A stretch of 64,000 nt of DNA from Calditrichia bacterium (GCA_028284905.1 JANQQU010000088.1:62001-126000), one strand, 5' to 3'. Shown: positions 1 to 64,000, counted from the stretch's first letter. Numbers and translations are program-made. Notes: generated by a model not told the origin, from the sequence alone.

Positions 1-2
1 GT

Positions 3-1670
3 AAAGATGATGCCACGCTGGTGACGGGATTTATTAGCGATGCCGAGAGTGGATTCCCGCTTGTTGGCGCCCAAATCATTAATCCGCTGGATGGCACGGA
101 AACAACGACAAATAGTACCGGTTATTTTCGGATATATCTCGATAACGCCCGGGAAAGCGGCTCACTTCGGGTAGAAAAAAATGGCTACATTTCTCAGGAA
201 TATACCGGGATAGAATTATGGCCGCGCGGGGACTGGCAGTATCCGATTCGCCTCCGGCCCGGTACCGGCAGCGATGCCATCAACGAAAGTAAGGCCGAAC
301 GCGGTACCGGCACTTGTGCCGATTGCGAACCGGCCGAGCCGGTAGTTGCGGAAGGCGGACTGCCTCCCTTACTGCTTTCTCTGACAATCCGTGTCGGGCG
401 TAATTGTGGCGGAGGCCCGACATCCTGTACCAGTGTCGATGTGTTATCCCTGGAGACCTACTGCAAACGCGTGTTGGTTTCCGAATGGTTTTCCTGCTGG
501 GGCTCGTTACCGAATGGATTGAATTCCATGCAAGCCGGGGCAATTGCGATCCGCACTTACGCCGCATGGCACATGTATAATTCCATCAGCGGCAGCTATG
601 ATATTTGTGACAATACCTTTTGCCAGTTCCTGGGGAATTCTCAGACCAGCAACGGGAATTTTTCTGTGGATGCCACGGCCGGGCGAATTTTGCGGAATGC
701 AATCGGGCAGGTAGTGCGGGCAGAATATGCTGCAGAAAACAATAACAAGGGATGTGGGAATGGTTTTACCGGCACCGGTTCATCCTGGCCCTGTATTAGT
801 GATCCGGTTTGTATCAACCAAAGCCCGAATGGACATGGCCGCGGTATGTGCCAGTGGGGATCCGCGCGCTGGGCAAATGGCACGGCGATTTCCACTTCAT
901 CACCCTGTAATGCCGGCCCGACCCATGGCAATGGCACGAAGAACTGGGAAGAAATTTTGAATCATTATTATCCGGACTATGAAATTGGTTATGCGGTTGG
1001 TGCAGAACTGACCAGTGCGCAGGGATTGCCATCTAACGTTTCTCCGGGGGAAACGACTCAGCTGATTTTTGCACTGGAAGCATTGTCCCCCAGTGAGTTT
1101 TTACTGGGCGCTTCTATTGCACCCAGCGGCAGTTTCGACTGGATCGATGATCCTGATAATGATGTTTTACTGAGTTTGAATAGCGGAACAAATGCAGTCG
1201 GCCGGGATTTTGATATTCCCGCGACAGTGACTGTTGGCGGTAGCTACGATGTGCTGGCAGCAGTTTGGTTTGACTCTGATGAAAATGGCGTTATCAATAC
1301 CGGGGATTTACAGGTGCACGGCATGCGCTTTGAAAATGTGTTAACCATGAATGTTACCGGTCTCACCCCGGTTAATGATTTGCTACCAGGCAGTTTTGAA
1401 CTTGGGCAAAATTTCCCCAATCCATTTAACCCGACAACAACTATTCAGTTTTCGCTGCCCAGCGCCGGTTGGACCACTTTGAAGATCTTTGATACGCTGG
1501 GTCGGAACGTTGCGGTCTTAACCGCTGCTCAACTGAGTGCCGGCAATTATGCCGTAAACTGGGATGCCTCTGCGCTTCCCGCCGGCGTTTATTATTACCG
1601 AATGACAGTCACCGGCAGCGAAGGCACCACCAGCTTTTCAGACAGCAAGCGATTAATACTTGCCAGGTAA
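3..1670 (+). CDS. Secreted SpoIID/LytB-domain protein with T9SS-type C-terminal sorting domain (5' truncated)
   Basis: The frame is open from base 3 with no stop, so the true start lies outside the window; the GTG at 21 is only the first internal candidate. Numbering from 21, residues 1-80 look like a carboxypeptidase-regulatory beta-sandwich (GTETTTNSTGYFRI, then YISQEYTG). Residues about 120-330 match the SpoIID/LytB domain: LSLETYCKRVL, then MQAGAIAIRTYAAW, and the signature GHGRGMCQWGSARWANG. The SpoIID region is rich in cysteines, which suits an extracytoplasmic fold. From about residue 455 there is a FlgD-like/T9SS sorting domain with NFPNPFNPTTTIQFSLP, ending in RLILAR. SpoIID-family proteins bind or cleave peptidoglycan glycan strands; here a secreted or surface-attached wall-interacting role is inferred. 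The next gene starts 53 bp downstream and looks unrelated. Confidence 0.82.
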   Translation, partial: KDDATLVTGFISDAESGFPLVGAQIINPLDGTETTTNSTGYFRIYLDNARESGSLRVEKNGYISQEYTGIELWPRGDWQYPIRLRPGTGSDAINESKAERGTGTCADCEPAEPVVAEGGLPPLLLSLTIRVGRNCGGGPTSCTSVDVLSLETYCKRVLVSEWFSCWGSLPNGLNSMQAGAIAIRTYAAWHMYNSISGSYDICDNTFCQFLGNSQTSNGNFSVDATAGRILRNAIGQVVRAEYAAENNNKGCGNGFTGTGSSWPCISDPVCINQSPNGHGRGMCQWGSARWANGTAISTSSPCNAGPTHGNGTKNWEEILNHYYPDYEIGYAVGAELTSAQGLPSNVSPGETTQLIFALEALSPSEFLLGASIAPSGSFDWIDDPDNDVLLSLNSGTNAVGRDFDIPATVTVGGSYDVLAAVWFDSDENGVINTGDLQVHGMRFENVLTMNVTGLTPVNDLLPGSFELGQNFPNPFNPTTTIQFSLPSAGWTTLKIFDTLGRNVAVLTAAQLSAGNYAVNWDASALPAGVYYYRMTVTGSEGTTSFSDSKRLILAR

Positions 1671-1723
1671 CTTTTAACTGATGAATCGTGCAATCTATCT
1701 AAACCGATGGGACAGAGAAGCGA

Positions 1724-3331
1724 ATGTATAGAATTGAATCGAAAATTGATACCGGCAGCAGCGATTTTAAAGAAAACAAAGCAGCAATGGATAAATTGCT
1801 CGATGAATTAAAATCCCGGGTTGCCGAAGTAAAAAAGGGTGGACCTCCCCATGCCCACAAGGCCCACGAATCCCGGGGAAAACTGTTTGTCCGGGAACGC
1901 CTGAACAAGCTGTTTGATCCCGATACACCTTTCCTGGAATTTTCACAACTCGCTTCCTGGGATATGTATAAAAATCAATCGCCATCTGCCAGCATGGTAA
2001 CCGGGGTGGGTGTTGTCCATGGCCGGGAAGTTATGGTTGTTGCCCATGATGCTACCGTCAAAGGCGGCACTTACTTTCCGATGACAATCAAGAAGCACAT
2101 TCGGGCGCAGGAAATTGCGATGCAAAACCGCCTGCCCTGCATTTACCTGGTGGATTCCGGCGGTATTTTTCTACCGTATCAGTCGGAAACATTTCCCGAT
2201 CGCGATCATTTTGGGCGGATTTTCTTCAACCAGGCTCGTATGTCCGCGGAAGGCATTCCGCAGATTTCTGTGGTGCTGGGATCTTCCACTGCCGGTGGTG
2301 CTTATCAGCCGGCGATGAGTGATGAAGTTGTCATTGTGCGCAAACAGGGATACATCTACATCGGTGGTCCGCCGTTAGTAAAAGCAGCCACCGGAGAAGT
2401 TGTATCCGATGAAGAACTGGGCGGTGGCGATGTGCATGCCCGCATTTCCGGCGTAGCCGATCATTATGCGCACGATGAAGTACATGCCTTCCAGATCACC
2501 CGAAATATCATGGAAAATCTCAATCTGCCCAATCCTTATGCCTTGCCGCGCAGTGCGCCGGAAGAGCCTTACTATGATCCACAAGAATTGAATGGGATTA
2601 TTCCTGCAGACATCCGCAAGCCATTCGATATCCGGGAAGTCATTGCCCGTGTCGTTGATGGCAGCCGTTTTCAGGAATTTAAGGAATTATACGGCCCCAC
2701 CCTGGTGTGTGGCTTTGCCCGGATTATGGGATACCCGGTCGGCATCATCGGTAACAATGGTGTACTGTTTAGTGAAAGTTCGGTAAAAGGTGCTCATTTC
2801 ATCAACCTCTGCACAATGCGGAAAATTCCTTTGGTGTTCCTCCAGAATATTACCGGTTTTATAGTCGGGAAGGAATACGAGCACGGTGGTATCGCCCGAA
2901 ATGGCGCGAAGCTGGTGCATGCCGTGGCAAACGCCCAGGTACCGAAGTTTACGGTGATCGTTGGTGGCTCCTATGGTGCCGGCAATTATGGGATGTGTGG
3001 CCGTGGTTACGATCCGCGCCTACTCTGGATGTGGCCGAATGGACGCATCAGTGTAATGGGCGGAGAACAGGCCGCAGATGTATTAGCAACGGTGAAAAAA
3101 CGGTCGATGGAACGGCAGGGAAAGAAGATATCCGAGAAAGAGTTGCAGGAATTCCGTGAAGAAATATTGGCCAAATACGAATATGAAGCCAGCCCATACT
3201 ACAGCACTGCCCGCATCTGGGATGATGGCATCATTAACCCGGCGGATACCCGCACAGTGCTCGGTTTAGGAATTGCCATGTCTCTCAATGCACCGATTCC
3301 CGATCAGAAATTTGGTGTGTTCAGGATGTAA
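1724..3331 (+). CDS. mccB: Acyl-CoA carboxylase, carboxyltransferase (beta) subunit, methylcrotonyl-CoA carboxylase type
   Basis: This 535-residue protein transfers carboxyl from carboxybiotin to an acyl-CoA. The family is clear from the two crotonase-like halves and the oxyanion-type glycine motifs: [50 protein letters not shown] and, in the second half, [16 protein letters not shown] and [18 protein letters not shown]. The C-terminal [11 protein letters not shown] and [14 protein letters not shown] are characteristic of the methylcrotonyl-CoA carboxylase beta branch rather than acetyl-CoA or propionyl-CoA carboxylases. Length is normal for that branch. The ATG at 1724 follows GAGAAG. Biotin carboxylase and biotin carrier genes follow, completing a three-subunit enzyme. 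No leucine-degradation partners (isovaleryl-CoA dehydrogenase, HMG-CoA lyase) are in view, so the acyl-CoA substrate stays open. Confidence 0.9.
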
Positions 3332-3352
3332 CAGCAACGAATATTCAGAAAA

Positions 3353-3460
3353 GAAATGTCCAATATCGAATAATGAATGTCCAATGTAGAAGTGGAAAGG
3401 CATCCTGCGCATTAGTAAATACTTCTAAATTGAAAATTGGATATTGGACATTTGAAATTC
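3353..3460. repeat. Imperfect palindromic extragenic element, copy 1
   Basis: The left arm carries GAATGTCCAATGTAGAAGT and the right arm ACTTCTAAATTG followed by TTGGATATTGGACATTT, so TAGAAGT/ACTTCTA and ATGTCCAATA/TATTGGACAT pair across the element. Related copies occur at 3471-3563 and 38995-39111. It fills the gap between the carboxyltransferase and biotin carboxylase genes. Confidence 0.6.
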
Positions 3461-3470
3461 ATCTATTTAT

Positions 3471-3563
3471 GAAATGTCCAATGCAGAAGTGCGCAAAGTT
3501 AGAGTGATTGCTCCATACTCCTTCGAAATTTTATATTGAAAATTGGATATTTTACATTTTAAA
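3471..3563. repeat. Imperfect palindromic extragenic element, copy 2
   Basis: It begins GAAATGTCCAATGCAGAAGT and ends with TTGAAAATTGGATATTTTAC, the same arm sequences as copy 1 with more divergence. It stops a few bases before the Shine-Dalgarno sequence of the biotin carboxylase gene and so would lie in the intercistronic mRNA. Confidence 0.55.
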
Positions 3564-3572
3564 GGAATTAAT

Positions 3573-5084
3573 ATGCCTAAAAAAGAAATCCGAGAAATTA
3601 AAAAAATCCTTATCGCGAACCGCAGCGAAATTGCCGTGCGAATCATCCGGGCCTGCCGGGAGATGGATATCAAAACGGTTGCCATCTATTCCGAAGTGGA
3701 TGCCGCTGCCCTGCATGTTTTACTGGCCGACCAGGCAGTGAATATTGGTGCGGCAGCACCGGCGGAAAGTTACCTCAATACGGAAAAAATTATTCGCGCT
3801 GCTCAGGATAATAACTGTGATGCGATTCATCCCGGCTATGGCTTTCATTCCGAGCATGGCGGCTTTGCCCGGAAATGCCGGGAGGCGGGCATCATTTTCA
3901 TCGGACCATCCCCGGAAGCAATGGAAATGGTTGGTGATAAACTGACCGCCCGGAAAACCATGCTGGATGCCGGTATTCCACTGACCCCCGGTATGAAGCT
4001 GGAAGGGATGGATAAAAAGACCATCGCTAAAAAAGCAACAGAGATCGGATACCCGGTGATGGTAAAGGCCTCCGCCGGTGGCGGGGGAAAGGGAATGCGC
4101 ATTGTTCATGAAGCTGATGATCTGCATGCGGCTATCGATGCCAGCGCCCGGGAAGCCCAGGCCGCATTTGGGGACGGCACAGTGTACATGGAAAAGTTCA
4201 TCGAAAAACCTCGCCATATTGAATTTCAGGTGATTGCGGACAATTATGGCAATACCGTTCATCTTTTCGAGCGGGAATGTTCCATCCAGCGGCGTCATCA
4301 GAAGATTGTGGAAGAATCTCCCTCGCCGGTGCTAACCGAAGATTTACGCCGGGAAATGGGCGAAACTGCCTGCCGGGTAATGGAGGCAGTGGATTACAGC
4401 AATGCCGGCACGGTGGAATTTTTGCTCGATCAGGATAACAAATACTACTTCCTGGAAGTAAACGCGCGTATTCAGGTGGAGCATCCGGTAACGGAAATGG
4501 TAACTGGTGTCGATTTAGTGAAGCAGCAAATCAAAATTGCTTCCGGAGAAAAATTGCCCTTCACGCAGGAAGACCTCAGCCAGCGCGGTCATGCCATCGA
4601 GTGCCGCATCTACGCGGAAGATCCCCAAAACAATTTCTTCCCTTCCATTGGAAAGCTGCTGTTTGTCAAGGAACCGCAGGGACCGGGCATTCGTTGCGAT
4701 TCGTCCATCTACAGCGGCCTGGAAGTGAACATGCATTATGACCCGATTCTTTCCAAACTGATCGTTTGGGCAGAAGATCGCCCGGCAGCGATCCGGAAAA
4801 TGATTACCGCTTTGCAGGAATACGTTATTCTTGGGATCCAGTCCCCGGTGCCGTTTTTAAAAGATGTTGTCGAGCATCCGGTGTTTGTCTCCGGCGATTT
4901 ACATACCGGATTTATTGCCGAGCATTTTCCCCATTGGCAACCGAAATCTGCAGATGGTCTGCTAAAAATGGCACTGACTGCCGCCGCCGCTGTGAAGCCC
5001 GCTAAAGATAAAGCAAGCCGGGGAGAAAAAGCTACGCCGGAAACGCCTTGGCAATCCATTGGTGACTGGCAGTTATTATCCTGA
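3573..5084 (+). CDS. accC: Biotin carboxylase subunit of acyl-CoA carboxylase
   Basis: ATP-dependent carboxylation of the carrier biotin. The start was placed at ATG 3573 because AAAGGA lies 6 bp upstream; a TTG 30 bp earlier is in frame but overlaps the palindromic repeat. The 503-residue product begins with the family N-terminus KKILIANRSEIAVRIIRACR. It shows the ATP-grasp glycine loop KASAGGGGKGMRIV near residue 160, ECSIQRRHQKIVEESPSP near 236 and the catalytic strand LEVNARIQVEHPVTEM near 294. A C-terminal biotin carboxylase domain follows (HAIECRIYAEDP). Methylcrotonyl-type alpha subunits usually carry a fused biotin carrier; this one ends at about 500 residues without it, and the carrier is encoded by the next gene. 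Confidence 0.93.
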   Translation: MPKKEIREIKKILIANRSEIAVRIIRACREMDIKTVAIYSEVDAAALHVLLADQAVNIGAAAPAESYLNTEKIIRAAQDNNCDAIHPGYGFHSEHGGFARKCREAGIIFIGPSPEAMEMVGDKLTARKTMLDAGIPLTPGMKLEGMDKKTIAKKATEIGYPVMVKASAGGGGKGMRIVHEADDLHAAIDASAREAQAAFGDGTVYMEKFIEKPRHIEFQVIADNYGNTVHLFERECSIQRRHQKIVEESPSPVLTEDLRREMGETACRVMEAVDYSNAGTVEFLLDQDNKYYFLEVNARIQVEHPVTEMVTGVDLVKQQIKIASGEKLPFTQEDLSQRGHAIECRIYAEDPQNNFFPSIGKLLFVKEPQGPGIRCDSSIYSGLEVNMHYDPILSKLIVWAEDRPAAIRKMITALQEYVILGIQSPVPFLKDVVEHPVFVSGDLHTGFIAEHFPHWQPKSADGLLKMALTAAAAVKPAKDKASRGEKATPETPWQSIGDWQLLS

Positions 5085-5211
5085 CAGACCATTTTTTTCC
5101 TGATTCGGCTCTATAGAAAATATCAGGAATTAAGGATTTATATCACATCGTAATTAATAATGAATCATAGATTCTCAATGTTCAACGATCCGCTCATGAA
5201 GGGCTAAAAGC

Positions 5212-5745
5212 ATGTCCGAAAAGATCTTCAACTACCACGGCAAAGACTTTACCGTTCAACTAAATCTGGGTGAAAACGGAAACTTGATAGCCGCAATCGA
5301 CAACGAAGAAACACCACTGCAAATGCAGCATATCGATCAGAACACACTTTCATTTCAGTATAATAATCAGCTATACAATTTATATTTCGCAGTGGACAAA
5401 CAGCATGTTTACACGTTTGTAAACGGCCAGCAATTCATCTTTGACCGGGTGGAAAAGGATGCCAATGCCTATCGTAGTGGCGATGCCGCTGCAGAGAGCG
5501 GCAACGAAATTACAGCGCCGATGCCCGGGAAAATATTTAAGGTCTTCGTTCAACCGGGGCAGAAAATCACTAAAAATGATCGCTTATTTATCGTGGAAGC
5601 GATGAAAATGGAGAATGAAGTCAAATCTCCCCGGGATGGTGAGGTGAAGTCGGTGAATTTCAATGAAGGCGATTTGGTTTCTGTTGGAGAGCCAGTCGTT
5701 GAACTATTACCAGTTGCTGCCGATAATGAAAAAGAACCGGAATAA
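5212..5745 (+). CDS. Biotin carboxyl carrier protein (separate subunit)
   Basis: The 177-residue protein has an N-terminal region of about 90 residues rich in beta strands and a C-terminal biotinyl/lipoyl domain from about residue 98 (ITAPMPGKIFKVFVQPGQ). The biotinylation motif EAMKMEN places the modified lysine at residue 132. It would shuttle carboxybiotin between the biotin carboxylase and the carboxyltransferase encoded upstream. The N-terminal extension resembles the linker region of fused alpha subunits, which suggests a split of an ancestral fusion (inference). The ATG at 5212 has only a weak ribosome site. A 127-bp gap separates it from the biotin carboxylase gene. Confidence 0.9.
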   Translation: MSEKIFNYHGKDFTVQLNLGENGNLIAAIDNEETPLQMQHIDQNTLSFQYNNQLYNLYFAVDKQHVYTFVNGQQFIFDRVEKDANAYRSGDAAAESGNEITAPMPGKIFKVFVQPGQKITKNDRLFIVEAMKMENEVKSPRDGEVKSVNFNEGDLVSVGEPVVELLPVAADNEKEPE

Positions 5746-5764
5746 ACACTTTTTGCTTGGGGAA

Positions 5765-5799
5765 TTGGTTTAATTTCGGGATAATGATACGATATCGTA
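5765..5799 (+). promoter_or_regulatory. Weak candidate promoter overlapping a 12-bp palindrome
   Basis: TTGGTT (5765-5770) and TACGAT (5788-5793) are 17 bp apart, and the second box lies inside the perfect palindrome TACGATATCGTA (5788-5799). The arrangement would fit an operator over the -10 box for the 5818 gene, whose AAGGAG ribosome site is just downstream. Both hexamers match consensus poorly. Confidence 0.25.
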
Positions 5800-5817
5800 C
5801 GACATTAAGGAGTCTTT

Positions 5818-7005
5818 ATGCAATTTTTTAAATATTTGCGGTATATAATCATCGCACTTACAGCCTCCGCAATTTTTTCCAGTGCGCATAGCCAGACCGA
5901 TCAGGTGCTGCTCAACCTGGAGCTGGTCAATCCTACTGCGCAGGTTTTTCAGATCGGGGACTTGAATTTTATCAATTCGGCGATTAATGACATCTACTTT
6001 TTTATCGAGATGCAAAATTTCTTCTCCGATTCCCGGCGGATTTACCTCGACTTGCGTTTTTGCAAAGGGGACGATGTTATTGCCCAAACGCAATCAAATG
6101 AATTCGATCTGCCTCCAGGCATCAATTATCGTTTTTCCAGTCAGCAATTTGTCACCGGAACGGCTTTGATACCGGAGAACGGTCAACTCATTGATATCGA
6201 TTTCGATGATGACAATGTCGACCTCGACGCAGTGGAAGACCTGGAAAGTGATATTTTAGCGACTGGTGTGGCACCGACCGGCGTTTATCGCTTTAAGCTG
6301 TCCGCGATCGATGTATCTACCGGCACCAACTACAATGATAATCAGGAAGGCGATCACGAACTGATTATCACCAACCCGACAACGATCGAACTTCTTTTTC
6401 CCGGCAGCTCGGTATCCGACAATAATATCGAAGAAGTCGCCACAACTTTTCCTTTCTTTCAACTCTTCTCGGATGTCAATCCGGGATTTGCATCCTACAA
6501 CGTTTGGGTCTACGAAAAATTCCCGGAAGATCAAACCGTGCAGGATGTATTAAGCCATCCGGCGATGTTTGAGGTGCAAGGGCTTAGCCAGAACTTCTTT
6601 CAATATCCGACTTCCAGCGACGACATTTCCCTGCTGGCCGGCACCGTTCAGGGCCCGATTCGCCCGCTTGAAGCAGGAAAAACCTATTACTGGCAGGCGG
6701 AGTCGGTTGTAGAAACCCTCACCGGCGACCTGGTGCTTCAGAGCGACGTTTTCCGTTTCCGGATCGTTGACTTAAACCAGGTTGCGAATTCTTCTCCGCA
6801 GATTATTGCATTTCTGCAGCAGATCCTCGGCACGAACTACGAGGCAGTATTACAGCAACTGCAGGAAAAAGGATTCGAACCGAACGGCACATTAACACTT
6901 AATGGCAGCACGATTGATGTCAATCAGCTGTTACAAGTGCTTACCCAGGTGCTGCAGGGTAATATGGTTGTTGAAGGCGCAGAAACTTTCCAAATTTCAA
7001 ACTAA
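5818..7005 (+). CDS. Secreted protein of unknown function, first gene of the FecR/CHASE2 module
   Basis: A 395-residue protein with a clear signal peptide (residues 1-26, hydrophobic core IIIALTASAIFSS before AHSQ). I recognise no catalytic family. Residues about 200-320 look like a fibronectin-type-III or similar sandwich, with the frequent GKTYYWQAESV strand followed by FRFRIVDL. The C-terminal 65 residues are glutamine-rich and probably helical (FLQQILGTNYEAVLQQLQ). ATG 5818 follows AAGGAG. The FecR-domain gene starts 13 bp after its stop, then the beta-barrel gene, so an envelope role in the same unit is likely. Confidence 0.7.
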   Translation: MQFFKYLRYIIIALTASAIFSSAHSQTDQVLLNLELVNPTAQVFQIGDLNFINSAINDIYFFIEMQNFFSDSRRIYLDLRFCKGDDVIAQTQSNEFDLPPGINYRFSSQQFVTGTALIPENGQLIDIDFDDDNVDLDAVEDLESDILATGVAPTGVYRFKLSAIDVSTGTNYNDNQEGDHELIITNPTTIELLFPGSSVSDNNIEEVATTFPFFQLFSDVNPGFASYNVWVYEKFPEDQTVQDVLSHPAMFEVQGLSQNFFQYPTSSDDISLLAGTVQGPIRPLEAGKTYYWQAESVVETLTGDLVLQSDVFRFRIVDLNQVANSSPQIIAFLQQILGTNYEAVLQQLQEKGFEPNGTLTLNGSTIDVNQLLQVLTQVLQGNMVVEGAETFQISN

Positions 7006-7018
7006 GGACAAGCGAACG

Positions 7019-7705
7019 ATGAAAATACAAAACCTATTCATGACATTCCTGCTGATGTTGTTGCTCGGATCGCTTGCTTTTGCCCAGGATAATGTGGCAA
7101 TTGTGGTGAAATTGAGTGGCGAAGTGCGGGTGGGCAGTAAAGACTCTTTTAACACCACTGCCATCAAAAAAGGCCATGTGCTGAAAGATGGCGATAAAGT
7201 AGAAACCGGCCCCGGCGCTTTTTGCACCATCAAGTTTCTCGATGATAAAAGCCTGCTGCGGATTAAGGAAAAGTCCTCCTGTATTATCGAAGGAAAGCGT
7301 AAGGGCAATTCTATTGAAAAAAATATTTTTGCGGAATTCGGTTCATTCTTCATGAGCCTCTTCAAGCAAAAAAGCGATTTTAAGGTGACTACCTCTACTT
7401 CAGTAGCTTCGGTAAAAGGAACGAAATTCTGGGTATTTCAATTAGGGCAATCCGGAGAAAGCCGTTACGTCTGTACCCAGGGTTCCATTGAAGTGAAAAA
7501 CAATCAGGGGAAAGTGCTGGTTAAAAAAGGACAAACCTGTATTGTATTGTCCCGATCCTCAGCGCCGCAAGTTCGCTTAACCCGGGATGGCGACATTCCG
7601 CCGGAAGATATTGGGGGCGCTATCTCCAATGAACTGGATGTGGAATTCACAAATGCTTCCGGAGAGAAAGAAGTGTTAAGAATAAAACTTAAAAAACAGG
7701 AATAG
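7019..7705 (+). CDS. FecR-domain periplasmic/secreted protein
   Basis: The start is ATG 7019, which opens a 228-residue protein with a standard signal peptide (MKIQNLFMTFLLMLLLGSLA then FAQ). The following region is FecR-like: VVKLSGEVRVG, HVLKDGDKVETGPGAFCTIKF, SLLRIKEKSSCII, FKVTTSTSVASVKGTKFWV and GSIEVKNNQGKVLVKKGQ. It lacks the N-terminal cytoplasmic anti-sigma part of classical FecR, so it is probably not a TonB-coupled sigma regulator. FecR-only secreted proteins are often encoded beside CHASE2-containing cyclases and kinases, as here. It sits 6 bp before the outer-membrane barrel gene and is likely cotranscribed with it. Confidence 0.85.
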   Translation: MKIQNLFMTFLLMLLLGSLAFAQDNVAIVVKLSGEVRVGSKDSFNTTAIKKGHVLKDGDKVETGPGAFCTIKFLDDKSLLRIKEKSSCIIEGKRKGNSIEKNIFAEFGSFFMSLFKQKSDFKVTTSTSVASVKGTKFWVFQLGQSGESRYVCTQGSIEVKNNQGKVLVKKGQTCIVLSRSSAPQVRLTRDGDIPPEDIGGAISNELDVEFTNASGEKEVLRIKLKKQE

Positions 7706-7711
7706 GATTCG

Positions 7712-10120
7712 ATGAAAAGGGAATTCTTATACATTTTTTGCTTACTACTGCTGGGGCTGTCTTTCAATCTGGCCGCAAATGGACGTGCAGATATCAGTTT
7801 TTCTACGACCCCGGAACTGGATGATGAATTAAATCTGAATGTTGAACTGGACCTGGTAAACTATTCCCGTTTTCCGGTGAGCGAAGTGCGGATGTACTAT
7901 CGCGACATGGGCGATGCCGCTTTTGAGCATCGGCGAATGATTTCGGAAGGATTCCGTTACCTGGTAAATGTCGATCTGGCTGAATTCGAAGGCAGCGTGG
8001 TAGAATATTTTTTCGATGTTTCTTACGTTGATGGTTCCCACCAGTCATTTCCCCTGGCCGCGCCGGATGCGGAAATGTTTAATGTCTCGCTTCGCCAAAA
8101 TCAGGATGACGGCGATGGCATCGTGGTAATTAGCCCGGAGCCGGGTGAAACCATTTATACCGACGAGTTCTTGCTGACTGTCTCATTTTTTCCATACAGT
8201 TCCCGCGTCGATCCGGATCGCACCAAATTGTTTTTAAATGCCTGGGATGTTTCCCGCTATACGAAAGTGTTTGACGAATTCATGACATTTACTCCGCGCC
8301 GGGTACCGCCGGGCAGCCATAAAATCATTATGGAGTTATATGATACTTCCGGCCGTTTGATTACCCGGAAAGAATGGTCCTTCAGCGCTGTGCAGCGGAA
8401 AGGCCCCAGTCCGGTGGCCAGTGAAGACGTTACGGTAAGCGGTGATTTCTATGCAGAATCCCGCTCGGAAGAGCTGGTGGATGGATTACAATCCAATCAC
8501 TATGCCCGCAGCGGCCTGCGCCTGAATGTTTCCAATGGGACATTCGATGCCGGCACCCGGGTTTACATCTCGAACCAGGAAAGCAGCGCTTTACAACCGA
8601 TTAACCGCTATACCGGTTGGGTACAGGCTAATTTCTGGAATGAGCGTTACATCCGCTTGACTGGCGGTGACACTTATCCACGCCTCAATCCCTTTATTTT
8701 GAATAATGTCTTCCTGCGGGGTTTTCATGGCAGCGCATTCCTGAAATTTATCAATCTCGACTTTGCTACTGGTAAAACCAAGCGGGCTGTCGAGGGCAGT
8801 CAGATTACGGTAGGGGCAAATCCTCCCCGCACCATTCCCGGCACTTTTCAGCGGGATGTCTGGGCGGCACGTGCCAGTTTCGGCGCCCGGGAAATTTTTC
8901 AGTTTGGCCTCACCGCCGCAAAAGGTAAAGATGATGTTAACTCCATCCAGTTTGGCCGGGATGGGGAAGAGTCCGCCAACTTTGGCGCCGATGTTTTTAT
9001 TGCCTCTTTTAACAATCGCTTCAATTTCGAAGCAAGCTATAACATCAGTTCCTATAATCCGAATATTCAGGATGGCGTTGATGTCGCTCGTGATACGCTC
9101 TTAAACCTCGGCGTAGATATCGATCAGGGACTATACGATTTAGCGACCGATGTTATTACTGTAAATCAATACCTGATCGTGCAGCCGGCACAGGCTTATC
9201 AGGCGCAAATGCGGTTGAACTATTTCAACAACCGCTTTTCCGTGCTCTATCGTTTTGTGCAGAATGAATATTATAGTTTAGGGCAGCCATTCCTCTTGCG
9301 AGATAACAAAGGATTGACAATTACCGATAATATCCGCCTGTTTCAGAATCAGCTCTTCCTGAATGTCCGGTATCAAAACTATGAAAATAACCTGACCAAT
9401 GTGAAAGCAACCACGACAACCAACAATACGCTGAATGTCAACTTTTCTTATTTCCCGCTCGGGAATTTACCGACCCTGACTTTCGGATATAATAATCACC
9501 GTCGTGATAATAAAATCAACTCGGCCTTTACAGAGAACAGCGCGCCGGGCACAACGCTTTTTACTGACGATAATACCACAAATACACTGTCCTTTTCTTC
9601 CAGCTATGCCTTTCTGGTATCTAATCTGAAGAATCGCCTGACATTGAACTTACTGAACTATAATCGCCAGGACGATAACAACACTGCCAGTGGATTCGAT
9701 AATCTTTCCAACACATTGTCGTTTATTTTGCAGACCCGATACAACGTCCCGTTGAAAACACATTTGGAACTCAATTTCCAGCAAACCGATAATTCTGTAA
9801 ACGATACCACGATTTCGGATCTATCCGTCAGCTCATTTGGCCTTGGCGTCGAATATCGTTTCCCGAAGCTGTTCAACGACCTGGACAAATTATCGATGGC
9901 TGTGAATGGCCGGATGGGGCTGATCGAAACGAATTCCAACCCGGCAAATCCAACGTTGGCGACCACCTTCGATTATAATCGCTCTTTTCTGAATGGCCGC
10001 CTGATTTATACCCATTCCAATCTTGGGCGTATTTCACTTAACGGGGACTTGATCAATTATACCGGCGACCGGCAATTTAAGGATTATATCATCACTGCCC
10101 GGTATGACGTGCGTTTTTAA
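7712..10120 (+). CDS. Probable outer-membrane beta-barrel protein
   Basis: An 802-residue protein with a signal peptide (KREFLYIFCLLLLGLSF, cut near LAANG). Residues about 25-230 are predicted extracytoplasmic beta domains (FSTTPELDDELNLNVELDLV, then a second domain opening GIVVISPEPGETIYTDEFLL). From about residue 240 to the end, alternating-polarity strands separated by charged loops fill the sequence. The chain ends with YIITARYDVRF, whose terminal phenylalanine is typical of barrels inserted by the Bam machinery. I do not recognise a named family. It lies between the FecR-domain gene and the CHASE2-cyclase gene on the same strand and may be the surface component of that module. Confidence 0.75.
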   Translation: MKREFLYIFCLLLLGLSFNLAANGRADISFSTTPELDDELNLNVELDLVNYSRFPVSEVRMYYRDMGDAAFEHRRMISEGFRYLVNVDLAEFEGSVVEYFFDVSYVDGSHQSFPLAAPDAEMFNVSLRQNQDDGDGIVVISPEPGETIYTDEFLLTVSFFPYSSRVDPDRTKLFLNAWDVSRYTKVFDEFMTFTPRRVPPGSHKIIMELYDTSGRLITRKEWSFSAVQRKGPSPVASEDVTVSGDFYAESRSEELVDGLQSNHYARSGLRLNVSNGTFDAGTRVYISNQESSALQPINRYTGWVQANFWNERYIRLTGGDTYPRLNPFILNNVFLRGFHGSAFLKFINLDFATGKTKRAVEGSQITVGANPPRTIPGTFQRDVWAARASFGAREIFQFGLTAAKGKDDVNSIQFGRDGEESANFGADVFIASFNNRFNFEASYNISSYNPNIQDGVDVARDTLLNLGVDIDQGLYDLATDVITVNQYLIVQPAQAYQAQMRLNYFNNRFSVLYRFVQNEYYSLGQPFLLRDNKGLTITDNIRLFQNQLFLNVRYQNYENNLTNVKATTTTNNTLNVNFSYFPLGNLPTLTFGYNNHRRDNKINSAFTENSAPGTTLFTDDNTTNTLSFSSSYAFLVSNLKNRLTLNLLNYNRQDDNNTASGFDNLSNTLSFILQTRYNVPLKTHLELNFQQTDNSVNDTTISDLSVSSFGLGVEYRFPKLFNDLDKLSMAVNGRMGLIETNSNPANPTLATTFDYNRSFLNGRLIYTHSNLGRISLNGDLINYTGDRQFKDYIITARYDVRF

Positions 10121-10140
10121 ATTAAAATTTTCTACTTTAC

Positions 10141-10184
10141 AAATTCCCTTCGGCTGCTGAAAAATGTTTGTTGAAGGGAATTTT
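10141..10184 (+). terminator. Possible terminator after the barrel gene
   Basis: AAATTCCCTTC (10141-10151) pairs with GAAGGGAATTT (10173-10183) around a 21-base loop, followed by a short T run. It could end or attenuate transcription before the CHASE2-cyclase gene. Confidence 0.5.
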
Positions 10185-10290
10185 ATATCCAGGCTAAGCC
10201 GGGAATTCTCGACTTCACTGATTCGCTGGCCTGAAACAAAATATTTCCGTAGCAGCAGATAATCGCAGAGACAGGATAGACCAGAGATTC

Positions 10291-12384
10291 ATGGATCATA
10301 AAAAACTTATTTTCATTGTCATTCTCGCCACTTTTGCGTTGATAACCGCACTGTTCATTCGGTATCAAACCCTCGGCAGCCTCGAACTTTCTACTCTGGA
10401 TCTGCGTTTTCAATTACGGGATGTCCAACCCGTTGACGATTCCCCCATTGTTCTGGTAACCATTGATGATTACTCTTTTTCCGCCTTGCCGGATCGCTGG
10501 CCCTGGCCGCGCTCTTACTACGCGCATGCGATTCGCAATTTAAAAAAAGCCGGTGCCCGCGTAGTAGGAGTCGATGTTATTTTCGATAAACCGGACAACT
10601 ACGGACTGGAGAAAGATTCTTTATTCGCTGCCGCTATCCGGGCTGCCGGCAATGTTGTTTTAGCCCGAAAGCTCGATCAGGATGAGCGCATCAAGACGTA
10701 TCAAACAATGACCGATCCCATTCCTTTACTGGCGAATGAAGCACGGAGCGGACTGGTATCCATTCCCGCAGATCCGGATGGGATTTATCGCCGCTATCTG
10801 CCGGCACAATATTTTGATAATGCCTTCCGGCCATCTTTTGTTGTCGAGCTGATCCGCAAGTATCACGGGATTGCCGATGATGTAACTCCGGAATTTGAAG
10901 AGACGCACTTCCGCTTTGGCGATATGCAAATTCCGTCCTATGAAAATACCTCAATGCTGATCAATTATGCCGGACCGGCAGGCACTTTTCCCCAGTATTC
11001 CTTTGTCCATCTGGTTGATGATGATAGCCTGGTACTGGCTGATTCCCTCGATGAAAACACTTTTAGCGAGCATTTGCTGCCGGATGAAGTCTTCAAGGAT
11101 AAAATTGTAATTATTGGTTCGACCGCATCAGAATTGCATGACGATTTTCCCACGCCTTTTCTCGGCAGTGGCGCCGCCGCCCTGGAAACTGCCGGTGCGG
11201 AAGTACTCGCCAACGCCACCCGAACCATTCTCAACAGTAATTATTACCACCGCCTTCCGTTTGGTACCACACTGGCGATCGTCCTGATCCTCTATATACT
11301 GGTTATCTGGATTGCCTATCGTTATTCGGCGCTAATGTCAATCATGTTTACCATGGCCACAGTGGCAGTGTATATTCTGGTGCAATTTATCCTCTTTGCC
11401 AGAGCGAATATCGTTATGGAGATGGTTTTTCCGGTAACAACGCTGTTCGGCGGTTTTGTCGCTATCAGTCTCTATCAATACGTATTGACCCGCCGGGAAA
11501 AGCAGCGTATTCTTGGCGCGTTCCAACATTACGTTCCAGCGAAGGTTGTGGCGGAATTGATCAAACATCCGGAAAAACTTACATTGGGTGGGGAAGAACG
11601 GTTTATGACTGTCCTCTTTTCTGATGTGGCAAATTTTACCTCTATCTCGGAAGCGATGGACACTACTGCTCTGGTGAAGCTGATTAACGAATACCTGAGC
11701 GAAATGACTGACATTATCCTCAAGTATGATGGCATTATCGACAAATATGAAGGTGATGCGATTATGGCGGAATTTGGCGCGCCAATCTTTTATGAAGAAC
11801 ATGCGCTCAATGCTTGCCTGGCAGCACTTGATATGCAAACACGTTTGAAAGAGCTTTCCCGCAACTGGCGTAGGCAGGGAAGACCGGTGCTCACTTGCCG
11901 TACTGGTATCAACAGCGGAAATATGGCTGTGGGAAATATGGGATCGAAGGCAGTTTTTGATTACACCGTTCTGGGTGATGAAGTAAACCTGGCATCTCGT
12001 CTGGAAGGCGCGAATAAGGTTTATGGCACCCGCAACATGATCAGCGAAGCTACCTGCAAACTTGTTGAGTCGGAAATGATAACCCGTCCGCTGGACCTCA
12101 TCGTTGTGAAAGGGAAACGGAAACCGGTAAAATGTTTTGAACTGATTGCCCGCAAATCCGAAAAATTACACGACCTGAAAGCAAGGGTGTTGCCGCTCTA
12201 TATGGATGGCATTTCCTATTACGAAGATCGTCAATGGGAAAAGGCTATCGGTTATTTTCGGAATGCGCTCCAACTAATGCCGGATGATGGCCCCTCGAAA
12301 GTGTACCTGCTCCGCTCGGAAGAATTCCTGAAAAACCCGCCTCCGGAAGATTGGGATGGCGTATACCAGATGCAATCGAAATAA
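10291..12384 (+). CDS. CHASE2-domain class III adenylate/guanylate cyclase
   Basis: A 697-residue membrane cyclase. Order: TM helix near 5-25, an extracytoplasmic CHASE2 sensor about 30-320 (DSPIVLVTIDDYSFS, then WPWPRSYYA and VGVDVIFDKPDNYG), three TM helices about 325-400, then a class III cyclase domain about 430-620. The metal-binding aspartates are visible as D445 in LFSDVANFT and D489 in KYEGDAIMAEFG; GDEVNLASRLEGANKVYGT follows. The C-terminal 70 residues look like a single TPR-like repeat (GISYYEDRQWEKAIGYFRNA). Synthesis of cAMP or cGMP in response to an envelope signal is expected from the family. The FecR-domain protein and barrel upstream are plausible sources of that signal (inference). 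Confidence 0.92.
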   Translation: MDHKKLIFIVILATFALITALFIRYQTLGSLELSTLDLRFQLRDVQPVDDSPIVLVTIDDYSFSALPDRWPWPRSYYAHAIRNLKKAGARVVGVDVIFDKPDNYGLEKDSLFAAAIRAAGNVVLARKLDQDERIKTYQTMTDPIPLLANEARSGLVSIPADPDGIYRRYLPAQYFDNAFRPSFVVELIRKYHGIADDVTPEFEETHFRFGDMQIPSYENTSMLINYAGPAGTFPQYSFVHLVDDDSLVLADSLDENTFSEHLLPDEVFKDKIVIIGSTASELHDDFPTPFLGSGAAALETAGAEVLANATRTILNSNYYHRLPFGTTLAIVLILYILVIWIAYRYSALMSIMFTMATVAVYILVQFILFARANIVMEMVFPVTTLFGGFVAISLYQYVLTRREKQRILGAFQHYVPAKVVAELIKHPEKLTLGGEERFMTVLFSDVANFTSISEAMDTTALVKLINEYLSEMTDIILKYDGIIDKYEGDAIMAEFGAPIFYEEHALNACLAALDMQTRLKELSRNWRRQGRPVLTCRTGINSGNMAVGNMGSKAVFDYTVLGDEVNLASRLEGANKVYGTRNMISEATCKLVESEMITRPLDLIVVKGKRKPVKCFELIARKSEKLHDLKARVLPLYMDGISYYEDRQWEKAIGYFRNALQLMPDDGPSKVYLLRSEEFLKNPPPEDWDGVYQMQSK

Positions 12385-12387
12385 TTT

Positions 12388-12473
12388 CGTTGTTCGTTCA
12401 TCGTTGTATCTGTATGTAGCGGAAATTCACGAATTTCCGCTACATACAGATACACACACAAACAACGTTTTTT
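12388..12473 (+). terminator. Large hairpin with T6 tail, probable intrinsic terminator
   Basis: A perfect 23-bp stem (12406-12428 with 12431-12453) encloses a 2-base loop. An outer 7-bp stem CGTTGTT/AACAACG (12388-12394 with 12461-12467) is followed directly by TTTTTT. It begins 3 bp after the cyclase stop codon. The perfect inner stem is much longer than ordinary terminators. Confidence 0.6.
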
Positions 12474-12594
12474 AATTTCCCACCAACAAATGATTTCCCG
12501 TCGGATATTTTTTTAGTCACCGTTTTGAAATCGCTAATTTATAGCGTATTTTTGTAACCTTTTAACGGTATACAAATCAAAAGCGATATAACGG

Positions 12595-13185
12595 ATGGCA
12601 AGAATCAACTCAAAGGAACTGGTAGAACGCGTCAAGGCTGGCGAAGAAGAAGCGTACGCAGAAATTGTTGAATTATATAGCGAACGTATCTACAACCTGG
12701 CACTGCGGATTTTACACCGCACCGACGAAGCTGCCGATGTACTGCAGGAAACTTTTATTAAAGTATTCGAAAAAGTGCATACCTTTGACGGACGTTCGGA
12801 TTTTTTTACCTGGATCTACCGAATTGCAACCAATCTTAGTTTGATGAAGCTGCGCAAAAACAAACGCACAGTGCTGACGGACGAAGATCTGGAACAGCAA
12901 TTCGACCGTCCAAACGAAGTGGAAATACAGAAGTGGCAGGATATGCCGCTGCAAAATATGCTCAGTGAAGAGTTTCGATATCATCTGGAACGAGCGGTGG
13001 ACAGCCTCTCGGAAATTTATCGCTCTGTGTTTGTGCTTCGTGATCTGGAAGGATTGTCAATTAAAGAAACCAGCAAAATTCTGGGAATTACCGAGACGAA
13101 TGTGAAAGTTCGTCTGAAACGGGCCCGGATGTTTTTGCGGGAAAAATTAGCTGAATATATGTGGGAAATGAGTAAGGAAGTGTAA
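12595..13185 (+). CDS. ECF-type RNA polymerase sigma factor
   Basis: A 196-residue sigma-70 family protein of the extracytoplasmic-function group. Region 2 is visible as YSERIYNLALRILHRTDEAA, DVLQETFIKVFEKVHTFDG and FFTWIYRIATNLSLMKLRK. Region 4 is visible as LSEIYRSVFVLRDLEGLSIK and ILGITETNVKVRLKRARMFL, the helix-turn-helix that reads the -35 element. Regions 1.1 and 3 are absent, as usual for this group. The product ends 2 bp before the start of a small HxxxCxxC protein, the usual place for a cognate anti-sigma factor. The upstream 120 bp contain AT-rich sequence in which I could not assign a convincing promoter. Confidence 0.93.
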   Translation: MARINSKELVERVKAGEEEAYAEIVELYSERIYNLALRILHRTDEAADVLQETFIKVFEKVHTFDGRSDFFTWIYRIATNLSLMKLRKNKRTVLTDEDLEQQFDRPNEVEIQKWQDMPLQNMLSEEFRYHLERAVDSLSEIYRSVFVLRDLEGLSIKETSKILGITETNVKVRLKRARMFLREKLAEYMWEMSKEV

Positions 13186-13187
13186 GC

Positions 13188-13427
13188 ATGTCGCCACATA
13201 CCCAAAAAATTATTGATGAATTGTGCAATTACCTCGGATATGATTGCGAAAGTCCGATGTGTAAAGAATTGCACGAACATGTATTGGAATGTGAAGAGTG
13301 CCAGCAATATATCGACTCTATTAAGATGACCGTGAAGATATGCAAGGAAACGCTGGCACTAAAGCCGACGCCGGTGCCGGATGATATCAAAAAAGCATTG
13401 CTGTCCAAGATAAAATCTCCGAAATAA
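13188..13427 (+). CDS. Small zinc-finger (ZAS-type) anti-sigma factor candidate, soluble
   Basis: A 79-residue protein with H31-x3-C35-x2-C38 (HVLECEEC), the core of the zinc-binding anti-sigma domain, plus further cysteines at 13, 20 and 25. There is no transmembrane segment after the domain, so unlike RseA-type regulators it would be cytoplasmic. Its start lies 2 bp after the sigma-factor stop, suggesting translational coupling and stoichiometric production with the sigma factor. An anti-sigma role follows from motif and position. The sensing mechanism, perhaps thiol-based, is inference. Confidence 0.75.
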   Translation: MSPHTQKIIDELCNYLGYDCESPMCKELHEHVLECEECQQYIDSIKMTVKICKETLALKPTPVPDDIKKALLSKIKSPK

Positions 13428-13501
13428 CACTTTTCTGCAAATTACCCTTTCAAAAATGATGTTCTTATAGTGCTGGTAGCGACCGGGCTTAGAGGAGGCA
13501 A

Positions 13502-14776
13502 ATGGCACAGGATTCCCCCATTGAACGAAATTATCCCCAGGATGTACATATTCTCAACATTGACGGGCGGGAAATCATCCTTATTGGCACCGCCCATATT
13601 TCCCAGCAATCTGCAGATTTGGTGCGGGAAGTTATAGAAAAAGAACAACCGGACCGCGTCTGTGTAGAATTGGATCCCCAACGATATAAATCCCTTTCCG
13701 AAAAGAAAAAATGGGAATCACTGGATCTGAAGGCAGTGATTCGTCAGAAGCAGCTAAGCACCTTGATTATCAATCTGCTGCTGGCATCATATCAGAAACG
13801 ACTCGGGGAAAAGCTCGGGGTTATGCCAGGCGTCGAACTGCTCGAAGCGACAAAAGTTGCTAAAGAGAATGATATCCCAATCGAACTGTGTGACCGCGAC
13901 GTGCGCATCACGTTGCGCCGTGCCTGGAATTCCATGTCTTTCATGAATAAAATGCAATTATTGGGCTCCGGCATTTTCGGCGCCATGGAAGAACAGGAGA
14001 TCAGCGAAGAAAAACTGGAAGAAATTCGCCAGAAAGATGTTCTCAATGAAATGATTCAGGAGCTTGGCAAGGCGATGCCGGTACTGAAGGAAGTGCTGAT
14101 TGATGAGCGGGATACTTATCTGGCACAGAAAATTTCCGCCTCGGAAGGGAAGAAAATTGTTGCCGTTGTAGGCGCCGGACATCTTCAGGGGATCATTAAA
14201 GCCCTGGAAGAAAAACGCAATCGTGATCTGGCGGAAATTGAAGTCATTCCTCCTATCTCGCCGGTTGTCAAATGGATTGGTTGGGGAATCCCCGCCTTAA
14301 TAATCGGCTCACTTATTTACATCGGTATCGTAAAAGGCCCGGAAGCTGCCGGCGATAATCTGATGTTCTGGATTCTCGCCAACGGCATTCCCAGCGCGAT
14401 CGGTGCGCTTATTGCCCTGGGCCATCCAGTTACGATAATTACCGCTTTTGCCGGTGCACCGATTACCAGTTTAACCCCGGTAATTGGCGCTGGCTATGTC
14501 TGTGCATTTGTACAGGTTTATTTTCAATCGCCGGTGGTCCGGGAATTTCAGACCGTTAGTGACGAAGTCGGTACTTTAAAAAACTGGTGGAAAAACAAAC
14601 TGTTACGGGTGCTGCTGGTTTTTATCCTTACTTCGCTGGGGAGCGTTATCGGCACCTATGCCGGATTGTATGAAATACTGAAAAATTTACCTGTCGCGGA
14701 TTTCTTTAAATTTGTCGGGCTGGGTGTAATAATTCTTTTCCTGATTTTAATGGCAATGTCCCGCGGGAAAAAATAA
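13502..14776 (+). CDS. TraB/PrgY-family membrane protein
   Basis: A 424-residue protein. Residues about 10-235 form the TraB (TIKI/GumN-like) domain: IGTAHISQQSADLVREVI, RVCVELDPQRY near residue 60 and VAVVGAGHLQGI near 225, motifs shared with enterococcal PrgY and eukaryotic TraB-domain proteins. The remaining 180 residues contain about five hydrophobic helices (GWGIPALIIGSLIYIGIV, VLLVFILTSLGSVIGTYAGL, VGLGVIILFLILMAM). The family is thought to act as a membrane-bound protease-like or signalling factor; no substrate can be named. ATG 13502 is preceded by GAGGAGG. It follows the anti-sigma candidate by 74 bp and could be a target or component of that regulon. Confidence 0.88.
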   Translation: MAQDSPIERNYPQDVHILNIDGREIILIGTAHISQQSADLVREVIEKEQPDRVCVELDPQRYKSLSEKKKWESLDLKAVIRQKQLSTLIINLLLASYQKRLGEKLGVMPGVELLEATKVAKENDIPIELCDRDVRITLRRAWNSMSFMNKMQLLGSGIFGAMEEQEISEEKLEEIRQKDVLNEMIQELGKAMPVLKEVLIDERDTYLAQKISASEGKKIVAVVGAGHLQGIIKALEEKRNRDLAEIEVIPPISPVVKWIGWGIPALIIGSLIYIGIVKGPEAAGDNLMFWILANGIPSAIGALIALGHPVTIITAFAGAPITSLTPVIGAGYVCAFVQVYFQSPVVREFQTVSDEVGTLKNWWKNKLLRVLLVFILTSLGSVIGTYAGLYEILKNLPVADFFKFVGLGVIILFLILMAMSRGKK

Positions 14777-14781
14777 ATGGT

Positions 14782-14924
14782 AGTGTTAAAGAAGTAATGC
14801 TGAAAGCTGTCATCGCGAGGAGTTCAGCGACGAAGCGATCTCCGTGTTGCATGCACCTATGAGATTGCTTCAGCAAAAATCGCCTCGCAATGACAAGATT
14901 GAATAGCATTACAAGTTTAACACT
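14782..14924. repeat. 143-bp palindromic extragenic element
   Basis: Outer arms AGTGTTAAA (14782-14790) and TTTAACACT (14916-14924), with GTAATGCT and AGCATTAC just inside. Inner arms are GTCATCGCGAGG (14809-14820) against CCTCGCAATGAC (14883-14894) and GAAGCGATCTC against GAGATTGCTTC. The inner part belongs to the widespread GTCATTGCGAGG...GAAGCAATCTC class of bacterial extragenic repeats. The whole element could fold into one long stem downstream of the TraB gene. Confidence 0.75.
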
Positions 14925-15009
14925 GTCAAATAAACGAATGACAACGCTGTCATTGTAGTGAATATTTAGTTGATCTCTTTCCTTACTTAACAGGAGTTAC
15001 TCGGAAATA

Positions 15010-15939
15010 ATGCCGGATACCCAGAACGATAATTTTTCCCGACTGGCCCCACTATTTGTTGTGCTTGGTGCCAGTCTCTGGGGAATCGACGGTATTTTAT
15101 TGCGACCATCCCTCTACGGCTTGCCGGTGCCGCTCGTCGTATTTGTGGAAAGCAGTTTGATCACGGTTATTCTGAGTGTTTTCCTCTTCAAATATCTGCC
15201 TGAAATCAAAACCCTCAACGCGACCCAACTGTGGGGATTTGTCGGCGTGGCGCTATTTGGCGGTGTCATTGGCACCATGTCTATTACCAAGGCGCTGTTT
15301 TTTGTTAATTTTGTAAATCTCTCAATTGTTATTCTTATACAGAAATTACAGCCGGTAATCGCAATAACATTGGCAGCTATTTTCCTGAAAGAACGTCCGC
15401 CACGGGTTTTTTACCTTTGGGCGGGAGTGGCGATTTTTGGTGCCTATCTAATGACCTTCGGCATTAATTCTCCGAACCTTTCGACAGGAGATAAGACAAT
15501 GGTAGCCGCCTTCTTCGCGCTATTGGCTGCGACTGGATTTGCATCCTCTACGGTGTTAAGCAAATATTCTCTGACCAATACCAGTTTCCAAATGGGCACC
15601 TATCTGCGTTTTTCCTTCACGGCAATATTGATGAGCATAATCGCTCTTTCTACCGGAGATTTGCAACATTTTGGCAGTATTACCTCGCAACAAGTGATGA
15701 TCTTTTTCCTCATTGCATTGACAACCGGGGGACCGGCAATATTTTTATACTACTATGGTTTGAAAAAAATCACCGCCTCTACCGCAACCATCTGTGAACT
15801 GGCCTTTCCGCTGACGGCCGTTATTTTGGAGTATGTTTATCACGGGCATATTCTTGGCCCGGTGCAATGGATTGGTGTCGCTATTTTGTTTGCCGGCATT
15901 TTAAAAGTCTCCGGATTACAAACCCGCCAGGGCAATTAA
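15010..15939 (+). CDS. EamA-family drug/metabolite transporter
   Basis: A 309-residue inner-membrane protein with about ten hydrophobic helices arranged as two EamA repeats. The first begins LFVVLGASLWGIDGILL and the second AAFFALLAATGFASSTVL. Typical end-of-repeat motifs are seen at ILIQKLQPVIAITLAAIFLK and LAFPLTAVILEYVYHGH. The family exports small metabolites or amino acids; no substrate can be assigned. ATG 15010 was chosen as the first start after an in-frame-free stretch; AGGAGTTAC lies upstream. It stands alone between the palindromic element and the protease gene. Confidence 0.88.
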   Translation: MPDTQNDNFSRLAPLFVVLGASLWGIDGILLRPSLYGLPVPLVVFVESSLITVILSVFLFKYLPEIKTLNATQLWGFVGVALFGGVIGTMSITKALFFVNFVNLSIVILIQKLQPVIAITLAAIFLKERPPRVFYLWAGVAIFGAYLMTFGINSPNLSTGDKTMVAAFFALLAATGFASSTVLSKYSLTNTSFQMGTYLRFSFTAILMSIIALSTGDLQHFGSITSQQVMIFFLIALTTGGPAIFLYYYGLKKITASTATICELAFPLTAVILEYVYHGHILGPVQWIGVAILFAGILKVSGLQTRQGN

Positions 15940-16161
15940 TTCTCACAAAACGATAATTTTTTAGAAATTGCCCACAGCATTCGAAACAAAATCGAAAAAC
16001 TACGTTTAATAGTAGAGTGGACTAAAGTTTATTCGGGAAGACCGAATTTATTGATTTTTTTCTCGATAGTGTGACATTTTAACAAGACTTTTCCGCAAAA
16101 ATTTTATTACATTATTCTATAGTGTTCGATTTAACGGATGCATAACCAAAAGGAACACCAG

Positions 16162-18204
16162 ATGAAAAAAGCTTTTATCTCCCTGTTTATCATACTGCTG
16201 AGCTTGTCGTTTTATGGATTGGATGAACCGGAAACGAAGCTGGACGAACCTGATGTCGACACTGAAGTAAATTTCAGCCCGATTAAGCCGGAAGCACATC
16301 ATCGCCAGGTAGCCTTGGTAGTTACTCACTTACTTCGGGAGAGCCATTACAAAAAGCGTGAATTGGACGATTCACTAGGCATGGAAACTTTCGATCGCTA
16401 TATCGAAAGTTTGGATCCGCAAAAACTTTATTTTCTTGCCTCGGATATCGCTGAATTCAAGCAGCAACGTCACCTCTTTGATGATTACATCGGCTCCGGC
16501 CAGGTGCGCAAGCCATTCGAGATGTTTAATCTTTACCAGGAACGAATGGCCGAACGTCTGCGCTTCATTTTTGAGCGACTGAATGGCGAACCATTTGATT
16601 ATACCATTGATGAAAATATTGATCTGGACCGGGATGATAATACCTGGGCGAACAGCAGTGCGGAACTGGACGAACTTTGGCGCAAGCGCCTCAAGCATGA
16701 AGCACTCAATTTGAAACTTGCCGATAAAGACTGGGAAGGCATTCAGGAAACCCTTAGCAAGCGTTATAAGCGTACTCAGAAAAACGTTCGCCAGTTTCAA
16801 AGTGAAGATGTTTTTCAAATCCTCATGAATGCTTATGCGGAATCTTACGATCCGCATACGAACTATTTTTCCCCGAAAAATTTTGATGATTTTCGTATTC
16901 GCATGAGCCAATCTCTCGAAGGCATTGGCGCTCGTTTGACAACAGAAAACGATTACACTGTCGTAAGCGAAATTGTCCCCGGTGGCCCTGCCGATAAAGG
17001 AAAGCAGCTCCATCCCAACGATCGTATTACCGCTGTCGCTCAGGGCATGGACGGGGAATTTGTAGATGTCGTTGGTTGGCGGATTGACGATGTTGTGCAG
17101 TTGATTCGCGGGAAAAAAGGATCTATCGTTCGCCTGGCAATTCTCCCGGCTGATGTCCCCGCCGGCTCGAAAACGGAAACAATCGCGATTACCCGTGATA
17201 AAATTAAACTGGAAGATCAGGCTGCTAAGGCGGATACCCTGGAAATTCTCCACGATGGCAAAAACATGAAATTCGGCATTGTTGAAATTCCCTCGTTCTA
17301 TTCAGATTTTGACGGCCGCCGCCGCGGAGATAAAAACTACAAGAGCACTACCCGGGACGTGCGCCGTATCATCGAAGATTTCGCCCCGGAGAATGTCGAC
17401 GGTATTATTATTGACCTGCGCCGGAACGGTGGTGGCTTCCTGAATGAAGCGGTTGATTTAACCGGACTGTTTATTGATAATGGCCCGGTGGTGCAAGTGC
17501 GTAATTCCATTGGCGACATCGAAGTGGAAAGCGATTATAACCCGGAAGTGGTTTACAATGGACCGCTGGCGGTAATTGTTGATCGCTTAAGTGCATCTGC
17601 TTCGGAAATTTTTGCTGCTGCGATTCAGGATTATGGCCGTGGGGTTATTATTGGTAGTCAGACCTATGGCAAAGGCACTGTTCAGAATGCGGTGCCGCTC
17701 AGCCGCTATCTGCGCGATCGCGAAAATAAATACGGACAGCTTAAATTGACCATTGCCAAGTTCTATCGCATCGACGGCCGCAGCACTCAGCATGTTGGCG
17801 TGGTGCCGGATATGAATTTCCCATCTCGCTTTACTTTGATGGAAATTGGGGAAAGCTCCCGGGAAAATGCCTTGTTGTGGGATCAAATTCGTCCAGTAAG
17901 ATATAACAAGCAGCAGGATATCTCCGGCATTATTCCCTTAATGAAGCAGCGGCAGAGCAGCCGCTTGTCCGCGAATGTGGATTATAACAGTCTGCTTGAT
18001 GACTTGAACGAGTTCGAAAAGAATATCGATAAAGAAATTTTCTCTCTGATGGAATCCGTGCGGAAGCAGGAACGGGATGCTCAGAAAGAGGAAGAAAAAG
18101 ATGAGGAAGAAGAAGCAGAGAAGAAGAAAAAGAAGAAAGATTTATTGCTGACGGAAAGTGCACATATCCTTGGCGATTACATTCATCTGACCAAAATCGA
18201 TTAA
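16162..18204 (+). CDS. prc: Carboxy-terminal processing protease (Prc/Tsp type)
   Basis: The start is ATG 16162, with AAGGA 7 bp upstream; an in-frame ATG 24 bp earlier lacks a ribosome site. The 680-residue product has a signal peptide (KKAFISLFIILLSLSFYG), an N-terminal helical Tsp domain (SYDPHTNYFSPKNFDDF), a PDZ domain near 255-345 (GIGARLTTENDYTVV) and an S41 peptidase core. The Ser-Lys dyad is S479 in RLSASASEIFAAA and K504 in GSQTYGKGTVQ; the spacing of 25 residues matches E. coli Prc. A DUF3340-like C-terminal helix region ends in a very acidic then lysine-rich tail. Family members trim periplasmic proteins and adjust peptidoglycan hydrolase levels. Confidence 0.94.
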   Translation: MKKAFISLFIILLSLSFYGLDEPETKLDEPDVDTEVNFSPIKPEAHHRQVALVVTHLLRESHYKKRELDDSLGMETFDRYIESLDPQKLYFLASDIAEFKQQRHLFDDYIGSGQVRKPFEMFNLYQERMAERLRFIFERLNGEPFDYTIDENIDLDRDDNTWANSSAELDELWRKRLKHEALNLKLADKDWEGIQETLSKRYKRTQKNVRQFQSEDVFQILMNAYAESYDPHTNYFSPKNFDDFRIRMSQSLEGIGARLTTENDYTVVSEIVPGGPADKGKQLHPNDRITAVAQGMDGEFVDVVGWRIDDVVQLIRGKKGSIVRLAILPADVPAGSKTETIAITRDKIKLEDQAAKADTLEILHDGKNMKFGIVEIPSFYSDFDGRRRGDKNYKSTTRDVRRIIEDFAPENVDGIIIDLRRNGGGFLNEAVDLTGLFIDNGPVVQVRNSIGDIEVESDYNPEVVYNGPLAVIVDRLSASASEIFAAAIQDYGRGVIIGSQTYGKGTVQNAVPLSRYLRDRENKYGQLKLTIAKFYRIDGRSTQHVGVVPDMNFPSRFTLMEIGESSRENALLWDQIRPVRYNKQQDISGIIPLMKQRQSSRLSANVDYNSLLDDLNEFEKNIDKEIFSLMESVRKQERDAQKEEEKDEEEEAEKKKKKKDLLLTESAHILGDYIHLTKID

Positions 18205-18228
18205 GTTTAAAGACATTTTTGCTTGAAG

Positions 18229-18257
18229 AAACCCGGCTGCTTCGGCCGGGTTTTTTT
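18229..18257 (+). terminator. Intrinsic terminator of prc
   Basis: AAACCCGGC (18229-18237) and GCCGGGTTT (18245-18253) form a 9-bp GC-rich stem with loop TGCTTCG, followed by a run of T to 18257. It lies 25 bp after the protease stop codon. Confidence 0.92.
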
Positions 18258-18411
18258 ATGGAACAAGGCGCGTAAATGCTTCCTGGATATCCGGGGCTTT
18301 TCCGGAAGCCGCTTTAAAATATTTTTTTCACGAAATGTTATCCTGTTGGCGGATAAATCTCAAGGATTGTGTATATTGTTGCAGTAATGACTAGCAGAAT
18401 TGGAATTTGCG

Positions 18412-19173
18412 ATGGATAATTCGCTCAAACTGAAACTATCGCTGGATACGCTAACGCTCCAGACAAAACCTTCCCGGCGCAGCAAACCGCGGCCATACAT
18501 GTGGAACATCTTCTTTAAGGTTGATAGCACGACGGTGAAAATTAATGACGATTTTACCCTGGAGGGCGTCGGGCAGTTTAAGTATACCCCGGGCAATCAT
18601 GGTAATCTTTCCGAGCATCCGGCGACTGCCAAAAAGCCGATCCTGATTCCGTCTGTTGAAGGAGAGTGGGTTACCGATCTTGTGCCGTTCAAAGTGCCGA
18701 TATTTGATTCCTATTTTCCCGGCTTGATCGGGGTTGTTACTGTGGTATTGTTGCAGGGGAATGTCAGTGCGGCAGGCGTTCGTGCCGGCCATGAAAAGCT
18801 GAACCAGGTGGTCGCAGCCGCAATCGACCAATCCATCGCAGAGTTTGATCCGAAAAAGCTGAATCTACTGCATGCCGAGCAATCTGTTCGGGAGTATTTT
18901 GAACGCCGGGTGAAAAAATTTACCGGTGGTATCATGAACTCGGTGGAATCGGCAGTACGAAATGCCCAAAGTTTGTTTCAGAATCTGTGGAGCCTGGCGA
19001 ACCGGGATGACCTGATCGGTTTTCAGGCCTGGGATTTCAATAATGCCGATTTGGAAAGGCATCATGGTAAAATTCAGTTTTCCCAGCATTGGCCGCATAA
19101 ACGGTATGGCCACTGGGAAGTCCACGGCTCTCTGGTATCTCTGGAGACAGATAATTCCCCTAAACCTCAGTAA
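18412..19173 (+). CDS. Hypothetical protein, no recognised family
   Basis: The start was set at ATG 18412; a TTG 12 bp earlier is in frame. The product has 253 residues. I see no signal peptide. The N-terminal half is basic and beta-rich (LKLSLDTLTLQTKPSRRSK, then FFKVDSTTVKINDDFTLEG). A hydrophobic stretch follows near residues 100-120 (YFPGLIGVVTVVLLQG). The C-terminal half carries helices (GHEKLNQVVAAAIDQSIAEF) and ends in an aromatic and histidine-rich segment (FSQHWPHKRYGHWEVHGSL). The terminator after prc and the 105-bp gap before the esterase make it a probable single gene. Function unknown. Confidence 0.6.
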   Translation: MDNSLKLKLSLDTLTLQTKPSRRSKPRPYMWNIFFKVDSTTVKINDDFTLEGVGQFKYTPGNHGNLSEHPATAKKPILIPSVEGEWVTDLVPFKVPIFDSYFPGLIGVVTVVLLQGNVSAAGVRAGHEKLNQVVAAAIDQSIAEFDPKKLNLLHAEQSVREYFERRVKKFTGGIMNSVESAVRNAQSLFQNLWSLANRDDLIGFQAWDFNNADLERHHGKIQFSQHWPHKRYGHWEVHGSLVSLETDNSPKPQ

Positions 19174-19278
19174 ATATTTAATCTGCCAATCCCACCACTT
19201 TTAATCAATTTTATTTCTGGCAAATCCTGCCGATAATTCAGTATATTATAGACTACATTGTGAAGTAAAAGGAAGCAA

Positions 19279-20559
19279 ATGCAGGACATTCTGCAACAAC
19301 AACTACAGGGCACAGTACTTAAGGAAACCTTTTATAGTCCGGTGCTGGGCGTTAATAAAAATTATCATATTTACCTCCCTCCGGGATATCATCAATCCAC
19401 CCGGCGTTATCCGGTGCTTTATCTTTTTCGCGGCCATGAAGATGAATGGTTTAATCCGTATCAGGATCATAGTCGCGGCGGCGTTGCCGTGCAGCATCTG
19501 GCTGATGAGTTGATTCAGGCCGGTGATATTGGCGATATGATATTAGTGGGGCCGAGCCTGATGTCCGACAATGGTCAGGTCTATGGGCTGGGCGTCAATT
19601 TTCTCGATCCGGACGCGGCGAGTAAGCATGCGGGTATTGGCAGCGGCCGCTTTGAGGACTATTTCGTCGAAGATGTCATTGGTCATATCGACCAAAACTA
19701 TCGAACCATCCCAAAGGGGACGGCGCGTGGTGCCGACGGTTTTTCTCTGGGGGGATACACTTCAGTGATGCTGGCGATGCGTCATCCGAAACTATTTTCC
19801 TCTGTAGGCAGTTACGATGGCAGCCATATGTTTTGGAAGCTTCGTGATCCCCGCTATAACAAACCCCACGATTTCAACGACACATTATGGGTGCGGAACG
19901 ATAATATGTTCGCCCCGGTATTCTCCGCCCCGGGGGAACGTAACTATGACCTGGACCACCTCCAGTCTTACAGCGCTTTGGACGTGCTGCATAAGCTTTC
20001 TCCGGCGAAAAGGAAGCAGGTGCAAAATATCCGTTTCTCAATTAAAACCGCTGCTTATGATGGTCACCAGGGAAATCGTGACCGGGGTGTTCATTTAGTA
20101 ACGCTCTTTCAATTATACGATATTTTTAACGACGCCGGCTCGCTGGTGCTCAGCAGTGATGCGCACCATACCTGGAAGTTTACCGATCTCTACATGCGGG
20201 AAAATATTAAACATCATGCTGCCGCTTTAGGCGCGAAGTCCTCGAAAACCACGGAAATAAAAGGAAATCACTACCTTACTCACCTGGAAATTATTGCCGC
20301 GGATTTTGCCGAAGCGGAAAAACCCAATGTTATGGTGAAATACCACGTGTATGAAAACTGCTATGTTCGGATCAATATCCTGAATAGCAGTGGTGGATTT
20401 GTTTCGACATTAAAATCCGAGGTGCATGAGTGCGGCCGCTTTAAAATCTCCTGGCACGGGCAAAACGAACGTGGTCACTGGATGCCTTCCGGGATGTATT
20501 TTATCGAACTGGAAACACCAGCCGGGGCTATTCAGAAGAAATTTGTATTTTTACGTTAA
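19279..20559 (+). CDS. Alpha/beta-hydrolase esterase (esterase D/enterochelin-esterase-like) with C-terminal FlgD-like domain
   Basis: A 426-residue hydrolase. The N-terminal domain opens with the family pattern YHIYLPPGYHQSTRRYPVLY. The nucleophile elbow is GFSLGG with S156, and the late SDAHHTWKFTDLYMREN supplies a likely catalytic histidine. Residues about 345-426 form a separate beta-sandwich (CYVRINILNSSGGFVSTL, ISWHGQNERGHWMPSGMYFI) like the FlgD Ig-like or T9SS sorting domain. No signal peptide precedes the enzyme part, which is odd for a domain usually found on exported proteins. ATG 19279 follows AAGGA. The HD-domain gene starts 12 bp after the stop. Confidence 0.82.
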   Translation: MQDILQQQLQGTVLKETFYSPVLGVNKNYHIYLPPGYHQSTRRYPVLYLFRGHEDEWFNPYQDHSRGGVAVQHLADELIQAGDIGDMILVGPSLMSDNGQVYGLGVNFLDPDAASKHAGIGSGRFEDYFVEDVIGHIDQNYRTIPKGTARGADGFSLGGYTSVMLAMRHPKLFSSVGSYDGSHMFWKLRDPRYNKPHDFNDTLWVRNDNMFAPVFSAPGERNYDLDHLQSYSALDVLHKLSPAKRKQVQNIRFSIKTAAYDGHQGNRDRGVHLVTLFQLYDIFNDAGSLVLSSDAHHTWKFTDLYMRENIKHHAAALGAKSSKTTEIKGNHYLTHLEIIAADFAEAEKPNVMVKYHVYENCYVRINILNSSGGFVSTLKSEVHECGRFKISWHGQNERGHWMPSGMYFIELETPAGAIQKKFVFLR

Positions 20560-20571
20560 CGGAGGAACGGG

Positions 20572-21123
20572 ATGAATCGTGAAGATGCTTATCAATTACT
20601 GACGGAATACACCAAGAAAGACGGCTTACTGAAGCATGCCTTAGCAGTAGAAATCGCTATGCGGGCATACGCGCGTAAATTTGGGGAAGATGAAGAGAGT
20701 TGGGGCATTGTTGGTTTATTACACGATTTCGATTATGAAATGTATCCCAGTCAGGAAGAACATCCTTTTCGCGGTGCAGAAATTCTCCGGGAAAAAGGCT
20801 ATCCGGAAGAGTGGGTGCTGGCCATTCTTAGTCATGCCAATTACAGCGGTGTTCCCCGCGATACGCTAATGGCGAAAACGCTTTTTGCAGTCGATGAATT
20901 GAGTGGTTTTATTACCGCCGTCACCTATGTGCGTCCCAATAAGACTGTCGCGGAAGTGAAGGTAAAGTCGGTAAAGAAAAAGCTAAAAGACAAACGATTT
21001 GCCGCTCAGGTTAGCCGGGAAGATATACGGGAAGGCGCCGAGGGACTTGGTGTTGATCTCGATGAACATATCGAATTTGTAATTGCCGCAATGCAGGAAA
21101 AAGCAGATGTTTTAGGTTTGTAA
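20572..21123 (+). CDS. HD-domain phosphohydrolase
   Basis: A 183-residue metal-dependent HD-family protein. The metal ligands are visible as H22 in LLKHALAVEIAM, H51-D52 in GLLHDFDYEMYP and later histidines in HPFRGAEIL and AILSHANYSG. Length and motif spacing fit the small single-domain HDIG hydrolases annotated as HD superfamily proteins; such enzymes act on nucleotides or related phosphate esters. Substrate unknown. ATG 20572 follows GGAGG at 7 bp, immediately after the esterase gene, so the two are likely cotranscribed. Confidence 0.87.
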   Translation: MNREDAYQLLTEYTKKDGLLKHALAVEIAMRAYARKFGEDEESWGIVGLLHDFDYEMYPSQEEHPFRGAEILREKGYPEEWVLAILSHANYSGVPRDTLMAKTLFAVDELSGFITAVTYVRPNKTVAEVKVKSVKKKLKDKRFAAQVSREDIREGAEGLGVDLDEHIEFVIAAMQEKADVLGL

Positions 21124-21148
21124 CCAGAAATAATAAGGATATTGAACC

Positions 21149-21607
21149 ATGGCACAATTCGAAGCAATTCTCGCCACGCTAAAAGCGAATGGCGGAGAGG
21201 AAACAACACTCTATGAAGGCGTGAGTGAAGCGCAGCTAGCCAGCCTGGAGAAACAGTTAGGATACAGCCTGCCGCTTACTTACAAACAGTTTTTGCAGAC
21301 ATGTAACGGTTTTCGTTTGGGATTTACCAAGGCATTGTTTGGTATCCATGAAAACGAATCGCTGGACCTTTACGCCAACTATCGCTGGGAAACGAAAGAA
21401 TCTTCCCACCCTCTGAAGAAACATCTTTTGCCAATTGCGCCGAATGGTTTGGGCGATTACTACTGTCTCGATCTAAAAACGGTTTCCTCCTCCGGCGAAG
21501 AAAGCGATGTGGTTTTTTGGCAGCATGATAATTTTCGCTCAAAAAGCTTTCCGGTCTTTGCGGAAGATTTCCAAACATTTATTACCCGTTTTCTCCAGGA
21601 ATCATAA
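21149..21607 (+). CDS. SMI1/KNR4 (SUKH) family protein
   Basis: A 152-residue SUKH-fold protein. The diagnostic segment is AQLASLEKQLGYSLPLTYKQ followed by FLQTCNGF, with LLPIAPNGLGDYYCLDL and the closing FAEDFQTFITRFL. In bacteria the family is best known as immunity proteins of contact-dependent toxins, but many members are orphan regulators. No toxin gene is adjacent: the neighbours are an HD hydrolase upstream (25 bp) and a lipoprotein downstream. A second SUKH-like protein occurs at 58216. Confidence 0.87.
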   Translation: MAQFEAILATLKANGGEETTLYEGVSEAQLASLEKQLGYSLPLTYKQFLQTCNGFRLGFTKALFGIHENESLDLYANYRWETKESSHPLKKHLLPIAPNGLGDYYCLDLKTVSSSGEESDVVFWQHDNFRSKSFPVFAEDFQTFITRFLQES

Positions 21608-21711
21608 CACCTCCGGCCGATTCAGGGTTTGTTTTGATAGCCTCGTATAGTTAATAAGTTGCTATTAAAGTAGACTTTGCATTGTTGGTCCAAAAAACCG
21701 AGGTAGAAATC

Positions 21712-22287
21712 ATGCAAAAGCTGTTTGTTGTTTTAATCTCCATTATTGTCTTTTTCTCATCCTGTAGCCGTCATCATACCGTTGTTATGCGAGATTCATC
21801 CGCTGCATCAGCTTTTAACGCCAAAGTAAACGGGAAACGCACAAAAATTCTTCTAAATAATGGCAATTCTTTTAGTGCTAACAATAATCGCATCATTGGA
21901 GATTCGTTATTTTGGTACGAGCGCCACTCGAATTATAAAAATTCGGCGAGTCTGACAGATGTTAGCAGAATTACGACGAAAAATACCGGCAGGGGCGCAC
22001 TGGAAGGGCTTGGCCTGGGCTTGTTAGGAGGAATTGCATTTGGCGCGGTAATTGGCTTCGCCAGCGGCGATGATGCAAATGACGGCGATTTTTTTGAACT
22101 AAGTGCCAGTGAAAAAGCGATTCTTCTCGGAGTGGTATTCGGCACCCTGGGGGGTGTTGTCGGAATTCCTATTGGGGCAGCAAATGGCAGCAGGGAAGTT
22201 TATCATCCGGTAATGGTGGTGCCAGATCCACAGAGTAGTGAAAACATCATGCAACCGCAAAATACTCAGCAAATTCTGCAAAATTAA
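21712..22287 (+). CDS. Glycine-zipper lipoprotein
   Basis: The start is ATG 21712, after which a lipoprotein signal is evident (QKLFVVLISIIVFFSSC, lipobox FSSC at about residue 19). The mature protein has a short beta region (KRTKILLNNGNSFSANNNRI) and two glycine-rich hydrophobic helices (GLGLGLLGGIAFGAVIGFA and ILLGVVFGTLGGVVGIPIG) characteristic of glycine-zipper proteins that sit in or cross membranes. The 191-residue length is typical. An in-frame ATG-like start 30 bp upstream would place ten extra residues before the signal and was rejected. Function unknown. Confidence 0.75.
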   Translation: MQKLFVVLISIIVFFSSCSRHHTVVMRDSSAASAFNAKVNGKRTKILLNNGNSFSANNNRIIGDSLFWYERHSNYKNSASLTDVSRITTKNTGRGALEGLGLGLLGGIAFGAVIGFASGDDANDGDFFELSASEKAILLGVVFGTLGGVVGIPIGAANGSREVYHPVMVVPDPQSSENIMQPQNTQQILQN

Positions 22288-22358
22288 ATTTACCGTTAAA
22301 TTGAAATGGCGGTAATTAATCTGTATATTGGGCGGGAAAATTTACAGAAAGGGATGCT

Positions 22359-23294
22359 ATGTCCACGGAAGTTGAAAAACTGCAACGCCTCTCAGTTCCT
22401 GCCATTGATGAAATTCTTGGAAAAGCCTTCAAGGTTTTGGATGACGGATTTATTCGCGTCGTCGATTACATGGGCAGTGATGATGCCATCGTGCAGGCCG
22501 CCCGGGTTTCTTATGGTAGCGGCACGAAAAAAGTACATCAGGACCGCGGTCTTATTCGCTACCTGATGCGCCATCGCCATACCACACCGTTTGAAATGTG
22601 TGAAATCAAGTTTCATATCCGGGTGCCGATGGATTGTTGGCGCCAGTGGATTCGTCATCGCACCGCTAATGTTAATGAATATAGCACCCGCTATTCTATT
22701 GCGATTGATGCTGCCCAAACCACCACTGCCGGAGAATGGCGCTTGCAAGCTACCGGAAATCGCCAGGGAAGTGCCGGTTTTCTCGATGAAAATGATGGCA
22801 GTAAGCTGACGGATCAGGAAACAGAACTGCATCAATTGAGCCGGGATATTTATGAAGCGCGACTGGATGCCGGCATCGCTCGCGAGCAGGCCCGGAAAGA
22901 TCTTCCCTTGTCGACATATACCGAGGCATACTGGAAAGTTGATCTGCACAATCTCCTCCATTTCCTGGCCTTACGGATGGACAGCCACGCCCAATACGAA
23001 ATTCGCTGCTATTCGGAAATTATCGGCAAAGAAATTTTAAGCCGCTGGTGCCCTATTGCCTGGGAAGCATTCCTGGATTATCGGGTGAATGCCTGTCAGT
23101 TAACCGGACTGGAAATTGAAATGCTGCAGGCGATAAACAGTGGCGATGCCGAGAAAATCAATGAATTGGGCATCCGCAACAAATGGCTGCCGGAAGACCC
23201 GGAAGCACCTGTAAAAAGACATCGTGAGCGGCGCGAGTTTGAAGATAAACTGCTTTCGCTCAATGTTGAGATCCCCTGGAAACATCGATTGTAA
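22359..23294 (+). CDS. thyX: FAD-dependent thymidylate synthase
   Basis: A 311-residue enzyme converting dUMP to dTMP with methylenetetrahydrofolate and NADPH through FAD. The signature R-H-R-x7-S is at residues 99-109 (RHRTANVNEYS), followed by TRYS; the N-terminal VQAARVSYGSGTKKVHQDRG and the late DLHNLLHFLALRMDSHAQYE with WCPIAWEAFLDYR also match the family. The length is above the roughly 220-270 of many ThyX proteins because of an insertion near residues 120-150 and a C-terminal extension. This long type is common in FCB and related bacteria. It has its own gap on both sides. Confidence 0.96.
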   Translation: MSTEVEKLQRLSVPAIDEILGKAFKVLDDGFIRVVDYMGSDDAIVQAARVSYGSGTKKVHQDRGLIRYLMRHRHTTPFEMCEIKFHIRVPMDCWRQWIRHRTANVNEYSTRYSIAIDAAQTTTAGEWRLQATGNRQGSAGFLDENDGSKLTDQETELHQLSRDIYEARLDAGIAREQARKDLPLSTYTEAYWKVDLHNLLHFLALRMDSHAQYEIRCYSEIIGKEILSRWCPIAWEAFLDYRVNACQLTGLEIEMLQAINSGDAEKINELGIRNKWLPEDPEAPVKRHRERREFEDKLLSLNVEIPWKHRL

Positions 23295-23315
23295 ATCTGC
23301 AAAGAAGCAGACCTG

Positions 23316-23355
23316 AGCAGGCAGCATGTGACGTTACCGCCGTATGCTGCCTGCT
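23316..23355. terminator. Hairpin after thyX
   Basis: AGCAGGCAGCAT (23316-23327) pairs perfectly with ATGCTGCCTGCT (23344-23355) around a 16-base loop. A T-rich stretch follows only after about 10 bases, so it may stabilise mRNA ends rather than terminate on its own. Confidence 0.5.
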
Positions 23356-23480
23356 TGCCGAAAACCTTTTTCCTCCCCCAACGTATTGCACATTTTTAGA
23401 GAATACCGGCCGTATAGTATTTAAAAATTATAGTTCACTGACATATTTTGTGATTAAGTATTCTTTGTAGGATCTTTTAT

Positions 23481-23669
23481 GAAACCCTTTCAGGGGAAAA
23501 TTTTTACCGGATTTTAACCCAGGGCTGAAAAGAGCGCCAGCCCAGGGTTAATCTGTAACCGATTTGCGGTAGTAATACGCCAAAGGCGTTACAGATCTCA
23601 ACCGGGGGCGTTGTATTTTCGCGCCCCCGGTTGAGATAACTTTTATAGAAACCCTGAAGGGGTTACAGG
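23481..23669. repeat. Nested palindromic extragenic region upstream of the molybdopterin oxidoreductase
   Basis: This fills most of the 582-bp gap 23295-23876. It contains AACCCAGGGCTG/CAGCCCAGGGTT (one mismatch), CTGTAAC...GTTACAG, and a perfect 16-bp stem ATCTCAACCGGGGGCG (23595-23610) with its complement at 23622-23637. The region is framed by AAACCCTTTCAGGGG and AAACCCTGAAGGGG. The remaining flanks (23356-23480, 23670-23876) are AT-rich with no gene; the second presumably holds the promoter. Confidence 0.7.
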
Positions 23670-23876
23670 TTTTATTATCTTAAGAATCGCCAGTAAATAC
23701 ATTTTCAGAAAAGATTTCAGAGAAGCAAAATTCTTTCTCCCGGATATTTCTGTTTCAAGAATTACCTCCAAAACTTACATTAGAGAAACTCGCAGTATTT
23801 TAAATACAAATTTTTCGGAATGATGGCTTTTGAAAGCAACCATCCGGAGGATATCCGAAACCGAAAGGAGGTTACC

Positions 23877-25898
23877 TTGCCGCGCGAAGTTATCAATACA
23901 ACATGCACAATGGATTGTCCGGATACCTGTGCACTGGAAGTGACTGTCAGTAATAATAAAATTACCAAAATTGCCGGGGCAAAGAACGGCCATCCGGATA
24001 CTGATGGCTTTATCTGCACCAAGGTTTCCCGGTTTGCCAAACGGGTGTATCATAAAGAACGATTACTTTATCCAATGCGTCGCACTGGCCCGAAAGGCAG
24101 TAACAGTTTCGAAAGGATCTCCTGGGATACTGCGATTAATACTATCGTTGAGCGCTTTGCGGATATCAAGGCGAAGTGGGGAGGCGAGGCGATCCTTCCC
24201 TATCACTATGGCGGTTCAAATGGGTTCCTCGGAGATGAATTTCTTGATCACTATTATTTTGCCAGACTCGGTGCCAGCCGCTGCCAGAAAACTTTGTGTG
24301 CCGTTCCGACCACGCTGGTGGCAACCGAGATGTATGGCAAAATGCCCGGCGTTGCATTCGAAGATTATCCACATTCAAAATTTATTCTCATCTGGGGCGC
24401 TAATCCAAAAGCGTCCAATATTCACCTGACGCCTTATCTGCAGGAAGCGCGAAAAAATGGCGCGTTTATCGCAGTGGTAGATCCCAAACGGAGTTTTTCC
24501 TCCAGAGAGGTTGATCTTCATTTGCCAGTCTATCCGGGAGCGGATTTGCCGCTGGCATTAGGCATTATTAACTATTGGCAGCAGAACAATCTGCTTGATC
24601 GAACTTTTCTCGATGAACATTGCGTTGATGCTGAGAAATTGCTATCCCGTGCCGCCGACTGGCCATTGGAAAAAGCTGCAGAATCCAGCGGTGTTCCCAG
24701 TAAGGATATCGTTTTGCTGGCAGAAAAGTATGCGGCAGCCCAGCCGGCGATATTGCGCTGCGGATGGGGCGTGGAGCGAAACGCCAATGGGGGAGATGCC
24801 GTCGCTGCGATCATGGCGATGCCGGCCCTGCTAGGTAAATTCGGTGTGCGTGGCGGCGGATATACCATGAGCAATAGTGGTGCATCCAGCCTGAATAAAG
24901 AAAAAATATTTGGCAAAACCGAGTGGAATACCCGGGCGATAAACCAATCGCAATTGGGGGCTTATTTGAACAACCCAGAGGGCACTCCGCTAAAAGCATT
25001 ATTTGTTTACAATTGCAATCCGCTGGCCACAGTGCCGGACCAAAATGCGCTTTTGAAAGGTTTCGCCCGCGAAGATCTTTTTACCGTCGTTTTTGAACAG
25101 GTGATGACCGATTCTGCCATGTATGCGGATATTCTCTTGCCGGCAGTTACATTCCTGGAGCAGCAGGAAATCCGCCGGGCTTATGGCAGTTATGCTGCCG
25201 GCGGCGTTCAGCCGGTAATTCCGGCCCTGGGTGAAGCGAAGCCGAACGAAGCGGTTTTTGCCATGTTAGGACGTGCCAGTGGCTGGGAAGATGCGCCGTT
25301 TCACTGGGACACGCCCACTTATATGAAAAAAGTATCTGACGCATTGATGTTAAACAAAACCGCTGCGGATTATGACATCCTAAATGCCGGTAAAGTGCAG
25401 AGCTACGATTTTGATGGCCGGCCACCGGTGCAGTTCGAAACTGTATTTCCCAGAACAACAAATCAAAAAGTATACCTGGTGCCGGAGGTTTTAGGCGATG
25501 CGCCTTATGTTTACCACCCCATTCGGGATAGCCGATATCCCCTGGCGATGATTAGCCCGGCGAATAACAAAATGGTCTCCAGCACGTTGGGTGAATTTAA
25601 CTATCCGGAATTGTTCCTGGATATGCATCCGGCGGATGCAGCCACGCGAGGCTTATCTAGTAAAGACATTGTCAGAGTATATAATGAACTGGGCGAAGTC
25701 GTTTGTCGTTTAAAGGTGACAAGCGCAGTACGAGAAGGTGTGGTTTCCATGCCGAAAGGGGCCTGGCGGAAATCTTCCCGCAACTCGCAAACCTCTACTG
25801 CATTATGTCCGGCGACGGTTAATAAAGTTGGTGGTGCAGCTTGCTTTAATGATGCCCGGGTAGAAGTGGCGAGATTTTCTGAAAATGGAAAATACTAG
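23877..25898 (+). CDS. Cytoplasmic molybdopterin (bis-MGD) oxidoreductase with N-terminal 4Fe-4S cluster
   Basis: The start was placed at TTG 23877 because AAAGGAGG ends 5 bp before it and the protein then begins PREVINTTCTMDCPDTC, the usual family N-terminus. An ATG at 23820 is in frame but has no ribosome site. In the 673-residue product, C10, C14, C18 and C47 (GFICTK) form the 4Fe-4S motif. YPMRRTGPKGSNSFERISWD, then LIWGANPKASN and VVDPKRSFSS, mark the cofactor domains; the C-terminal DMHPADAATRGLSSKDIV is the dinucleotide-binding barrel. There is no Tat signal. It belongs to the DMSO reductase superfamily, but no partner subunit lies nearby, so substrate and electron partner are unknown. 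Confidence 0.92.
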   Translation: MPREVINTTCTMDCPDTCALEVTVSNNKITKIAGAKNGHPDTDGFICTKVSRFAKRVYHKERLLYPMRRTGPKGSNSFERISWDTAINTIVERFADIKAKWGGEAILPYHYGGSNGFLGDEFLDHYYFARLGASRCQKTLCAVPTTLVATEMYGKMPGVAFEDYPHSKFILIWGANPKASNIHLTPYLQEARKNGAFIAVVDPKRSFSSREVDLHLPVYPGADLPLALGIINYWQQNNLLDRTFLDEHCVDAEKLLSRAADWPLEKAAESSGVPSKDIVLLAEKYAAAQPAILRCGWGVERNANGGDAVAAIMAMPALLGKFGVRGGGYTMSNSGASSLNKEKIFGKTEWNTRAINQSQLGAYLNNPEGTPLKALFVYNCNPLATVPDQNALLKGFAREDLFTVVFEQVMTDSAMYADILLPAVTFLEQQEIRRAYGSYAAGGVQPVIPALGEAKPNEAVFAMLGRASGWEDAPFHWDTPTYMKKVSDALMLNKTAADYDILNAGKVQSYDFDGRPPVQFETVFPRTTNQKVYLVPEVLGDAPYVYHPIRDSRYPLAMISPANNKMVSSTLGEFNYPELFLDMHPADAATRGLSSKDIVRVYNELGEVVCRLKVTSAVREGVVSMPKGAWRKSSRNSQTSTALCPATVNKVGGAACFNDARVEVARFSENGKY

Positions 25899-25921
25899 TG
25901 TAAAAAAATTGCACACAGTAC

Positions 25922-25963
25922 AAAAAAAGGGGTTTGCTGTAGGTTGATCACTACAGCAAACCC
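25922..25963 (-). terminator. Terminator reading on the minus strand
   Basis: GGGTTTGCTGTAG (25930-25942) and CTACAGCAAACCC (25951-25963) form a 13-bp stem. Read on the minus strand it is followed by CTTTTTTT. It lies between convergent genes and would stop transcripts from the DUF1501 side. On the + strand it may act as an mRNA 3' end without a strong T run. The rest of the 438-bp gap 25899-26336 holds only the second terminator at 26271 and AT-rich sequence. Confidence 0.7.
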
Positions 25964-26270
25964 TTGTTGAGGAGAGGAGAGGTATATAGAATCTTAACGA
26001 ATCTAGGTCGATTTTTCTTGAATTTTGTTATTGAGATCTGTTATCAAAGAAGTGATACTTAATATAAGAGCAAAGGAGGTGCCAGATTATTTAAAGCCGG
26101 TTAAGTTTTGTCAGTCTGGCCGAATTTTGCTGAGAACTTCAAATGTGAATTTTTTGTAAGTGCTTTAAAAACAGTGCTTAAAGTGTTTGGCGGGTTTTGG
26201 AGATGATTTATCTTCTGCTACGAACTTCTTTAAAATCTCTATCAATGGGAAATCGAACATATTGCAAAGA

Positions 26271-26312
26271 AGTGTGAAAGTGTGAAAAAAATTTACACTT
26301 TCACACTTTTTT
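26271..26312. terminator. Bidirectional terminator between convergent genes
   Basis: AGTGTGAAAGTGT (26271-26283) pairs with ACACTTTCACACT (26295-26307), then a T run follows on the + strand. Read on the minus strand the same stem is followed by TCTTT. It is 25 bp past the stop of the minus-strand DUF1501 gene. Confidence 0.8.
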
Positions 26313-26336
26313 GGGTTTCTTGGGTAAATTCTGAAA

Positions 26337-27614
26337 TTATTCCTTCATTAATGGTAATCTTTCCCCTTTCCAATCCGGAAATAATATGCCATCATTTTGC
26401 TGAGAAATAGAGAGATGAGATCCGGCAACTGCAGCAAATACGCTGCGAAAATCGGTGCTGACCGGCAAATCGCGACCATCAGCGAGGGCATCGGGGGACA
26501 AAATCTCCGGGATATTGCCAAAAACCTTTCCACCATCCAGTTGATTTCCGAGAACAAACATGCAGGAACCACGACCATGATCGGTACCGCCGGAGCCATT
26601 TTCCCGAACGGTGCGGCCAAATTCAGTCATCGTCATTAAGACCGTGTTATCCTGAAAACTACCCAGGTCTGTCCAGAAGGCGTTAATGGAGCGGGCGAGA
26701 TCCCGTGCCCGCAGGGCAAAGCTACCCTGATTGGTGCCTTGCTGCACATGGGTATCCCAGCCATTACTTTCCGCAAAAGCGATTTCCAGACCAAGATCAT
26801 TTTTGATTAACATTGCTATTTGCCGCAGGCTGTTTCCCAGGGGAGTATTCGGGTAATCAGCGCCATTTTCCGGGCGATAACTATCGATAGCCAGATCGGA
26901 GAGCATATCAATGGCATCAAAGCTATCGCTACCACTGCCGCGAAGCAGTTCCTGCGTCGTTTGCTGGTAGAGAGATTCAAAACTTTTTCCGGCAGTTTGG
27001 GAAAGATTTCCCTGACCGGGGACCTTCACCCGAAAATCTTTTAAATCGGTGACTGCCAGTGCCGGATGTTCGCCGTATAAAGAGCGGGGCAATGCCGGTG
27101 AAAAAGCCACCGCCTGGAATGGGGTAACAACTTCGTGGCCCATCACCCCGATAGCCCGATTCATCCAACCGCTGGTCGTTCCCTTCCGGCCGGGCGTGCC
27201 GCTTTCCATATAATCCTGTGCATCAAAATGGGAGCGGGTGCTGTTTGGAGATCCGCAACCGTGTACAATCGCCAGGCGTTTTTCCCGGAAGAAAGGCAGC
27301 AAGGGTGTAAAAGCAGGGTGTAATCCAAACTGACCGTTCAGGTCAATCGCGGCGTTGTCTGCAGCAACCCGGGATGCTTCCATGTATAAGCGGGGACGTA
27401 GTTTTTTTAGAGAAAGGTCACTGACCGGCGGAACGGCCATTAAACCGTCCATCGCGCCGCGCTGAAAAATGGCGACGAGGGTTTTGCGGCGGCGGTAGCC
27501 ACTGTCGTTGGTTGCTGCCCGGGCCGCCCGTCCCAGAAAAAGTGGGGTGCCGCCGAGGGAAGCGGAGAAAAGTGCCAGTCCGCTGGTTTTTAAGAATGCT
27601 CTGCGATTTAACAT
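26337..27614 (-). CDS. DUF1501 family Tat-exported protein
   Basis: A 425-residue protein with a twin-arginine signal (NRRAFLKTSG, hydrophobic core LALFSASLGG). The body matches DUF1501, a sulfatase/phosphatase-like fold: KTLVAIFQRGAMDGLMAVPP, HPAFTPLLPFFREKRLAIVH, FDAQDYMESGTPG, ESNGWDTHVQQG and the closing VLMTMTEFGRTVRENGSGG then TDHGRGSCMFVLG. DUF1501 genes nearly always accompany DUF1800 genes, as here, where the DUF1800 gene lies 120 bp upstream on the same strand. The biochemical role of the pair is not established. ATG 27614 has AAAGGA 10 bp upstream. Confidence 0.93.
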   Translation of the reverse strand: MLNRRAFLKTSGLALFSASLGGTPLFLGRAARAATNDSGYRRRKTLVAIFQRGAMDGLMAVPPVSDLSLKKLRPRLYMEASRVAADNAAIDLNGQFGLHPAFTPLLPFFREKRLAIVHGCGSPNSTRSHFDAQDYMESGTPGRKGTTSGWMNRAIGVMGHEVVTPFQAVAFSPALPRSLYGEHPALAVTDLKDFRVKVPGQGNLSQTAGKSFESLYQQTTQELLRGSGSDSFDAIDMLSDLAIDSYRPENGADYPNTPLGNSLRQIAMLIKNDLGLEIAFAESNGWDTHVQQGTNQGSFALRARDLARSINAFWTDLGSFQDNTVLMTMTEFGRTVRENGSGGTDHGRGSCMFVLGNQLDGGKVFGNIPEILSPDALADGRDLPVSTDFRSVFAAVAGSHLSISQQNDGILFPDWKGERLPLMKE

Positions 27615-27699
27615 ATTTTATTTCCTTTTATGTGTTTGGGCAAAATTATCAGGTAATAACCTGGTCGTCGTTTTTTCTATGAACCCTTTGTCTGTTTGT

Positions 27700-27723
27700 A
27701 AATGGGCAAATGGGCAAATGGGC
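27700..27723. repeat. Short tandem repeat (AAATGGGC)x3
   Basis: Three perfect 8-bp units lie between the DUF1800 stop and the DUF1501 start. Length changes here would alter the intercistronic spacing without affecting either coding frame. Confidence 0.8.
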
Positions 27724-27734
27724 AAAAATGATAT

Positions 27735-29669
27735 CTATTTTCGTTGAAATTCCGGAGAGCCGAGAATAACGCCAACGACATGCGCCAGTTGTAGCGGCTG
27801 TTTATTGCTGTCCATTTCGGGCGATGCGTTATCCAATGCCATAAAATCTGCGTCGATATCCGGTGGAGATGGATTATTGGCATCAACCGCATTGGATACC
27901 CGCTCGGCAAAATCCGGTGCATGGATAACCGGTAACAAGGCATCAATTGTTTCAGTCAAATTCCTTTCCGGGAGCAGTATCGCGGCATACACCGAGAGTG
28001 CATCTTCCAGAGAGGCAGGCTCCCGGTATTCATTCAATGCGGCTAAATTGAAACGAGTGCCGCGAATATCTCCGGTCGCGAGACTCATACCAAAATTCAT
28101 CCGGTTGAGCAGGGCGCCGGTGTTTACCCAGGCGGTGGCAACATCCGGATAACCGGTGGGCGCCTGGTAGGCATACAATGGTTGACCCATCCGGGAAACC
28201 CACTCAATCAGCTGACGCGGGCGGCGTATTTCCGCATCGATGACCCGCAATGCGCTGGCAGTTACTTCGAAAGGCGATTTGATTTTTGCCCGTATCGTTT
28301 CTGAGGACCAAAATGCCGGGGATTGCGCAATGGTGATGATCATTTGCTTTAAATCGCCCTGTGTCTGCAAAAACACCTTTGCCAGGGTATCGACCAGTGA
28401 TTGCGGTGGATCGTCGCTTACAAAGCGAATAGCGAGCTTTCTGGCAATGTGCCGGGCAGTCGCGGGATGGGCAGCGAGCAAATCCAGCACCTGTTCGCCA
28501 TCATCGATGCCTCCACCGGCCGGAAAAGTATTCCCGAGAATGATTTTTTCCCCGGCATCGTGTTGATCGGCGCGAAAGAGAAAAAAGCCTTCCCGCACTA
28601 CGCCAACAGCTTTGCCTTCCCGGATGCGTTTTTCGATGCGTTCCTGCTGGTTACCGGGACGAATAATTGTCCAGCCGGAAAATGCGCGGGCGACAGCAAT
28701 GACATCATCCTGTGTATAGCCGCCATCGACGCCAAGAGTATGCAGCTCCAATAGCTCCCGGGCATAATTTTCGTTAATCCCCGGTCGCTGCCGGCGATTT
28801 CCGGAGGTGTTCTCCATCATCGCCTGGCGTTCCTTTTCCCGTCGTTCGAGTGCCCGGTCGATACGCCTGCGTACCATTCTGCCGCCTTCGTTGCGAAGCC
28901 GGTCCAGCTCGTAGTCCATCGTGGTCTTTGTGTTTGCCGCTGCCGATGACTGGGCATTGTCGAGATAAAGTAACATGGCAGGGTGCCTGGCAACAGCGCC
29001 GAGCATCGTGCGAAAATTGCCAAAGACGTTTGGGCGGATGGCATCCCGTTCATAAAGTGGAATCATTACCCGCGCCTGGTTATCGGTCGTGGAAACATTA
29101 AAGTGATTAAACCAGAAATCGGTGAGAACTTCCTGGAGTTGATTGCTGCTGTAGACTGCTCGCACCAGTTTGTGGGTCATCATCTGACCAAGAAGCTCCC
29201 GCACCGGGCGCCAACCATTTTCCCGGGCATAGGGACGCAGCTTCTGCTGTAGCTCTTGCTGGGTCATGGTCTGGCGGGCTTCGGCGTCGATGAAGCCATC
29301 AGCAACAGCCCGGCGAAGAATTTGGCCACGGGTAGGATAAGTTTCTACAACTTCTTCATCCGGTAAATTCAGATAAGCTAAGTGTGGCAAATATGGCGCA
29401 ATCTCCGGATCGGAGTAATTCCCGGCAAGCTGGCGAGCCAGCCACTGCGCCAGGCCGGTTTGCAAAACAGATTCGATATTCTCGCTTGTTGCGCCGTAGC
29501 CAAAACGGTTGAGCAGGTGAGCGGCCGCCTGCCGTTCGCTAAGGCCAGCTTCCCGATAAGGTAATTCCGGCACTGGTCCGCCAATACCAGCCAGATAGAA
29601 AAGCAATAAAAAGAGGGAAATTTTTAAAAAAGTCAGGGAGATGTTTTCAGGGGTTTTCATTATACGCAC
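27735..29669 (-). CDS. DUF1800 family exported protein
   Basis: A 644-residue protein with an N-terminal hydrophobic signal segment (LTFLKISLFLLLFYLAGI). It contains the DUF1800 hallmarks AAHLLNRFGYGATSENIESV, LTDFWFNHFNVS, NENYARELLELHTLGVDGGY, TQDDVIAVARAFSGWTI and FRADQHDAGEKIILG, plus the C-terminal AQSPAFWS and PTGYPDVATAWVNTG. The start is ambiguous: GTG 29669 sits 4 bp after AAGGA and is annotated here, while ATG 29660 is three codons inside. Family function is unknown. The partner DUF1501 gene follows, and cotranscription is likely. Confidence 0.92.
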   Translation of the reverse strand: MRIMKTPENISLTFLKISLFLLLFYLAGIGGPVPELPYREAGLSERQAAAHLLNRFGYGATSENIESVLQTGLAQWLARQLAGNYSDPEIAPYLPHLAYLNLPDEEVVETYPTRGQILRRAVADGFIDAEARQTMTQQELQQKLRPYARENGWRPVRELLGQMMTHKLVRAVYSSNQLQEVLTDFWFNHFNVSTTDNQARVMIPLYERDAIRPNVFGNFRTMLGAVARHPAMLLYLDNAQSSAAANTKTTMDYELDRLRNEGGRMVRRRIDRALERREKERQAMMENTSGNRRQRPGINENYARELLELHTLGVDGGYTQDDVIAVARAFSGWTIIRPGNQQERIEKRIREGKAVGVVREGFFLFRADQHDAGEKIILGNTFPAGGGIDDGEQVLDLLAAHPATARHIARKLAIRFVSDDPPQSLVDTLAKVFLQTQGDLKQMIITIAQSPAFWSSETIRAKIKSPFEVTASALRVIDAEIRRPRQLIEWVSRMGQPLYAYQAPTGYPDVATAWVNTGALLNRMNFGMSLATGDIRGTRFNLAALNEYREPASLEDALSVYAAILLPERNLTETIDALLPVIHAPDFAERVSNAVDANNPSPPDIDADFMALDNASPEMDSNKQPLQLAHVVGVILGSPEFQRK

Positions 29670-30117
29670 ATTTTCCTTTTAATTTCAGTTCGACAAATAT
29701 GCTTTTTCAAATCGTATGCCAGATAAAGCGAAATATTTGGTATCAATTGTTTATCGAATTTGAAAATATCTTCGTATAGATTTTTATGTTCTCTTTAAGT
29801 GTTTTATAAACAAATCTTTGAAAGAAAATAATTGGCAAATATCCAAGACATAATTAATTGGGGATTAATGAAAATTAATCTTACAACTGTTGACTTAAAG
29901 AATTTGAAATTGAGGGAGTTGCCGCTAATGGTACGGAGAAGTTATACGATATGGTACAACACCTATTTTGCTTTTTCAGCGTACTTTCGTATGTTAGCTT
30001 TTTGCAATTTTAGCCGGAGCGCCATCTCTGCTGGGCGGCCATCACCGTTTGATATTTTACTCCCGTGAAATCGTGGCGTTGTAATTCAATCGGATCATTT
30101 TTGATTGGGGACTTCCT
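29670..30117. other. Divergent intergenic region, no gene
   Basis: This 448-bp AT-rich gap separates the divergent DUF1800 and antiporter genes and must contain both promoters. I see no strong consensus box, RNA motif or repeat. A 78-codon open frame at 29832-30068 has poor composition and no ribosome site. Confidence 0.6.
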
Positions 30118-32115
30118 ATGTTTGCCAGAAGTAGCAATTATTTACAATTATCGCCAAAGAAGTTACTGAAGAGATTGTTCTATCAGGGCATTGTACTGCT
30201 GTTACTGGGGATATTAACAATGCCCTTGAGTGCCCGGGATGATAAAGCTTTTACCCTGGAGTCGCCGAAAGTAGTGCTCACAGATCTCAATTTTTCGCTG
30301 AAGATTATTCCGTCAACTGCGCTGTATGTTAATCAGGACAGTAGCACGCTGGCATATTCCGTAGCGGATGGTAGTGGAAAAATACTTGCAGAGGGCACCT
30401 ATCAGGTAAATGCATTAAGCCCGGCAGCAATAGATGTCGAAAAATTACAGGTGTCAGCGTCCGGCGCGCATGCACTCAATGTTACCTTTGGAGAAGCCAG
30501 TGAAAATGTAAACATTCGGGCGATTCCCGGTTTTCTCAGTTTACTGCCGCCGCTGATTGCCATTATCCTCGCGCTAATTACCCGCCAGGTAATCATTGCC
30601 CTGTTTTGCGGCATCTGGTTGGGGGCAACGATTGTTTTCGGATACAATCCATTGATTGGTTTTTTACGGACCTTGGATCATTATGTCATCAATGCACTTG
30701 CCGATGCCGAACATGTTTATATCCTGGTTTTCAGCCTGGCATTGGGGGGAATGGTTGGAGTGATCTCCCGTTCCGGCGGTACCCAGGGGATTGTCGAGAA
30801 ACTCTCCCGCTATGCGAAAAGTCCCCGCGGAGGGCAACTCTCTACCTGGGCAATGGGCGTTTTTATCTTCTTTGATGATTATGCTAATACCCTGATCGTC
30901 GGAAACACCATGCGCCCGCTGACCGACAAACTGAAAATTTCCCGGGAAAAGTTATCCTATCTGGTTGATTCAACAGCGTCTCCGGTGGCGAACATTGCGA
31001 TCATCTCTACCTGGATCGGTTACGAGATCAGCTTGATCAGTCAATCTTTCCAAACCCTTGGGGTGGATAAAAATGCTTATCTGACCTTTATCGAAACGAT
31101 CCCCTATAATTTTTATCCGGTCTACACCCTCTTTTTCGGATTTATGATTGCTTTTCTGATGCGCGATTTTGGCGCGATGCGCCGGGCAGAAGAACGGGCC
31201 CGCGCCACCGGACAGGTGCTCCGTAACGACGCTATGCCCCTGGCAGATCTTGCAGATCCGGAAATGATTGCGGATGAATCGATTCCGAAGCGCTGGTATA
31301 ATGCCGTGGTGCCGGTGGGAGTTGTCATCGTTGTTGTTATGATCGGCCTTTACTATACCGGGTTGGAGAGCCTGAAAGCCGATGGTTCGGACGTTTCCGG
31401 CTATTCCTGGATACAATATTTGAGCAGTGTTATCGGTAGTGCCGACTCTTTTTCGGTGCTGGTATGGGCTTCGATTATTGGCAGCATTGTCGCGATTGGA
31501 ATGGCGGTAGGGCAAAAACTGCTCAACCTGGATACCGCGTTGCGCGCCTGGGTCGGCGGCGTTCGGGCGATGGTGATGGCAATCCTGATTTTAACCACTG
31601 CCTGGGCGATTGGGGATATTTGCAAGGATCTCTCGACGGCAGATTATGTTGTTCAGTTAACAAAAACATTCCTGACACCGGAATGGCTGCCGTTACTGAT
31701 TTTCCTGGGCGCAGCAGTGATTTCCTTTTCCACCGGTACCGCCTGGGGAACCATGGCGATACTGATGCCGATCGCCATCCCGCTGGCCTATTCTTTTCCG
31801 ATTGAAGCCGGTTTATCCGAATCCCATGCGATGAGCTTATTGTTAAGCGGGACAGCGGCCGTGTTGGCCGGGGCGATTTTTGGCGACCACTGTTCGCCAA
31901 TTTCCGATACAACAATTATGTCCTCCATGGCGTCCGGTGCGGATCATATCGATCACGTTCGCACGCAATTGCCTTATGCCTTAACCTGTGCCGGGGTTGC
32001 CAGTGCGCTGGGATATATTCCGGTGGGATTTGGAATCAGCAATTGGTTGGTCCTGCCATTAGGTTTGATCGCAATAGTTCTAATTCTATTTGTCTTCGGT
32101 AAAAAGTCTGAATAG
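30118..32115 (+). CDS. NhaC-type Na+/H+ antiporter family protein with extracytoplasmic N-terminal domain
   Basis: A 665-residue protein. After a signal-like helix (LFYQGIVLLLLGILTMPLSA) comes an extracytoplasmic domain of about 100 residues (VLTDLNFSLKIIPSTALYVN), then a transporter of about eleven helices. NhaC-family features include PLIAIILALITRQVIIALFC, GIWLGATIV, ANTLIVGNTMRPLTDKLKIS, YLVDSTASPVANIAIISTW, AVISFSTGTAWGTMAILMP and GDHCSPISDTTIMSSMAS. Members exchange cations or organic acids for protons at the inner membrane; the exact substrate is not predictable. A methyltransferase-like gene follows 7 bp downstream and is probably cotranscribed. Confidence 0.9.
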   Translation: MFARSSNYLQLSPKKLLKRLFYQGIVLLLLGILTMPLSARDDKAFTLESPKVVLTDLNFSLKIIPSTALYVNQDSSTLAYSVADGSGKILAEGTYQVNALSPAAIDVEKLQVSASGAHALNVTFGEASENVNIRAIPGFLSLLPPLIAIILALITRQVIIALFCGIWLGATIVFGYNPLIGFLRTLDHYVINALADAEHVYILVFSLALGGMVGVISRSGGTQGIVEKLSRYAKSPRGGQLSTWAMGVFIFFDDYANTLIVGNTMRPLTDKLKISREKLSYLVDSTASPVANIAIISTWIGYEISLISQSFQTLGVDKNAYLTFIETIPYNFYPVYTLFFGFMIAFLMRDFGAMRRAEERARATGQVLRNDAMPLADLADPEMIADESIPKRWYNAVVPVGVVIVVVMIGLYYTGLESLKADGSDVSGYSWIQYLSSVIGSADSFSVLVWASIIGSIVAIGMAVGQKLLNLDTALRAWVGGVRAMVMAILILTTAWAIGDICKDLSTADYVVQLTKTFLTPEWLPLLIFLGAAVISFSTGTAWGTMAILMPIAIPLAYSFPIEAGLSESHAMSLLLSGTAAVLAGAIFGDHCSPISDTTIMSSMASGADHIDHVRTQLPYALTCAGVASALGYIPVGFGISNWLVLPLGLIAIVLILFVFGKKSE

Positions 32116-32122
32116 GAAAAAA

Positions 32123-32554
32123 ATGGCAGTCTCTTATCTACTGGTTTTTATACAATTTGCCTGCCTGGGTTACTTGCTGCAAAGTGGTCCAATTCTGGTC
32201 GATGATCCGTTCGGCGCGATTGCCCAGTTTGTGGGCATTTTTCTCGGGCTCTGGGCGATATACGCTATGCGCCGCAGCCGCCCTAATATTACCCCGGAGG
32301 TGAGCAGCAAAGCAGTGTTGATAACTGACGGGCCTTATCAATACATCCGCCATCCGATGTATACTGCTTTGTTGATTACAACGCTGCCAATGCTCATCGA
32401 GCACTACACACCGCAACGATTATTTACCTGGGTGGTTTTGGTGGTTGATTTATTGCTGAAATTGCACCGGGAGGAAAAATTGCTGGCGGCACATTTCCCG
32501 GATTATGCAGAATACCAGGCAATTTCCCGCAAGTTGATTCCCTTTGTCTATTGA
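32123..32554 (+). CDS. Isoprenylcysteine carboxyl methyltransferase/PEMT-like integral membrane protein
   Basis: The start was set at ATG 32123, which follows TAGGAAAAAA just after the antiporter stop; the reading frame also extends upstream inside the antiporter gene but without a credible start. The 143-residue product has about four hydrophobic segments and the family signature TDGPYQYIRHPMYTALLI, followed by the C-terminal LLKLHREEKLLAAHFPDYAE. Family members methylate lipid or isoprenoid substrates using S-adenosylmethionine; bacterial homologues mostly lack known substrates. It is convergent with nnr. Confidence 0.85.
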   Translation: MAVSYLLVFIQFACLGYLLQSGPILVDDPFGAIAQFVGIFLGLWAIYAMRRSRPNITPEVSSKAVLITDGPYQYIRHPMYTALLITTLPMLIEHYTPQRLFTWVVLVVDLLLKLHREEKLLAAHFPDYAEYQAISRKLIPFVY

Positions 32555-32624
32555 TATGATTTCCTGCTGGTACCGCGATGATGGTATAAGTAAAGGGCAT
32601 TAGCAGGCGAAAAATCACATCATT

Positions 32625-32654
32625 TACTGCTACTGCTACTGCTACTGCTACTGC
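32625..32654. repeat. Hexanucleotide microsatellite (TACTGC)x5 across the nnr stop codon
   Basis: Five perfect TACTGC units run from 32625 to 32654. On the minus strand the nnr stop codon TAG (32648-32650) lies inside the repeat, in the first GCAGTA unit reached by the ribosome. Gain or loss of whole units downstream would not change the protein. Confidence 0.9.
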
Positions 32655-34213
32655 TTTTGCTGTTTCTCCGCCAAATCGTTCATCGCTTCCCCTAAGTGAT
32701 TGATCAATTCACCAGCCATCAGGGTATATTGCGTGGTTTTACTGACGAGGTAGTCTGCAGCATAACCGTGGATAAAATTAGCAGTATAAGCGGCTTCATC
32801 GGGATCGTAGTGCTGGGCAAGCAATCCGGCGATAAATCCGGTTAGTACATCCCCGGTGCCGCCACTGGCTAGCCCGGCGTTTCCGGTAGAATTGAGATAG
32901 ACCCGGCGATCCGGCATGGCTACCAGGGCCGGTGCCCCTTTCAGTAGAAGGGTGAGCCCGTATTTCTCGGCGAAATCCTGCGCCAGGGTAATACGATTCT
33001 GGGCAATGGAAGTTTTCGTCTCTCCCGGGAAGAAGCGGCGAAATTCGCCTAAATGCGGGGTAAGGATCCAGTTCGGATGCGGACCGGATTCCAGAATCTC
33101 GCGATGATTCGCTAAGGCCAGGAGGGCATCGGCATCGATAACAATCGGTTTATCGAAATCACGCAGGATATCGATAACGGTTTTCTGAACCTCTTCACTC
33201 CGTCCCAATCCGGGACCAATCGCCAACACATCGGACCATTCCAGTAAATCCTTAATGCGTCCCTTGCTCACCTGCCCAATGGTTTTCTCCGGCGTTTCCG
33301 GGAGCGGTCGGGTAATTACCTCGGTTAGTTTCTGTTCGAGAACATTGTTGATGCTTTCCGGTACACCAATAATGACCAGGCCGGCCCCCATCTTCATTGT
33401 CGCCTGTGCGGCGAGGGCAGCAGCGCCGGTGTAGCCGTTGGAACCGGCCAATACACCGACCTTGCCATTGTCATATTTGTGGGAATCAGCATAGCGAAAG
33501 GGCAGCACGATGTCATAATCTTCCAGCATATCCAGCATTACATTGTCCTGACTCAATACAGACGGGGGAATTCCGATATCAGCGATGTATAGTTCGCCGA
33601 CATTATTCTTCGCAGGATAAAAAAGATGGCACCTTTTCGGCAAGGCCATGCTAACGGTGACATCCGCCCGAATCGCCTTGCCGGCAACTTCCGGCGAGCT
33701 GGCGTTTAAACCGGAGGGCACATCGATAGAAATAACAGTTGTTTCAAGATTTTGATTAATAAAGTTGATCAGCTCGGCGGTTATGCCACGCACAGCGCCT
33801 TTGGTGCCGGTGCCGAGGAGCGCATCTACCAAAATATCCGGAGGTTCGTTTTCCAGTTCGCGAACATCATCGATCGCTGAAATGTATTCGATGGGAATAT
33901 TCATATTGCGCAGGATGTTATAATTGATCAGGGCATCGCCGGAAATTTTTGCTACTTCCTCCGTGCAAAATACCCGGACATAAACGCCTTCATTCCACAA
34001 ATGGCGGGCAACGACGAATCCATCTCCGCCATTATTGCCTTTGCCGCAGAAAATATAAACCAGGGGATCCGTTACATTCTCAAGTTTGTCCTGAACAACC
34101 CGGGAAACCGCCCGCCCGGCATTCTCCATTAAAACGACGCCCGGCACACCAATATTGTTTATCGTGAAGCGATCCTTCTCCTGCATTTCCGCAGCGGTTA
34201 CTACTTTAATCAT
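32648..34213 (-). CDS. nnr: Bifunctional NAD(P)H-hydrate epimerase / ADP-dependent NAD(P)H-hydrate dehydratase
   Basis: A 521-residue repair enzyme for hydrated NAD(P)H. The N-terminal YjeF-type epimerase half (about 1-225) shows VPGVVLMENAGRAVSR, FCGKGNNGGDGFVVARHL, DILVDALLGTGTKGAVRG and ISIDVPSGLNAS. The C-terminal ribokinase-like dehydratase half (about 235-515) shows VGVLAGSNGYTGAAALAAQ, AIGPGLGR, WILTPHLGEFRRFF and NAGLASGGTGDVLTGFIAGL. The order and length match the standard fused enzyme. ATG 34213 has AAGGAG 8 bp upstream. acpS lies 59 bp upstream on the same strand; this pairing is common and indicates an operon. Confidence 0.96.
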   Translation of the reverse strand: MIKVVTAAEMQEKDRFTINNIGVPGVVLMENAGRAVSRVVQDKLENVTDPLVYIFCGKGNNGGDGFVVARHLWNEGVYVRVFCTEEVAKISGDALINYNILRNMNIPIEYISAIDDVRELENEPPDILVDALLGTGTKGAVRGITAELINFINQNLETTVISIDVPSGLNASSPEVAGKAIRADVTVSMALPKRCHLFYPAKNNVGELYIADIGIPPSVLSQDNVMLDMLEDYDIVLPFRYADSHKYDNGKVGVLAGSNGYTGAAALAAQATMKMGAGLVIIGVPESINNVLEQKLTEVITRPLPETPEKTIGQVSKGRIKDLLEWSDVLAIGPGLGRSEEVQKTVIDILRDFDKPIVIDADALLALANHREILESGPHPNWILTPHLGEFRRFFPGETKTSIAQNRITLAQDFAEKYGLTLLLKGAPALVAMPDRRVYLNSTGNAGLASGGTGDVLTGFIAGLLAQHYDPDEAAYTANFIHGYAADYLVSKTTQYTLMAGELINHLGEAMNDLAEKQQKQ

Positions 34214-34272
34214 GAAGTGGTCTCCTTAAATCCTGAAAGAGGAATTCCTGGTTTCATCTGTTCAAGTCGATT

Positions 34273-34659
34273 TTACGATTCCATAGGTGCTAAATTTTCA
34301 ACAACGATCATCGCAATAGCCAGATTACCGCTGTGAGAGATCGATACATGCACTTTTTTATCAGCGAGCATTTCCGCGGTTTTGCCATGCAATTCAACCC
34401 GCGGTTTACCCTTGTCATTGTTAACAATTTCCACATCGCGCCAATGCATGCCGAGACTAAGACCAGTGCCGGCTGCTTTAAAAACCGCTTCTTTCACAGC
34501 GAACCGGGCAGCAAAACTTTGTGCATTTGCCTTCTGGCGGCAATAGTCGATCTCCGTCTGGGTAAACACCCGGTTGAGAAATTTCTCACCATAATTTTCG
34601 ATTAATGCTTCTACCCGGTCAATTTCTGCCAGATCTACGCCGATGGCATGAATATTCAT
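34273..34659 (-). CDS. acpS: Holo-[acyl-carrier-protein] synthase
   Basis: A 128-residue enzyme that attaches 4'-phosphopantetheine from CoA to acyl carrier protein. Family motifs are AIGVDLAEIDRVEALI at the N-terminus (metal-binding Asp of GVDL), FLNRVFTQTEIDYCR, and FAARFAVKEAVFKAAGTGLS, which carries the conserved Glu and Lys. HVSISHSGNLAIA lies near the C-terminus. Length is normal. It is the first gene of the minus-strand unit with nnr. Its 5' region holds a 37-bp tandem duplication that starts one base upstream of the ATG. The only ribosome-site-like sequence, GGGACAG, comes from that duplicated unit. Confidence 0.95.
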   Translation of the reverse strand: MNIHAIGVDLAEIDRVEALIENYGEKFLNRVFTQTEIDYCRQKANAQSFAARFAVKEAVFKAAGTGLSLGMHWRDVEIVNNDKGKPRVELHGKTAEMLADKKVHVSISHSGNLAIAMIVVENLAPMES

Positions 34660-34660
34660 A

Positions 34661-34734
34661 TCTGTCCCGTATACATTTTCGAAGGAATATAGTCATTTCT
34701 GTCCCGTATACATTTTCGAAGGAATATAGTCATT
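34661..34734. repeat. Perfect 37-bp tandem duplication upstream of acpS
   Basis: Units 34661-34697 and 34698-34734 are identical, each beginning TCTGTCCCGTATACATTTTC. The first unit abuts the acpS start codon (minus strand), so the duplication lies in the acpS leader or promoter and duplicates a possible ribosome-site sequence. Confidence 0.95.
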
Positions 34735-35042
34735 CCCGTCAGGGAAATAAAGCGCGTTTTTTGACGGGTCGCTGTAGTTTGATATTAGTATTTCAGGTAA
34801 AAATTGCGGGATGTAGAAATTATGGTCAGGGATTTTAAAAGCAGTGGTGTATTAAGATTACATGACCGGTAATGGTGAAGAGAAACAATAATCACCCAAA
34901 ACCGAATAAAGTGCAGAATGATCTCTGCTGATGCTTTTTGTATTGACACACTTTTGGTTTTTAGTAATAGGCAGTAAAATATGACTGCCGGATTATCAAC
35001 TTGAAAATGTTATATTAAGCGATATTTACCTGGGGAGAAAAT
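34735..35042. other. Divergent intergenic region with candidate promoter element
   Basis: No gene is seen in these 308 bp between acpS and the lipoprotein gene. A perfect TTGACA occurs at 34943-34948 on the + strand but the best -10 match at 17 bp (AATAGG) is poor. TATATT occurs nearer the lipoprotein gene (about 35010). No terminator or RNA motif recognised. Confidence 0.4.
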
Positions 35043-35549
35043 ATGAGAATTTTGAAGAGCATTAACAAGCTTAAGCTGGCGATATTATTTCCTTTCTTTT
35101 TGTTAATTGCCTGCAGTAGTCGTTCTATTTATGAGCCGGAACCAATTCCGATCAAAATTACCGAGATCGAGGTTTCGGATGAGTATGACAGCGTGGGGAA
35201 ACTGGAAGTGGAAGTACATATTTTTGACGCCAATAGCGGCGATCTATTGGGATGTTCCGGTAATTTTCAAGGCTTGGGGCATGTCGATTCTTCCGACCAT
35301 TTATTTTATACAAATGCGGAGTTTGTACGTCCGGATTACCAGACGCGCACCTATCTTTATTATGAAGATATACAATTCCGCGATATCATTATCTGGGTGA
35401 TTGAAGATGATGATAATCCCTGCCCGGGAGAGATCGACCATGGTCAGGACGATATTATCGGTATTAGCGATCCGATGGACGGCCGGCGTTTGAATCGTTT
35501 TCGGATACTATCGTTTGACAACGTCGTCCACCTGCGCATTGGTAGTTGA
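35043..35549 (+). CDS. Hypothetical lipoprotein
   Basis: A 168-residue protein with a lipoprotein signal: basic RILKSINKLKL, hydrophobic ILFPFFLLIA and lipobox LIAC with the cysteine near residue 24. The mature part is acidic and beta-rich (KITEIEVSDEYDSVGKLEVE, YLYYEDIQFRDIIIWVIEDD), suggesting a small extracytoplasmic sandwich, perhaps C2- or Ig-like. I do not recognise a family. It stands alone; the IS element inserted 82 bp downstream of its stop has not disrupted it. Confidence 0.65.
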   Translation: MRILKSINKLKLAILFPFFLLIACSSRSIYEPEPIPIKITEIEVSDEYDSVGKLEVEVHIFDANSGDLLGCSGNFQGLGHVDSSDHLFYTNAEFVRPDYQTRTYLYYEDIQFRDIIIWVIEDDDNPCPGEIDHGQDDIIGISDPMDGRRLNRFRILSFDNVVHLRIGS

Positions 35550-35631
35550 TCGAAGTTCAAAGTTCATAGTTCAGAGTTTACTTCTCGTTACCAAACTCCG
35601 ATTTACTTCTCGTTCCCATCCCGGAAGGCCG

Positions 35632-37089
35632 CATACGCGTTAACCTTATTGTATAAGCATTTGTGGGTATGAGTCCCTATTGTTTCTGTTATCATATCCC
35701 GCATGATATAAGATTTGCTGAATTAAATTCTGCTGCTCATCGAGTTCGGATTTCAGAATAAAGCAATTATGCTGAATGAGAGATAGCAGTTTAGTGACTT
35801 TTAAAAGGCTCAAGTGTTTTTGTTGTTTTTCATAAAGCGTATGAAACAATGGTATGAATATGCAACGATGAATTAAAGTAATATAAATGAAGCAGGCATA
35901 AATATATGCCTTAAGACAGGCGGTTGTGGAACTTGGCACTTGAGTAATGTGAAAATGACTTTTCCAGGATTTGAAAATAATTTCAATTCTCCATCGCAGT
36001 TGATAGATTTTGGTAATTTGTGAGGGTGTCCAGACCTTTCGGTCAACATTGGAAATAAAGATGTTAAAGGCCATTAGAAACCGTCGGTTTTTATCTGGCT
36101 TTAATCGTTTATCGCGATTGTTCTTAGCTTTTCGCCGTCTTTCATTTGCAATCTGCTGTGATAAAGGAACAATGACTAATCGCACCGGCAATCGCAGTTT
36201 TGCACCCATTTTTACATTGAGATCAATCAATGGCGTTACTGTTTTTGAAGTTTTCATGTGTTTTTTGATAAGCTTTACCAGGTCAATTCGTGAATCGCCA
36301 TCTTCGGTGTAGATGTTAATATTATGACGGTAACGACTTAGAAAAAAGATACCTTGCTGATGCATTTGGGCGAAAACATCTAATACTAAATAACCTAAGT
36401 CCCTGATCACTAAATCACCGGCCCGGGCAACTTTTAAAATGAGTGGAGAAGCTTTTTGATCATTATCCCGGAATGAGCCAATCTCGAAACGTGAAAAATG
36501 TTCTGAAAGGGCACTATAAATTAGTTGGATTTTTAGAGTCGCTGTTCTCTTACCAGTCTTGTTTCCCGATCCCGGGAAAACCGAGGCCAGCTTTGCAGAC
36601 AAGGAAATGGTTGTGCTGTCCTGAAAGTAAACATTTGCAAATGAGGATAATGATTTACTTTTAACTATTGGTTGTCTGGATTGCAGTTGATCGGATAATA
36701 CGACTGCTAATATGCGATTGAGAAAAGTGGCAAAACCACTATTCAATTGCTTTCTGACAGCAACTTTAGAAATGGTATCGTTAATAAGTTGACCGATAGA
36801 AAATGCGATACACATCAAAGAACTTTCATGGTTGAATACAGCATTCAAAAAGCCCAGTAAAAACTTGTCGCACCGTGCTTTTAATGGATCACGCTTGACA
36901 AAACCGGTTGCTCGGGATAACTTTGATATATCTATCCGATTTAATGTAGACTGTAGTTTTTCCATCGTCTTGATTTGATTTATGCTTGCAGCCATTTCAT
37001 TCCCCTTGTTTTGTTCGTCCTTAATAAGGTCGAAATGGTTGCAAGCTTTTCAAAGCATTCTATATTCTTAAATAAGGTTAACGCGTATG
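35632..37089 (-). mobile_element. Intact IS4-family insertion sequence (1458 bp) with 19-bp inverted repeats and 10-bp target duplication
   Basis: The ends CATACGCGTTAACCTTATT (35632-35650) and its exact reverse complement (37071-37089) are perfect 19-bp inverted repeats. The direct repeat CGGAAGGCCG flanks both sides (35622-35631 and 37090-37099), as expected of IS4-family transposition. Removing the element and one repeat restores a hairpin with 14-bp arms CGTTCCCATCCCGG and CCGGGATGGGAACG around the loop AAGG, so the target was the centre of an extragenic palindrome. One full-length transposase gene fills the element. Confidence 0.93.
35646..36995 (-). CDS. IS4-family DDE transposase
   Basis: A 449-residue transposase. 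The catalytic DDE region is visible: FQDSTTISL (first Asp), AGDLVIRDLGYLVLDVFA (second Asp) and the IS4 signature Y-x2-R-x3-E-x6-K in YQLRWRIEIIFKSWKS, which supplies the Glu. The basic helix rich in NERRRKAKNNRDKRLKPDK lies just before this. The frame is intact from ATG 36995 (AGGGGA upstream) to the stop near the left inverted repeat, so the element may still be mobile. Codon use is more AT-rich than the flanking UbiA genes, consistent with acquisition. Confidence 0.93.
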   Translation of the reverse strand: MAASINQIKTMEKLQSTLNRIDISKLSRATGFVKRDPLKARCDKFLLGFLNAVFNHESSLMCIAFSIGQLINDTISKVAVRKQLNSGFATFLNRILAVVLSDQLQSRQPIVKSKSLSSFANVYFQDSTTISLSAKLASVFPGSGNKTGKRTATLKIQLIYSALSEHFSRFEIGSFRDNDQKASPLILKVARAGDLVIRDLGYLVLDVFAQMHQQGIFFLSRYRHNINIYTEDGDSRIDLVKLIKKHMKTSKTVTPLIDLNVKMGAKLRLPVRLVIVPLSQQIANERRRKAKNNRDKRLKPDKNRRFLMAFNIFISNVDRKVWTPSQITKIYQLRWRIEIIFKSWKSHFHITQVPSSTTACLKAYIYACFIYITLIHRCIFIPLFHTLYEKQQKHLSLLKVTKLLSLIQHNCFILKSELDEQQNLIQQILYHAGYDNRNNRDSYPQMLIQ

Positions 37090-37253
37090 CGGAAGGCCGG
37101 GATGGGAACGAGGATTGAGCGATGTTTGAATGCCAGAGTTCAGAGTTGCTCATTTGCTCATCTGCCGAGTATGAAAGCCGGAAATATCAACCACTTGTTT
37201 TTCCGGGGGGGATTTGTTTCATTGTGCCATAGACATTGTTTACGGGAAATCCA

Positions 37254-38198
37254 ATGGATATGGCAACGATGGGCACTTTTGCCCGCTGGAAATATGCTGC
37301 GAAACCGAATAGCTGGCCGAAAATACTGGTGCCTTTTTTACTGGGGCAATCGATCGGTGTGAGCGCCGCAAATAGTATCTCCCTCAGCGGACTGCTGATC
37401 GGCGGCCTTTTTACAATTTTTCTCCTCCTCTTTATTGTTTTCATGAATGATTGGGCAGATGAAGCCGTTGATCGCCTGAAGCGGACAATGTTCCCGGAGG
37501 GATGCTCGCCGAAAACAATTCCGGATAATATTCTTTCTGCAAATGACCTGCTTATCGCTGGTTCGATGGCCGGGGCGGCTGCCCTGGGTATTGCCAGTAT
37601 CGGTGAAGCGGCGATACTTCGCGGCTATCTTTTTTGGGCCGGTTTTGCCTGCCTGCTCATTTTTGTCAGTTACTCTCTTCCGCCAATTCGTTTAAATTAC
37701 CGGGGAGGCGGGGAATTACTGGAGATGCTCGGAGTAGGCGTTGCTTTACCGCTGTTTAATATTTACTGCCAGTCGGGAGAATGGCTGCCGCCTGCCGCCG
37801 GAGAAGTGCTGCCGGCCTTTATGGTGATGGCGCTGGCCAGTGCAATCGCCAGTGGACTGAGCGACGAAGAGAGCGATCGCAAAGGCGGTAAAACCACGCT
37901 GGTAACGATGTTTGGCAATCGATCCTGCCGAAGAGCGATTGAGTTCCTCCTGCTCTTGGCAGTGCTTTTTTTATTACTGGGACGAACTCAGGAGAGCACT
38001 CTACCAGCGTTGATTCGCATTCTCGCAATTGTTATCATCCTTTGGTATGGATACCGCATCTGGCAGTTTAGCGATAGTGCGAAAACAAATGCTTTTCAGG
38101 CGCAGGCCGCTTATAAAAATGACCTTCACCTGGCGATTTGGCTCTCCAGTAGTTTTATCGCTGTTTATTGGATTTGGGGAGCAACGATTCTGCCGTGA
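37254..38198 (+). CDS. UbiA-family prenyltransferase, paralogue 1
   Basis: The start is placed at ATG 37254 (a TTG 18 bp earlier is in frame), giving 314 residues. About eight hydrophobic helices are present. The two Asp-rich motifs of UbiA enzymes are NDWADEAVDRLK near residue 69 and SDEESDRKGGKTTL near 203, which bind Mg-prenyl diphosphate. A MenA-like loop YSLPPIRLNYRGGGELLEML lies between them. The enzyme would transfer a polyprenyl chain to an aromatic or other acceptor in the inner membrane. Its stop overlaps the GTG start of the next gene, and a second UbiA paralogue follows that gene. No quinone-biosynthesis gene is adjacent, so the product is unknown. Confidence 0.9.
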   Translation: MDMATMGTFARWKYAAKPNSWPKILVPFLLGQSIGVSAANSISLSGLLIGGLFTIFLLLFIVFMNDWADEAVDRLKRTMFPEGCSPKTIPDNILSANDLLIAGSMAGAAALGIASIGEAAILRGYLFWAGFACLLIFVSYSLPPIRLNYRGGGELLEMLGVGVALPLFNIYCQSGEWLPPAAGEVLPAFMVMALASAIASGLSDEESDRKGGKTTLVTMFGNRSCRRAIEFLLLLAVLFLLLGRTQESTLPALIRILAIVIILWYGYRIWQFSDSAKTNAFQAQAAYKNDLHLAIWLSSSFIAVYWIWGATILP

Positions 38199-38938
38199 GT
38201 AATATGCCACCCACTGCGTTAGCCGATTTCCTCGCCATCGATAATCAAATAAAGAAATCTGCTATTTGTTATCTCTCCGTTGCCCCGGAACGGGATGTGC
38301 CGACGTCTTTTAAAAAGCTTGGCGAACATGTTGCCGGTTTGATCCGGGAAGAAGAACGATTACGGGAAATCGCCTTTTACCTGCGCGAGATTGTCACTGC
38401 GGTGTTACGTAATTTTCCGGAGAACATCTTTTGGGATTTTGATTATCTTACCAGTGTATTGGTTGCTTCCGCGCTTGATGATAAGCGAACGAACGAAAAA
38501 ACGCTGGCAGCTACCGCGGAAAAGATTGTTCTGCTGAATGATATCTTTGGCGAAAATACCCGGATCCGTTTTCGCTATGTCCACGATTTTCTTTATGGCT
38601 ATGATTGGGCGAAATGGGTGGGGAAATCTCCCCGGGAAAACGTCAATGTCCAACCCTATGACATTCCATTTCTCGATTACATGATTCAAAGAGGCCGGGA
38701 ATTGTTCGAGTTGATTGCTGCGAATGATAGTAAATACCACAAGTTGCGGGGACCGGGACATCGTAATCCGTTTGGCTTTTCCCGGGAACCGGAAGCAGAA
38801 AAACGGCTTTTCCGCCAGCTCGCCCGGGAGGGGCAAATTCCCCTGGTAGCCTGGGAATTTAATGGTGCAGTTGAATGGCAGCGGCCTTTCGCGGAGATTC
38901 GAAAGCAACAGGCGATATCGCTGGGGCTGGGACGGTAG
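38195..38938 (+). CDS. Unrecognised protein between two UbiA prenyltransferases
   Basis: The GTG at 38195 overlaps the UbiA stop by four bases (GTGA), so translational coupling is likely; an ATG lies three codons later. The 247-residue product lacks a signal peptide or membrane helix and appears soluble and mixed helical, with many charged residues (FKKLGEHVAGLIREEERLRE). Aromatic-rich segments NIFWDFDYLTSVLVASALDD and FRYVHDFLYGYDWAKWVGKS might form a ligand pocket, and the C-terminus carries GPGHRNPFGFSREPEAEKRL. I recognise no family. The tight position between two prenyltransferases suggests it acts on the same lipid pathway (inference). Confidence 0.7.
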   Translation: MSNMPPTALADFLAIDNQIKKSAICYLSVAPERDVPTSFKKLGEHVAGLIREEERLREIAFYLREIVTAVLRNFPENIFWDFDYLTSVLVASALDDKRTNEKTLAATAEKIVLLNDIFGENTRIRFRYVHDFLYGYDWAKWVGKSPRENVNVQPYDIPFLDYMIQRGRELFELIAANDSKYHKLRGPGHRNPFGFSREPEAEKRLFRQLAREGQIPLVAWEFNGAVEWQRPFAEIRKQQAISLGLGR

Positions 38939-38994
38939 GAACTATCATCCAAATGAGACCTGTGCGTAAAACTTATTATAAAATCTTTGTTTTA

Positions 38995-39111
38995 ATGTCG
39001 AATGTCCAACACCCAATATCCAATGTTGAAGGAAAAAACTAAAAACATACTAGGATTTTAGAGAGCACTTACTTGGAAATTGAAAATTGAATATTCGACA
39101 TTCGATATTCG
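38995..39111. repeat. Imperfect palindromic extragenic element, copy 3
   Basis: The left arm TGTCGAATGTCCAAC with CCAATATCCAATG faces TTGAAAATTGAATATTCGAC and ATTCGATATTCG. It belongs to the family seen at 3353-3460 and 3471-3563, and again lies between cotranscribed-looking genes. Confidence 0.55.
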
Positions 39112-39145
39112 CTTTTTTTAATTCGTATCCTTAATGGAAAGATCT

Positions 39146-40024
39146 ATGAACCTATTCGCCTGGATCAAAGCATCCCGCCCACCTGCCTATGTCAATACCT
39201 TTATCCCAACGCTGCTCGGGCAGCTGCTGGCATTAAATTTAAGCAACGCCTGGGATTGGACAATTTTTATCTGGCTGGCAGTAATTAACTGGTTACAGCA
39301 ACTCTACATCGTGTTCTGGAACGACTATGCCGATGAAGCAGCCGACCGCTTAAATGAGAATTTTACACCATTTTCCGGTGGTTCCCGGGTATTGCCGGAA
39401 AACCAGCTAACAAAACAATCGCTTTGGCGAGCCGGCACTTTGGCCAGCATTGCAGTGCTAATCTGCGGCAGCTGGCTAACAATCTTCGCTGACCGGGATT
39501 ACCTGCTCATTTTTCTGTTGATTGGCTGGCTGTTACTAACCGCCTACAGCCTACCGCCTTTCCGCCTAAATTACCGCGGCGGTGGAGAATTCCTGCAAAT
39601 GCTCGGCTGCGCCATCGTCCTTCCCCTAATGGGCTACTATGCCCAACTGAATACCCTGAACGATTTTCCCTGGCCGATATTGCTGCCGTTCGCGATCTAT
39701 CACCTGGCCAGTGCGATTGCGACTACCGTGGCGGATCGGTCGGCAGATAAAATTGCTGGAAAAAACACCCTGGCGGTACGTCTGGGCGTAGATCGTACGA
39801 TGCAGTTTGTTAACATTCTGGTTTTCATTGGCCCACTCGGCGCTTTTTTAACGGGGCATTTCGAGACCGATTTACAGGTGTTGATGCAGATCCTGTTGCC
39901 AATGTTGTTACTACCGGTTATCATATTTGCCGGGCGAAACCTGGAAACATCCCGTCCGGCATTACTGGTATTTAATGCGGCGGTAATTACCCTACCAGTG
40001 ATTTTTGTCCTTGGATTTCTGTAA
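39146..40024 (+). CDS. UbiA-family prenyltransferase, paralogue 2
   Basis: The start is ATG 39146, with GGAAAG 4 bp upstream; an ATG 12 bp earlier is in frame. The 292-residue protein has about eight to nine helices, Asp-rich motif 1 as NDYADEAADRLNENF and motif 2 as ADRSADKIAGKNTLAVRLG. The intermotif loop YSLPPFRLNYRGGGEFLQML is nearly the same as in the first paralogue, so the pair arose by duplication. The motif 2 region differs, with D-x3-D spacing like MenA enzymes. Substrate unknown. It is followed 57 bp later by the kinase gene. Confidence 0.9.
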   Translation: MNLFAWIKASRPPAYVNTFIPTLLGQLLALNLSNAWDWTIFIWLAVINWLQQLYIVFWNDYADEAADRLNENFTPFSGGSRVLPENQLTKQSLWRAGTLASIAVLICGSWLTIFADRDYLLIFLLIGWLLLTAYSLPPFRLNYRGGGEFLQMLGCAIVLPLMGYYAQLNTLNDFPWPILLPFAIYHLASAIATTVADRSADKIAGKNTLAVRLGVDRTMQFVNILVFIGPLGAFLTGHFETDLQVLMQILLPMLLLPVIIFAGRNLETSRPALLVFNAAVITLPVIFVLGFL

Positions 40025-40081
40025 TGATAGTAAGAAATTTGATTTATCCTTTATAAATCATCGATTTCGGAAGCGGTATCA

Positions 40082-42520
40082 ATGATCGGTCAAACTATTC
40101 TCCACTATCGTATTATCGAAGAACTCGGCCGCGGCGGTATGGGAGTGGTTTATAAAGCGGAAGATACCCGGCTGAAACGTGACGTTGCAATTAAGTTCCT
40201 GCCGCGAAATATTGCCGCCGATAGCGAGCATCATCAGCGTTTTACGATTGAGGCGCAGGCCGCCGCCGCATTAAATCATCCCAATATCTCCCATATTTAT
40301 ACCATCGAAACCTTCGATGATCCCGCCCATGGTAAAGAGAGCTTTATTGTAATGGAATATGTTGATGGGCAGGAGTTAAAAGAATTTATACGCGACTATA
40401 AAAAAGATAACCGGCAAATTCCTATTGAGGATATTCTGAAGATTGCCCGGCAAATTTGCCAGGGCATTCAGACCGCGCATGAGAAAAATATTATTCACCG
40501 GGATATCAAAAGTGCGAATATTATGGTGATGCCGCAGTCCGGTCATCGTATCAAAATTATGGACTTTGGCCTGGCGAAAGTCCCGGGCAGCACTCAGATA
40601 ACCCAAACAGGCACAACCCTTGGTACCATCTCCTACATGTCTCCGGAACAGGCATCGGGGCAGGAGATTGATCAGCGCACCGACTTATGGTCGTTGGGAG
40701 TAGTGTTGTATGAATTGCTTAGCGGGCATTTGCCATTTCAGGGGGATTATCAGCAGGCAGTCATTTTTTCGCTGCTGAATGAAGCGCATCCTCCAATCAG
40801 CGATTACCGGGAGGATGTTCCGCCGGGGCTATCTACTATCGTTGATAAATTGCTGATAAAGGATCCGAAAGATCGCTACCAAAATGCCCTGTCGGTGCTG
40901 GACGATTTGAATAATATTAGCAGCACCGAAACTTCCGACATCAAAAAAGCGGCAACGGCAAACGGTTCCACTTCTCCGCAAAGCCTTCCGTACTTTCCCT
41001 TAATTGCAGCTTTATTTATCGCCATCGCTGCTTTTGTTTTTTGGCCGGGGAAAGATAAAGCGGCGGAAGCGGAAAGAAGGTTTCAATCTATTGCGGTGTT
41101 GCCGTTTGCCGACCTGAGCGAGAAAAAAGACCAGGAATATTTCTGTGATGGCATGACCGAAGAAATTCTTACCAAATTAGCCCAATTGAAAAATCTGAAA
41201 GTTATCGCCCGCACCTCGGTGATGCGTTATAAGAAAAGTGATAAAAGTATCCGGGAAATTGCTGATGAGCTGGGTGTGGAAACTGTCCTGGAGGGAAGCA
41301 TTCGCAAGTTTAACGACGATATCCGGATTACCGCCCAGCTCATCGATGCCCGGGATGAATCTCATCTCTGGGCGGAAAACTACGACCGAAAATTTTCCGG
41401 GGTGTTTCAGTTACAGGAAGAAATTTCCCATTCAATTGCCGAAGCACTGCATATTCAACTAACCCCACAGGCAATCAGTCAAATGGAAAGCGCCCGCCCG
41501 AAAGATGACCGGGCTTATGACTATGTGATGCAGGGAAAATATCATATTGAAACTATCTATGCCGCTAAGCCGGATACGGTTGAATTTAGCAAGGCCATGA
41601 AGCTTTTTGATAAGGCGCTGGCGGCAGATTCTACTTATGGCCAGGCTTATACAGCAATTTCGATGGCCTACCATCTCCGCTGGGTTTTTACCGGCCATCA
41701 GGATATTAATGCATTGGAACAATCTCGCACGTTTGCTGAAAAGGGATTCGCGCTAAACCCGAAATCTTCTTACGTAAATGCCTTGCTGGGTATGTCTTAT
41801 GTTGCATTGGGTCAACGGGATTCCGGGTATCGATATCTTAAACAAGCCTTCAACTTGAATACTAATGAAATTCTGGCCCATCATGCCAGTGCTTTCTTGA
41901 TGTCGTCTCTTGGACTGACACAGGAGGGAAAGACTTTTATGGAACGAAGAGCGGAGCTAGACCCGGCAGTCAGTGCTTCCCACACACTCCTGGTGGGATT
42001 TCAATTGGCGGCGGGGGAATTGACGGCAATGGCGGAAACGATTAGATTATTAAGGGGGCGATTCAAGGATGATATATTTGCCCAAACCAGCGCAGATTAC
42101 CGGGCGTTAACACTCCAGTTGATCAATGGCGATATTGCCGGGGCCGAAGAGGCTATCGCAAAAATAAATAGCAATCGTGAAGACCTGAGATTCGCGTTGG
42201 CTAGAAGTAAAAGAATGATCGCCGCAGCGAAAGGGGATGACAGCGTATTGCCGGAGGAAAAGCTATATCCGGAGATTCTCTATATCTTGTTAAAACGCCC
42301 TGAAGATGCTATCACTGCGCTGAAAGAAAAACTCACCCGGCCACGTGTGGGAAGAAGCCTTGTTGTGGATTCGTATTATGGCTATTTGCAATATAATCCC
42401 TTTCTGGCATCAATTCGCAATCACCCGGAATTTCAGGAAATGCTCCGGGCTGAAAAGGCCATTGCGGACGCATTACAGGAGAAATATGGCGACTTGACGA
42501 ACTATCTTCCAAAAAATTAG
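40082..42520 (+). CDS. Membrane Ser/Thr protein kinase with TolB-like and TPR-like C-terminal regions
   Basis: An 812-residue receptor-type kinase. The N-terminal kinase domain (about 8-275) is complete: glycine loop LGRGGMGVVYKAED, K38 in VAIKFL, catalytic HRDIKSANI with D141, DFGLAKV with D161 and SYMSPEQASGQEIDQRTDLW. One membrane helix follows near 300-318 (YFPLIAALFIAIAAFVFW). The C-terminal region starts with a TolB/FlgO-like segment (SIAVLPFADLSEKKDQEYFC, then LEGSIRKFNDDIRITAQLID) and continues with helical repeats similar to TPRs from about 480 to 790. Kinases of this build are common in FCB and related bacteria. The STAS gene downstream is a plausible phosphorylation target (inference). 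Confidence 0.93.
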   Translation: MIGQTILHYRIIEELGRGGMGVVYKAEDTRLKRDVAIKFLPRNIAADSEHHQRFTIEAQAAAALNHPNISHIYTIETFDDPAHGKESFIVMEYVDGQELKEFIRDYKKDNRQIPIEDILKIARQICQGIQTAHEKNIIHRDIKSANIMVMPQSGHRIKIMDFGLAKVPGSTQITQTGTTLGTISYMSPEQASGQEIDQRTDLWSLGVVLYELLSGHLPFQGDYQQAVIFSLLNEAHPPISDYREDVPPGLSTIVDKLLIKDPKDRYQNALSVLDDLNNISSTETSDIKKAATANGSTSPQSLPYFPLIAALFIAIAAFVFWPGKDKAAEAERRFQSIAVLPFADLSEKKDQEYFCDGMTEEILTKLAQLKNLKVIARTSVMRYKKSDKSIREIADELGVETVLEGSIRKFNDDIRITAQLIDARDESHLWAENYDRKFSGVFQLQEEISHSIAEALHIQLTPQAISQMESARPKDDRAYDYVMQGKYHIETIYAAKPDTVEFSKAMKLFDKALAADSTYGQAYTAISMAYHLRWVFTGHQDINALEQSRTFAEKGFALNPKSSYVNALLGMSYVALGQRDSGYRYLKQAFNLNTNEILAHHASAFLMSSLGLTQEGKTFMERRAELDPAVSASHTLLVGFQLAAGELTAMAETIRLLRGRFKDDIFAQTSADYRALTLQLINGDIAGAEEAIAKINSNREDLRFALARSKRMIAAAKGDDSVLPEEKLYPEILYILLKRPEDAITALKEKLTRPRVGRSLVVDSYYGYLQYNPFLASIRNHPEFQEMLRAEKAIADALQEKYGDLTNYLPKN

Positions 42521-42627
42521 GGAACAAAATTCCTGCTTTTTATCATTTAACTGTTTGATATGTCTTTATGACGCGATAACTTTATAGCGTTGTAGTTTGT
42601 AAAATGTTTTTTTAATGAGGAGATCGC

Positions 42628-42975
42628 ATGAAGATCAAGGAAAGTTTCGTAAAAAATGTGGCGATATTAACTATCTCCGGAAATATGATGGGCGGACCCG
42701 AAACCACGGTTCTACACGACAAAGTGAAGAGTCTGATTAAGGACGGCATTAAAAGCGTTGTTATCGACCTGAAAGGTGTAAAGTGGTTGAATAGTTCCGG
42801 CCTGGGTGTGTTAATGTCCTGTTTTGGATCATTGTCTTCTGCCGGCGGTAAATTAAAACTGGCCAATATTGCGGAAAAGATTCAGAGCATATTAATGATT
42901 ACAAAGATGATCGAGTTCTTCGAAACTTTCGAAAGTGTTGATAGAGCAGTTGGCAGCTTTGAACAAGAAGGATAA
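42628..42975 (+). CDS. STAS-domain anti-sigma factor antagonist-like protein
   Basis: A 115-residue single STAS domain. The core VVIDLKGVKWLNSSGLGVLM matches SpoIIAA/RsbV, in which the second serine of the DSSG motif is phosphorylated. Here the preceding Asp is replaced by N55, and the candidate phosphosites are S56 and S57. No anti-sigma kinase gene is next to it; the nearest kinase is the membrane Ser/Thr kinase 107 bp upstream. ATG 42628 follows GAGGAG and an intrinsic terminator follows the gene. Confidence 0.9.
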   Translation: MKIKESFVKNVAILTISGNMMGGPETTVLHDKVKSLIKDGIKSVVIDLKGVKWLNSSGLGVLMSCFGSLSSAGGKLKLANIAEKIQSILMITKMIEFFETFESVDRAVGSFEQEG

Positions 42976-43001
42976 AATTATTTACATATAGTTTTATTTT
43001 C

Positions 43002-43034
43002 AGCCGGAATGGTAACTACCGTTCCGGCTTTTTT
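43002..43034 (+). terminator. Intrinsic terminator of the STAS gene
   Basis: AGCCGGAATGGT (43002-43013) pairs with ACCGTTCCGGCT (43018-43029), with one T-G pair and a four-base loop AACT, followed directly by a T run. Confidence 0.93.
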
Positions 43035-43123
43035 ATTTTTCGCTGGTTTTATAGAATAAGGTGGGAACGATCTTCTCTGTAATAGGTGCAGTATCTTATA
43101 TTGAGAAAGGTCGTTGAAATATG

Positions 43124-43290
43124 TCGCCCCTACAGGGCTGATGGTTTGCAAAATAAAACTGGCTATAATTATTTCGCCCCTACAGGACGTTCGATGTATC
43201 TATATCGCGATTTTAATACGCAAGTCCCGTAGGGACGGTATGTTTTTAGTCAGAATGAGGCTAACTAACGTTTCAGCCCCATGGGGGCGG
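43124..43290. repeat. Cluster of GCCCCTACAGGGC-type extragenic repeats
   Basis: TCGCCCCTACAGG occurs at 43124-43136 and again at 43174-43186, followed by CCCGTAGGGACGG (from 43226) and AGCCCCATGGGGGCGG (43275-43290). Each short unit is itself palindromic. They resemble the extragenic repeat arrays of Bacteroidota-type genomes and occupy the gap between convergent genes. Confidence 0.7.
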
Positions 43291-43325
43291 CATATGTATT
43301 TGAAACATGTGTATATAAATACTTC

Positions 43326-44000
43326 TTATTTTACCCTGGCCTTCTCTAGCTGTGCTGCGAGTGCCTTGCAGGTTTCCTGCAAATTCAAATAATATTGAAC
43401 ATTTTGATACAATAATGTCGAACTGCCGGTAACGATGTTCGCAAAACGAAGCGATCGTATTTCGGCAGGTGGAACGATTCTGACATTTTGCATATCGACA
43501 TGATCATAGAAAAATGGCAGCACATACTCGTTGATGTGAAGCCGGTAGTAATTTTCTACTAACACGCCGCTTTCAATCTCCTGATAATAATTGATAATGC
43601 CAGACTTCAATTGGTAATCGGAAATAACCCCAAGATTGCCGCTGCTTATTATTGATTGATAAGTACTGCGATTGGCGAAAAAGAAAGAAATAGTAATCAT
43701 CCCGGTAAGGTGATCGAAGAGGGAATCGTTCTGAAAATCTTCGCTGTTAATCAGATCCAGCAATTTGGAGATTTTATCGAGGCTTGCCCAACTTTCATTG
43801 ATGACGGAATCCAGCGACGCCTGATCCAGCAGTAGTTCATCATAAAAGTCGTTAATGTATTTTTGCTCGAGGGCAGCTTTGCGGTTATTATCCTGACATT
43901 GATTTAGCGTAAAGGCAAGGGTAACGCTAATGAATACAACCACCAGCTCGATCAGATAATTGACCCAGGGAATTTTGGCGTTTCTCAATCGCTTGATCAT
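43326..44000 (-). CDS. Single-pass membrane protein, DUF6090-like
   Basis: The start is ATG 44000 (a TTG 18 bp earlier is in frame); the product has 224 residues. The N-terminus IKRLRNAKIPWVNYLIELVV leads into one membrane helix (VFISVTLAFTL) followed by NQCQDNNRKAALEQKYINDF, a layout typical of the FCB DUF6090-like family (helix, then an asparagine- and lysine-rich turn). The rest is a soluble, mainly helical extracytoplasmic domain (SLDSVINESWASLDKISKLL). Function of the family is not known. It is the last gene of the minus-strand surface group. Confidence 0.65.
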   Translation of the reverse strand: MIKRLRNAKIPWVNYLIELVVVFISVTLAFTLNQCQDNNRKAALEQKYINDFYDELLLDQASLDSVINESWASLDKISKLLDLINSEDFQNDSLFDHLTGMITISFFFANRSTYQSIISSGNLGVISDYQLKSGIINYYQEIESGVLVENYYRLHINEYVLPFFYDHVDMQNVRIVPPAEIRSLRFANIVTGSSTLLYQNVQYYLNLQETCKALAAQLEKARVK

Positions 44001-44118
44001 ATTTGGCTTTAAGGTCAAATGAATGGTCTTCGGGGAATTAATTGACCCACTTTTTTAGAAGCAGTAGGCAGGAAAAGTAATAATTGCTTACTGCTACTGC
44101 CAACTGCCACTAGTCATA

Positions 44119-45393
44119 TTACGGGGTAATATCAACCTTCAGTGTTGCCATGCCGAAAAAGTAGGATTCTTCCACGTCATCGATTGGGCTGCCACTGCGA
44201 TCGCCACCGAAGAAACTGTCGTCGAAGAGATCCCGCGCCGTGTATTCCACTTTGCTCAATCCAGCGGCAAGATCCACCTGCCAGCCATTGCCGCGGAAGC
44301 CGCTGCCGCCACTGAACATCAGGCGGGTATTCTGACGGTTCTGATAAGTTGTGCGGTACTGGATGCCCACCAGAAAAGGGACCTGGTTAAAAAAGAGGTG
44401 TTCGATACCGGCTTTGATTTGGATAGCATCATCGAAAGTCGCCGTGGATTCATTACCGATCAGATAATCTCCTTCAGACCACCATTCATAAGAGAGATCA
44501 ATATTAAGGCGTGCCTTAAGGGCTTGCTGGCCGCGATATTCCAAACCGAAATTCACTGACATTGGGTAGTCGATAGATTCCGCCAGCGGTTGCTCTTCGC
44601 CTTCAGCGGGTGCGGGATTGGTAACATCATAATCGAGGGTATACGGCAGCTCAAAATGAGCACCGACGCTCACATAAGGATCGACCTGGTAAACAGCGCC
44701 GATAGAGGCGGCAATTGGCGTATTGGAGATTTCCCGGTTGCGGGCAAGCAGCAGGCCTTCCTGATCCGGATCGACAAAAATGATAGATGTTTCCTGATCA
44801 AGACTCCCGGAAAGTAGTCCCGCCTGAATACCAGCGTGCAGCTTCGGGGTTAATTGAAAAGCAGCGCCAAAGCTAAAGCGGGTAATCGCCCCATCGTTGA
44901 TGATCTGATTATAAGCAAAAGGTGTTTGCTCCCGCTCAAAATCATTCTCCCGCACCTCTTCTTCATAGCGATAATTATGATCCAGCTCGGTAAATGCGCC
45001 AATTGCAATCGATTTCAGGAAAGGCATATCCTTAAAATTGTATTGCGCGCCGCCTTGAAATTGCCCAAACCAATTGGAGTTAACCACATAAATACCATTG
45101 GTTAAAAAGCTGCCGAAACGGTCATAAATCGGAAACGCCCGGCGTTCTTCCAGGCTTCTTCCCATGGGAGAAAAAGCGAGATGTAGCCCGCCCGTATTTT
45201 TTGCCAGTGCCGCCGGATTCATCACCAGTGCGCCGTTACCACTATTGGAAACCGAACCAGCGCCTGCCATTCCCAGGGAACGGGCATCCGGGAACTGCCA
45301 TTGTTCACCAATCGGAAATGCCGGTACATTCTGCGCGGAAAGCAAAGTGGTTAAAATGAACAGACAGCAGGTAACAGGTAAAATAAAACGCAT
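44119..45393 (-). CDS. PorV/FadL-like outer-membrane beta-barrel protein
   Basis: A 424-residue protein with a signal peptide (LPVTCCLFILTTLLSAQ). The mature N-terminus QFPDARSLGMAGAGSVSNSG and GALVMNPAALAKN is the hallmark of the UPF0164/PorV/FadL-like group. The rest is strand-rich with repeated GxGAxF patterns (FSFGAAFQLTPKLHAGIQAG, IAASIGAVYQVDPYVSVG) and ends with ATLKVDITP. PorV in Bacteroidota recruits T9SS cargo at the outer membrane. Whether this protein does so or transports hydrophobic molecules cannot be told from sequence. ATG 45393 follows AGGAG. Confidence 0.82.
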   Translation of the reverse strand: MRFILPVTCCLFILTTLLSAQNVPAFPIGEQWQFPDARSLGMAGAGSVSNSGNGALVMNPAALAKNTGGLHLAFSPMGRSLEERRAFPIYDRFGSFLTNGIYVVNSNWFGQFQGGAQYNFKDMPFLKSIAIGAFTELDHNYRYEEEVRENDFEREQTPFAYNQIINDGAITRFSFGAAFQLTPKLHAGIQAGLLSGSLDQETSIIFVDPDQEGLLLARNREISNTPIAASIGAVYQVDPYVSVGAHFELPYTLDYDVTNPAPAEGEEQPLAESIDYPMSVNFGLEYRGQQALKARLNIDLSYEWWSEGDYLIGNESTATFDDAIQIKAGIEHLFFNQVPFLVGIQYRTTYQNRQNTRLMFSGGSGFRGNGWQVDLAAGLSKVEYTARDLFDDSFFGGDRSGSPIDDVEESYFFGMATLKVDITP

Positions 45394-45515
45394 ATATCAA
45401 ATCTCCTGAAAATTGTTTTGCAATGTGCATTGACGAACGATAAAGCATCTCGCCAGAATAATACAATCAACACAATATTATTATGCTTCTCCCAAACACT
45501 ATCGGCCATTTAACA

Positions 45516-45565
45516 ATTAGCGACTACAGGGAGCGGAACCATCAGCGACCGAAGGAAGCGGAACC
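45516..45565. repeat. Pair of 25-bp AGCGAC repeats, copy 1
   Basis: Two tandem 25-bp units, ATTAGCGACTACAGGGAGCG then GAACC, and ATCAGCGACCGAAGGAAGCG then GAACC. The same two-unit block recurs at 48349-48398, so the blocks flank the helix-hairpin-helix barrel gene on both sides in the same orientation. Confidence 0.85.
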
Positions 45566-45644
45566 TTACTTCTCCAAATTACCTTCCCACACCAGCTCGC
45601 ATCACTAAAAACGTTACGTCAAATCCACTAAAAAATCTTCTCAC

Positions 45645-48236
45645 CTAAAAATGATAATTCAATTCCATGTAATAAAATTCCTGGTTGTTTTGCTGCAAAC
45701 TTCCCTGGTAAATCTGTCCGGGAACATACAAGGAATTACCCGGCTCTACCACCTCGTTGCCACTATCGCGCGTTTGGATAAAATTGATCGGCTGCTGGTG
45801 GTCGTGGGTATATTTGAAACGCAAACTCATCCGGTTACTGATCCGGGAATAAACCGACAGCCAGTAACGGGTTGCACCACGATCACTGTTTACGACGAAG
45901 AACTGGGTGTCTTCAAAGGTCCAGTAAAATCCTTTGTAAAATCCCAGGAATCCCCGCACTTTTAACCATTCGTTAAAATTGTGAGTGTAATAGCCACCGA
46001 TCAGGTCGCCACCCAGCGATTTTGAGCCGGCGAGATTGCTGTTATCATACTCATCACCCGGCGGGGTGGGATCAGTGGGAAAGCTGAGGCGGGGACGTGG
46101 GCGGAAATCGACCCGGCTATCGCCGTATATTAACGCCAGCTCATTGAAACGGGACAAGCGGAAACGCGCCCGTGCCCGAAATTCGAAATTCTCAAAGTAT
46201 TCCAGGGTGTTGTCGTTTAAGGCTTCCCGGCCCTGGTATTTTTGCCGCAGGTCGATAATCACCGGAAAGATCGGTCGGAACTGAACATTGCCGCGCAAAC
46301 GATATTGCGGGACATCATCCGAGTTACGCAGCCAGTTGTCATATTCCATCGACAATACAAACTTCCGGTTGATCTGGTAGCGGGTGCTGAAATACCAGCC
46401 ACGTTCTGCCTGGGGCTGCGGATTGTTGGAATAAAGCTGCAGGTAGAATTCATCCTGCAAATAAAAATAGTCTTCGAAAATGGTTCGTTTAAAGCGCCGG
46501 TAATTGGAAAAGGAGCGCTGATAAGGATTATCAAAACCTAGTTGGGTATTGCGATAGAGCGCGAGGAAATTGAAGCTGTTATACTGCACATATGCGCTGC
46601 CGACAAATGCCCAGGGATTACGATCCTGACGGAACAGCGCCATGCCATCCGCTTTGTCCAGCTCGGCGTATTCTGCCTGAATAGCAACATTTTGATAAAC
46701 GGACTGCAAGTTCAATCCAAAAACACGGCGAAAAGACTTGGCATCTCCCCAGAGTGGATTACTGCCATCGGAAAGCGAACCGCCATAGGAATTGAATACT
46801 TCATTATCAGGCAGGCCAATCTGCCCGACATCGCCACCGTTGACGACCTCAAGGATATCGGGGCGCAAGGGGCGATCGTAGGCGCTTTCGTAGTAGGTAA
46901 CGCCCATCTGGGTGGTCGGAAGTATATCATAGGCGGCATGAAAGCCGTAGGTGAGTTCCTTAACGCTGTTCCGCCAGGGCAGGGTGTCGATCCTGCGGGA
47001 TGTATCCTGTGGCGCATATTCGAAGCGTTGGTCCAGTACTATCAATTGATTGAACGGATGAATCTCCTCGCCTTCGAAAAGAATCGGGGTGCGGTTGAGC
47101 AGGGCATCCCGTTTATCGAAGCCACCGAAGAGGAAGAGATGGGCATTCTTAAAAGCAAATTCTGCCGCTGCTCCGGTAAACTTGAACTGGCGGGTGCGGG
47201 AGTTGTCTCCGGAAAGACCGAGGAAGCGCTTCCGGAAGCCAAAGCCGGATTTACGGGGCGTAAAGAAATCGGTATTATCCATCACGATGCCCTGACCGAA
47301 TGCAACGTGATAATTCCCCAGGTATAATTTCCGTAACTCTATCGGGCCGAGTTTTTTATTCTCGAGGCCAAGATAAAATTTCAAATTCGGTAATTCGGTG
47401 AAGCCGATATCGGTGGTCAAATTCGGTTCGCCGAGGGAACGCCAGTAAGAAGCGCCCAGTTTTATGTCCGTGCCGTAATTTGAGATCAGGCGGGAGTAAA
47501 CATCGGGATAGCTGTTGCCGCCGGCATTGGCGAGGTCATCCACGCTGGCGCCGGTAACGTCTGCTTCTTCCGTTAAGAAAGGCGTATTGCTCATCCGGTA
47601 GAGCAGGCTGCCATGAAATTCCTTCGGTGCTTCATCCTGATCGAAGGAGACAAAGTTCCGGGTATTGCGATAGCCGAACCAGGAAAGATAGGGGGCACTG
47701 CGTAAATCCCGCAAACTGGAAATTTCACCGACCTGGTTACGATAATTGATAATCGCGGCAGCATCCACCGGGGAAACGCCCTGCAGGTTTAATAGCTGTT
47801 CCAGGCGCATTTGGTTAACATTGATCGGCTCCAGGGCCTGCTCAATCCAGGTATCCACCAGGGCTTGATTCGTTCCTTCCTCGCCGCCCCAGCGATCCAG
47901 ATTAAAATATAGCGCAGCAAGGCGCTGTTCGCGTTCGGATTGTACCATGTACGGCTCAATGCGGATCAATGGCTTTAGCGTCAGAAAAAGCGGTTGATCG
48001 ATTTCTTCGAAATCACGGAGATCAAAAATACTGCCAAACGGGCCACCATACTGGATGCGTTCATGAATTTTCTCTGCCAGGGAACGAGAGATCGGCAGGA
48101 GGGCAATATCTTCAAACTCGGCATTATTGATATCCAGCTGGTTTTCCCGGGAATAGGGCATCTCAGTCTGTGCGTACGCCATTGTGCTAAAGAAAATTCC
48201 CAGGAGAAAAAAGACGATGTAACGATATTTTCGCAT
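45645..48236 (-). CDS. Outer-membrane beta-barrel protein with N-terminal helix-hairpin-helix domains
   Basis: The start is ATG 48236, with AGGG 5 bp upstream, which exposes a normal signal peptide (RKYRYIVFFLLGIFFSTMAY then AQ); an ATG 45 bp upstream is in frame but places residues before the signal. The 863-residue product carries two ComEA-like helix-hairpin-helix units: LDINNAEFEDIALLPISRSL with PFGSIFDLRDFEEI near residue 30, and EPINVNQMRLEQLLNLQGVS with ISSLRDLRSAPYLSW near 145. The remainder is a large barrel ending QNNQEFYYMELNYHF with terminal phenylalanine. HhH-barrel proteins are widespread in FCB genomes but poorly understood. Confidence 0.83.
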   Translation of the reverse strand: MRKYRYIVFFLLGIFFSTMAYAQTEMPYSRENQLDINNAEFEDIALLPISRSLAEKIHERIQYGGPFGSIFDLRDFEEIDQPLFLTLKPLIRIEPYMVQSEREQRLAALYFNLDRWGGEEGTNQALVDTWIEQALEPINVNQMRLEQLLNLQGVSPVDAAAIINYRNQVGEISSLRDLRSAPYLSWFGYRNTRNFVSFDQDEAPKEFHGSLLYRMSNTPFLTEEADVTGASVDDLANAGGNSYPDVYSRLISNYGTDIKLGASYWRSLGEPNLTTDIGFTELPNLKFYLGLENKKLGPIELRKLYLGNYHVAFGQGIVMDNTDFFTPRKSGFGFRKRFLGLSGDNSRTRQFKFTGAAAEFAFKNAHLFLFGGFDKRDALLNRTPILFEGEEIHPFNQLIVLDQRFEYAPQDTSRRIDTLPWRNSVKELTYGFHAAYDILPTTQMGVTYYESAYDRPLRPDILEVVNGGDVGQIGLPDNEVFNSYGGSLSDGSNPLWGDAKSFRRVFGLNLQSVYQNVAIQAEYAELDKADGMALFRQDRNPWAFVGSAYVQYNSFNFLALYRNTQLGFDNPYQRSFSNYRRFKRTIFEDYFYLQDEFYLQLYSNNPQPQAERGWYFSTRYQINRKFVLSMEYDNWLRNSDDVPQYRLRGNVQFRPIFPVIIDLRQKYQGREALNDNTLEYFENFEFRARARFRLSRFNELALIYGDSRVDFRPRPRLSFPTDPTPPGDEYDNSNLAGSKSLGGDLIGGYYTHNFNEWLKVRGFLGFYKGFYWTFEDTQFFVVNSDRGATRYWLSVYSRISNRMSLRFKYTHDHQQPINFIQTRDSGNEVVEPGNSLYVPGQIYQGSLQQNNQEFYYMELNYHF

Positions 48237-48348
48237 GTTAACCCTATATGCGTTTATGTTACTGAAACTTTTAAAATACATTCTGTGCTACTAAAATAAC
48301 CATTCTACTCTTCACAAGCGCTTTGGTCTGATATCGCTTCCCTTAGCC

Positions 48349-48398
48349 ATTAGCGACTGAAAGGAGCGGAACAATCAGCGACCACAGGGAGCGGAGCC
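48349..48398. repeat. Pair of 25-bp AGCGAC repeats, copy 2
   Basis: ATTAGCGACTGAAAGGAGCG then GAACA, and ATCAGCGACCACAGGGAGCG then GAGCC. It matches the block at 45516-45565 at most positions and lies just upstream of the barrel gene on the other side. Confidence 0.85.
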
Positions 48399-48478
48399 AT
48401 ATTGTTCCCAATTATGTAATTGCACTAAGTTTAAAACCTTCTACCGCTTTTGTTACTAACTCAAAACCCAGCTATTCT

Positions 48479-49363
48479 TTAAAACTGATACGTCCATCCA
48501 ACCAAATGCGTCTCACCCAACTCACTGTGCGTGCGCATGCCATAATCGATGGTAAATCCCTGCACTTCAAAGCCGATACCGGCAGTAAAACGATTGGGGT
48601 TGGTGGTGCCGCCAAAGCGCAGGTTGATGCGGTCGAAGACCAGAAATTCCGCGCCGGCCCAAATTTCGGTTTCGTCGGAGCCAAGCAGGCGATTAAAATC
48701 CAGACTGGTGGTGACGCCATCGTACGGCTGGTAAGCGACACCGGCAACAATCCGTTGCGGCAGATCGGTTTTCACAACCTCGCCAACCTGTGGTGCATTG
48801 ATGTTCAGAAAATATAAACCGACGAAAGTGCGGGAATAAACTGTGGCCTGAAAACCGACATCAATACCCAGCATGGAAGCGCTGCCAAGCTCTACACCAC
48901 CAACGGATGTGCCGAGATCCCAGTTGTATCCTTTTATTGAGTATCCAAAGGCCAGACTGCTGTGGATGTCTTTCAAAAGGTAGAATCCATGGGAGAGGGC
49001 GAAAGTATACTCTCCGGATAAATTCTCACCTTCATAATCTACTCCGAAATATTGCACGTTGAGAGAAACCGTGCCGTAGTTATTCGGGAGCGGATAAGCA
49101 GCAGCGCCAAAAAAGTTTTTGAAATACGTCAGGTTAAAAAGGCGCTGGTAAGCACCGCCCAGCTGAACTTGTTCCAACATGCTTAAGCCGGCCGGATTGT
49201 AGTAGGCAGACCAGAGATTATCTCCGGTAGCGACACCGGCACCGCCCATTCCCATTACCCGCGGGCTGGGAAAACGATCATCGAATAGTCCACCCTGAAC
49301 CGGCAGTTGCATGCCAAGCAGAAGAGTCAGTATTAATATCGGTTGTAGAAAACGTTTCATCAT
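48479..49363 (-). CDS. PorV/PorQ-like outer-membrane protein
   Basis: A 294-residue protein with a signal peptide (FLQPILILTLLLGMQLPVQG). The signature FPSPRVMGMGGAGVATGDNL and WSAYYNPAGLSMLEQVQLGG is that of PorV/PorQ family members; later strands include FALSHGFYLLKDIHSSLAFG, VGGVELGSASMLGIDVGFQA and INLRFGGTTNPNRFTAGIGF. The chain ends THLVGWTYQF with terminal phenylalanine. It lies 95 bp downstream of the giant lamin-tail gene on the minus strand, so a role in its export or anchoring is plausible but not shown. Confidence 0.88.
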   Translation of the reverse strand: MMKRFLQPILILTLLLGMQLPVQGGLFDDRFPSPRVMGMGGAGVATGDNLWSAYYNPAGLSMLEQVQLGGAYQRLFNLTYFKNFFGAAAYPLPNNYGTVSLNVQYFGVDYEGENLSGEYTFALSHGFYLLKDIHSSLAFGYSIKGYNWDLGTSVGGVELGSASMLGIDVGFQATVYSRTFVGLYFLNINAPQVGEVVKTDLPQRIVAGVAYQPYDGVTTSLDFNRLLGSDETEIWAGAEFLVFDRINLRFGGTTNPNRFTAGIGFEVQGFTIDYGMRTHSELGETHLVGWTYQF

Positions 49364-49457
49364 AATGAACCTGCGATTATGTCAGATGATATATATTTTC
49401 AAATCTTTAATTTCTATCTTATCCTAAGGCCTTAGGCCTTAAGTCTAAAGCCTGTTC

Positions 49458-52400
49458 CTACCTGGACAACACCGTACCAACGACAATTGGCACATTCTTG
49501 GAAACCTTCTTGCCACTGAATGGTTCGACCACTTCCAGGTGACAAACATAGGCACCGAGGGCAACGCGATTGCGCAGACGATCCAGTCCATTCCACTGCA
49601 GCACATTCTCGATAATCTGTGCCTGCTCATCCAGCAAGGTTAACACCAGGCGGCCACCGAGGTCAAAAATGCGAATAACGACCCGGTTGTTCACTTCGCC
49701 GGCATTGTAGCGAATCGGCAGTGTTTCACCCAATTCCGGCGCAAATGGATTTGGCGGTACGCTCAAATCAACATCGGCCAGCGATGGGGCGTAAGTTGGA
49801 TCCAGGGTAATTTGATCCTGATATGTCGGTAACAATTGATAGATCGAATCCTCGTCGCTTACAAACACACCGGCGACGCCCTCAACAAAAATGCGGTTAT
49901 TTGTTTCGAATTCGCTCAGGTCAAGACCGGCCGTATCCCAAATGCGCACATTGGTAACCCCATTACCATCACCGATAACGAAGGTGGTGCCCCCACCGGC
50001 AGAAAATTGTTCCAGGATAACCCCGGCAGTGCGAACTAGCGTACCGTCCCAACGGGGCGAATTGACCAGGGCATTGGTGAGTTCCAGCGGGGCAGGAATA
50101 GGCGCGCCTTCGGCGATTTCGGAAATCGAGTTATACTCCATTTCGGTAACGCCATTAAATTCGGTAATGGTGCCATTCACCGAAACCAGGTTGCCGCGAA
50201 CCAGCGCCGGGTCAATCAAGCCAAAGCGGAAGAGATTGATACCACGGCCGGATTCGTCCTGAATGTAGGCGGTCGTCAGCGAATCTCCGGCGGAAGAGGT
50301 TTGACGCAGCAGTCCGGCGCCAATCGTGGTAATGCCTTCAATTCTGATGCTGCCGTCGAACAATGAAGAACGGGTCTGGATATCGTAAATCAGGTAGCGA
50401 TCGCCACCGCCGACGTTCACCATCGGCACATCATTAACGAAACTCAGGCGGCCGTCAACCCCGGCTGTGCGGACCCAAAAAACTGAGTTCAGTGAGTCCT
50501 TCGGAGTGCGAAGGTTTTTCAAGGATATTTTGGCTGTATCATCCAGCGCTACATCGGCGTTGTCGATGAATATTTGCAGCACACTGTCGATCGGTGCCAT
50601 CTCCACTCGGAGCGCGGCGCTTTCACCGGCGCCATCAAGGGAATAGTCTGCAGACTGGCCGTCCCATTCCCACAGCTTGGGAATATCGACCTGAATGGTG
50701 GTGATTGGCTCTTCGATGGTACCGATAATTTGAATATCAAAATTGGCGAGTGTATCGGCCGCCTGCACAAAGTCTATACTGGCGGAAACAATGCCGCTGC
50801 CATCTGCTCGGGCGGTTTTACCCGGTACGGTAATTTCATCCTGGTATGCCGGCACCAGCTGGGCAGTGCTTTCGAAAACATCCATTACCCCCTGCACGGA
50901 AAGGGTATCGCCCAAATTGAGGAAGCTGAGATTGATCCCGGTGGATCCCCACACCCGCACCAGCACTGTACCTTTATCGTCTTGCACGGTAATGTTGGTA
51001 CCGCCACCGGCTTCACCGATATCGGTAACGGTGCCGACCACTTTCATGTACGTCCCTTCAAAAGAGAGATCATTCGCTACATTGGTAGAGACAAACAGCG
51101 GGGGAGGTGTCGGTTGATTGACATCCAGTAAAGTCAGAGAGTAATCGGTAATTTCCGTAACGCCACCAAACTCGGTGATACGCCCGGTCATCCGCACCCG
51201 GTTAAAACGGTCGATGCCGATACCGGCGACATCAGGTGGATCAAAAGAGAAAATGTTGATCCCTTTACCGGAATTATCCTGAATGTAGGCATCCACCCGG
51301 GAGTCGATAAGAATGCCGGCGCCAAGGGTAATTACCCCTTCAATGGTGACGGTTTCGTCAAGAAATAGTGCGACGTTGTCCTGAATACCGGCAATCGGAA
51401 TAACGCCGTCTACCGCGCCAACGATATAAAACTCCGTGGTCGAAACCGCTGTTTTATCGTCATTATCGGTAACTTCTATAAAATATTGTACCACTGAACC
51501 GGTCGCCTGTCCGGGAATCGTTGCCTGATAAATATCAGCACCAACTGGTGTCATGGAAATAGGAATAAATGTGCCGTTATTAATCGAATAGGAAAGGGAG
51601 GCACTAATAATCTGCCCGTCGCTATCAATAATTACTGCATTGACCGCAACCGCTTCATCTGCTGCCGGTTCTACCGGATCGATATAAAGCGTATCGATAA
51701 CCGGCGCGCCGGGTACTGGTGCGCTGTTCGGGGTGGGGATACCAACACTGAAAGAGGCCGGCAGGTTTTCGCTCATCTCATTGTGACCGGTAATACCGTT
51801 TCCGGCACTGGCAACTTCGTCGGTTTCGATAAAGTTGAGGCGTTGCACCGATTCTCCAACGGCATGCGGCGCTTCCGCGGAAAGGGCAATCTGATTCTCG
51901 ATGGAAACATCCGGTTGATAGCCGGATGGGATGTTGTCGGGATCCGGACCATCAATGGAAACGCCGGTTTTGTCGACCGCTTCGGCTTTGTCTCCCCAAA
52001 CGACGTAATCAATATCCTTGACTAAATCGGAGATACCATCCCAATAGTAAAGAATCGCTACTTCACCGGCGTTGGTAAGTCCGGAGCCGGGATCGATCGA
52101 GCCGGTAAACGCTTCCCGCATATCGGTGACATTCGGGGTAGTGCTCAATACTTCGTAAGTTGCCTCCATACCATATGTGCTGGAAAAGGCTGCACCATTA
52201 ATTGCGATGGTCTGGGCCTCGTTCGGGGCAATGGTGGCACCAGCTGGAAAACGGACGTGGAAGTCGCCGAAACCGCCACCGCCAGGATCGCCGCTGCCGA
52301 CGATGTTGTAATAAAAATTGCCGCCGCTAAAGGTCGCATCGGTAAAGTAATAATCGGAAAGATCGATGACAGCATCGGTTGGGTTGAAAATCTCTACAAA

Positions 52401-54836
52401 TTCTCCGGCGGTCGGTTGCACAGCAATTTCGCTGAAAACCAGGTGCGGGCCACCAACCTCGGAAGAAGCGACGGTATACGACTCAAGCGAGGAAAGGACG
52501 ATTTTGCCATCATTATCAAATCCCTTTACCTGGTAGGCGACGCTGGTGCCTTCCGACTGAGCGGCGATGGTTGCTTCAAAAAGGTCAGCACTGGTATTGG
52601 TCATCTTGATGCTATCCTGCGCACCGCCACCAATGGTGAACAGCAATCGCGCATTCACAATCGTTCCATCACTGTCGATAATTTCCGCAGTAATCGTGAC
52701 ATTGTCTTCCGAGTTCGGCGCCAGCGGCGTGCGGGTAATACTGGTGATGATCGGGGTGCCCGGTTCCGGTCCGGCACTGCCGGGAGACGGTGGAAAAACC
52801 AGAAATGCACTGGCAAGATCCTCGCTCATTTCATTATGGCCGGTAATGCCATTTCCGCCCATGGCTGTTTCGTTAATTTCATCCAATGAGAGGCGCTGGA
52901 TCGATTCGCCGCTGGCATGCGGCGCATCGGGAGAAACGGCAATTTGGTTATCGATCGATACGTCATCCAAATAGCTGCTCGGAGTGCTGTCCGCATCGGG
53001 GCCGTCGGTGGCGACACCGGTTTTGTCGACCGCTTCGGCTTTATCTCCCCAAACGACGTAATCGATATCCTGCACCAGGTCGCTGGCGCCATCCCAGAAA
53101 TAAACAACGACCATCTCGCCGGCATCTGTCAGACCGCCCTGGCCGGCAATCGATCCGCTGCCGGCTTCCAGCATATCGGTAATACCACCGTTGGTGTCGT
53201 ATAATTCGTAGGTAGGATTACTGCCATAGGCCGCAACAAAATCGCTGCCATTCATGGCAATAGTTTGATATTCTCCCGGGCCAATCAATGCACCCTGCGG
53301 GAAACGGGCATGAAAATCTGAGAAGCTGCCGCCGCCGATATTCTCGCCGGTAACAATATTGTAGTAATAGGAGCTGCCACCGGCAAATGTCGCATCGGTA
53401 AAGTAATAGTCAGAAAGATTAATGGTGTTGTTTGTGGGATTGTGAATCTCTACAAATTCGTTAGCCGCGGGGGTGACGCAAATTTCTGTAATCAGAAGAT
53501 GCTTTTCCCCGGGAACGGTAATCGCATAGCTAAGCGGATCGGATGTCGTAACATTATTATCATTATCTTCTGCGACGATGTAATAGAGGACCTGGCTGCC
53601 TTCCGCCTGGGCGGGAATCGTGGCTGAATAATTATCGCCATTAGCACTCATCGCACTGCTAATTTCATTGCCACCATTAACAGAGTAAAATAAAGTGACC
53701 GCGCTGATAGTGCCGTTATCGGTGACATCCGCGGAAACGGTAACATCATCCGTTGGAGAAGGAGAGGTTGGCGAAATGCCAATGTTGCTGATCACCGGCG
53801 CGCTGACCGTTGTGGTGTATTCAAATGTCGCGGAAATAGCGGTGTTATTCTGATCGTCAATGGCTTTCACGTAGTAGGAAACCACGCTGCCGCCGCTTTG
53901 GGGAGGAATCACCGCCTCGTATTGACTACCACTCAGCAAGGACATATTCGTGCTGTCGCTTGCACCATCAACGCTGTAAATGAGACGAACAGCGGTTAAG
54001 GTGCCATCATCGCTCACAGTTGCGTTAATAGTGACGGCATCTGCTTCCGTGGGATTTTCCGGCGTTTGCGTGATTGCCCCAAATAATGGCGTGCCGAATC
54101 CCTGACCGGCGTTGCTACCGGCAATGATGAAGGAAACGCCCATGTTTTCACTGGTTTCATTGTGACCGGTTAAACCGTTGCCGCCGCTGTTGGCCTCGTC
54201 TGTTTCCGTTGGACTGATGCGCTGGAAAGATTCACCAACGGCATGGCTAAGCGTGACGGTAAGTTGAGAAGCCTGCGGGGTATCCGGAAGGTAGAAAGTA
54301 GAATCCGCACCGGCATCCGGACCATCAATAGCAATGTTGGTTTTATCAACAAAGCGATCGCTGGAGCTACCCCAGGCGAGATAGTCGACATCCTGAACGA
54401 GGTCGGTAATGCCGTCCCAGTGAAAGAGCACAACGATTTCCGCGCTGTTGGTTAAACCGGCGCTTCCCCCGACAAACAAGGCTTCCATATCGGTGACGTC
54501 GCTGCGGGATTCGATTTCAAAATCTGCCCCGGGCAAGCCGTCGCCTTCCAGCGCAATAACCAAAATGCCGCCCGGTTCGATCGAGGCGCCAGCTGGAAAT
54601 TTGACGATAAAGTCGCTGGACGTAGAAGTGAGCTGGTTTTCCACTACCCGAAAATAATCATTGTAATCCGCCAGGTAATAATTATCCAGCGGGATGACCG
54701 AGTTAGTTGGATTATAAATTTCGATAAATTCGCCGGAAGTCGGGGTCATGGCCACTTCGGTAATCAACAAATGATCCTGGGCCTGAATGCTTCCAAATAA
54801 AAGGGCGAGGAAGAGATACAGTAAAATACGATTCAT
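49458..54836 (-). CDS. Giant secreted protein with three lamin-tail domains, Ig-like domains and FlgD-like C-terminus
   Basis: The start is ATG 54836 (GGAG 9 bp upstream), revealing a signal peptide (MNRILLYLFLALLFGSIQAQ); the open frame extends 117 bp upstream without a plausible signal. The 1792-residue protein has lamin-tail domains near 22-165 (LLITEVAMTPTSGEFIEIYN), 440-600 (LLITEICVTPAANEFVEIHN) and 795-960 (LVFSEIAVQPTAGEFVEIFN). Ig-like domains lie between them (ISNIGISPTSPSPTDDVTVS), and OB-fold-like domains lie near 1158 and 1498 (IRIEGITTIGAG). The C-terminus (about 1690-1792) is FlgD-like (VVIRIFDLGGRLVLTLL). It lacks the NFPNPFNP motif; VPPNPFAPELGETLPIRYN takes its place. Probably a surface adhesin or matrix protein; no enzymatic domain seen. 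Confidence 0.88.
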   Translation of the reverse strand: MNRILLYLFLALLFGSIQAQDHLLITEVAMTPTSGEFIEIYNPTNSVIPLDNYYLADYNDYFRVVENQLTSTSSDFIVKFPAGASIEPGGILVIALEGDGLPGADFEIESRSDVTDMEALFVGGSAGLTNSAEIVVLFHWDGITDLVQDVDYLAWGSSSDRFVDKTNIAIDGPDAGADSTFYLPDTPQASQLTVTLSHAVGESFQRISPTETDEANSGGNGLTGHNETSENMGVSFIIAGSNAGQGFGTPLFGAITQTPENPTEADAVTINATVSDDGTLTAVRLIYSVDGASDSTNMSLLSGSQYEAVIPPQSGGSVVSYYVKAIDDQNNTAISATFEYTTTVSAPVISNIGISPTSPSPTDDVTVSADVTDNGTISAVTLFYSVNGGNEISSAMSANGDNYSATIPAQAEGSQVLYYIVAEDNDNNVTTSDPLSYAITVPGEKHLLITEICVTPAANEFVEIHNPTNNTINLSDYYFTDATFAGGSSYYYNIVTGENIGGGSFSDFHARFPQGALIGPGEYQTIAMNGSDFVAAYGSNPTYELYDTNGGITDMLEAGSGSIAGQGGLTDAGEMVVVYFWDGASDLVQDIDYVVWGDKAEAVDKTGVATDGPDADSTPSSYLDDVSIDNQIAVSPDAPHASGESIQRLSLDEINETAMGGNGITGHNEMSEDLASAFLVFPPSPGSAGPEPGTPIITSITRTPLAPNSEDNVTITAEIIDSDGTIVNARLLFTIGGGAQDSIKMTNTSADLFEATIAAQSEGTSVAYQVKGFDNDGKIVLSSLESYTVASSEVGGPHLVFSEIAVQPTAGEFVEIFNPTDAVIDLSDYYFTDATFSGGNFYYNIVGSGDPGGGGFGDFHVRFPAGATIAPNEAQTIAINGAAFSSTYGMEATYEVLSTTPNVTDMREAFTGSIDPGSGLTNAGEVAILYYWDGISDLVKDIDYVVWGDKAEAVDKTGVSIDGPDPDNIPSGYQPDVSIENQIALSAEAPHAVGESVQRLNFIETDEVASAGNGITGHNEMSENLPASFSVGIPTPNSAPVPGAPVIDTLYIDPVEPAADEAVAVNAVIIDSDGQIISASLSYSINNGTFIPISMTPVGADIYQATIPGQATGSVVQYFIEVTDNDDKTAVSTTEFYIVGAVDGVIPIAGIQDNVALFLDETVTIEGVITLGAGILIDSRVDAYIQDNSGKGINIFSFDPPDVAGIGIDRFNRVRMTGRITEFGGVTEITDYSLTLLDVNQPTPPPLFVSTNVANDLSFEGTYMKVVGTVTDIGEAGGGTNITVQDDKGTVLVRVWGSTGINLSFLNLGDTLSVQGVMDVFESTAQLVPAYQDEITVPGKTARADGSGIVSASIDFVQAADTLANFDIQIIGTIEEPITTIQVDIPKLWEWDGQSADYSLDGAGESAALRVEMAPIDSVLQIFIDNADVALDDTAKISLKNLRTPKDSLNSVFWVRTAGVDGRLSFVNDVPMVNVGGGDRYLIYDIQTRSSLFDGSIRIEGITTIGAGLLRQTSSAGDSLTTAYIQDESGRGINLFRFGLIDPALVRGNLVSVNGTITEFNGVTEMEYNSISEIAEGAPIPAPLELTNALVNSPRWDGTLVRTAGVILEQFSAGGGTTFVIGDGNGVTNVRIWDTAGLDLSEFETNNRIFVEGVAGVFVSDEDSIYQLLPTYQDQITLDPTYAPSLADVDLSVPPNPFAPELGETLPIRYNAGEVNNRVVIRIFDLGGRLVLTLLDEQAQIIENVLQWNGLDRLRNRVALGAYVCHLEVVEPFSGKKVSKNVPIVVGTVLSR

Positions 54837-55316
54837 CAAGCGATTCTCCAGTTTGACGCTATCGCTGCTTAATAGAAGGTGATGGATGACATCGGTATGC
54901 AGGTAGCAACCTGATTGCGGTGGGTCGCAGCCCTGTTCATATCGACGGGACAATGAATATAGAGAAAGCCATTCATATTATCAAGGTGATTGTATATTGC
55001 TGCCGGCAATTTAAAATGGAATTGCAAAAAAAACAGATATATGTTATCATGCCCTCCCGGGCAATCAAGTGTTTATCAATATGTAACCGCATTGTTATTT
55101 TGCAATCATAAATTCACCCGCTCAATATTGATGTAATGGCGCAAACACTTTATGTGATAGTTATTCCTGAAAAATTAAGTAGGACTATTTACCTTCTCAG
55201 GCGCTTTGCTTTTATTACCAATATTTACAAAATGCTTACGATAAAAATCTCAAACTTTCAACTTTTAACTCTGAACATTTAAACTTCTCAAAGTTTTTTA
55301 CTCAAAAGGAGGTTCT
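54837..55316. other. Divergent intergenic region between two lamin-tail genes
   Basis: These 480 bp separate divergent starts and should hold both promoters. The left part still reads open toward the minus strand. I see AT-rich sequence, a small GC palindrome (CCCGGG near 55057) and an AACTTTTAACTCTGAACATTT stretch just before 55317, but no repeat, RNA motif or confident promoter. AAAGGAGG precedes the + strand start. Confidence 0.5.
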
Positions 55317-58094
55317 ATGCGCAATCGAATGTTAACAGTTTATGGTTTGTTGCTTAGCGCATTATTTACGATGCTGCTGGCGCAATCCCCTGGAGATTTA
55401 GTACTCACCGAATTTATGGCAAATCCCGCTGCTGTGTCTGATGGCAACGGGGAGTATGTGGAGTTCTATAACACTACCGGTAGTGATATTGATATCAATG
55501 GATTTGTGTTAAGAGATGATGATGGTAATACCCATACGATTGACAACGGTGGCCCATTGATGGCGCCAGCGTTAGGGTTCATCGTATTGGGAAATGATGG
55601 CGATCCCAGTACTAATGGCGGCTATACCGCAAATTATGTCTACAGCAATTTTTTCATTGGGAATTCCGGCGATGAAATTGTTCTGGAAACCGCCGGTGGT
55701 ACGGAGATTTGCCGCCTGGATTATACCAATGGCGATCCTTTTGGTCCTGGGGTGAGTGCGGAGCTGAATAATGTCGCATCTCCGGTAGCTGGTGTTTCTG
55801 CAGAAGGCGATTATGTCGCGGCGACCAGTACTTATGGTGCCGGCGACTTCGGCTCTCCGGGAGAAGCAGGCAATACTGTTGGCGCCGGTGGCGGCGATCC
55901 CCAGCCGGTCATCTCCGATATCGATCGCCTTCCCTGGATTCCGGAAATTGGTCAGGTAACGACGGTTTCCGCCAATATTACTGATAATGGCGCGATTACC
56001 AATGCCGAGCTGGTTTGGACAGTTGATGGCGCTAACCAGCAAAGCGTTGCGATGGTGAATGTTGGCCCGACCAATCAATGGAGCGGGGATATTCCCGGTT
56101 CTGTTTACGTCAATGGGGCATTAGTTGAATACTGGATCAATGCCACAGATGACAGTAGCCAGACTAGCGAAAGCGCACATCTTCGGGTGTATGCCGGGGA
56201 CTCGCCAATTTCTGCACTGCGGGTGAATGATCCGAATGGCGTGCCACTGAATCGTGGGGCCTACGCGCGTATTACCGGCACCTCGACCGTCGGGAATTCC
56301 ACTTTTTCGACAGTGAATCTGGATGTCTATTTGCAGGATGCTACCGGCGGCATCAATCTCTTCCAGTTCAGCGCTAACGATACAGTGACGATAACACCCG
56401 GCAATAGCTATACGGTCGTCGGCCAGTTGGATCAGTTTAGTGGAAAGACTGAAATTATTACCGACGATGCTTCGATGGATGTTGTCGATAATGGTGTTGG
56501 AACGCCGGTAACCGCGGAAGTAAAAACAATTGCCGAGCTTCTCGCCAACCCGGAAGCTTTCGAAGGCACCTTGATCAAAATTCTCGGACTGACAAATACC
56601 AATGGTGGTGATGCCTGGCCGGCACTGGATAACGATGCCAACGTTCAGGTTAGTGATGATGGCGGCACCAGTCTGTTAACTTTACGTGTTGATCGTGATA
56701 CCGATATTGATGGTTCACAGGAACCCGCCTGGCCGATTGATGTTACCGGCGTTTTTGTCCAGTTCGATAACAGCGTTCCTTATGATGAGGGATATCAGAT
56801 TCAGCCACGCTCTCTGAACGACCTTAGCGGTGGTGGCGACCCGGCCCCGTTTATTACCAATGTTAGTCGTGGCAGCATCATTCCCGAGCCGGGTGTTGGT
56901 GTGGAAGTTTCCGCGGATATTACCGATGACAGCGATGTTGCTGCAGCGGAAGTGCGCTGGACAATCAATGGCAGCACTACTGTTGCTTCGGCAGCCATGT
57001 CGCTCTCCGGCGGCACCACCTGGACCGGCACCATTCCCGGCGAAGCCTATGTGGATGGTGATTTGCTCGAATATTGGGTCTGGGCGGAAGATGATGCCCC
57101 GCAATCCGTGGAAAGCCAGCACGACACGGTTTTTACCGGGGATACACCGATTGCAATCGCTCGCACGAACGATAGCGAGGGGGCACCGCTCTATGATGGC
57201 CTCTACGCCCGGGTAACTGGTGTGGCGACAGTCGGAAACACGACTTATTCCACCACTCATCTCGATGTTTACATGCAGGACGAAACTGCAGCGATCAACG
57301 TTTTCCGCTTTGATGCCGATGGCGAAGTCACTATTACGCCTGGCAATAGCTACAGTGTTACCGGTGTGATCGATCAGTTTAGTGGTAAAACGGAAATTAT
57401 CCCCGATAGCGCTGCGCTGGATATTGTCGATAATGGCCCATCCACTTTACCGGCACCGCTGAATCTTTCCATCAGTGAAATTCTCGCGAATCCGGAGGCT
57501 TATGAAAGTATGCTGATTGTCATACCGGGACTAAGCAACACCGGCGGTGGCGATCCCTGGCCGGCAGATGGGGATAACGCGAATCTCCAGGTTACCGACG
57601 ATGGTGGCACCTCGCTCTTTACCCTGCGCGTGGATCGCGATACCGATATTGACGGCAGCCCGGAACCGACCTGGCCGGTAAATGTTGCCGGTATTATGAC
57701 CCAGTTTGATACCGGTGCCCCTTTTGATGAGGGCTATCAGATTCTCCCGCGTTCCCTGGCAGATTTTGGCGTTACTGTTGGACTGGAACCATTGGGTGAA
57801 AATGTTGCCAAGGCTTTTCGTCTCCATCAAAACTATCCGAATCCTTTCAACCCCAGTACTATGATCCGTTTTGATGTTCCGGCAGATGCAGGAAACATCG
57901 AATTGCAGGTCTTTAACACACTGGGACAAAAAGTCGTTTCGCTGATTAATGAAAAACTGGCACCCGGCAGTTATGAGGTTACCTGGAACGCCCAAGCCGC
58001 CAATGGCAATCGGGTCCCCAGCGGCATCTACTTCGCTGTCCTGAAAAACGGCAACCGCGAAACCCAGCGCATGAAAATGGTTCTCTTAAAATAA
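55317..58094 (+). CDS. Secreted lamin-tail-domain protein with duplicated modules and T9SS sorting domain
   Basis: A 925-residue protein starting after AAAGGAGG. It has a signal peptide (MLTVYGLLLSALFTMLLAQ) and a lamin-tail domain about 22-170 (LVLTEFMANPAAVSDGNGEY then VEFYNTTGSDIDINGFVLRD). Two tandem copies of an Ig-like plus OB-fold-like module follow (about 190-500 and 505-815). Matching pairs include FSGKTEII, DGGTSLLTLRVDRDTDIDGS against DGGTSLFTLRVDRDTDIDGS, and YDEGYQIQPRSL against FDEGYQILPRSL. The last 90 residues are a T9SS sorting domain with QNYPNPFNPSTMIRF, ending RMKMVLLK. Export to the surface is expected. No catalytic motif was found. Confidence 0.9.
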   Translation: MRNRMLTVYGLLLSALFTMLLAQSPGDLVLTEFMANPAAVSDGNGEYVEFYNTTGSDIDINGFVLRDDDGNTHTIDNGGPLMAPALGFIVLGNDGDPSTNGGYTANYVYSNFFIGNSGDEIVLETAGGTEICRLDYTNGDPFGPGVSAELNNVASPVAGVSAEGDYVAATSTYGAGDFGSPGEAGNTVGAGGGDPQPVISDIDRLPWIPEIGQVTTVSANITDNGAITNAELVWTVDGANQQSVAMVNVGPTNQWSGDIPGSVYVNGALVEYWINATDDSSQTSESAHLRVYAGDSPISALRVNDPNGVPLNRGAYARITGTSTVGNSTFSTVNLDVYLQDATGGINLFQFSANDTVTITPGNSYTVVGQLDQFSGKTEIITDDASMDVVDNGVGTPVTAEVKTIAELLANPEAFEGTLIKILGLTNTNGGDAWPALDNDANVQVSDDGGTSLLTLRVDRDTDIDGSQEPAWPIDVTGVFVQFDNSVPYDEGYQIQPRSLNDLSGGGDPAPFITNVSRGSIIPEPGVGVEVSADITDDSDVAAAEVRWTINGSTTVASAAMSLSGGTTWTGTIPGEAYVDGDLLEYWVWAEDDAPQSVESQHDTVFTGDTPIAIARTNDSEGAPLYDGLYARVTGVATVGNTTYSTTHLDVYMQDETAAINVFRFDADGEVTITPGNSYSVTGVIDQFSGKTEIIPDSAALDIVDNGPSTLPAPLNLSISEILANPEAYESMLIVIPGLSNTGGGDPWPADGDNANLQVTDDGGTSLFTLRVDRDTDIDGSPEPTWPVNVAGIMTQFDTGAPFDEGYQILPRSLADFGVTVGLEPLGENVAKAFRLHQNYPNPFNPSTMIRFDVPADAGNIELQVFNTLGQKVVSLINEKLAPGSYEVTWNAQAANGNRVPSGIYFAVLKNGNRETQRMKMVLLK

Positions 58095-58124
58095 TCTATA
58101 CCGCGAAGCGGTTTCATAGCATAT

Positions 58125-58154
58125 CCAGGCATCCGCCAACGGCGGCATGCCTGG
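58125..58154. repeat. Hairpin after the lamin-tail gene
   Basis: CCAGGCATCCGCC (58125-58137) pairs with GGCGGCATGCCTGG (58141-58154) with one bulged base and loop AAC. A smaller CCGCGAAGCGG hairpin lies at 58101. There is no T run, so the function may be mRNA 3'-end stabilisation. Confidence 0.5.
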
Positions 58155-58215
58155 CATGCATCTCGAAGATATTAGCTACGCATCTCCGAAATCCCTGAAA
58201 ATCAAAGGAAATCCA

Positions 58216-58869
58216 ATGATCGAAACCGAAGCTCAAGCCCGGGAATATCTCCAGGAAATACAAGCCCGCCTTATCCGCCTGGTAGATAATCGCCCATTTG
58301 TCTTTCGCGACACTTCTCGCGCCGATGCGGAAAAATATCTCGCCAGCAAGAAGAAATTCGAAGGCATCTCCCCGGCGGATATCGCCCTGAAGGAAAGCGC
58401 CCTAAACCAGCAATTCCCTCAATGCTTCCGCCTCTATCTGGAAATGATGGGCCATCGGCACGGCGATCTCTTTATCGGTAGTGATGTACGGTTTGAAGAA
58501 TATGAGGAATTTCGGGTAGAAGCCGAGGAACTCTACGAAGATAATGAAATGACGTCTCTGCTGCAGCCTGACGATGTCATTTTCCTTTTTCATCAGGGCT
58601 ATACTTATTGTTACCTGAAATCCGGTAATTATTTTGATGGGCCGATTTATCAGTATATGGAAGGAGACGAGGCTGAGAAGCAGATCGCCTCGTCCTTTTT
58701 AAGTCTGCTGGATAGCGAGCTAATCCTGATGGAAAGTAACCACACCAATTCCCATAAAACCGGTGGATATTTTGTCCGTGTCACGGAAGATGGATTTATC
58801 CAAACCACCTCTCCTGCGCAAAAAGAGAATATACGTCCATTGGATATAGGAGATCAGTTTTTGGATTAG
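58216..58869 (+). CDS. SMI1/KNR4 (SUKH)-like protein
   Basis: The start is ATG 58216 with AAAGGA 6 bp upstream; the open frame reaches 69 bp further up through the hairpin, which was rejected. The 217-residue product shows the SUKH pattern ISPADIALKESALNQQFPQC followed by FRLYLEMMGHRHGDLF, then FLFHQGYTYCYLKSGNYFDG and SSFLSLLDSELI. The last 40 residues (NSHKTGGYFVRVTEDGFIQT) are an extra beta tail. Bacterial SUKH proteins are often immunity proteins, but no toxin is adjacent. It is convergent with the small membrane protein downstream. Confidence 0.72.
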   Translation: MIETEAQAREYLQEIQARLIRLVDNRPFVFRDTSRADAEKYLASKKKFEGISPADIALKESALNQQFPQCFRLYLEMMGHRHGDLFIGSDVRFEEYEEFRVEAEELYEDNEMTSLLQPDDVIFLFHQGYTYCYLKSGNYFDGPIYQYMEGDEAEKQIASSFLSLLDSELILMESNHTNSHKTGGYFVRVTEDGFIQTTSPAQKENIRPLDIGDQFLD

Positions 58870-58951
58870 GTGATTTCCGAATCATTTCCTCTGACGTACC
58901 TCATTAAAGAACATAATAATAGACAGGTAAACTACCTGATTATCTTCGGTC

Positions 58952-59485
58952 TCAGGTGCCATTGAATAATTCATAGGCTGAAACAGTTTTTTTAGGGCGA
59001 GAGCCGCCGGCAATCGCACCAGCAACAAAAGCGATGGACCTGATTGGTCCGCAAAATATAAACACTTCTTTAAAAAATTGAAAAATAGACACGAGCTTTG
59101 TCCAGCTCAAAATTGGCATGATGATCCCGGAAAAATAAAGTATTGCCGTAAAAGACACGCCCAGTACCAAAAAAAACAGAATGAAATTGATATAGCGCCG
59201 AATGGCCCAAAACAGAAAACCACCAAAAGCAAACGGAAAAATGACAATGTTTATCGATTCCCAGAACCAGGCGCCTAACTCCTCTGTATCGATATTCTCC
59301 AAAAGAGGGCCGGGTGGCTTGTATTTATCGGGGCTACTCTGCGGCTGACCGGTCAATGTAATACGCTCCTTGCGCACTTCAACCGGCACCTTTTTTTTGG
59401 GTAGCTTAAAGCTGTTAGCAATGAGAATATTGATGAATGCCAGTAAAACAGCTAGCAGAAAAAAAACGATCACGCGTCTTTTCAT
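58952..59485 (-). CDS. Small integral membrane protein, unknown function
   Basis: A 177-residue protein beginning after AAGGAGG. One N-terminal membrane helix (RRVIVFFLLAVLLAFINILI) is followed by a proline- and lysine-rich extracytoplasmic stretch (LPKKKVPVEVRKERITLTGQ). About three further helices follow (FWESINIVIFPFAFGGFLFW, NFILFFLVLGVSFTAILYFS, FIFCGPIRSIAFVAGAIAGG). No family recognised. It lies between the SUKH gene and the signalling cluster, on the same strand as that cluster but 148 bp downstream of it, so membership of the cluster is possible but unproven. Confidence 0.65.
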   Translation of the reverse strand: MKRRVIVFFLLAVLLAFINILIANSFKLPKKKVPVEVRKERITLTGQPQSSPDKYKPPGPLLENIDTEELGAWFWESINIVIFPFAFGGFLFWAIRRYINFILFFLVLGVSFTAILYFSGIIMPILSWTKLVSIFQFFKEVFIFCGPIRSIAFVAGAIAGGSRPKKTVSAYELFNGT

Positions 59486-59633
59486 AACAAACCTCCTTAA
59501 ATTCTCAGCACGTTGAGTTGATGTGAATCACATGCGCAATATGCTCAAAAGGAGGTTTTCTGAAATTATCTTTTGTAGTTAATTTAAATAAAAACAGATA
59601 GCCATTTTTAGGAATGAGGCTGTTGAGATTACT

Positions 59634-61583
59634 TTATTTTTGACAATCCACGTTATAGTATGAAGTTAGCATTTTATTCAGAATTTGATAGGTCTCGGGA
59701 GCATCCTCACGAAGTTTATCTGATTCCTCATACCCCATATACTTTTTCAGCTCGACAAAGAATTCTTCTATGACTTCAATATTTTCCTGGAGAATTTCTG
59801 AATCCTGACACTTCGTTGTATTTTTTCCTTGATTTAAAGTCGGCAGAAAAGTTCTAAACATTTTTTCCAACACTTTTACCGCTTTAAAGAGACTTTTAAG
59901 AGAGCGAATATCATTTGGAAAACCCTTGCCATATTTTTCCCAAAAAGATTCCGAAAGATCCATTTTGAGTGGTTCTAAAATAAATTCAACTAATTCCGGA
60001 TACTGCCACTGTTTTAAATCAGGAAATTTATTATCTAACCATTGTATTTCTTCCTCGAAAAGTCCTTTCTCTTCTACATAGACAATGCCTTCTTCTTTTT
60101 CATCCAAACTTTTTGAAAGACCAAGGTAAGAGTTGAAATATTGTGAAAGGTTACCACGGATATCGCCGTTGAATCCGCTCATTCTTCGTAAGCCGTTATC
60201 AAAATCGATTTTCCCTTCTTTCTTTTGCAGGTAAAGACAAATCAGACGATGCATTAGTAACGTTCTTAGGTGCTTTTCAGTAAATTTTTTTGTCTTTAAT
60301 TGAGGAAATGTTGTCGGGATAACTCTTGCATTGCGATCATTCAAATCCTGGCTTTTGATAAAGGAGTCTACTGCTTGAAAAACTGTTTCCCATAATGCCG
60401 GTGTAGAAATCTGATGATATATTGCAAGTAGCCCATTACTTTTCCATATACCAAGCTTGGGACCACGCAAAGCGTCTATGTTATCTTCAATTTTTTCAAT
60501 AAATTCCCTTGCCAAATCAGCATAGGATAAATAATCTGGAATGATTCGGTCCGGGGTTTTGTAAATCACCGGTATATCCCGCCGTAGCTCTGACTGTATT
60601 AATCGCTTAATGGTTGACACCGCCCGTTTGCTGTAAGAGGTCAAAATATAGGTGACTAAATGAGGAATTTTACTGGCTGCTTCCAATAAATCAATACCGT
60701 GAACCGATTGCCAGAAGCCCTGTTCATCTTTCAACTCCAGATCAATTATACAAACATTGTAACGACTGGGATCTTCCGCTAAAGCTTCTATTGCTTTCTC
60801 TCCTCCCGGAAATGTTTCTACCTGGAAGAAATTGCTGAAACCTTCTTCCAGTTTATCCAAAATATCATCACGGTCTTCGACAATCATCATCCGATAAGGA
60901 GAATCTTCCAATTCCGCATCTGTTTCGCTAGGGAATGACGATTTATGCAAGGCCAGCATACTGACGATGTCTTCAACTACGATTGGCACTAAATGTTTGT
61001 CTTTGAGCATTTTCGGAAAGAATTCCCCGATGTAGTCGAGAATCTCTTCTGAAAGGATGGAACGATACCTTTCGAACACCGTAAGCATATCGCGAATATC
61101 TTTACTGGTTGAATGCTCCGTCAAATGGCGAATATCATGTACCAATTTATCGATCATACCGCTTTTTTCCAGTACGTAGCGTCGAATAAATTTCCACTTC
61201 ACCGGGCTAATTGGAGGGATATTCAGTTTGAAATAATCTGTTTCGCTCATGGGCAGGCGATGGTGCGGAAATATTGGGCAGAGAATACCGGCGGTCGAAG
61301 TCATATGGATTAACTGCTGGCGATCGAGAAAAGAGAAAAAAGCAAGGTCTGCAGTAATCTCACCTTCGATCAGGCTTAATGCAAGATCATAACCATAAAA
61401 CTGCGCATGCTTTTTATGCTCCCAGGTTAATTCCGCCAATATTAAAACGGATGTTAAGTTTTTCTTTTTTCTCGCCAGGATTTCCGGTGAATCGATAATG
61501 AATTTACTGCCGAGTGCTTTTTTCAAAGTTTCAGCGTAAGGCCCCGGATTGCAGACAATGTAGGTGTTATATTTTTTTTTCAT
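59634..61583 (-). CDS. Large protein with an embedded phosphoreceiver (REC) domain
   Basis: A 649-residue soluble protein. Residues about 229-350 form a response-regulator receiver domain: acidic E236-D237 in MMIVEDRDD, phosphoacceptor D281 in VCIIDLELKD, T315-S316 in YILTSYSK and K342 in PVIYKTPD are all present. An insert near EQGFWQSVHGIDLL lies after the phosphoacceptor. The N-terminal 100 residues resemble a second, inactive receiver-like fold (TYIVCNPGPYAETLKKALGS, SVLILAELTW, LAFFSFL). The C-terminal 300 residues are helical with no recognised output domain (no DNA-binding, GGDEF or HD motif). It ends the three-gene minus-strand unit 17 bp after the preceding gene. Confidence 0.8.
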   Translation of the reverse strand: MKKKYNTYIVCNPGPYAETLKKALGSKFIIDSPEILARKKKNLTSVLILAELTWEHKKHAQFYGYDLALSLIEGEITADLAFFSFLDRQQLIHMTSTAGILCPIFPHHRLPMSETDYFKLNIPPISPVKWKFIRRYVLEKSGMIDKLVHDIRHLTEHSTSKDIRDMLTVFERYRSILSEEILDYIGEFFPKMLKDKHLVPIVVEDIVSMLALHKSSFPSETDAELEDSPYRMMIVEDRDDILDKLEEGFSNFFQVETFPGGEKAIEALAEDPSRYNVCIIDLELKDEQGFWQSVHGIDLLEAASKIPHLVTYILTSYSKRAVSTIKRLIQSELRRDIPVIYKTPDRIIPDYLSYADLAREFIEKIEDNIDALRGPKLGIWKSNGLLAIYHQISTPALWETVFQAVDSFIKSQDLNDRNARVIPTTFPQLKTKKFTEKHLRTLLMHRLICLYLQKKEGKIDFDNGLRRMSGFNGDIRGNLSQYFNSYLGLSKSLDEKEEGIVYVEEKGLFEEEIQWLDNKFPDLKQWQYPELVEFILEPLKMDLSESFWEKYGKGFPNDIRSLKSLFKAVKVLEKMFRTFLPTLNQGKNTTKCQDSEILQENIEVIEEFFVELKKYMGYEESDKLREDAPETYQILNKMLTSYYNVDCQK

Positions 61584-61600
61584 GCTGAATGGTTCTTCTG

Positions 61601-62338
61601 TTATGCGAATAATTCTTTAATGAATTTCGAAAAAGGGCTGTTCTGGGAGCTGTAAGCTTCCGCGAGAGGATTAGTCTGGTGTTTTACGGGAAGACTATTG
61701 ATGAATTTTCGAATAGCGGTTTTCAGAGCCTCGCTTATGGTTTCGGATTTGGTTCTTTCCTGGATTATACGCTCCAATTTTTCCCATTTGTGTTCAAATA
61801 GTTGAAAATCATTTTTGTTGAGTGGCGTGAGTAAAGAATGCGCCAGTGACAATTTCTCTTCCAAAACCGGGTCTATGTCAAAAATCTGAAACAACCCTGA
61901 AATGGCATTCTGGTATTTACCCGCTTCATATTCATCGCTTTCAAATATTTCGAGGACTTTAGTAAATGTAACATATAGATCATTGTTATCAGAACGGGTG
62001 TATTCTTCAGTAATTACGTTTTTGCTTTCAAAATATTTGAAAATTGCTGCTTGCTGATTTTTTATATGCTTTGAACTTTCATGAAACGCTGCATAAACGG
62101 AGTGAAAGTTGCCATTGAGTTGTGAGAGGATACTTTTCATATGATCATTCACTTGGGCATCACTTATCAACAGAATATCCGGTAAGGGATGCCCGGAAAT
62201 AAAGTAGTCTATACCGGTGCTGTAAATACCGGCAAATTTACAATCGGACTTCGTGCCGAATTTCGGAAGCGTGTCCGGTAACAATTCATTTTTAATCGTT
62301 TTTGAAGGAATAAAAAATATAATCAGTTGGTTGCGCAT
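61601..62338 (-). CDS. Unrecognised 245-residue protein of the signalling cluster
   Basis: Its ATG (62338-62336) overlaps the TAA of the upstream kinase-like gene by one base (TAATG), so translation is probably coupled. The N-terminal 100 residues alternate strands and helices (NQLIIFFIPSKTIKNELLPD, then PDILLISDAQVNDHMKSILS), compatible with a receiver-like or other alpha/beta fold lacking the phosphoacceptor motif. The C-terminal half is helical and charged (LFEHKWEKLERIIQERTKSE). No signal peptide or membrane helix is present. I recognise no family. Confidence 0.7.
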   Translation of the reverse strand: MRNQLIIFFIPSKTIKNELLPDTLPKFGTKSDCKFAGIYSTGIDYFISGHPLPDILLISDAQVNDHMKSILSQLNGNFHSVYAAFHESSKHIKNQQAAIFKYFESKNVITEEYTRSDNNDLYVTFTKVLEIFESDEYEAGKYQNAISGLFQIFDIDPVLEEKLSLAHSLLTPLNKNDFQLFEHKWEKLERIIQERTKSETISEALKTAIRKFINSLPVKHQTNPLAEAYSSQNSPFSKFIKELFA

Positions 62339-63999
62339 TAGACCGATCTCCTTGCGGCAAATAGTATTTTACATAGGTGATATTTACTTTTTTCTTCTAA
62401 CAAATAACGGGCGATTTGCGAATAATGAATAAAGCGGACATTGAGTTTTCGTAATACCTGGGGAAGTCCCCGGCCGGATATGATTGTTACATTAATGTGT
62501 GGGTATTTCTTTTCGAACCACTCCAGCTTTGCTTTAATTGCATCAAAGTTATCTTCGAAAATCTTTTCCAGAATGCCGTAATGAATAACCAGAAAGTCAA
62601 CCCGCGCAAAATGTTCTTCCATCCATTGTGATAACTGCGGGCATTGGTTTCTTGGGTTATCCAAATCGACACGCCTTTTTGATGGTATAAGAATATTTCC
62701 TAAACTCCACAATGATTGTGAATTACAATGGCCTTCATCCATATCAGCAACAATACCTTGCACACGTTCATCCAGGACAGCAATTCTAATCAGTCCGGTT
62801 TCAATCATCTTATAAGCCGTTTTACGGTTTTCCTCCGAATTGTTGGCAGCATTGTCCACCACAAAACAGGTCGGTTGACCGTGTTGTAGACATTCATAGG
62901 AGGCCACTTTCTCTTCCTGATAACGGTCGATAAGCATTTGTTGATAATCGGCATTTTTATGGTAAATATCCGCATGGCGATCGTAGATGATATATCTTTT
63001 TTCCGGATTTAGATGTTCTATGTAGGAAATATCCTTGGTGGAGGTTGCCAGTTCATTAATCTGCCACTTCTTGACAACCGGCTCCTGATTATGGCGAATG
63101 AGCAACTCAATATTGCGGTTATTGTGAGATATTCTTAATTCCCATAACTTCAGAACCAGGTGATGTAATTCTTTTGGGCGGTCATGGAGGAAGCTTTTTA
63201 AAATTGCTTCCGGAATATACGGATACATTTCCAGAGAGCTGTTAGTCGTTAAAATTCTGAAGGGCAAAGCTTTTCCTGTATCTGTATTGCTAACTACATC
63301 AAGTAATTTATCGGAAGGGTTAATCAGCACCATGAAGTCGTGTTGAACGTTCTGGGCTAATGAATTTTTCAGCTGCTCAAAGTTATAAATGTCTACGCCC
63401 TGGATGCGAAAATCATTCTGATGTGCTTGTAAATCCCCCAGAGATTTTTCTTCATCAATTATCAACAATTCTTTCGGGCGTTGTACATAAAAACAATACC
63501 CCAGATTGCCATCAACATTAATTGCCTTTAACAAAGGTAATGCATGCTCATCATCAAGAATTTCCGGAGATATACGGCGCAGATAAGCAGCGCAAATTTT
63601 CATTTCCAGTACGCCCCAGGCAGTTTCCCTCAACTTATCGTGCTCCAGTATCGAGGTGTCGATTCGGTCATTGAGGTAGCCAACCAGGGTTTCACATTCT
63701 GCCTGCGATTTATGTGGCGGCTTATTGTTCGCATTTTGTAAATTGTCATAAACGCAAATTTCCATCAGGCTTTCCGTATCAGTTGCAATGGATTCCCGTA
63801 TTTCGAAAGTGATTTCCAGCGTTTTGTTTTTTGAAGGGTTGTAAGCGTGCTTTGCAGAATTGCGAATAATATTTTCCAGTATAATATAAAGTGCATGGGC
63901 CCCCAGCAAACCATTGGGGCTTGCAAAAGAAGGATCGTGGTCGCCCACTTCCAGGTTAAGCTCTTTCCCGTCTCGCAAATATTTAATATGTAATTGCGA
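62338..63999 (-). CDS. Histidine-kinase-like ATPase with degenerate core and additional C-terminal domains (5' truncated)
   Basis: The frame is open to the window edge, so the N-terminus is missing; about 553 residues are visible. Near the visible start the N box of GHKL ATPases is clear (LYIILENIIRNSAKHAYN). The expected G1 box is altered (ICVYDNLQNANN, lacking the D-x-G-x-G glycines), and the G2-like segment is TAWGVLEMKICAAYLRR. After the ATPase fold ends at GYCFYVQRP, a receiver-like segment (KELLIIDEEKSLGDLQAHQN) and two further alpha/beta regions follow (CFVVDNAANN, IAVLDERVQGIVADMD; VDFLVIHYGILEKIFEDNFD, INVTIISGRGLPQVL). The dimerisation and phosphoacceptor histidine region, if any, lies outside the window. 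Confidence 0.75.
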   Translation of the reverse strand, partial: SQLHIKYLRDGKELNLEVGDHDPSFASPNGLLGAHALYIILENIIRNSAKHAYNPSKNKTLEITFEIRESIATDTESLMEICVYDNLQNANNKPPHKSQAECETLVGYLNDRIDTSILEHDKLRETAWGVLEMKICAAYLRRISPEILDDEHALPLLKAINVDGNLGYCFYVQRPKELLIIDEEKSLGDLQAHQNDFRIQGVDIYNFEQLKNSLAQNVQHDFMVLINPSDKLLDVVSNTDTGKALPFRILTTNSSLEMYPYIPEAILKSFLHDRPKELHHLVLKLWELRISHNNRNIELLIRHNQEPVVKKWQINELATSTKDISYIEHLNPEKRYIIYDRHADIYHKNADYQQMLIDRYQEEKVASYECLQHGQPTCFVVDNAANNSEENRKTAYKMIETGLIRIAVLDERVQGIVADMDEGHCNSQSLWSLGNILIPSKRRVDLDNPRNQCPQLSQWMEEHFARVDFLVIHYGILEKIFEDNFDAIKAKLEWFEKKYPHINVTIISGRGLPQVLRKLNVRFIHYSQIARYLLEEKSKYHLCKILFAARRSV

Positions 64000-64000
64000 C

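Follow-up and report, generated by a model that had tools for sequence, protein, structure and literature searches.

The three minus-strand genes at the end of the analysed DNA encode, in the reading that we favour and hold to be probable, a phosphorelay built on an unnamed family of histidine kinases and coupled to an importer or to a metabolite. The analysed DNA ("the window") is a 64,000-nucleotide stretch (G000:C23:62001-126000) of an 8.55 Mb genome whose nearest relatives are recorded in public databases as Calditrichia/Calditrichaceae, and nearly 10 kb of contig past the window edge was also covered. A preliminary description had proposed an undescribed signalling system at this position, and this view is upheld, as Pfam, NCBIfam and PADLOC give it no name and a search of the open-access literature found no description of the relay.

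Gene order and extent of the locus

The three ORFs lie on the minus strand at 62338-63999 (gene 1), 61601-62338 (gene 2, a linker protein of 245 aa) and 59634-61583 (gene 3, a response regulator of 649 aa with a central receiver). Genes 1 and 2 overlap by a single base in a TAATG junction with AAGGAG upstream, while 17 bp separate genes 2 and 3, so that the tight packing reported at the outset is confirmed in both coordinates and spacing. The supposed AT-richness of the unit relative to its neighbours is correct only in part: its GC content is 39.3% vs 47.4% elsewhere in the window, yet a similarly low value (39.9%) holds for the adjoining 8 kb upstream.

Extension of the contig, which had been suggested as a check, recovered the missing N-terminus of gene 1. 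The complete gene (L002:5339-8626) codes for 1095 aa, about twice the part inside the window, and runs past the edge to window-equivalent position 65625 (G000:C23:127625). The portion within the window is its 3' part (residues 543-1095), comprising a CA/GHKL domain and a conserved C-terminal alpha/beta region.

Two further genes belong to the unit. Upstream of gene 1, at a distance of 453 bp, is a radical SAM gene (L002:9080-10159), which is retained in a second genus, where a 363-aa orthologue with 49% identity precedes the kinase (G003, locus L024). Downstream of gene 3, after 148 bp, a protein of 177 aa with four predicted transmembrane (TM) segments is encoded on the minus strand (58952-59485); it has relatives in two other copies, where they follow the kinase (C39 paralogue locus) or the regulator (L012/L024). 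An assignment of the radical SAM protein as viperin was considered and rejected: there is a pVip match (5e-11), but the protein reaches just 34 of the 180 bits required by the NCBIfam viperin model and has better scores with unrelated radical SAM families. On the opposite strand, a SUKH-1 (SMI1/KNR4) protein (58147-58869, plus strand) adjoins the operon; members of this family are often immunity proteins.

A divergent histidine-kinase family

The kinase core is recognised by motifs that are shared across the homologues (SRNxSHNxGSHVL, YxILENIIRNxAKH, WGxxEMKI, DERxQ, HxGIL and SGRG). The H-box of gene 1, ARNMAHNVGSHV, containing His447, is located about 300 bases beyond the window edge and reads AHNVGSHV where the family has SHNxGSHV. 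The N box, YIILENIIRNSAKH (residues 580-593, 63847-63888), is intact in the family alignment. At the position of the G1 box stands VYDNL (residues 625-629, 63739-63753), which departs from DxGxG in that the Asp is retained and the glycines are replaced, and at the G2 position WGVLEMKI (residues 670-677, 63595-63618; family motif WGxxEMKI) departs from GxGxG. These departures are common to the whole family and therefore represent a family trait rather than decay. The G boxes are succeeded by an alpha/beta stretch of about 375 residues, which carries the near-invariant motifs YDRHA (881), VLDERVQ (950), VIHYGILEK (1013) and ISGRG (1049), encoded between 62467 and 62985, again on the minus strand. 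The best-conserved stretches of the protein are the H-box and the N box with its Mg-binding Asn position; in 12 fused homologues, the invariant residues are M, R, H, N, S, H and V of the H-box and E, N, I, R, N and H of the N box. The N box, the altered G1 and G2 boxes and a tail of more than 350 residues had all been noted correctly from the window, while the interpretation as a degenerate GHKL ATPase has to be abandoned in view of the H-box in the full-length gene and the family-wide nature of the changes in the alignment.

Standard profiles miss this family. Pfam makes no kinase call for the gene 1 protein, NCBIfam does not recognise it as a histidine kinase, and a profile of 12 members finds no kinase match among PDB sequences. 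Across 23 family members there is no HisKA or HATPase_c match above the Pfam cut-off, the best HATPase_c value being E=0.021 (in two of the 23), and the proteins are therefore filed as a divergent family with a kinase fold and not as members of these two Pfam families.

The fold was judged from a model of the L024 orthologue, which is 38-39% identical to gene 1. In the AlphaFold prediction (mean pLDDT 68.9), a long DHp-like helical hairpin precedes a CA domain, and an alpha/beta region makes up the C-terminal part; values are poor in the N-terminal 300 residues and mostly 70-96 from about residue 380 onwards. Between residues 400 and 690 pLDDT ranges from about 54 to 96, exceeding 85 in most CA blocks, and in the C-terminal module it is mostly 75-96 with a weak stretch at 820-840. 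The top Foldseek matches of this model are histidine kinases (HprS 9epn, ShkA 6qrj and EL346), and the CA domain of ThkA is matched with a target TM score of 0.64. The DHp domain is thus marked by an invariant HNxGSHV core, the predicted hairpin and Foldseek matches to kinases, and the CA domain by its fold and N box, with the G1/G2 glycines replaced throughout the family. Because of this predicted architecture, the ranking of kinases by Foldseek and the absence of predicted TM segments in gene 1, we call gene 1 a putative soluble histidine kinase in which the ATP pocket is modified.

As the G1 and G2 glycines are missing, catalysis by gene 1 may not be taken as assured. It could be a pseudokinase or ATP-dependent scaffold, in which the CA fold and the histidine serve dimerisation or assembly and the C-terminal module with RHx, DERxQ, HxGIL and SGRG motifs is an enzyme. 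The G boxes are indeed rewritten in every member, and the D-E-R, H and G-R-G positions of the module are invariant in the manner of an active site. We nevertheless consider such a scaffold unlikely, for the H-box and N box are conserved to a degree beyond the needs of a pure scaffold, and receiver genes stand beside the kinase in most loci.

The kinase family is phylogenetically wide but rare. A scan with two exact peptide patterns, which misses members, detected 21 loci from at least 9 phyla in one genome collection, the hosts being Calditrichota, Bacteroidota, Elusimicrobiota, KSB1, Cloacimonadota, Myxococcota/Deltaproteobacteria, Pseudomonadota, Bacillota, Kiritimatiellota and Lentisphaerota, together with an archaeal MAG whose binning is putative. 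An additional locus is on a contig from a viral collection that is probably bacterial. Only 6 of 385 sampled genomes carry the kinase, five of them from the window's own family; for the phyla of G040, G081 and G083 just 1-4 genomes each were searched, too few to be informative. A search of plasmids with the L039 kinase gave no match, nor did a search of genome contigs with gene 3 alone.

The kinase tree, in which branches are long and several forks weakly resolved, contains three groups: one with Opp-type importers and radical SAM genes, one comprising the window group with L025 and the Saprospiraceae, and a Liv group. The window kinase was missed by the motif filter and is represented in the tree by its C39 paralogue and its G003 orthologue. 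That paralogue (L013:8579-11830) is followed only by a small TM protein, with neither linker nor regulator beside it, and a further copy in the same genome (C71, L014:7602-11508) is split into three genes.

The receiver protein and its rivals as output

Genes 1-3 are kept together in L024, L025, L026 and L042, and the set occurs in Calditrichota, one unclassified bacterium and Saprospiraceae. The preliminary description had named neighbourhoods without joint conservation of the three genes as evidence against itself; as they are conserved together in distant bacteria, it withstands this test. Gene 2 represents a separate conserved family, with homologues encoded directly 3' of the kinase in L025, L026, L027 and L042. 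Since gene 2 is fused to gene 3 in the sister genus (L012/L024), it is probably a conserved partner that forms part of the same complex as gene 3.

Gene 3 is, by its sequence, a response regulator with a real receiver. Its homologues in L024 (fused), L026 and L042 share one domain order, in which the receiver lies between an N-terminal module (AELxW..FxG) and a helical region at the C-terminus (GRR..EExxWL), while in L025 the protein is split over two genes. In the window, the N-terminal module (residues 1-125, LILAELTW..FYGYDL) is encoded at 61209-61583 and has a receiver-like order of strands and helices, and the receiver occupies residues 229-345 (60549-60899), both on the minus strand. The acid pair (E236, D237), the phospho-accepting Asp (D281), the Thr/Ser position (T315) and the Lys (K342) are all present. 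Pfam Response_reg matches with E=1.8e-4, below the curated cut-off; profile searches reach PDB receivers with E-values down to 1.4e-8, and Foldseek also matches receivers. Structure prediction, another check that had been suggested, thus recovered a kinase fold in the gene 1 orthologue and a receiver in gene 3, although the parts of the gene 3 model (mean pLDDT 63.5) beyond the receiver are of no more than moderate reliability, with low confidence in the C-terminal helical part. Neither Pfam nor NCBIfam has a match outside the receiver that could represent an output domain, in agreement with the original picture of a receiver with all five functional residues in the middle of a 649-residue protein with no known output domain. 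Receiver homology was also considered for the N-terminal module of gene 3, for gene 2 and for the C-terminal domains of the kinase; it was rejected, as HHalign gave no significant result and the hints are confined to the order of strands and helices and one local match (L012 residues 1005-1039, E=1.6e-6).

A second candidate for the output is to be weighed. In an ordinary two-component pair, the sigma-54 type regulator encoded at L002:10474-11829 would be the true output and gene 3 an accessory. Such receiver-bearing regulators are found downstream of the kinase in L029, L031, L032, L039 and L058, and the window copy is two genes upstream of gene 1 on the same strand. However, the window regulator has only a weak receiver-like N-terminus (Pfam, E=0.031) and is 314 bp away from the radical SAM gene, and it has no counterpart beside the kinase in L012/L024 (G003), although the operon is otherwise kept there. 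We regard this pairing as quite unlikely. A different type of downstream gene encodes a family of 629-771 aa proteins (L037:14620-16509, with relatives in L022, L043, L044 and L014); no receiver was detected in these loci, and the L037 copy appears by eye to end in an ion-channel-like segment.

A conflict or phage-defence system, where a kinase relay controls a toxic effector, is distinctly improbable. The sparse, phylum-hopping distribution would suit it, as would the occurrence of TCAD9 (PF19974), an APH-kinase-like domain located C-terminal to or beside the receiver protein in three relatives (L028:11376-14189, L038:13360-16947 and L042:13948-15687). As the domain is named for vWA-MoxR-VMAP ternary conflict systems (PMC10910872), a conflict role for the window is possible but unlikely. 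The effectors of those systems include receiver and APH-kinase domains, while no histidine kinases are reported among vWA-associated effectors (PMC7159879), and no vWA, MoxR or VMAP protein was found among the proteins scanned at the kinase loci. TCAD9 has no above-cut-off match in the window genome. The earlier suggestions of invasion sensing and of enrichment near defence genes are not borne out either: PADLOC finds no known anti-phage gene set and nothing on genes 1-3, and its matches in the flanks of 20 related loci (116 proteins) are generic ABC ATPases, sigma-54 AAA proteins and weak single matches. A defence island suggested by mad3 and mad8 matches in the flanks (8 and 6 of 116) was dismissed, a spot-checked ABC ATPase having produced both. 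Importers and biosynthetic enzymes, moreover, fit poorly with defence.

Importers, tailoring enzymes and the putative signal

A recurrent feature of the kinase loci is their association with import genes. ABC-importer genes are found upstream of the kinase, on the same strand and within six genes, in 14 of the 22 related loci having upstream sequence, the gaps being in most cases no longer than 30 bp, and their substrate-binding proteins (SBPs) are of three Pfam kinds (SBP_bac_5, Peripla_BP_6 and SBP_bac_8/1). These loci are not independent, as the tree places them in few groups, so that the link to importers is founded on no more than a few lineages and the three SBP kinds. No importer genes are near the kinase in the window or in L024, and the nearest SBP_bac_5 proteins elsewhere in the window genome are only 24-26% identical to the SBP of L025. 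Because the kinase usually adjoins genes for nutrient or peptide import, the relay probably senses a compound taken up by the cell.

Tailoring enzymes are likewise encoded nearby, among them radical SAM proteins, methyltransferases, HMGL-like proteins, SDRs and an isopropylmalate-type dehydrogenase. A radical SAM-like gene is present at the Opp-type loci L025, L031, L032, L039 and L058. In three of these, an ORF of 65-89 aa overlaps the radical SAM gene and abuts the SBP gene (L031:4639-4851, L039:4645-4842 and L058:2734-3003), and its product begins SGSVGRGK or CGSVGRGK; a variant of the motif is repeated at the N-terminus of the L031 SBP. At the window locus (L002:9080-10159), in L012 (L012:11219-12310) and in L025 (L025:5459-6586), it is the radical SAM protein itself that starts with AGSVNG or AGSTNG. 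The motif is thus carried either by the radical SAM protein or by an adjacent small ORF, and it marks a candidate peptide substrate. Among 424 ORFs of these loci, only these seven contain [ASC]GS[VT]x[GR] among their 22 N-terminal residues, a pattern that was drawn from the same sequences and is therefore a lead, not a test. The open-access literature searched contains no description of the SGSVGRGK motif.

In the phosphorelay that we favour, gene 1 would consist of an N-terminal input region, a DHp hairpin with His447, a CA domain and the C-terminal alpha/beta module. It would bind ATP and have gene 3 as its partner: the N-terminal region may read a ligand or the state of an importer, upon which the kinase would autophosphorylate on His447 and pass the phosphate to Asp281 of the receiver, the N-terminal module and C-terminal helical region of gene 3 then carrying the response. 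The input would most likely be a peptide or small molecule that a neighbouring enzyme, here the radical SAM protein, makes or modifies. In most relatives the ABC importer whose genes lie directly upstream would bring this signal into the cell; in the window lineage, the operon has the four-TM protein instead, and no importer is encoded nearby. A more elaborate scheme, which is tentative and rather doubtful, is modular self-signalling, where each branch would combine signal enzymes of its own with an ABC importer, a cytosolic kinase of the new family and variable receiver-linked outputs. The radical SAM enzyme of the Opp branch would then act on a peptide with the N-terminal SGSVGRGK/AGSVNG motif, while methyltransferases, SDRs and other enzymes would make the signal in the Liv branch.

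Gene 1 represents a divergent histidine-kinase family outside the coverage of the searched libraries; functionally, its kin are the transporter-coupled two-component systems. It resembles HisKA/HATPase_c kinases such as HprS, EL346, ThkA and ShkA in that a DHp-like hairpin precedes a CA domain whose N box is intact. It differs from them in being invisible to Pfam, NCBIfam and PDB sequence searches, in lacking predicted TM segments, in the SHNxGSHV H-box, in WGxxEMKI replacing G2 and in the DERxQ/HxGIL/SGRG module at its C-terminus. ShkA has receiver-like domains after its CA domain. PstSCAB-PhoR is an ABC-transporter-coupled two-component system. In Bce-type systems (PMC3023708), too, a transporter operon and a kinase are encoded together, an arrangement from which it follows that transport or a ligand probably drives the kinase. 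Unlike there, the importers considered here belong to several SBP families, the kinase is predicted to be cytosolic and the window copy has no adjoining transporter. The Opp loci share a radical SAM enzyme, a short ORF and an oligopeptide-type importer with RaS-RiPP/Rgg-SHP quorum sensing (PMC13361665), but the sensor is a putative histidine kinase instead of Rgg, and the short ORFs have only the N-terminal SGSVGRGK motif in common.

What is new to the libraries is a rare but widely distributed histidine-kinase family that current profiles miss, with a conserved C-terminal module and a recurrent tie to ABC importers and tailoring enzymes. If this link is true, it would represent a new way in which import, or a signal of the cell's own making, is coupled to phosphotransfer. 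A concrete candidate ligand would be provided by the radical SAM protein together with the small-ORF motif.
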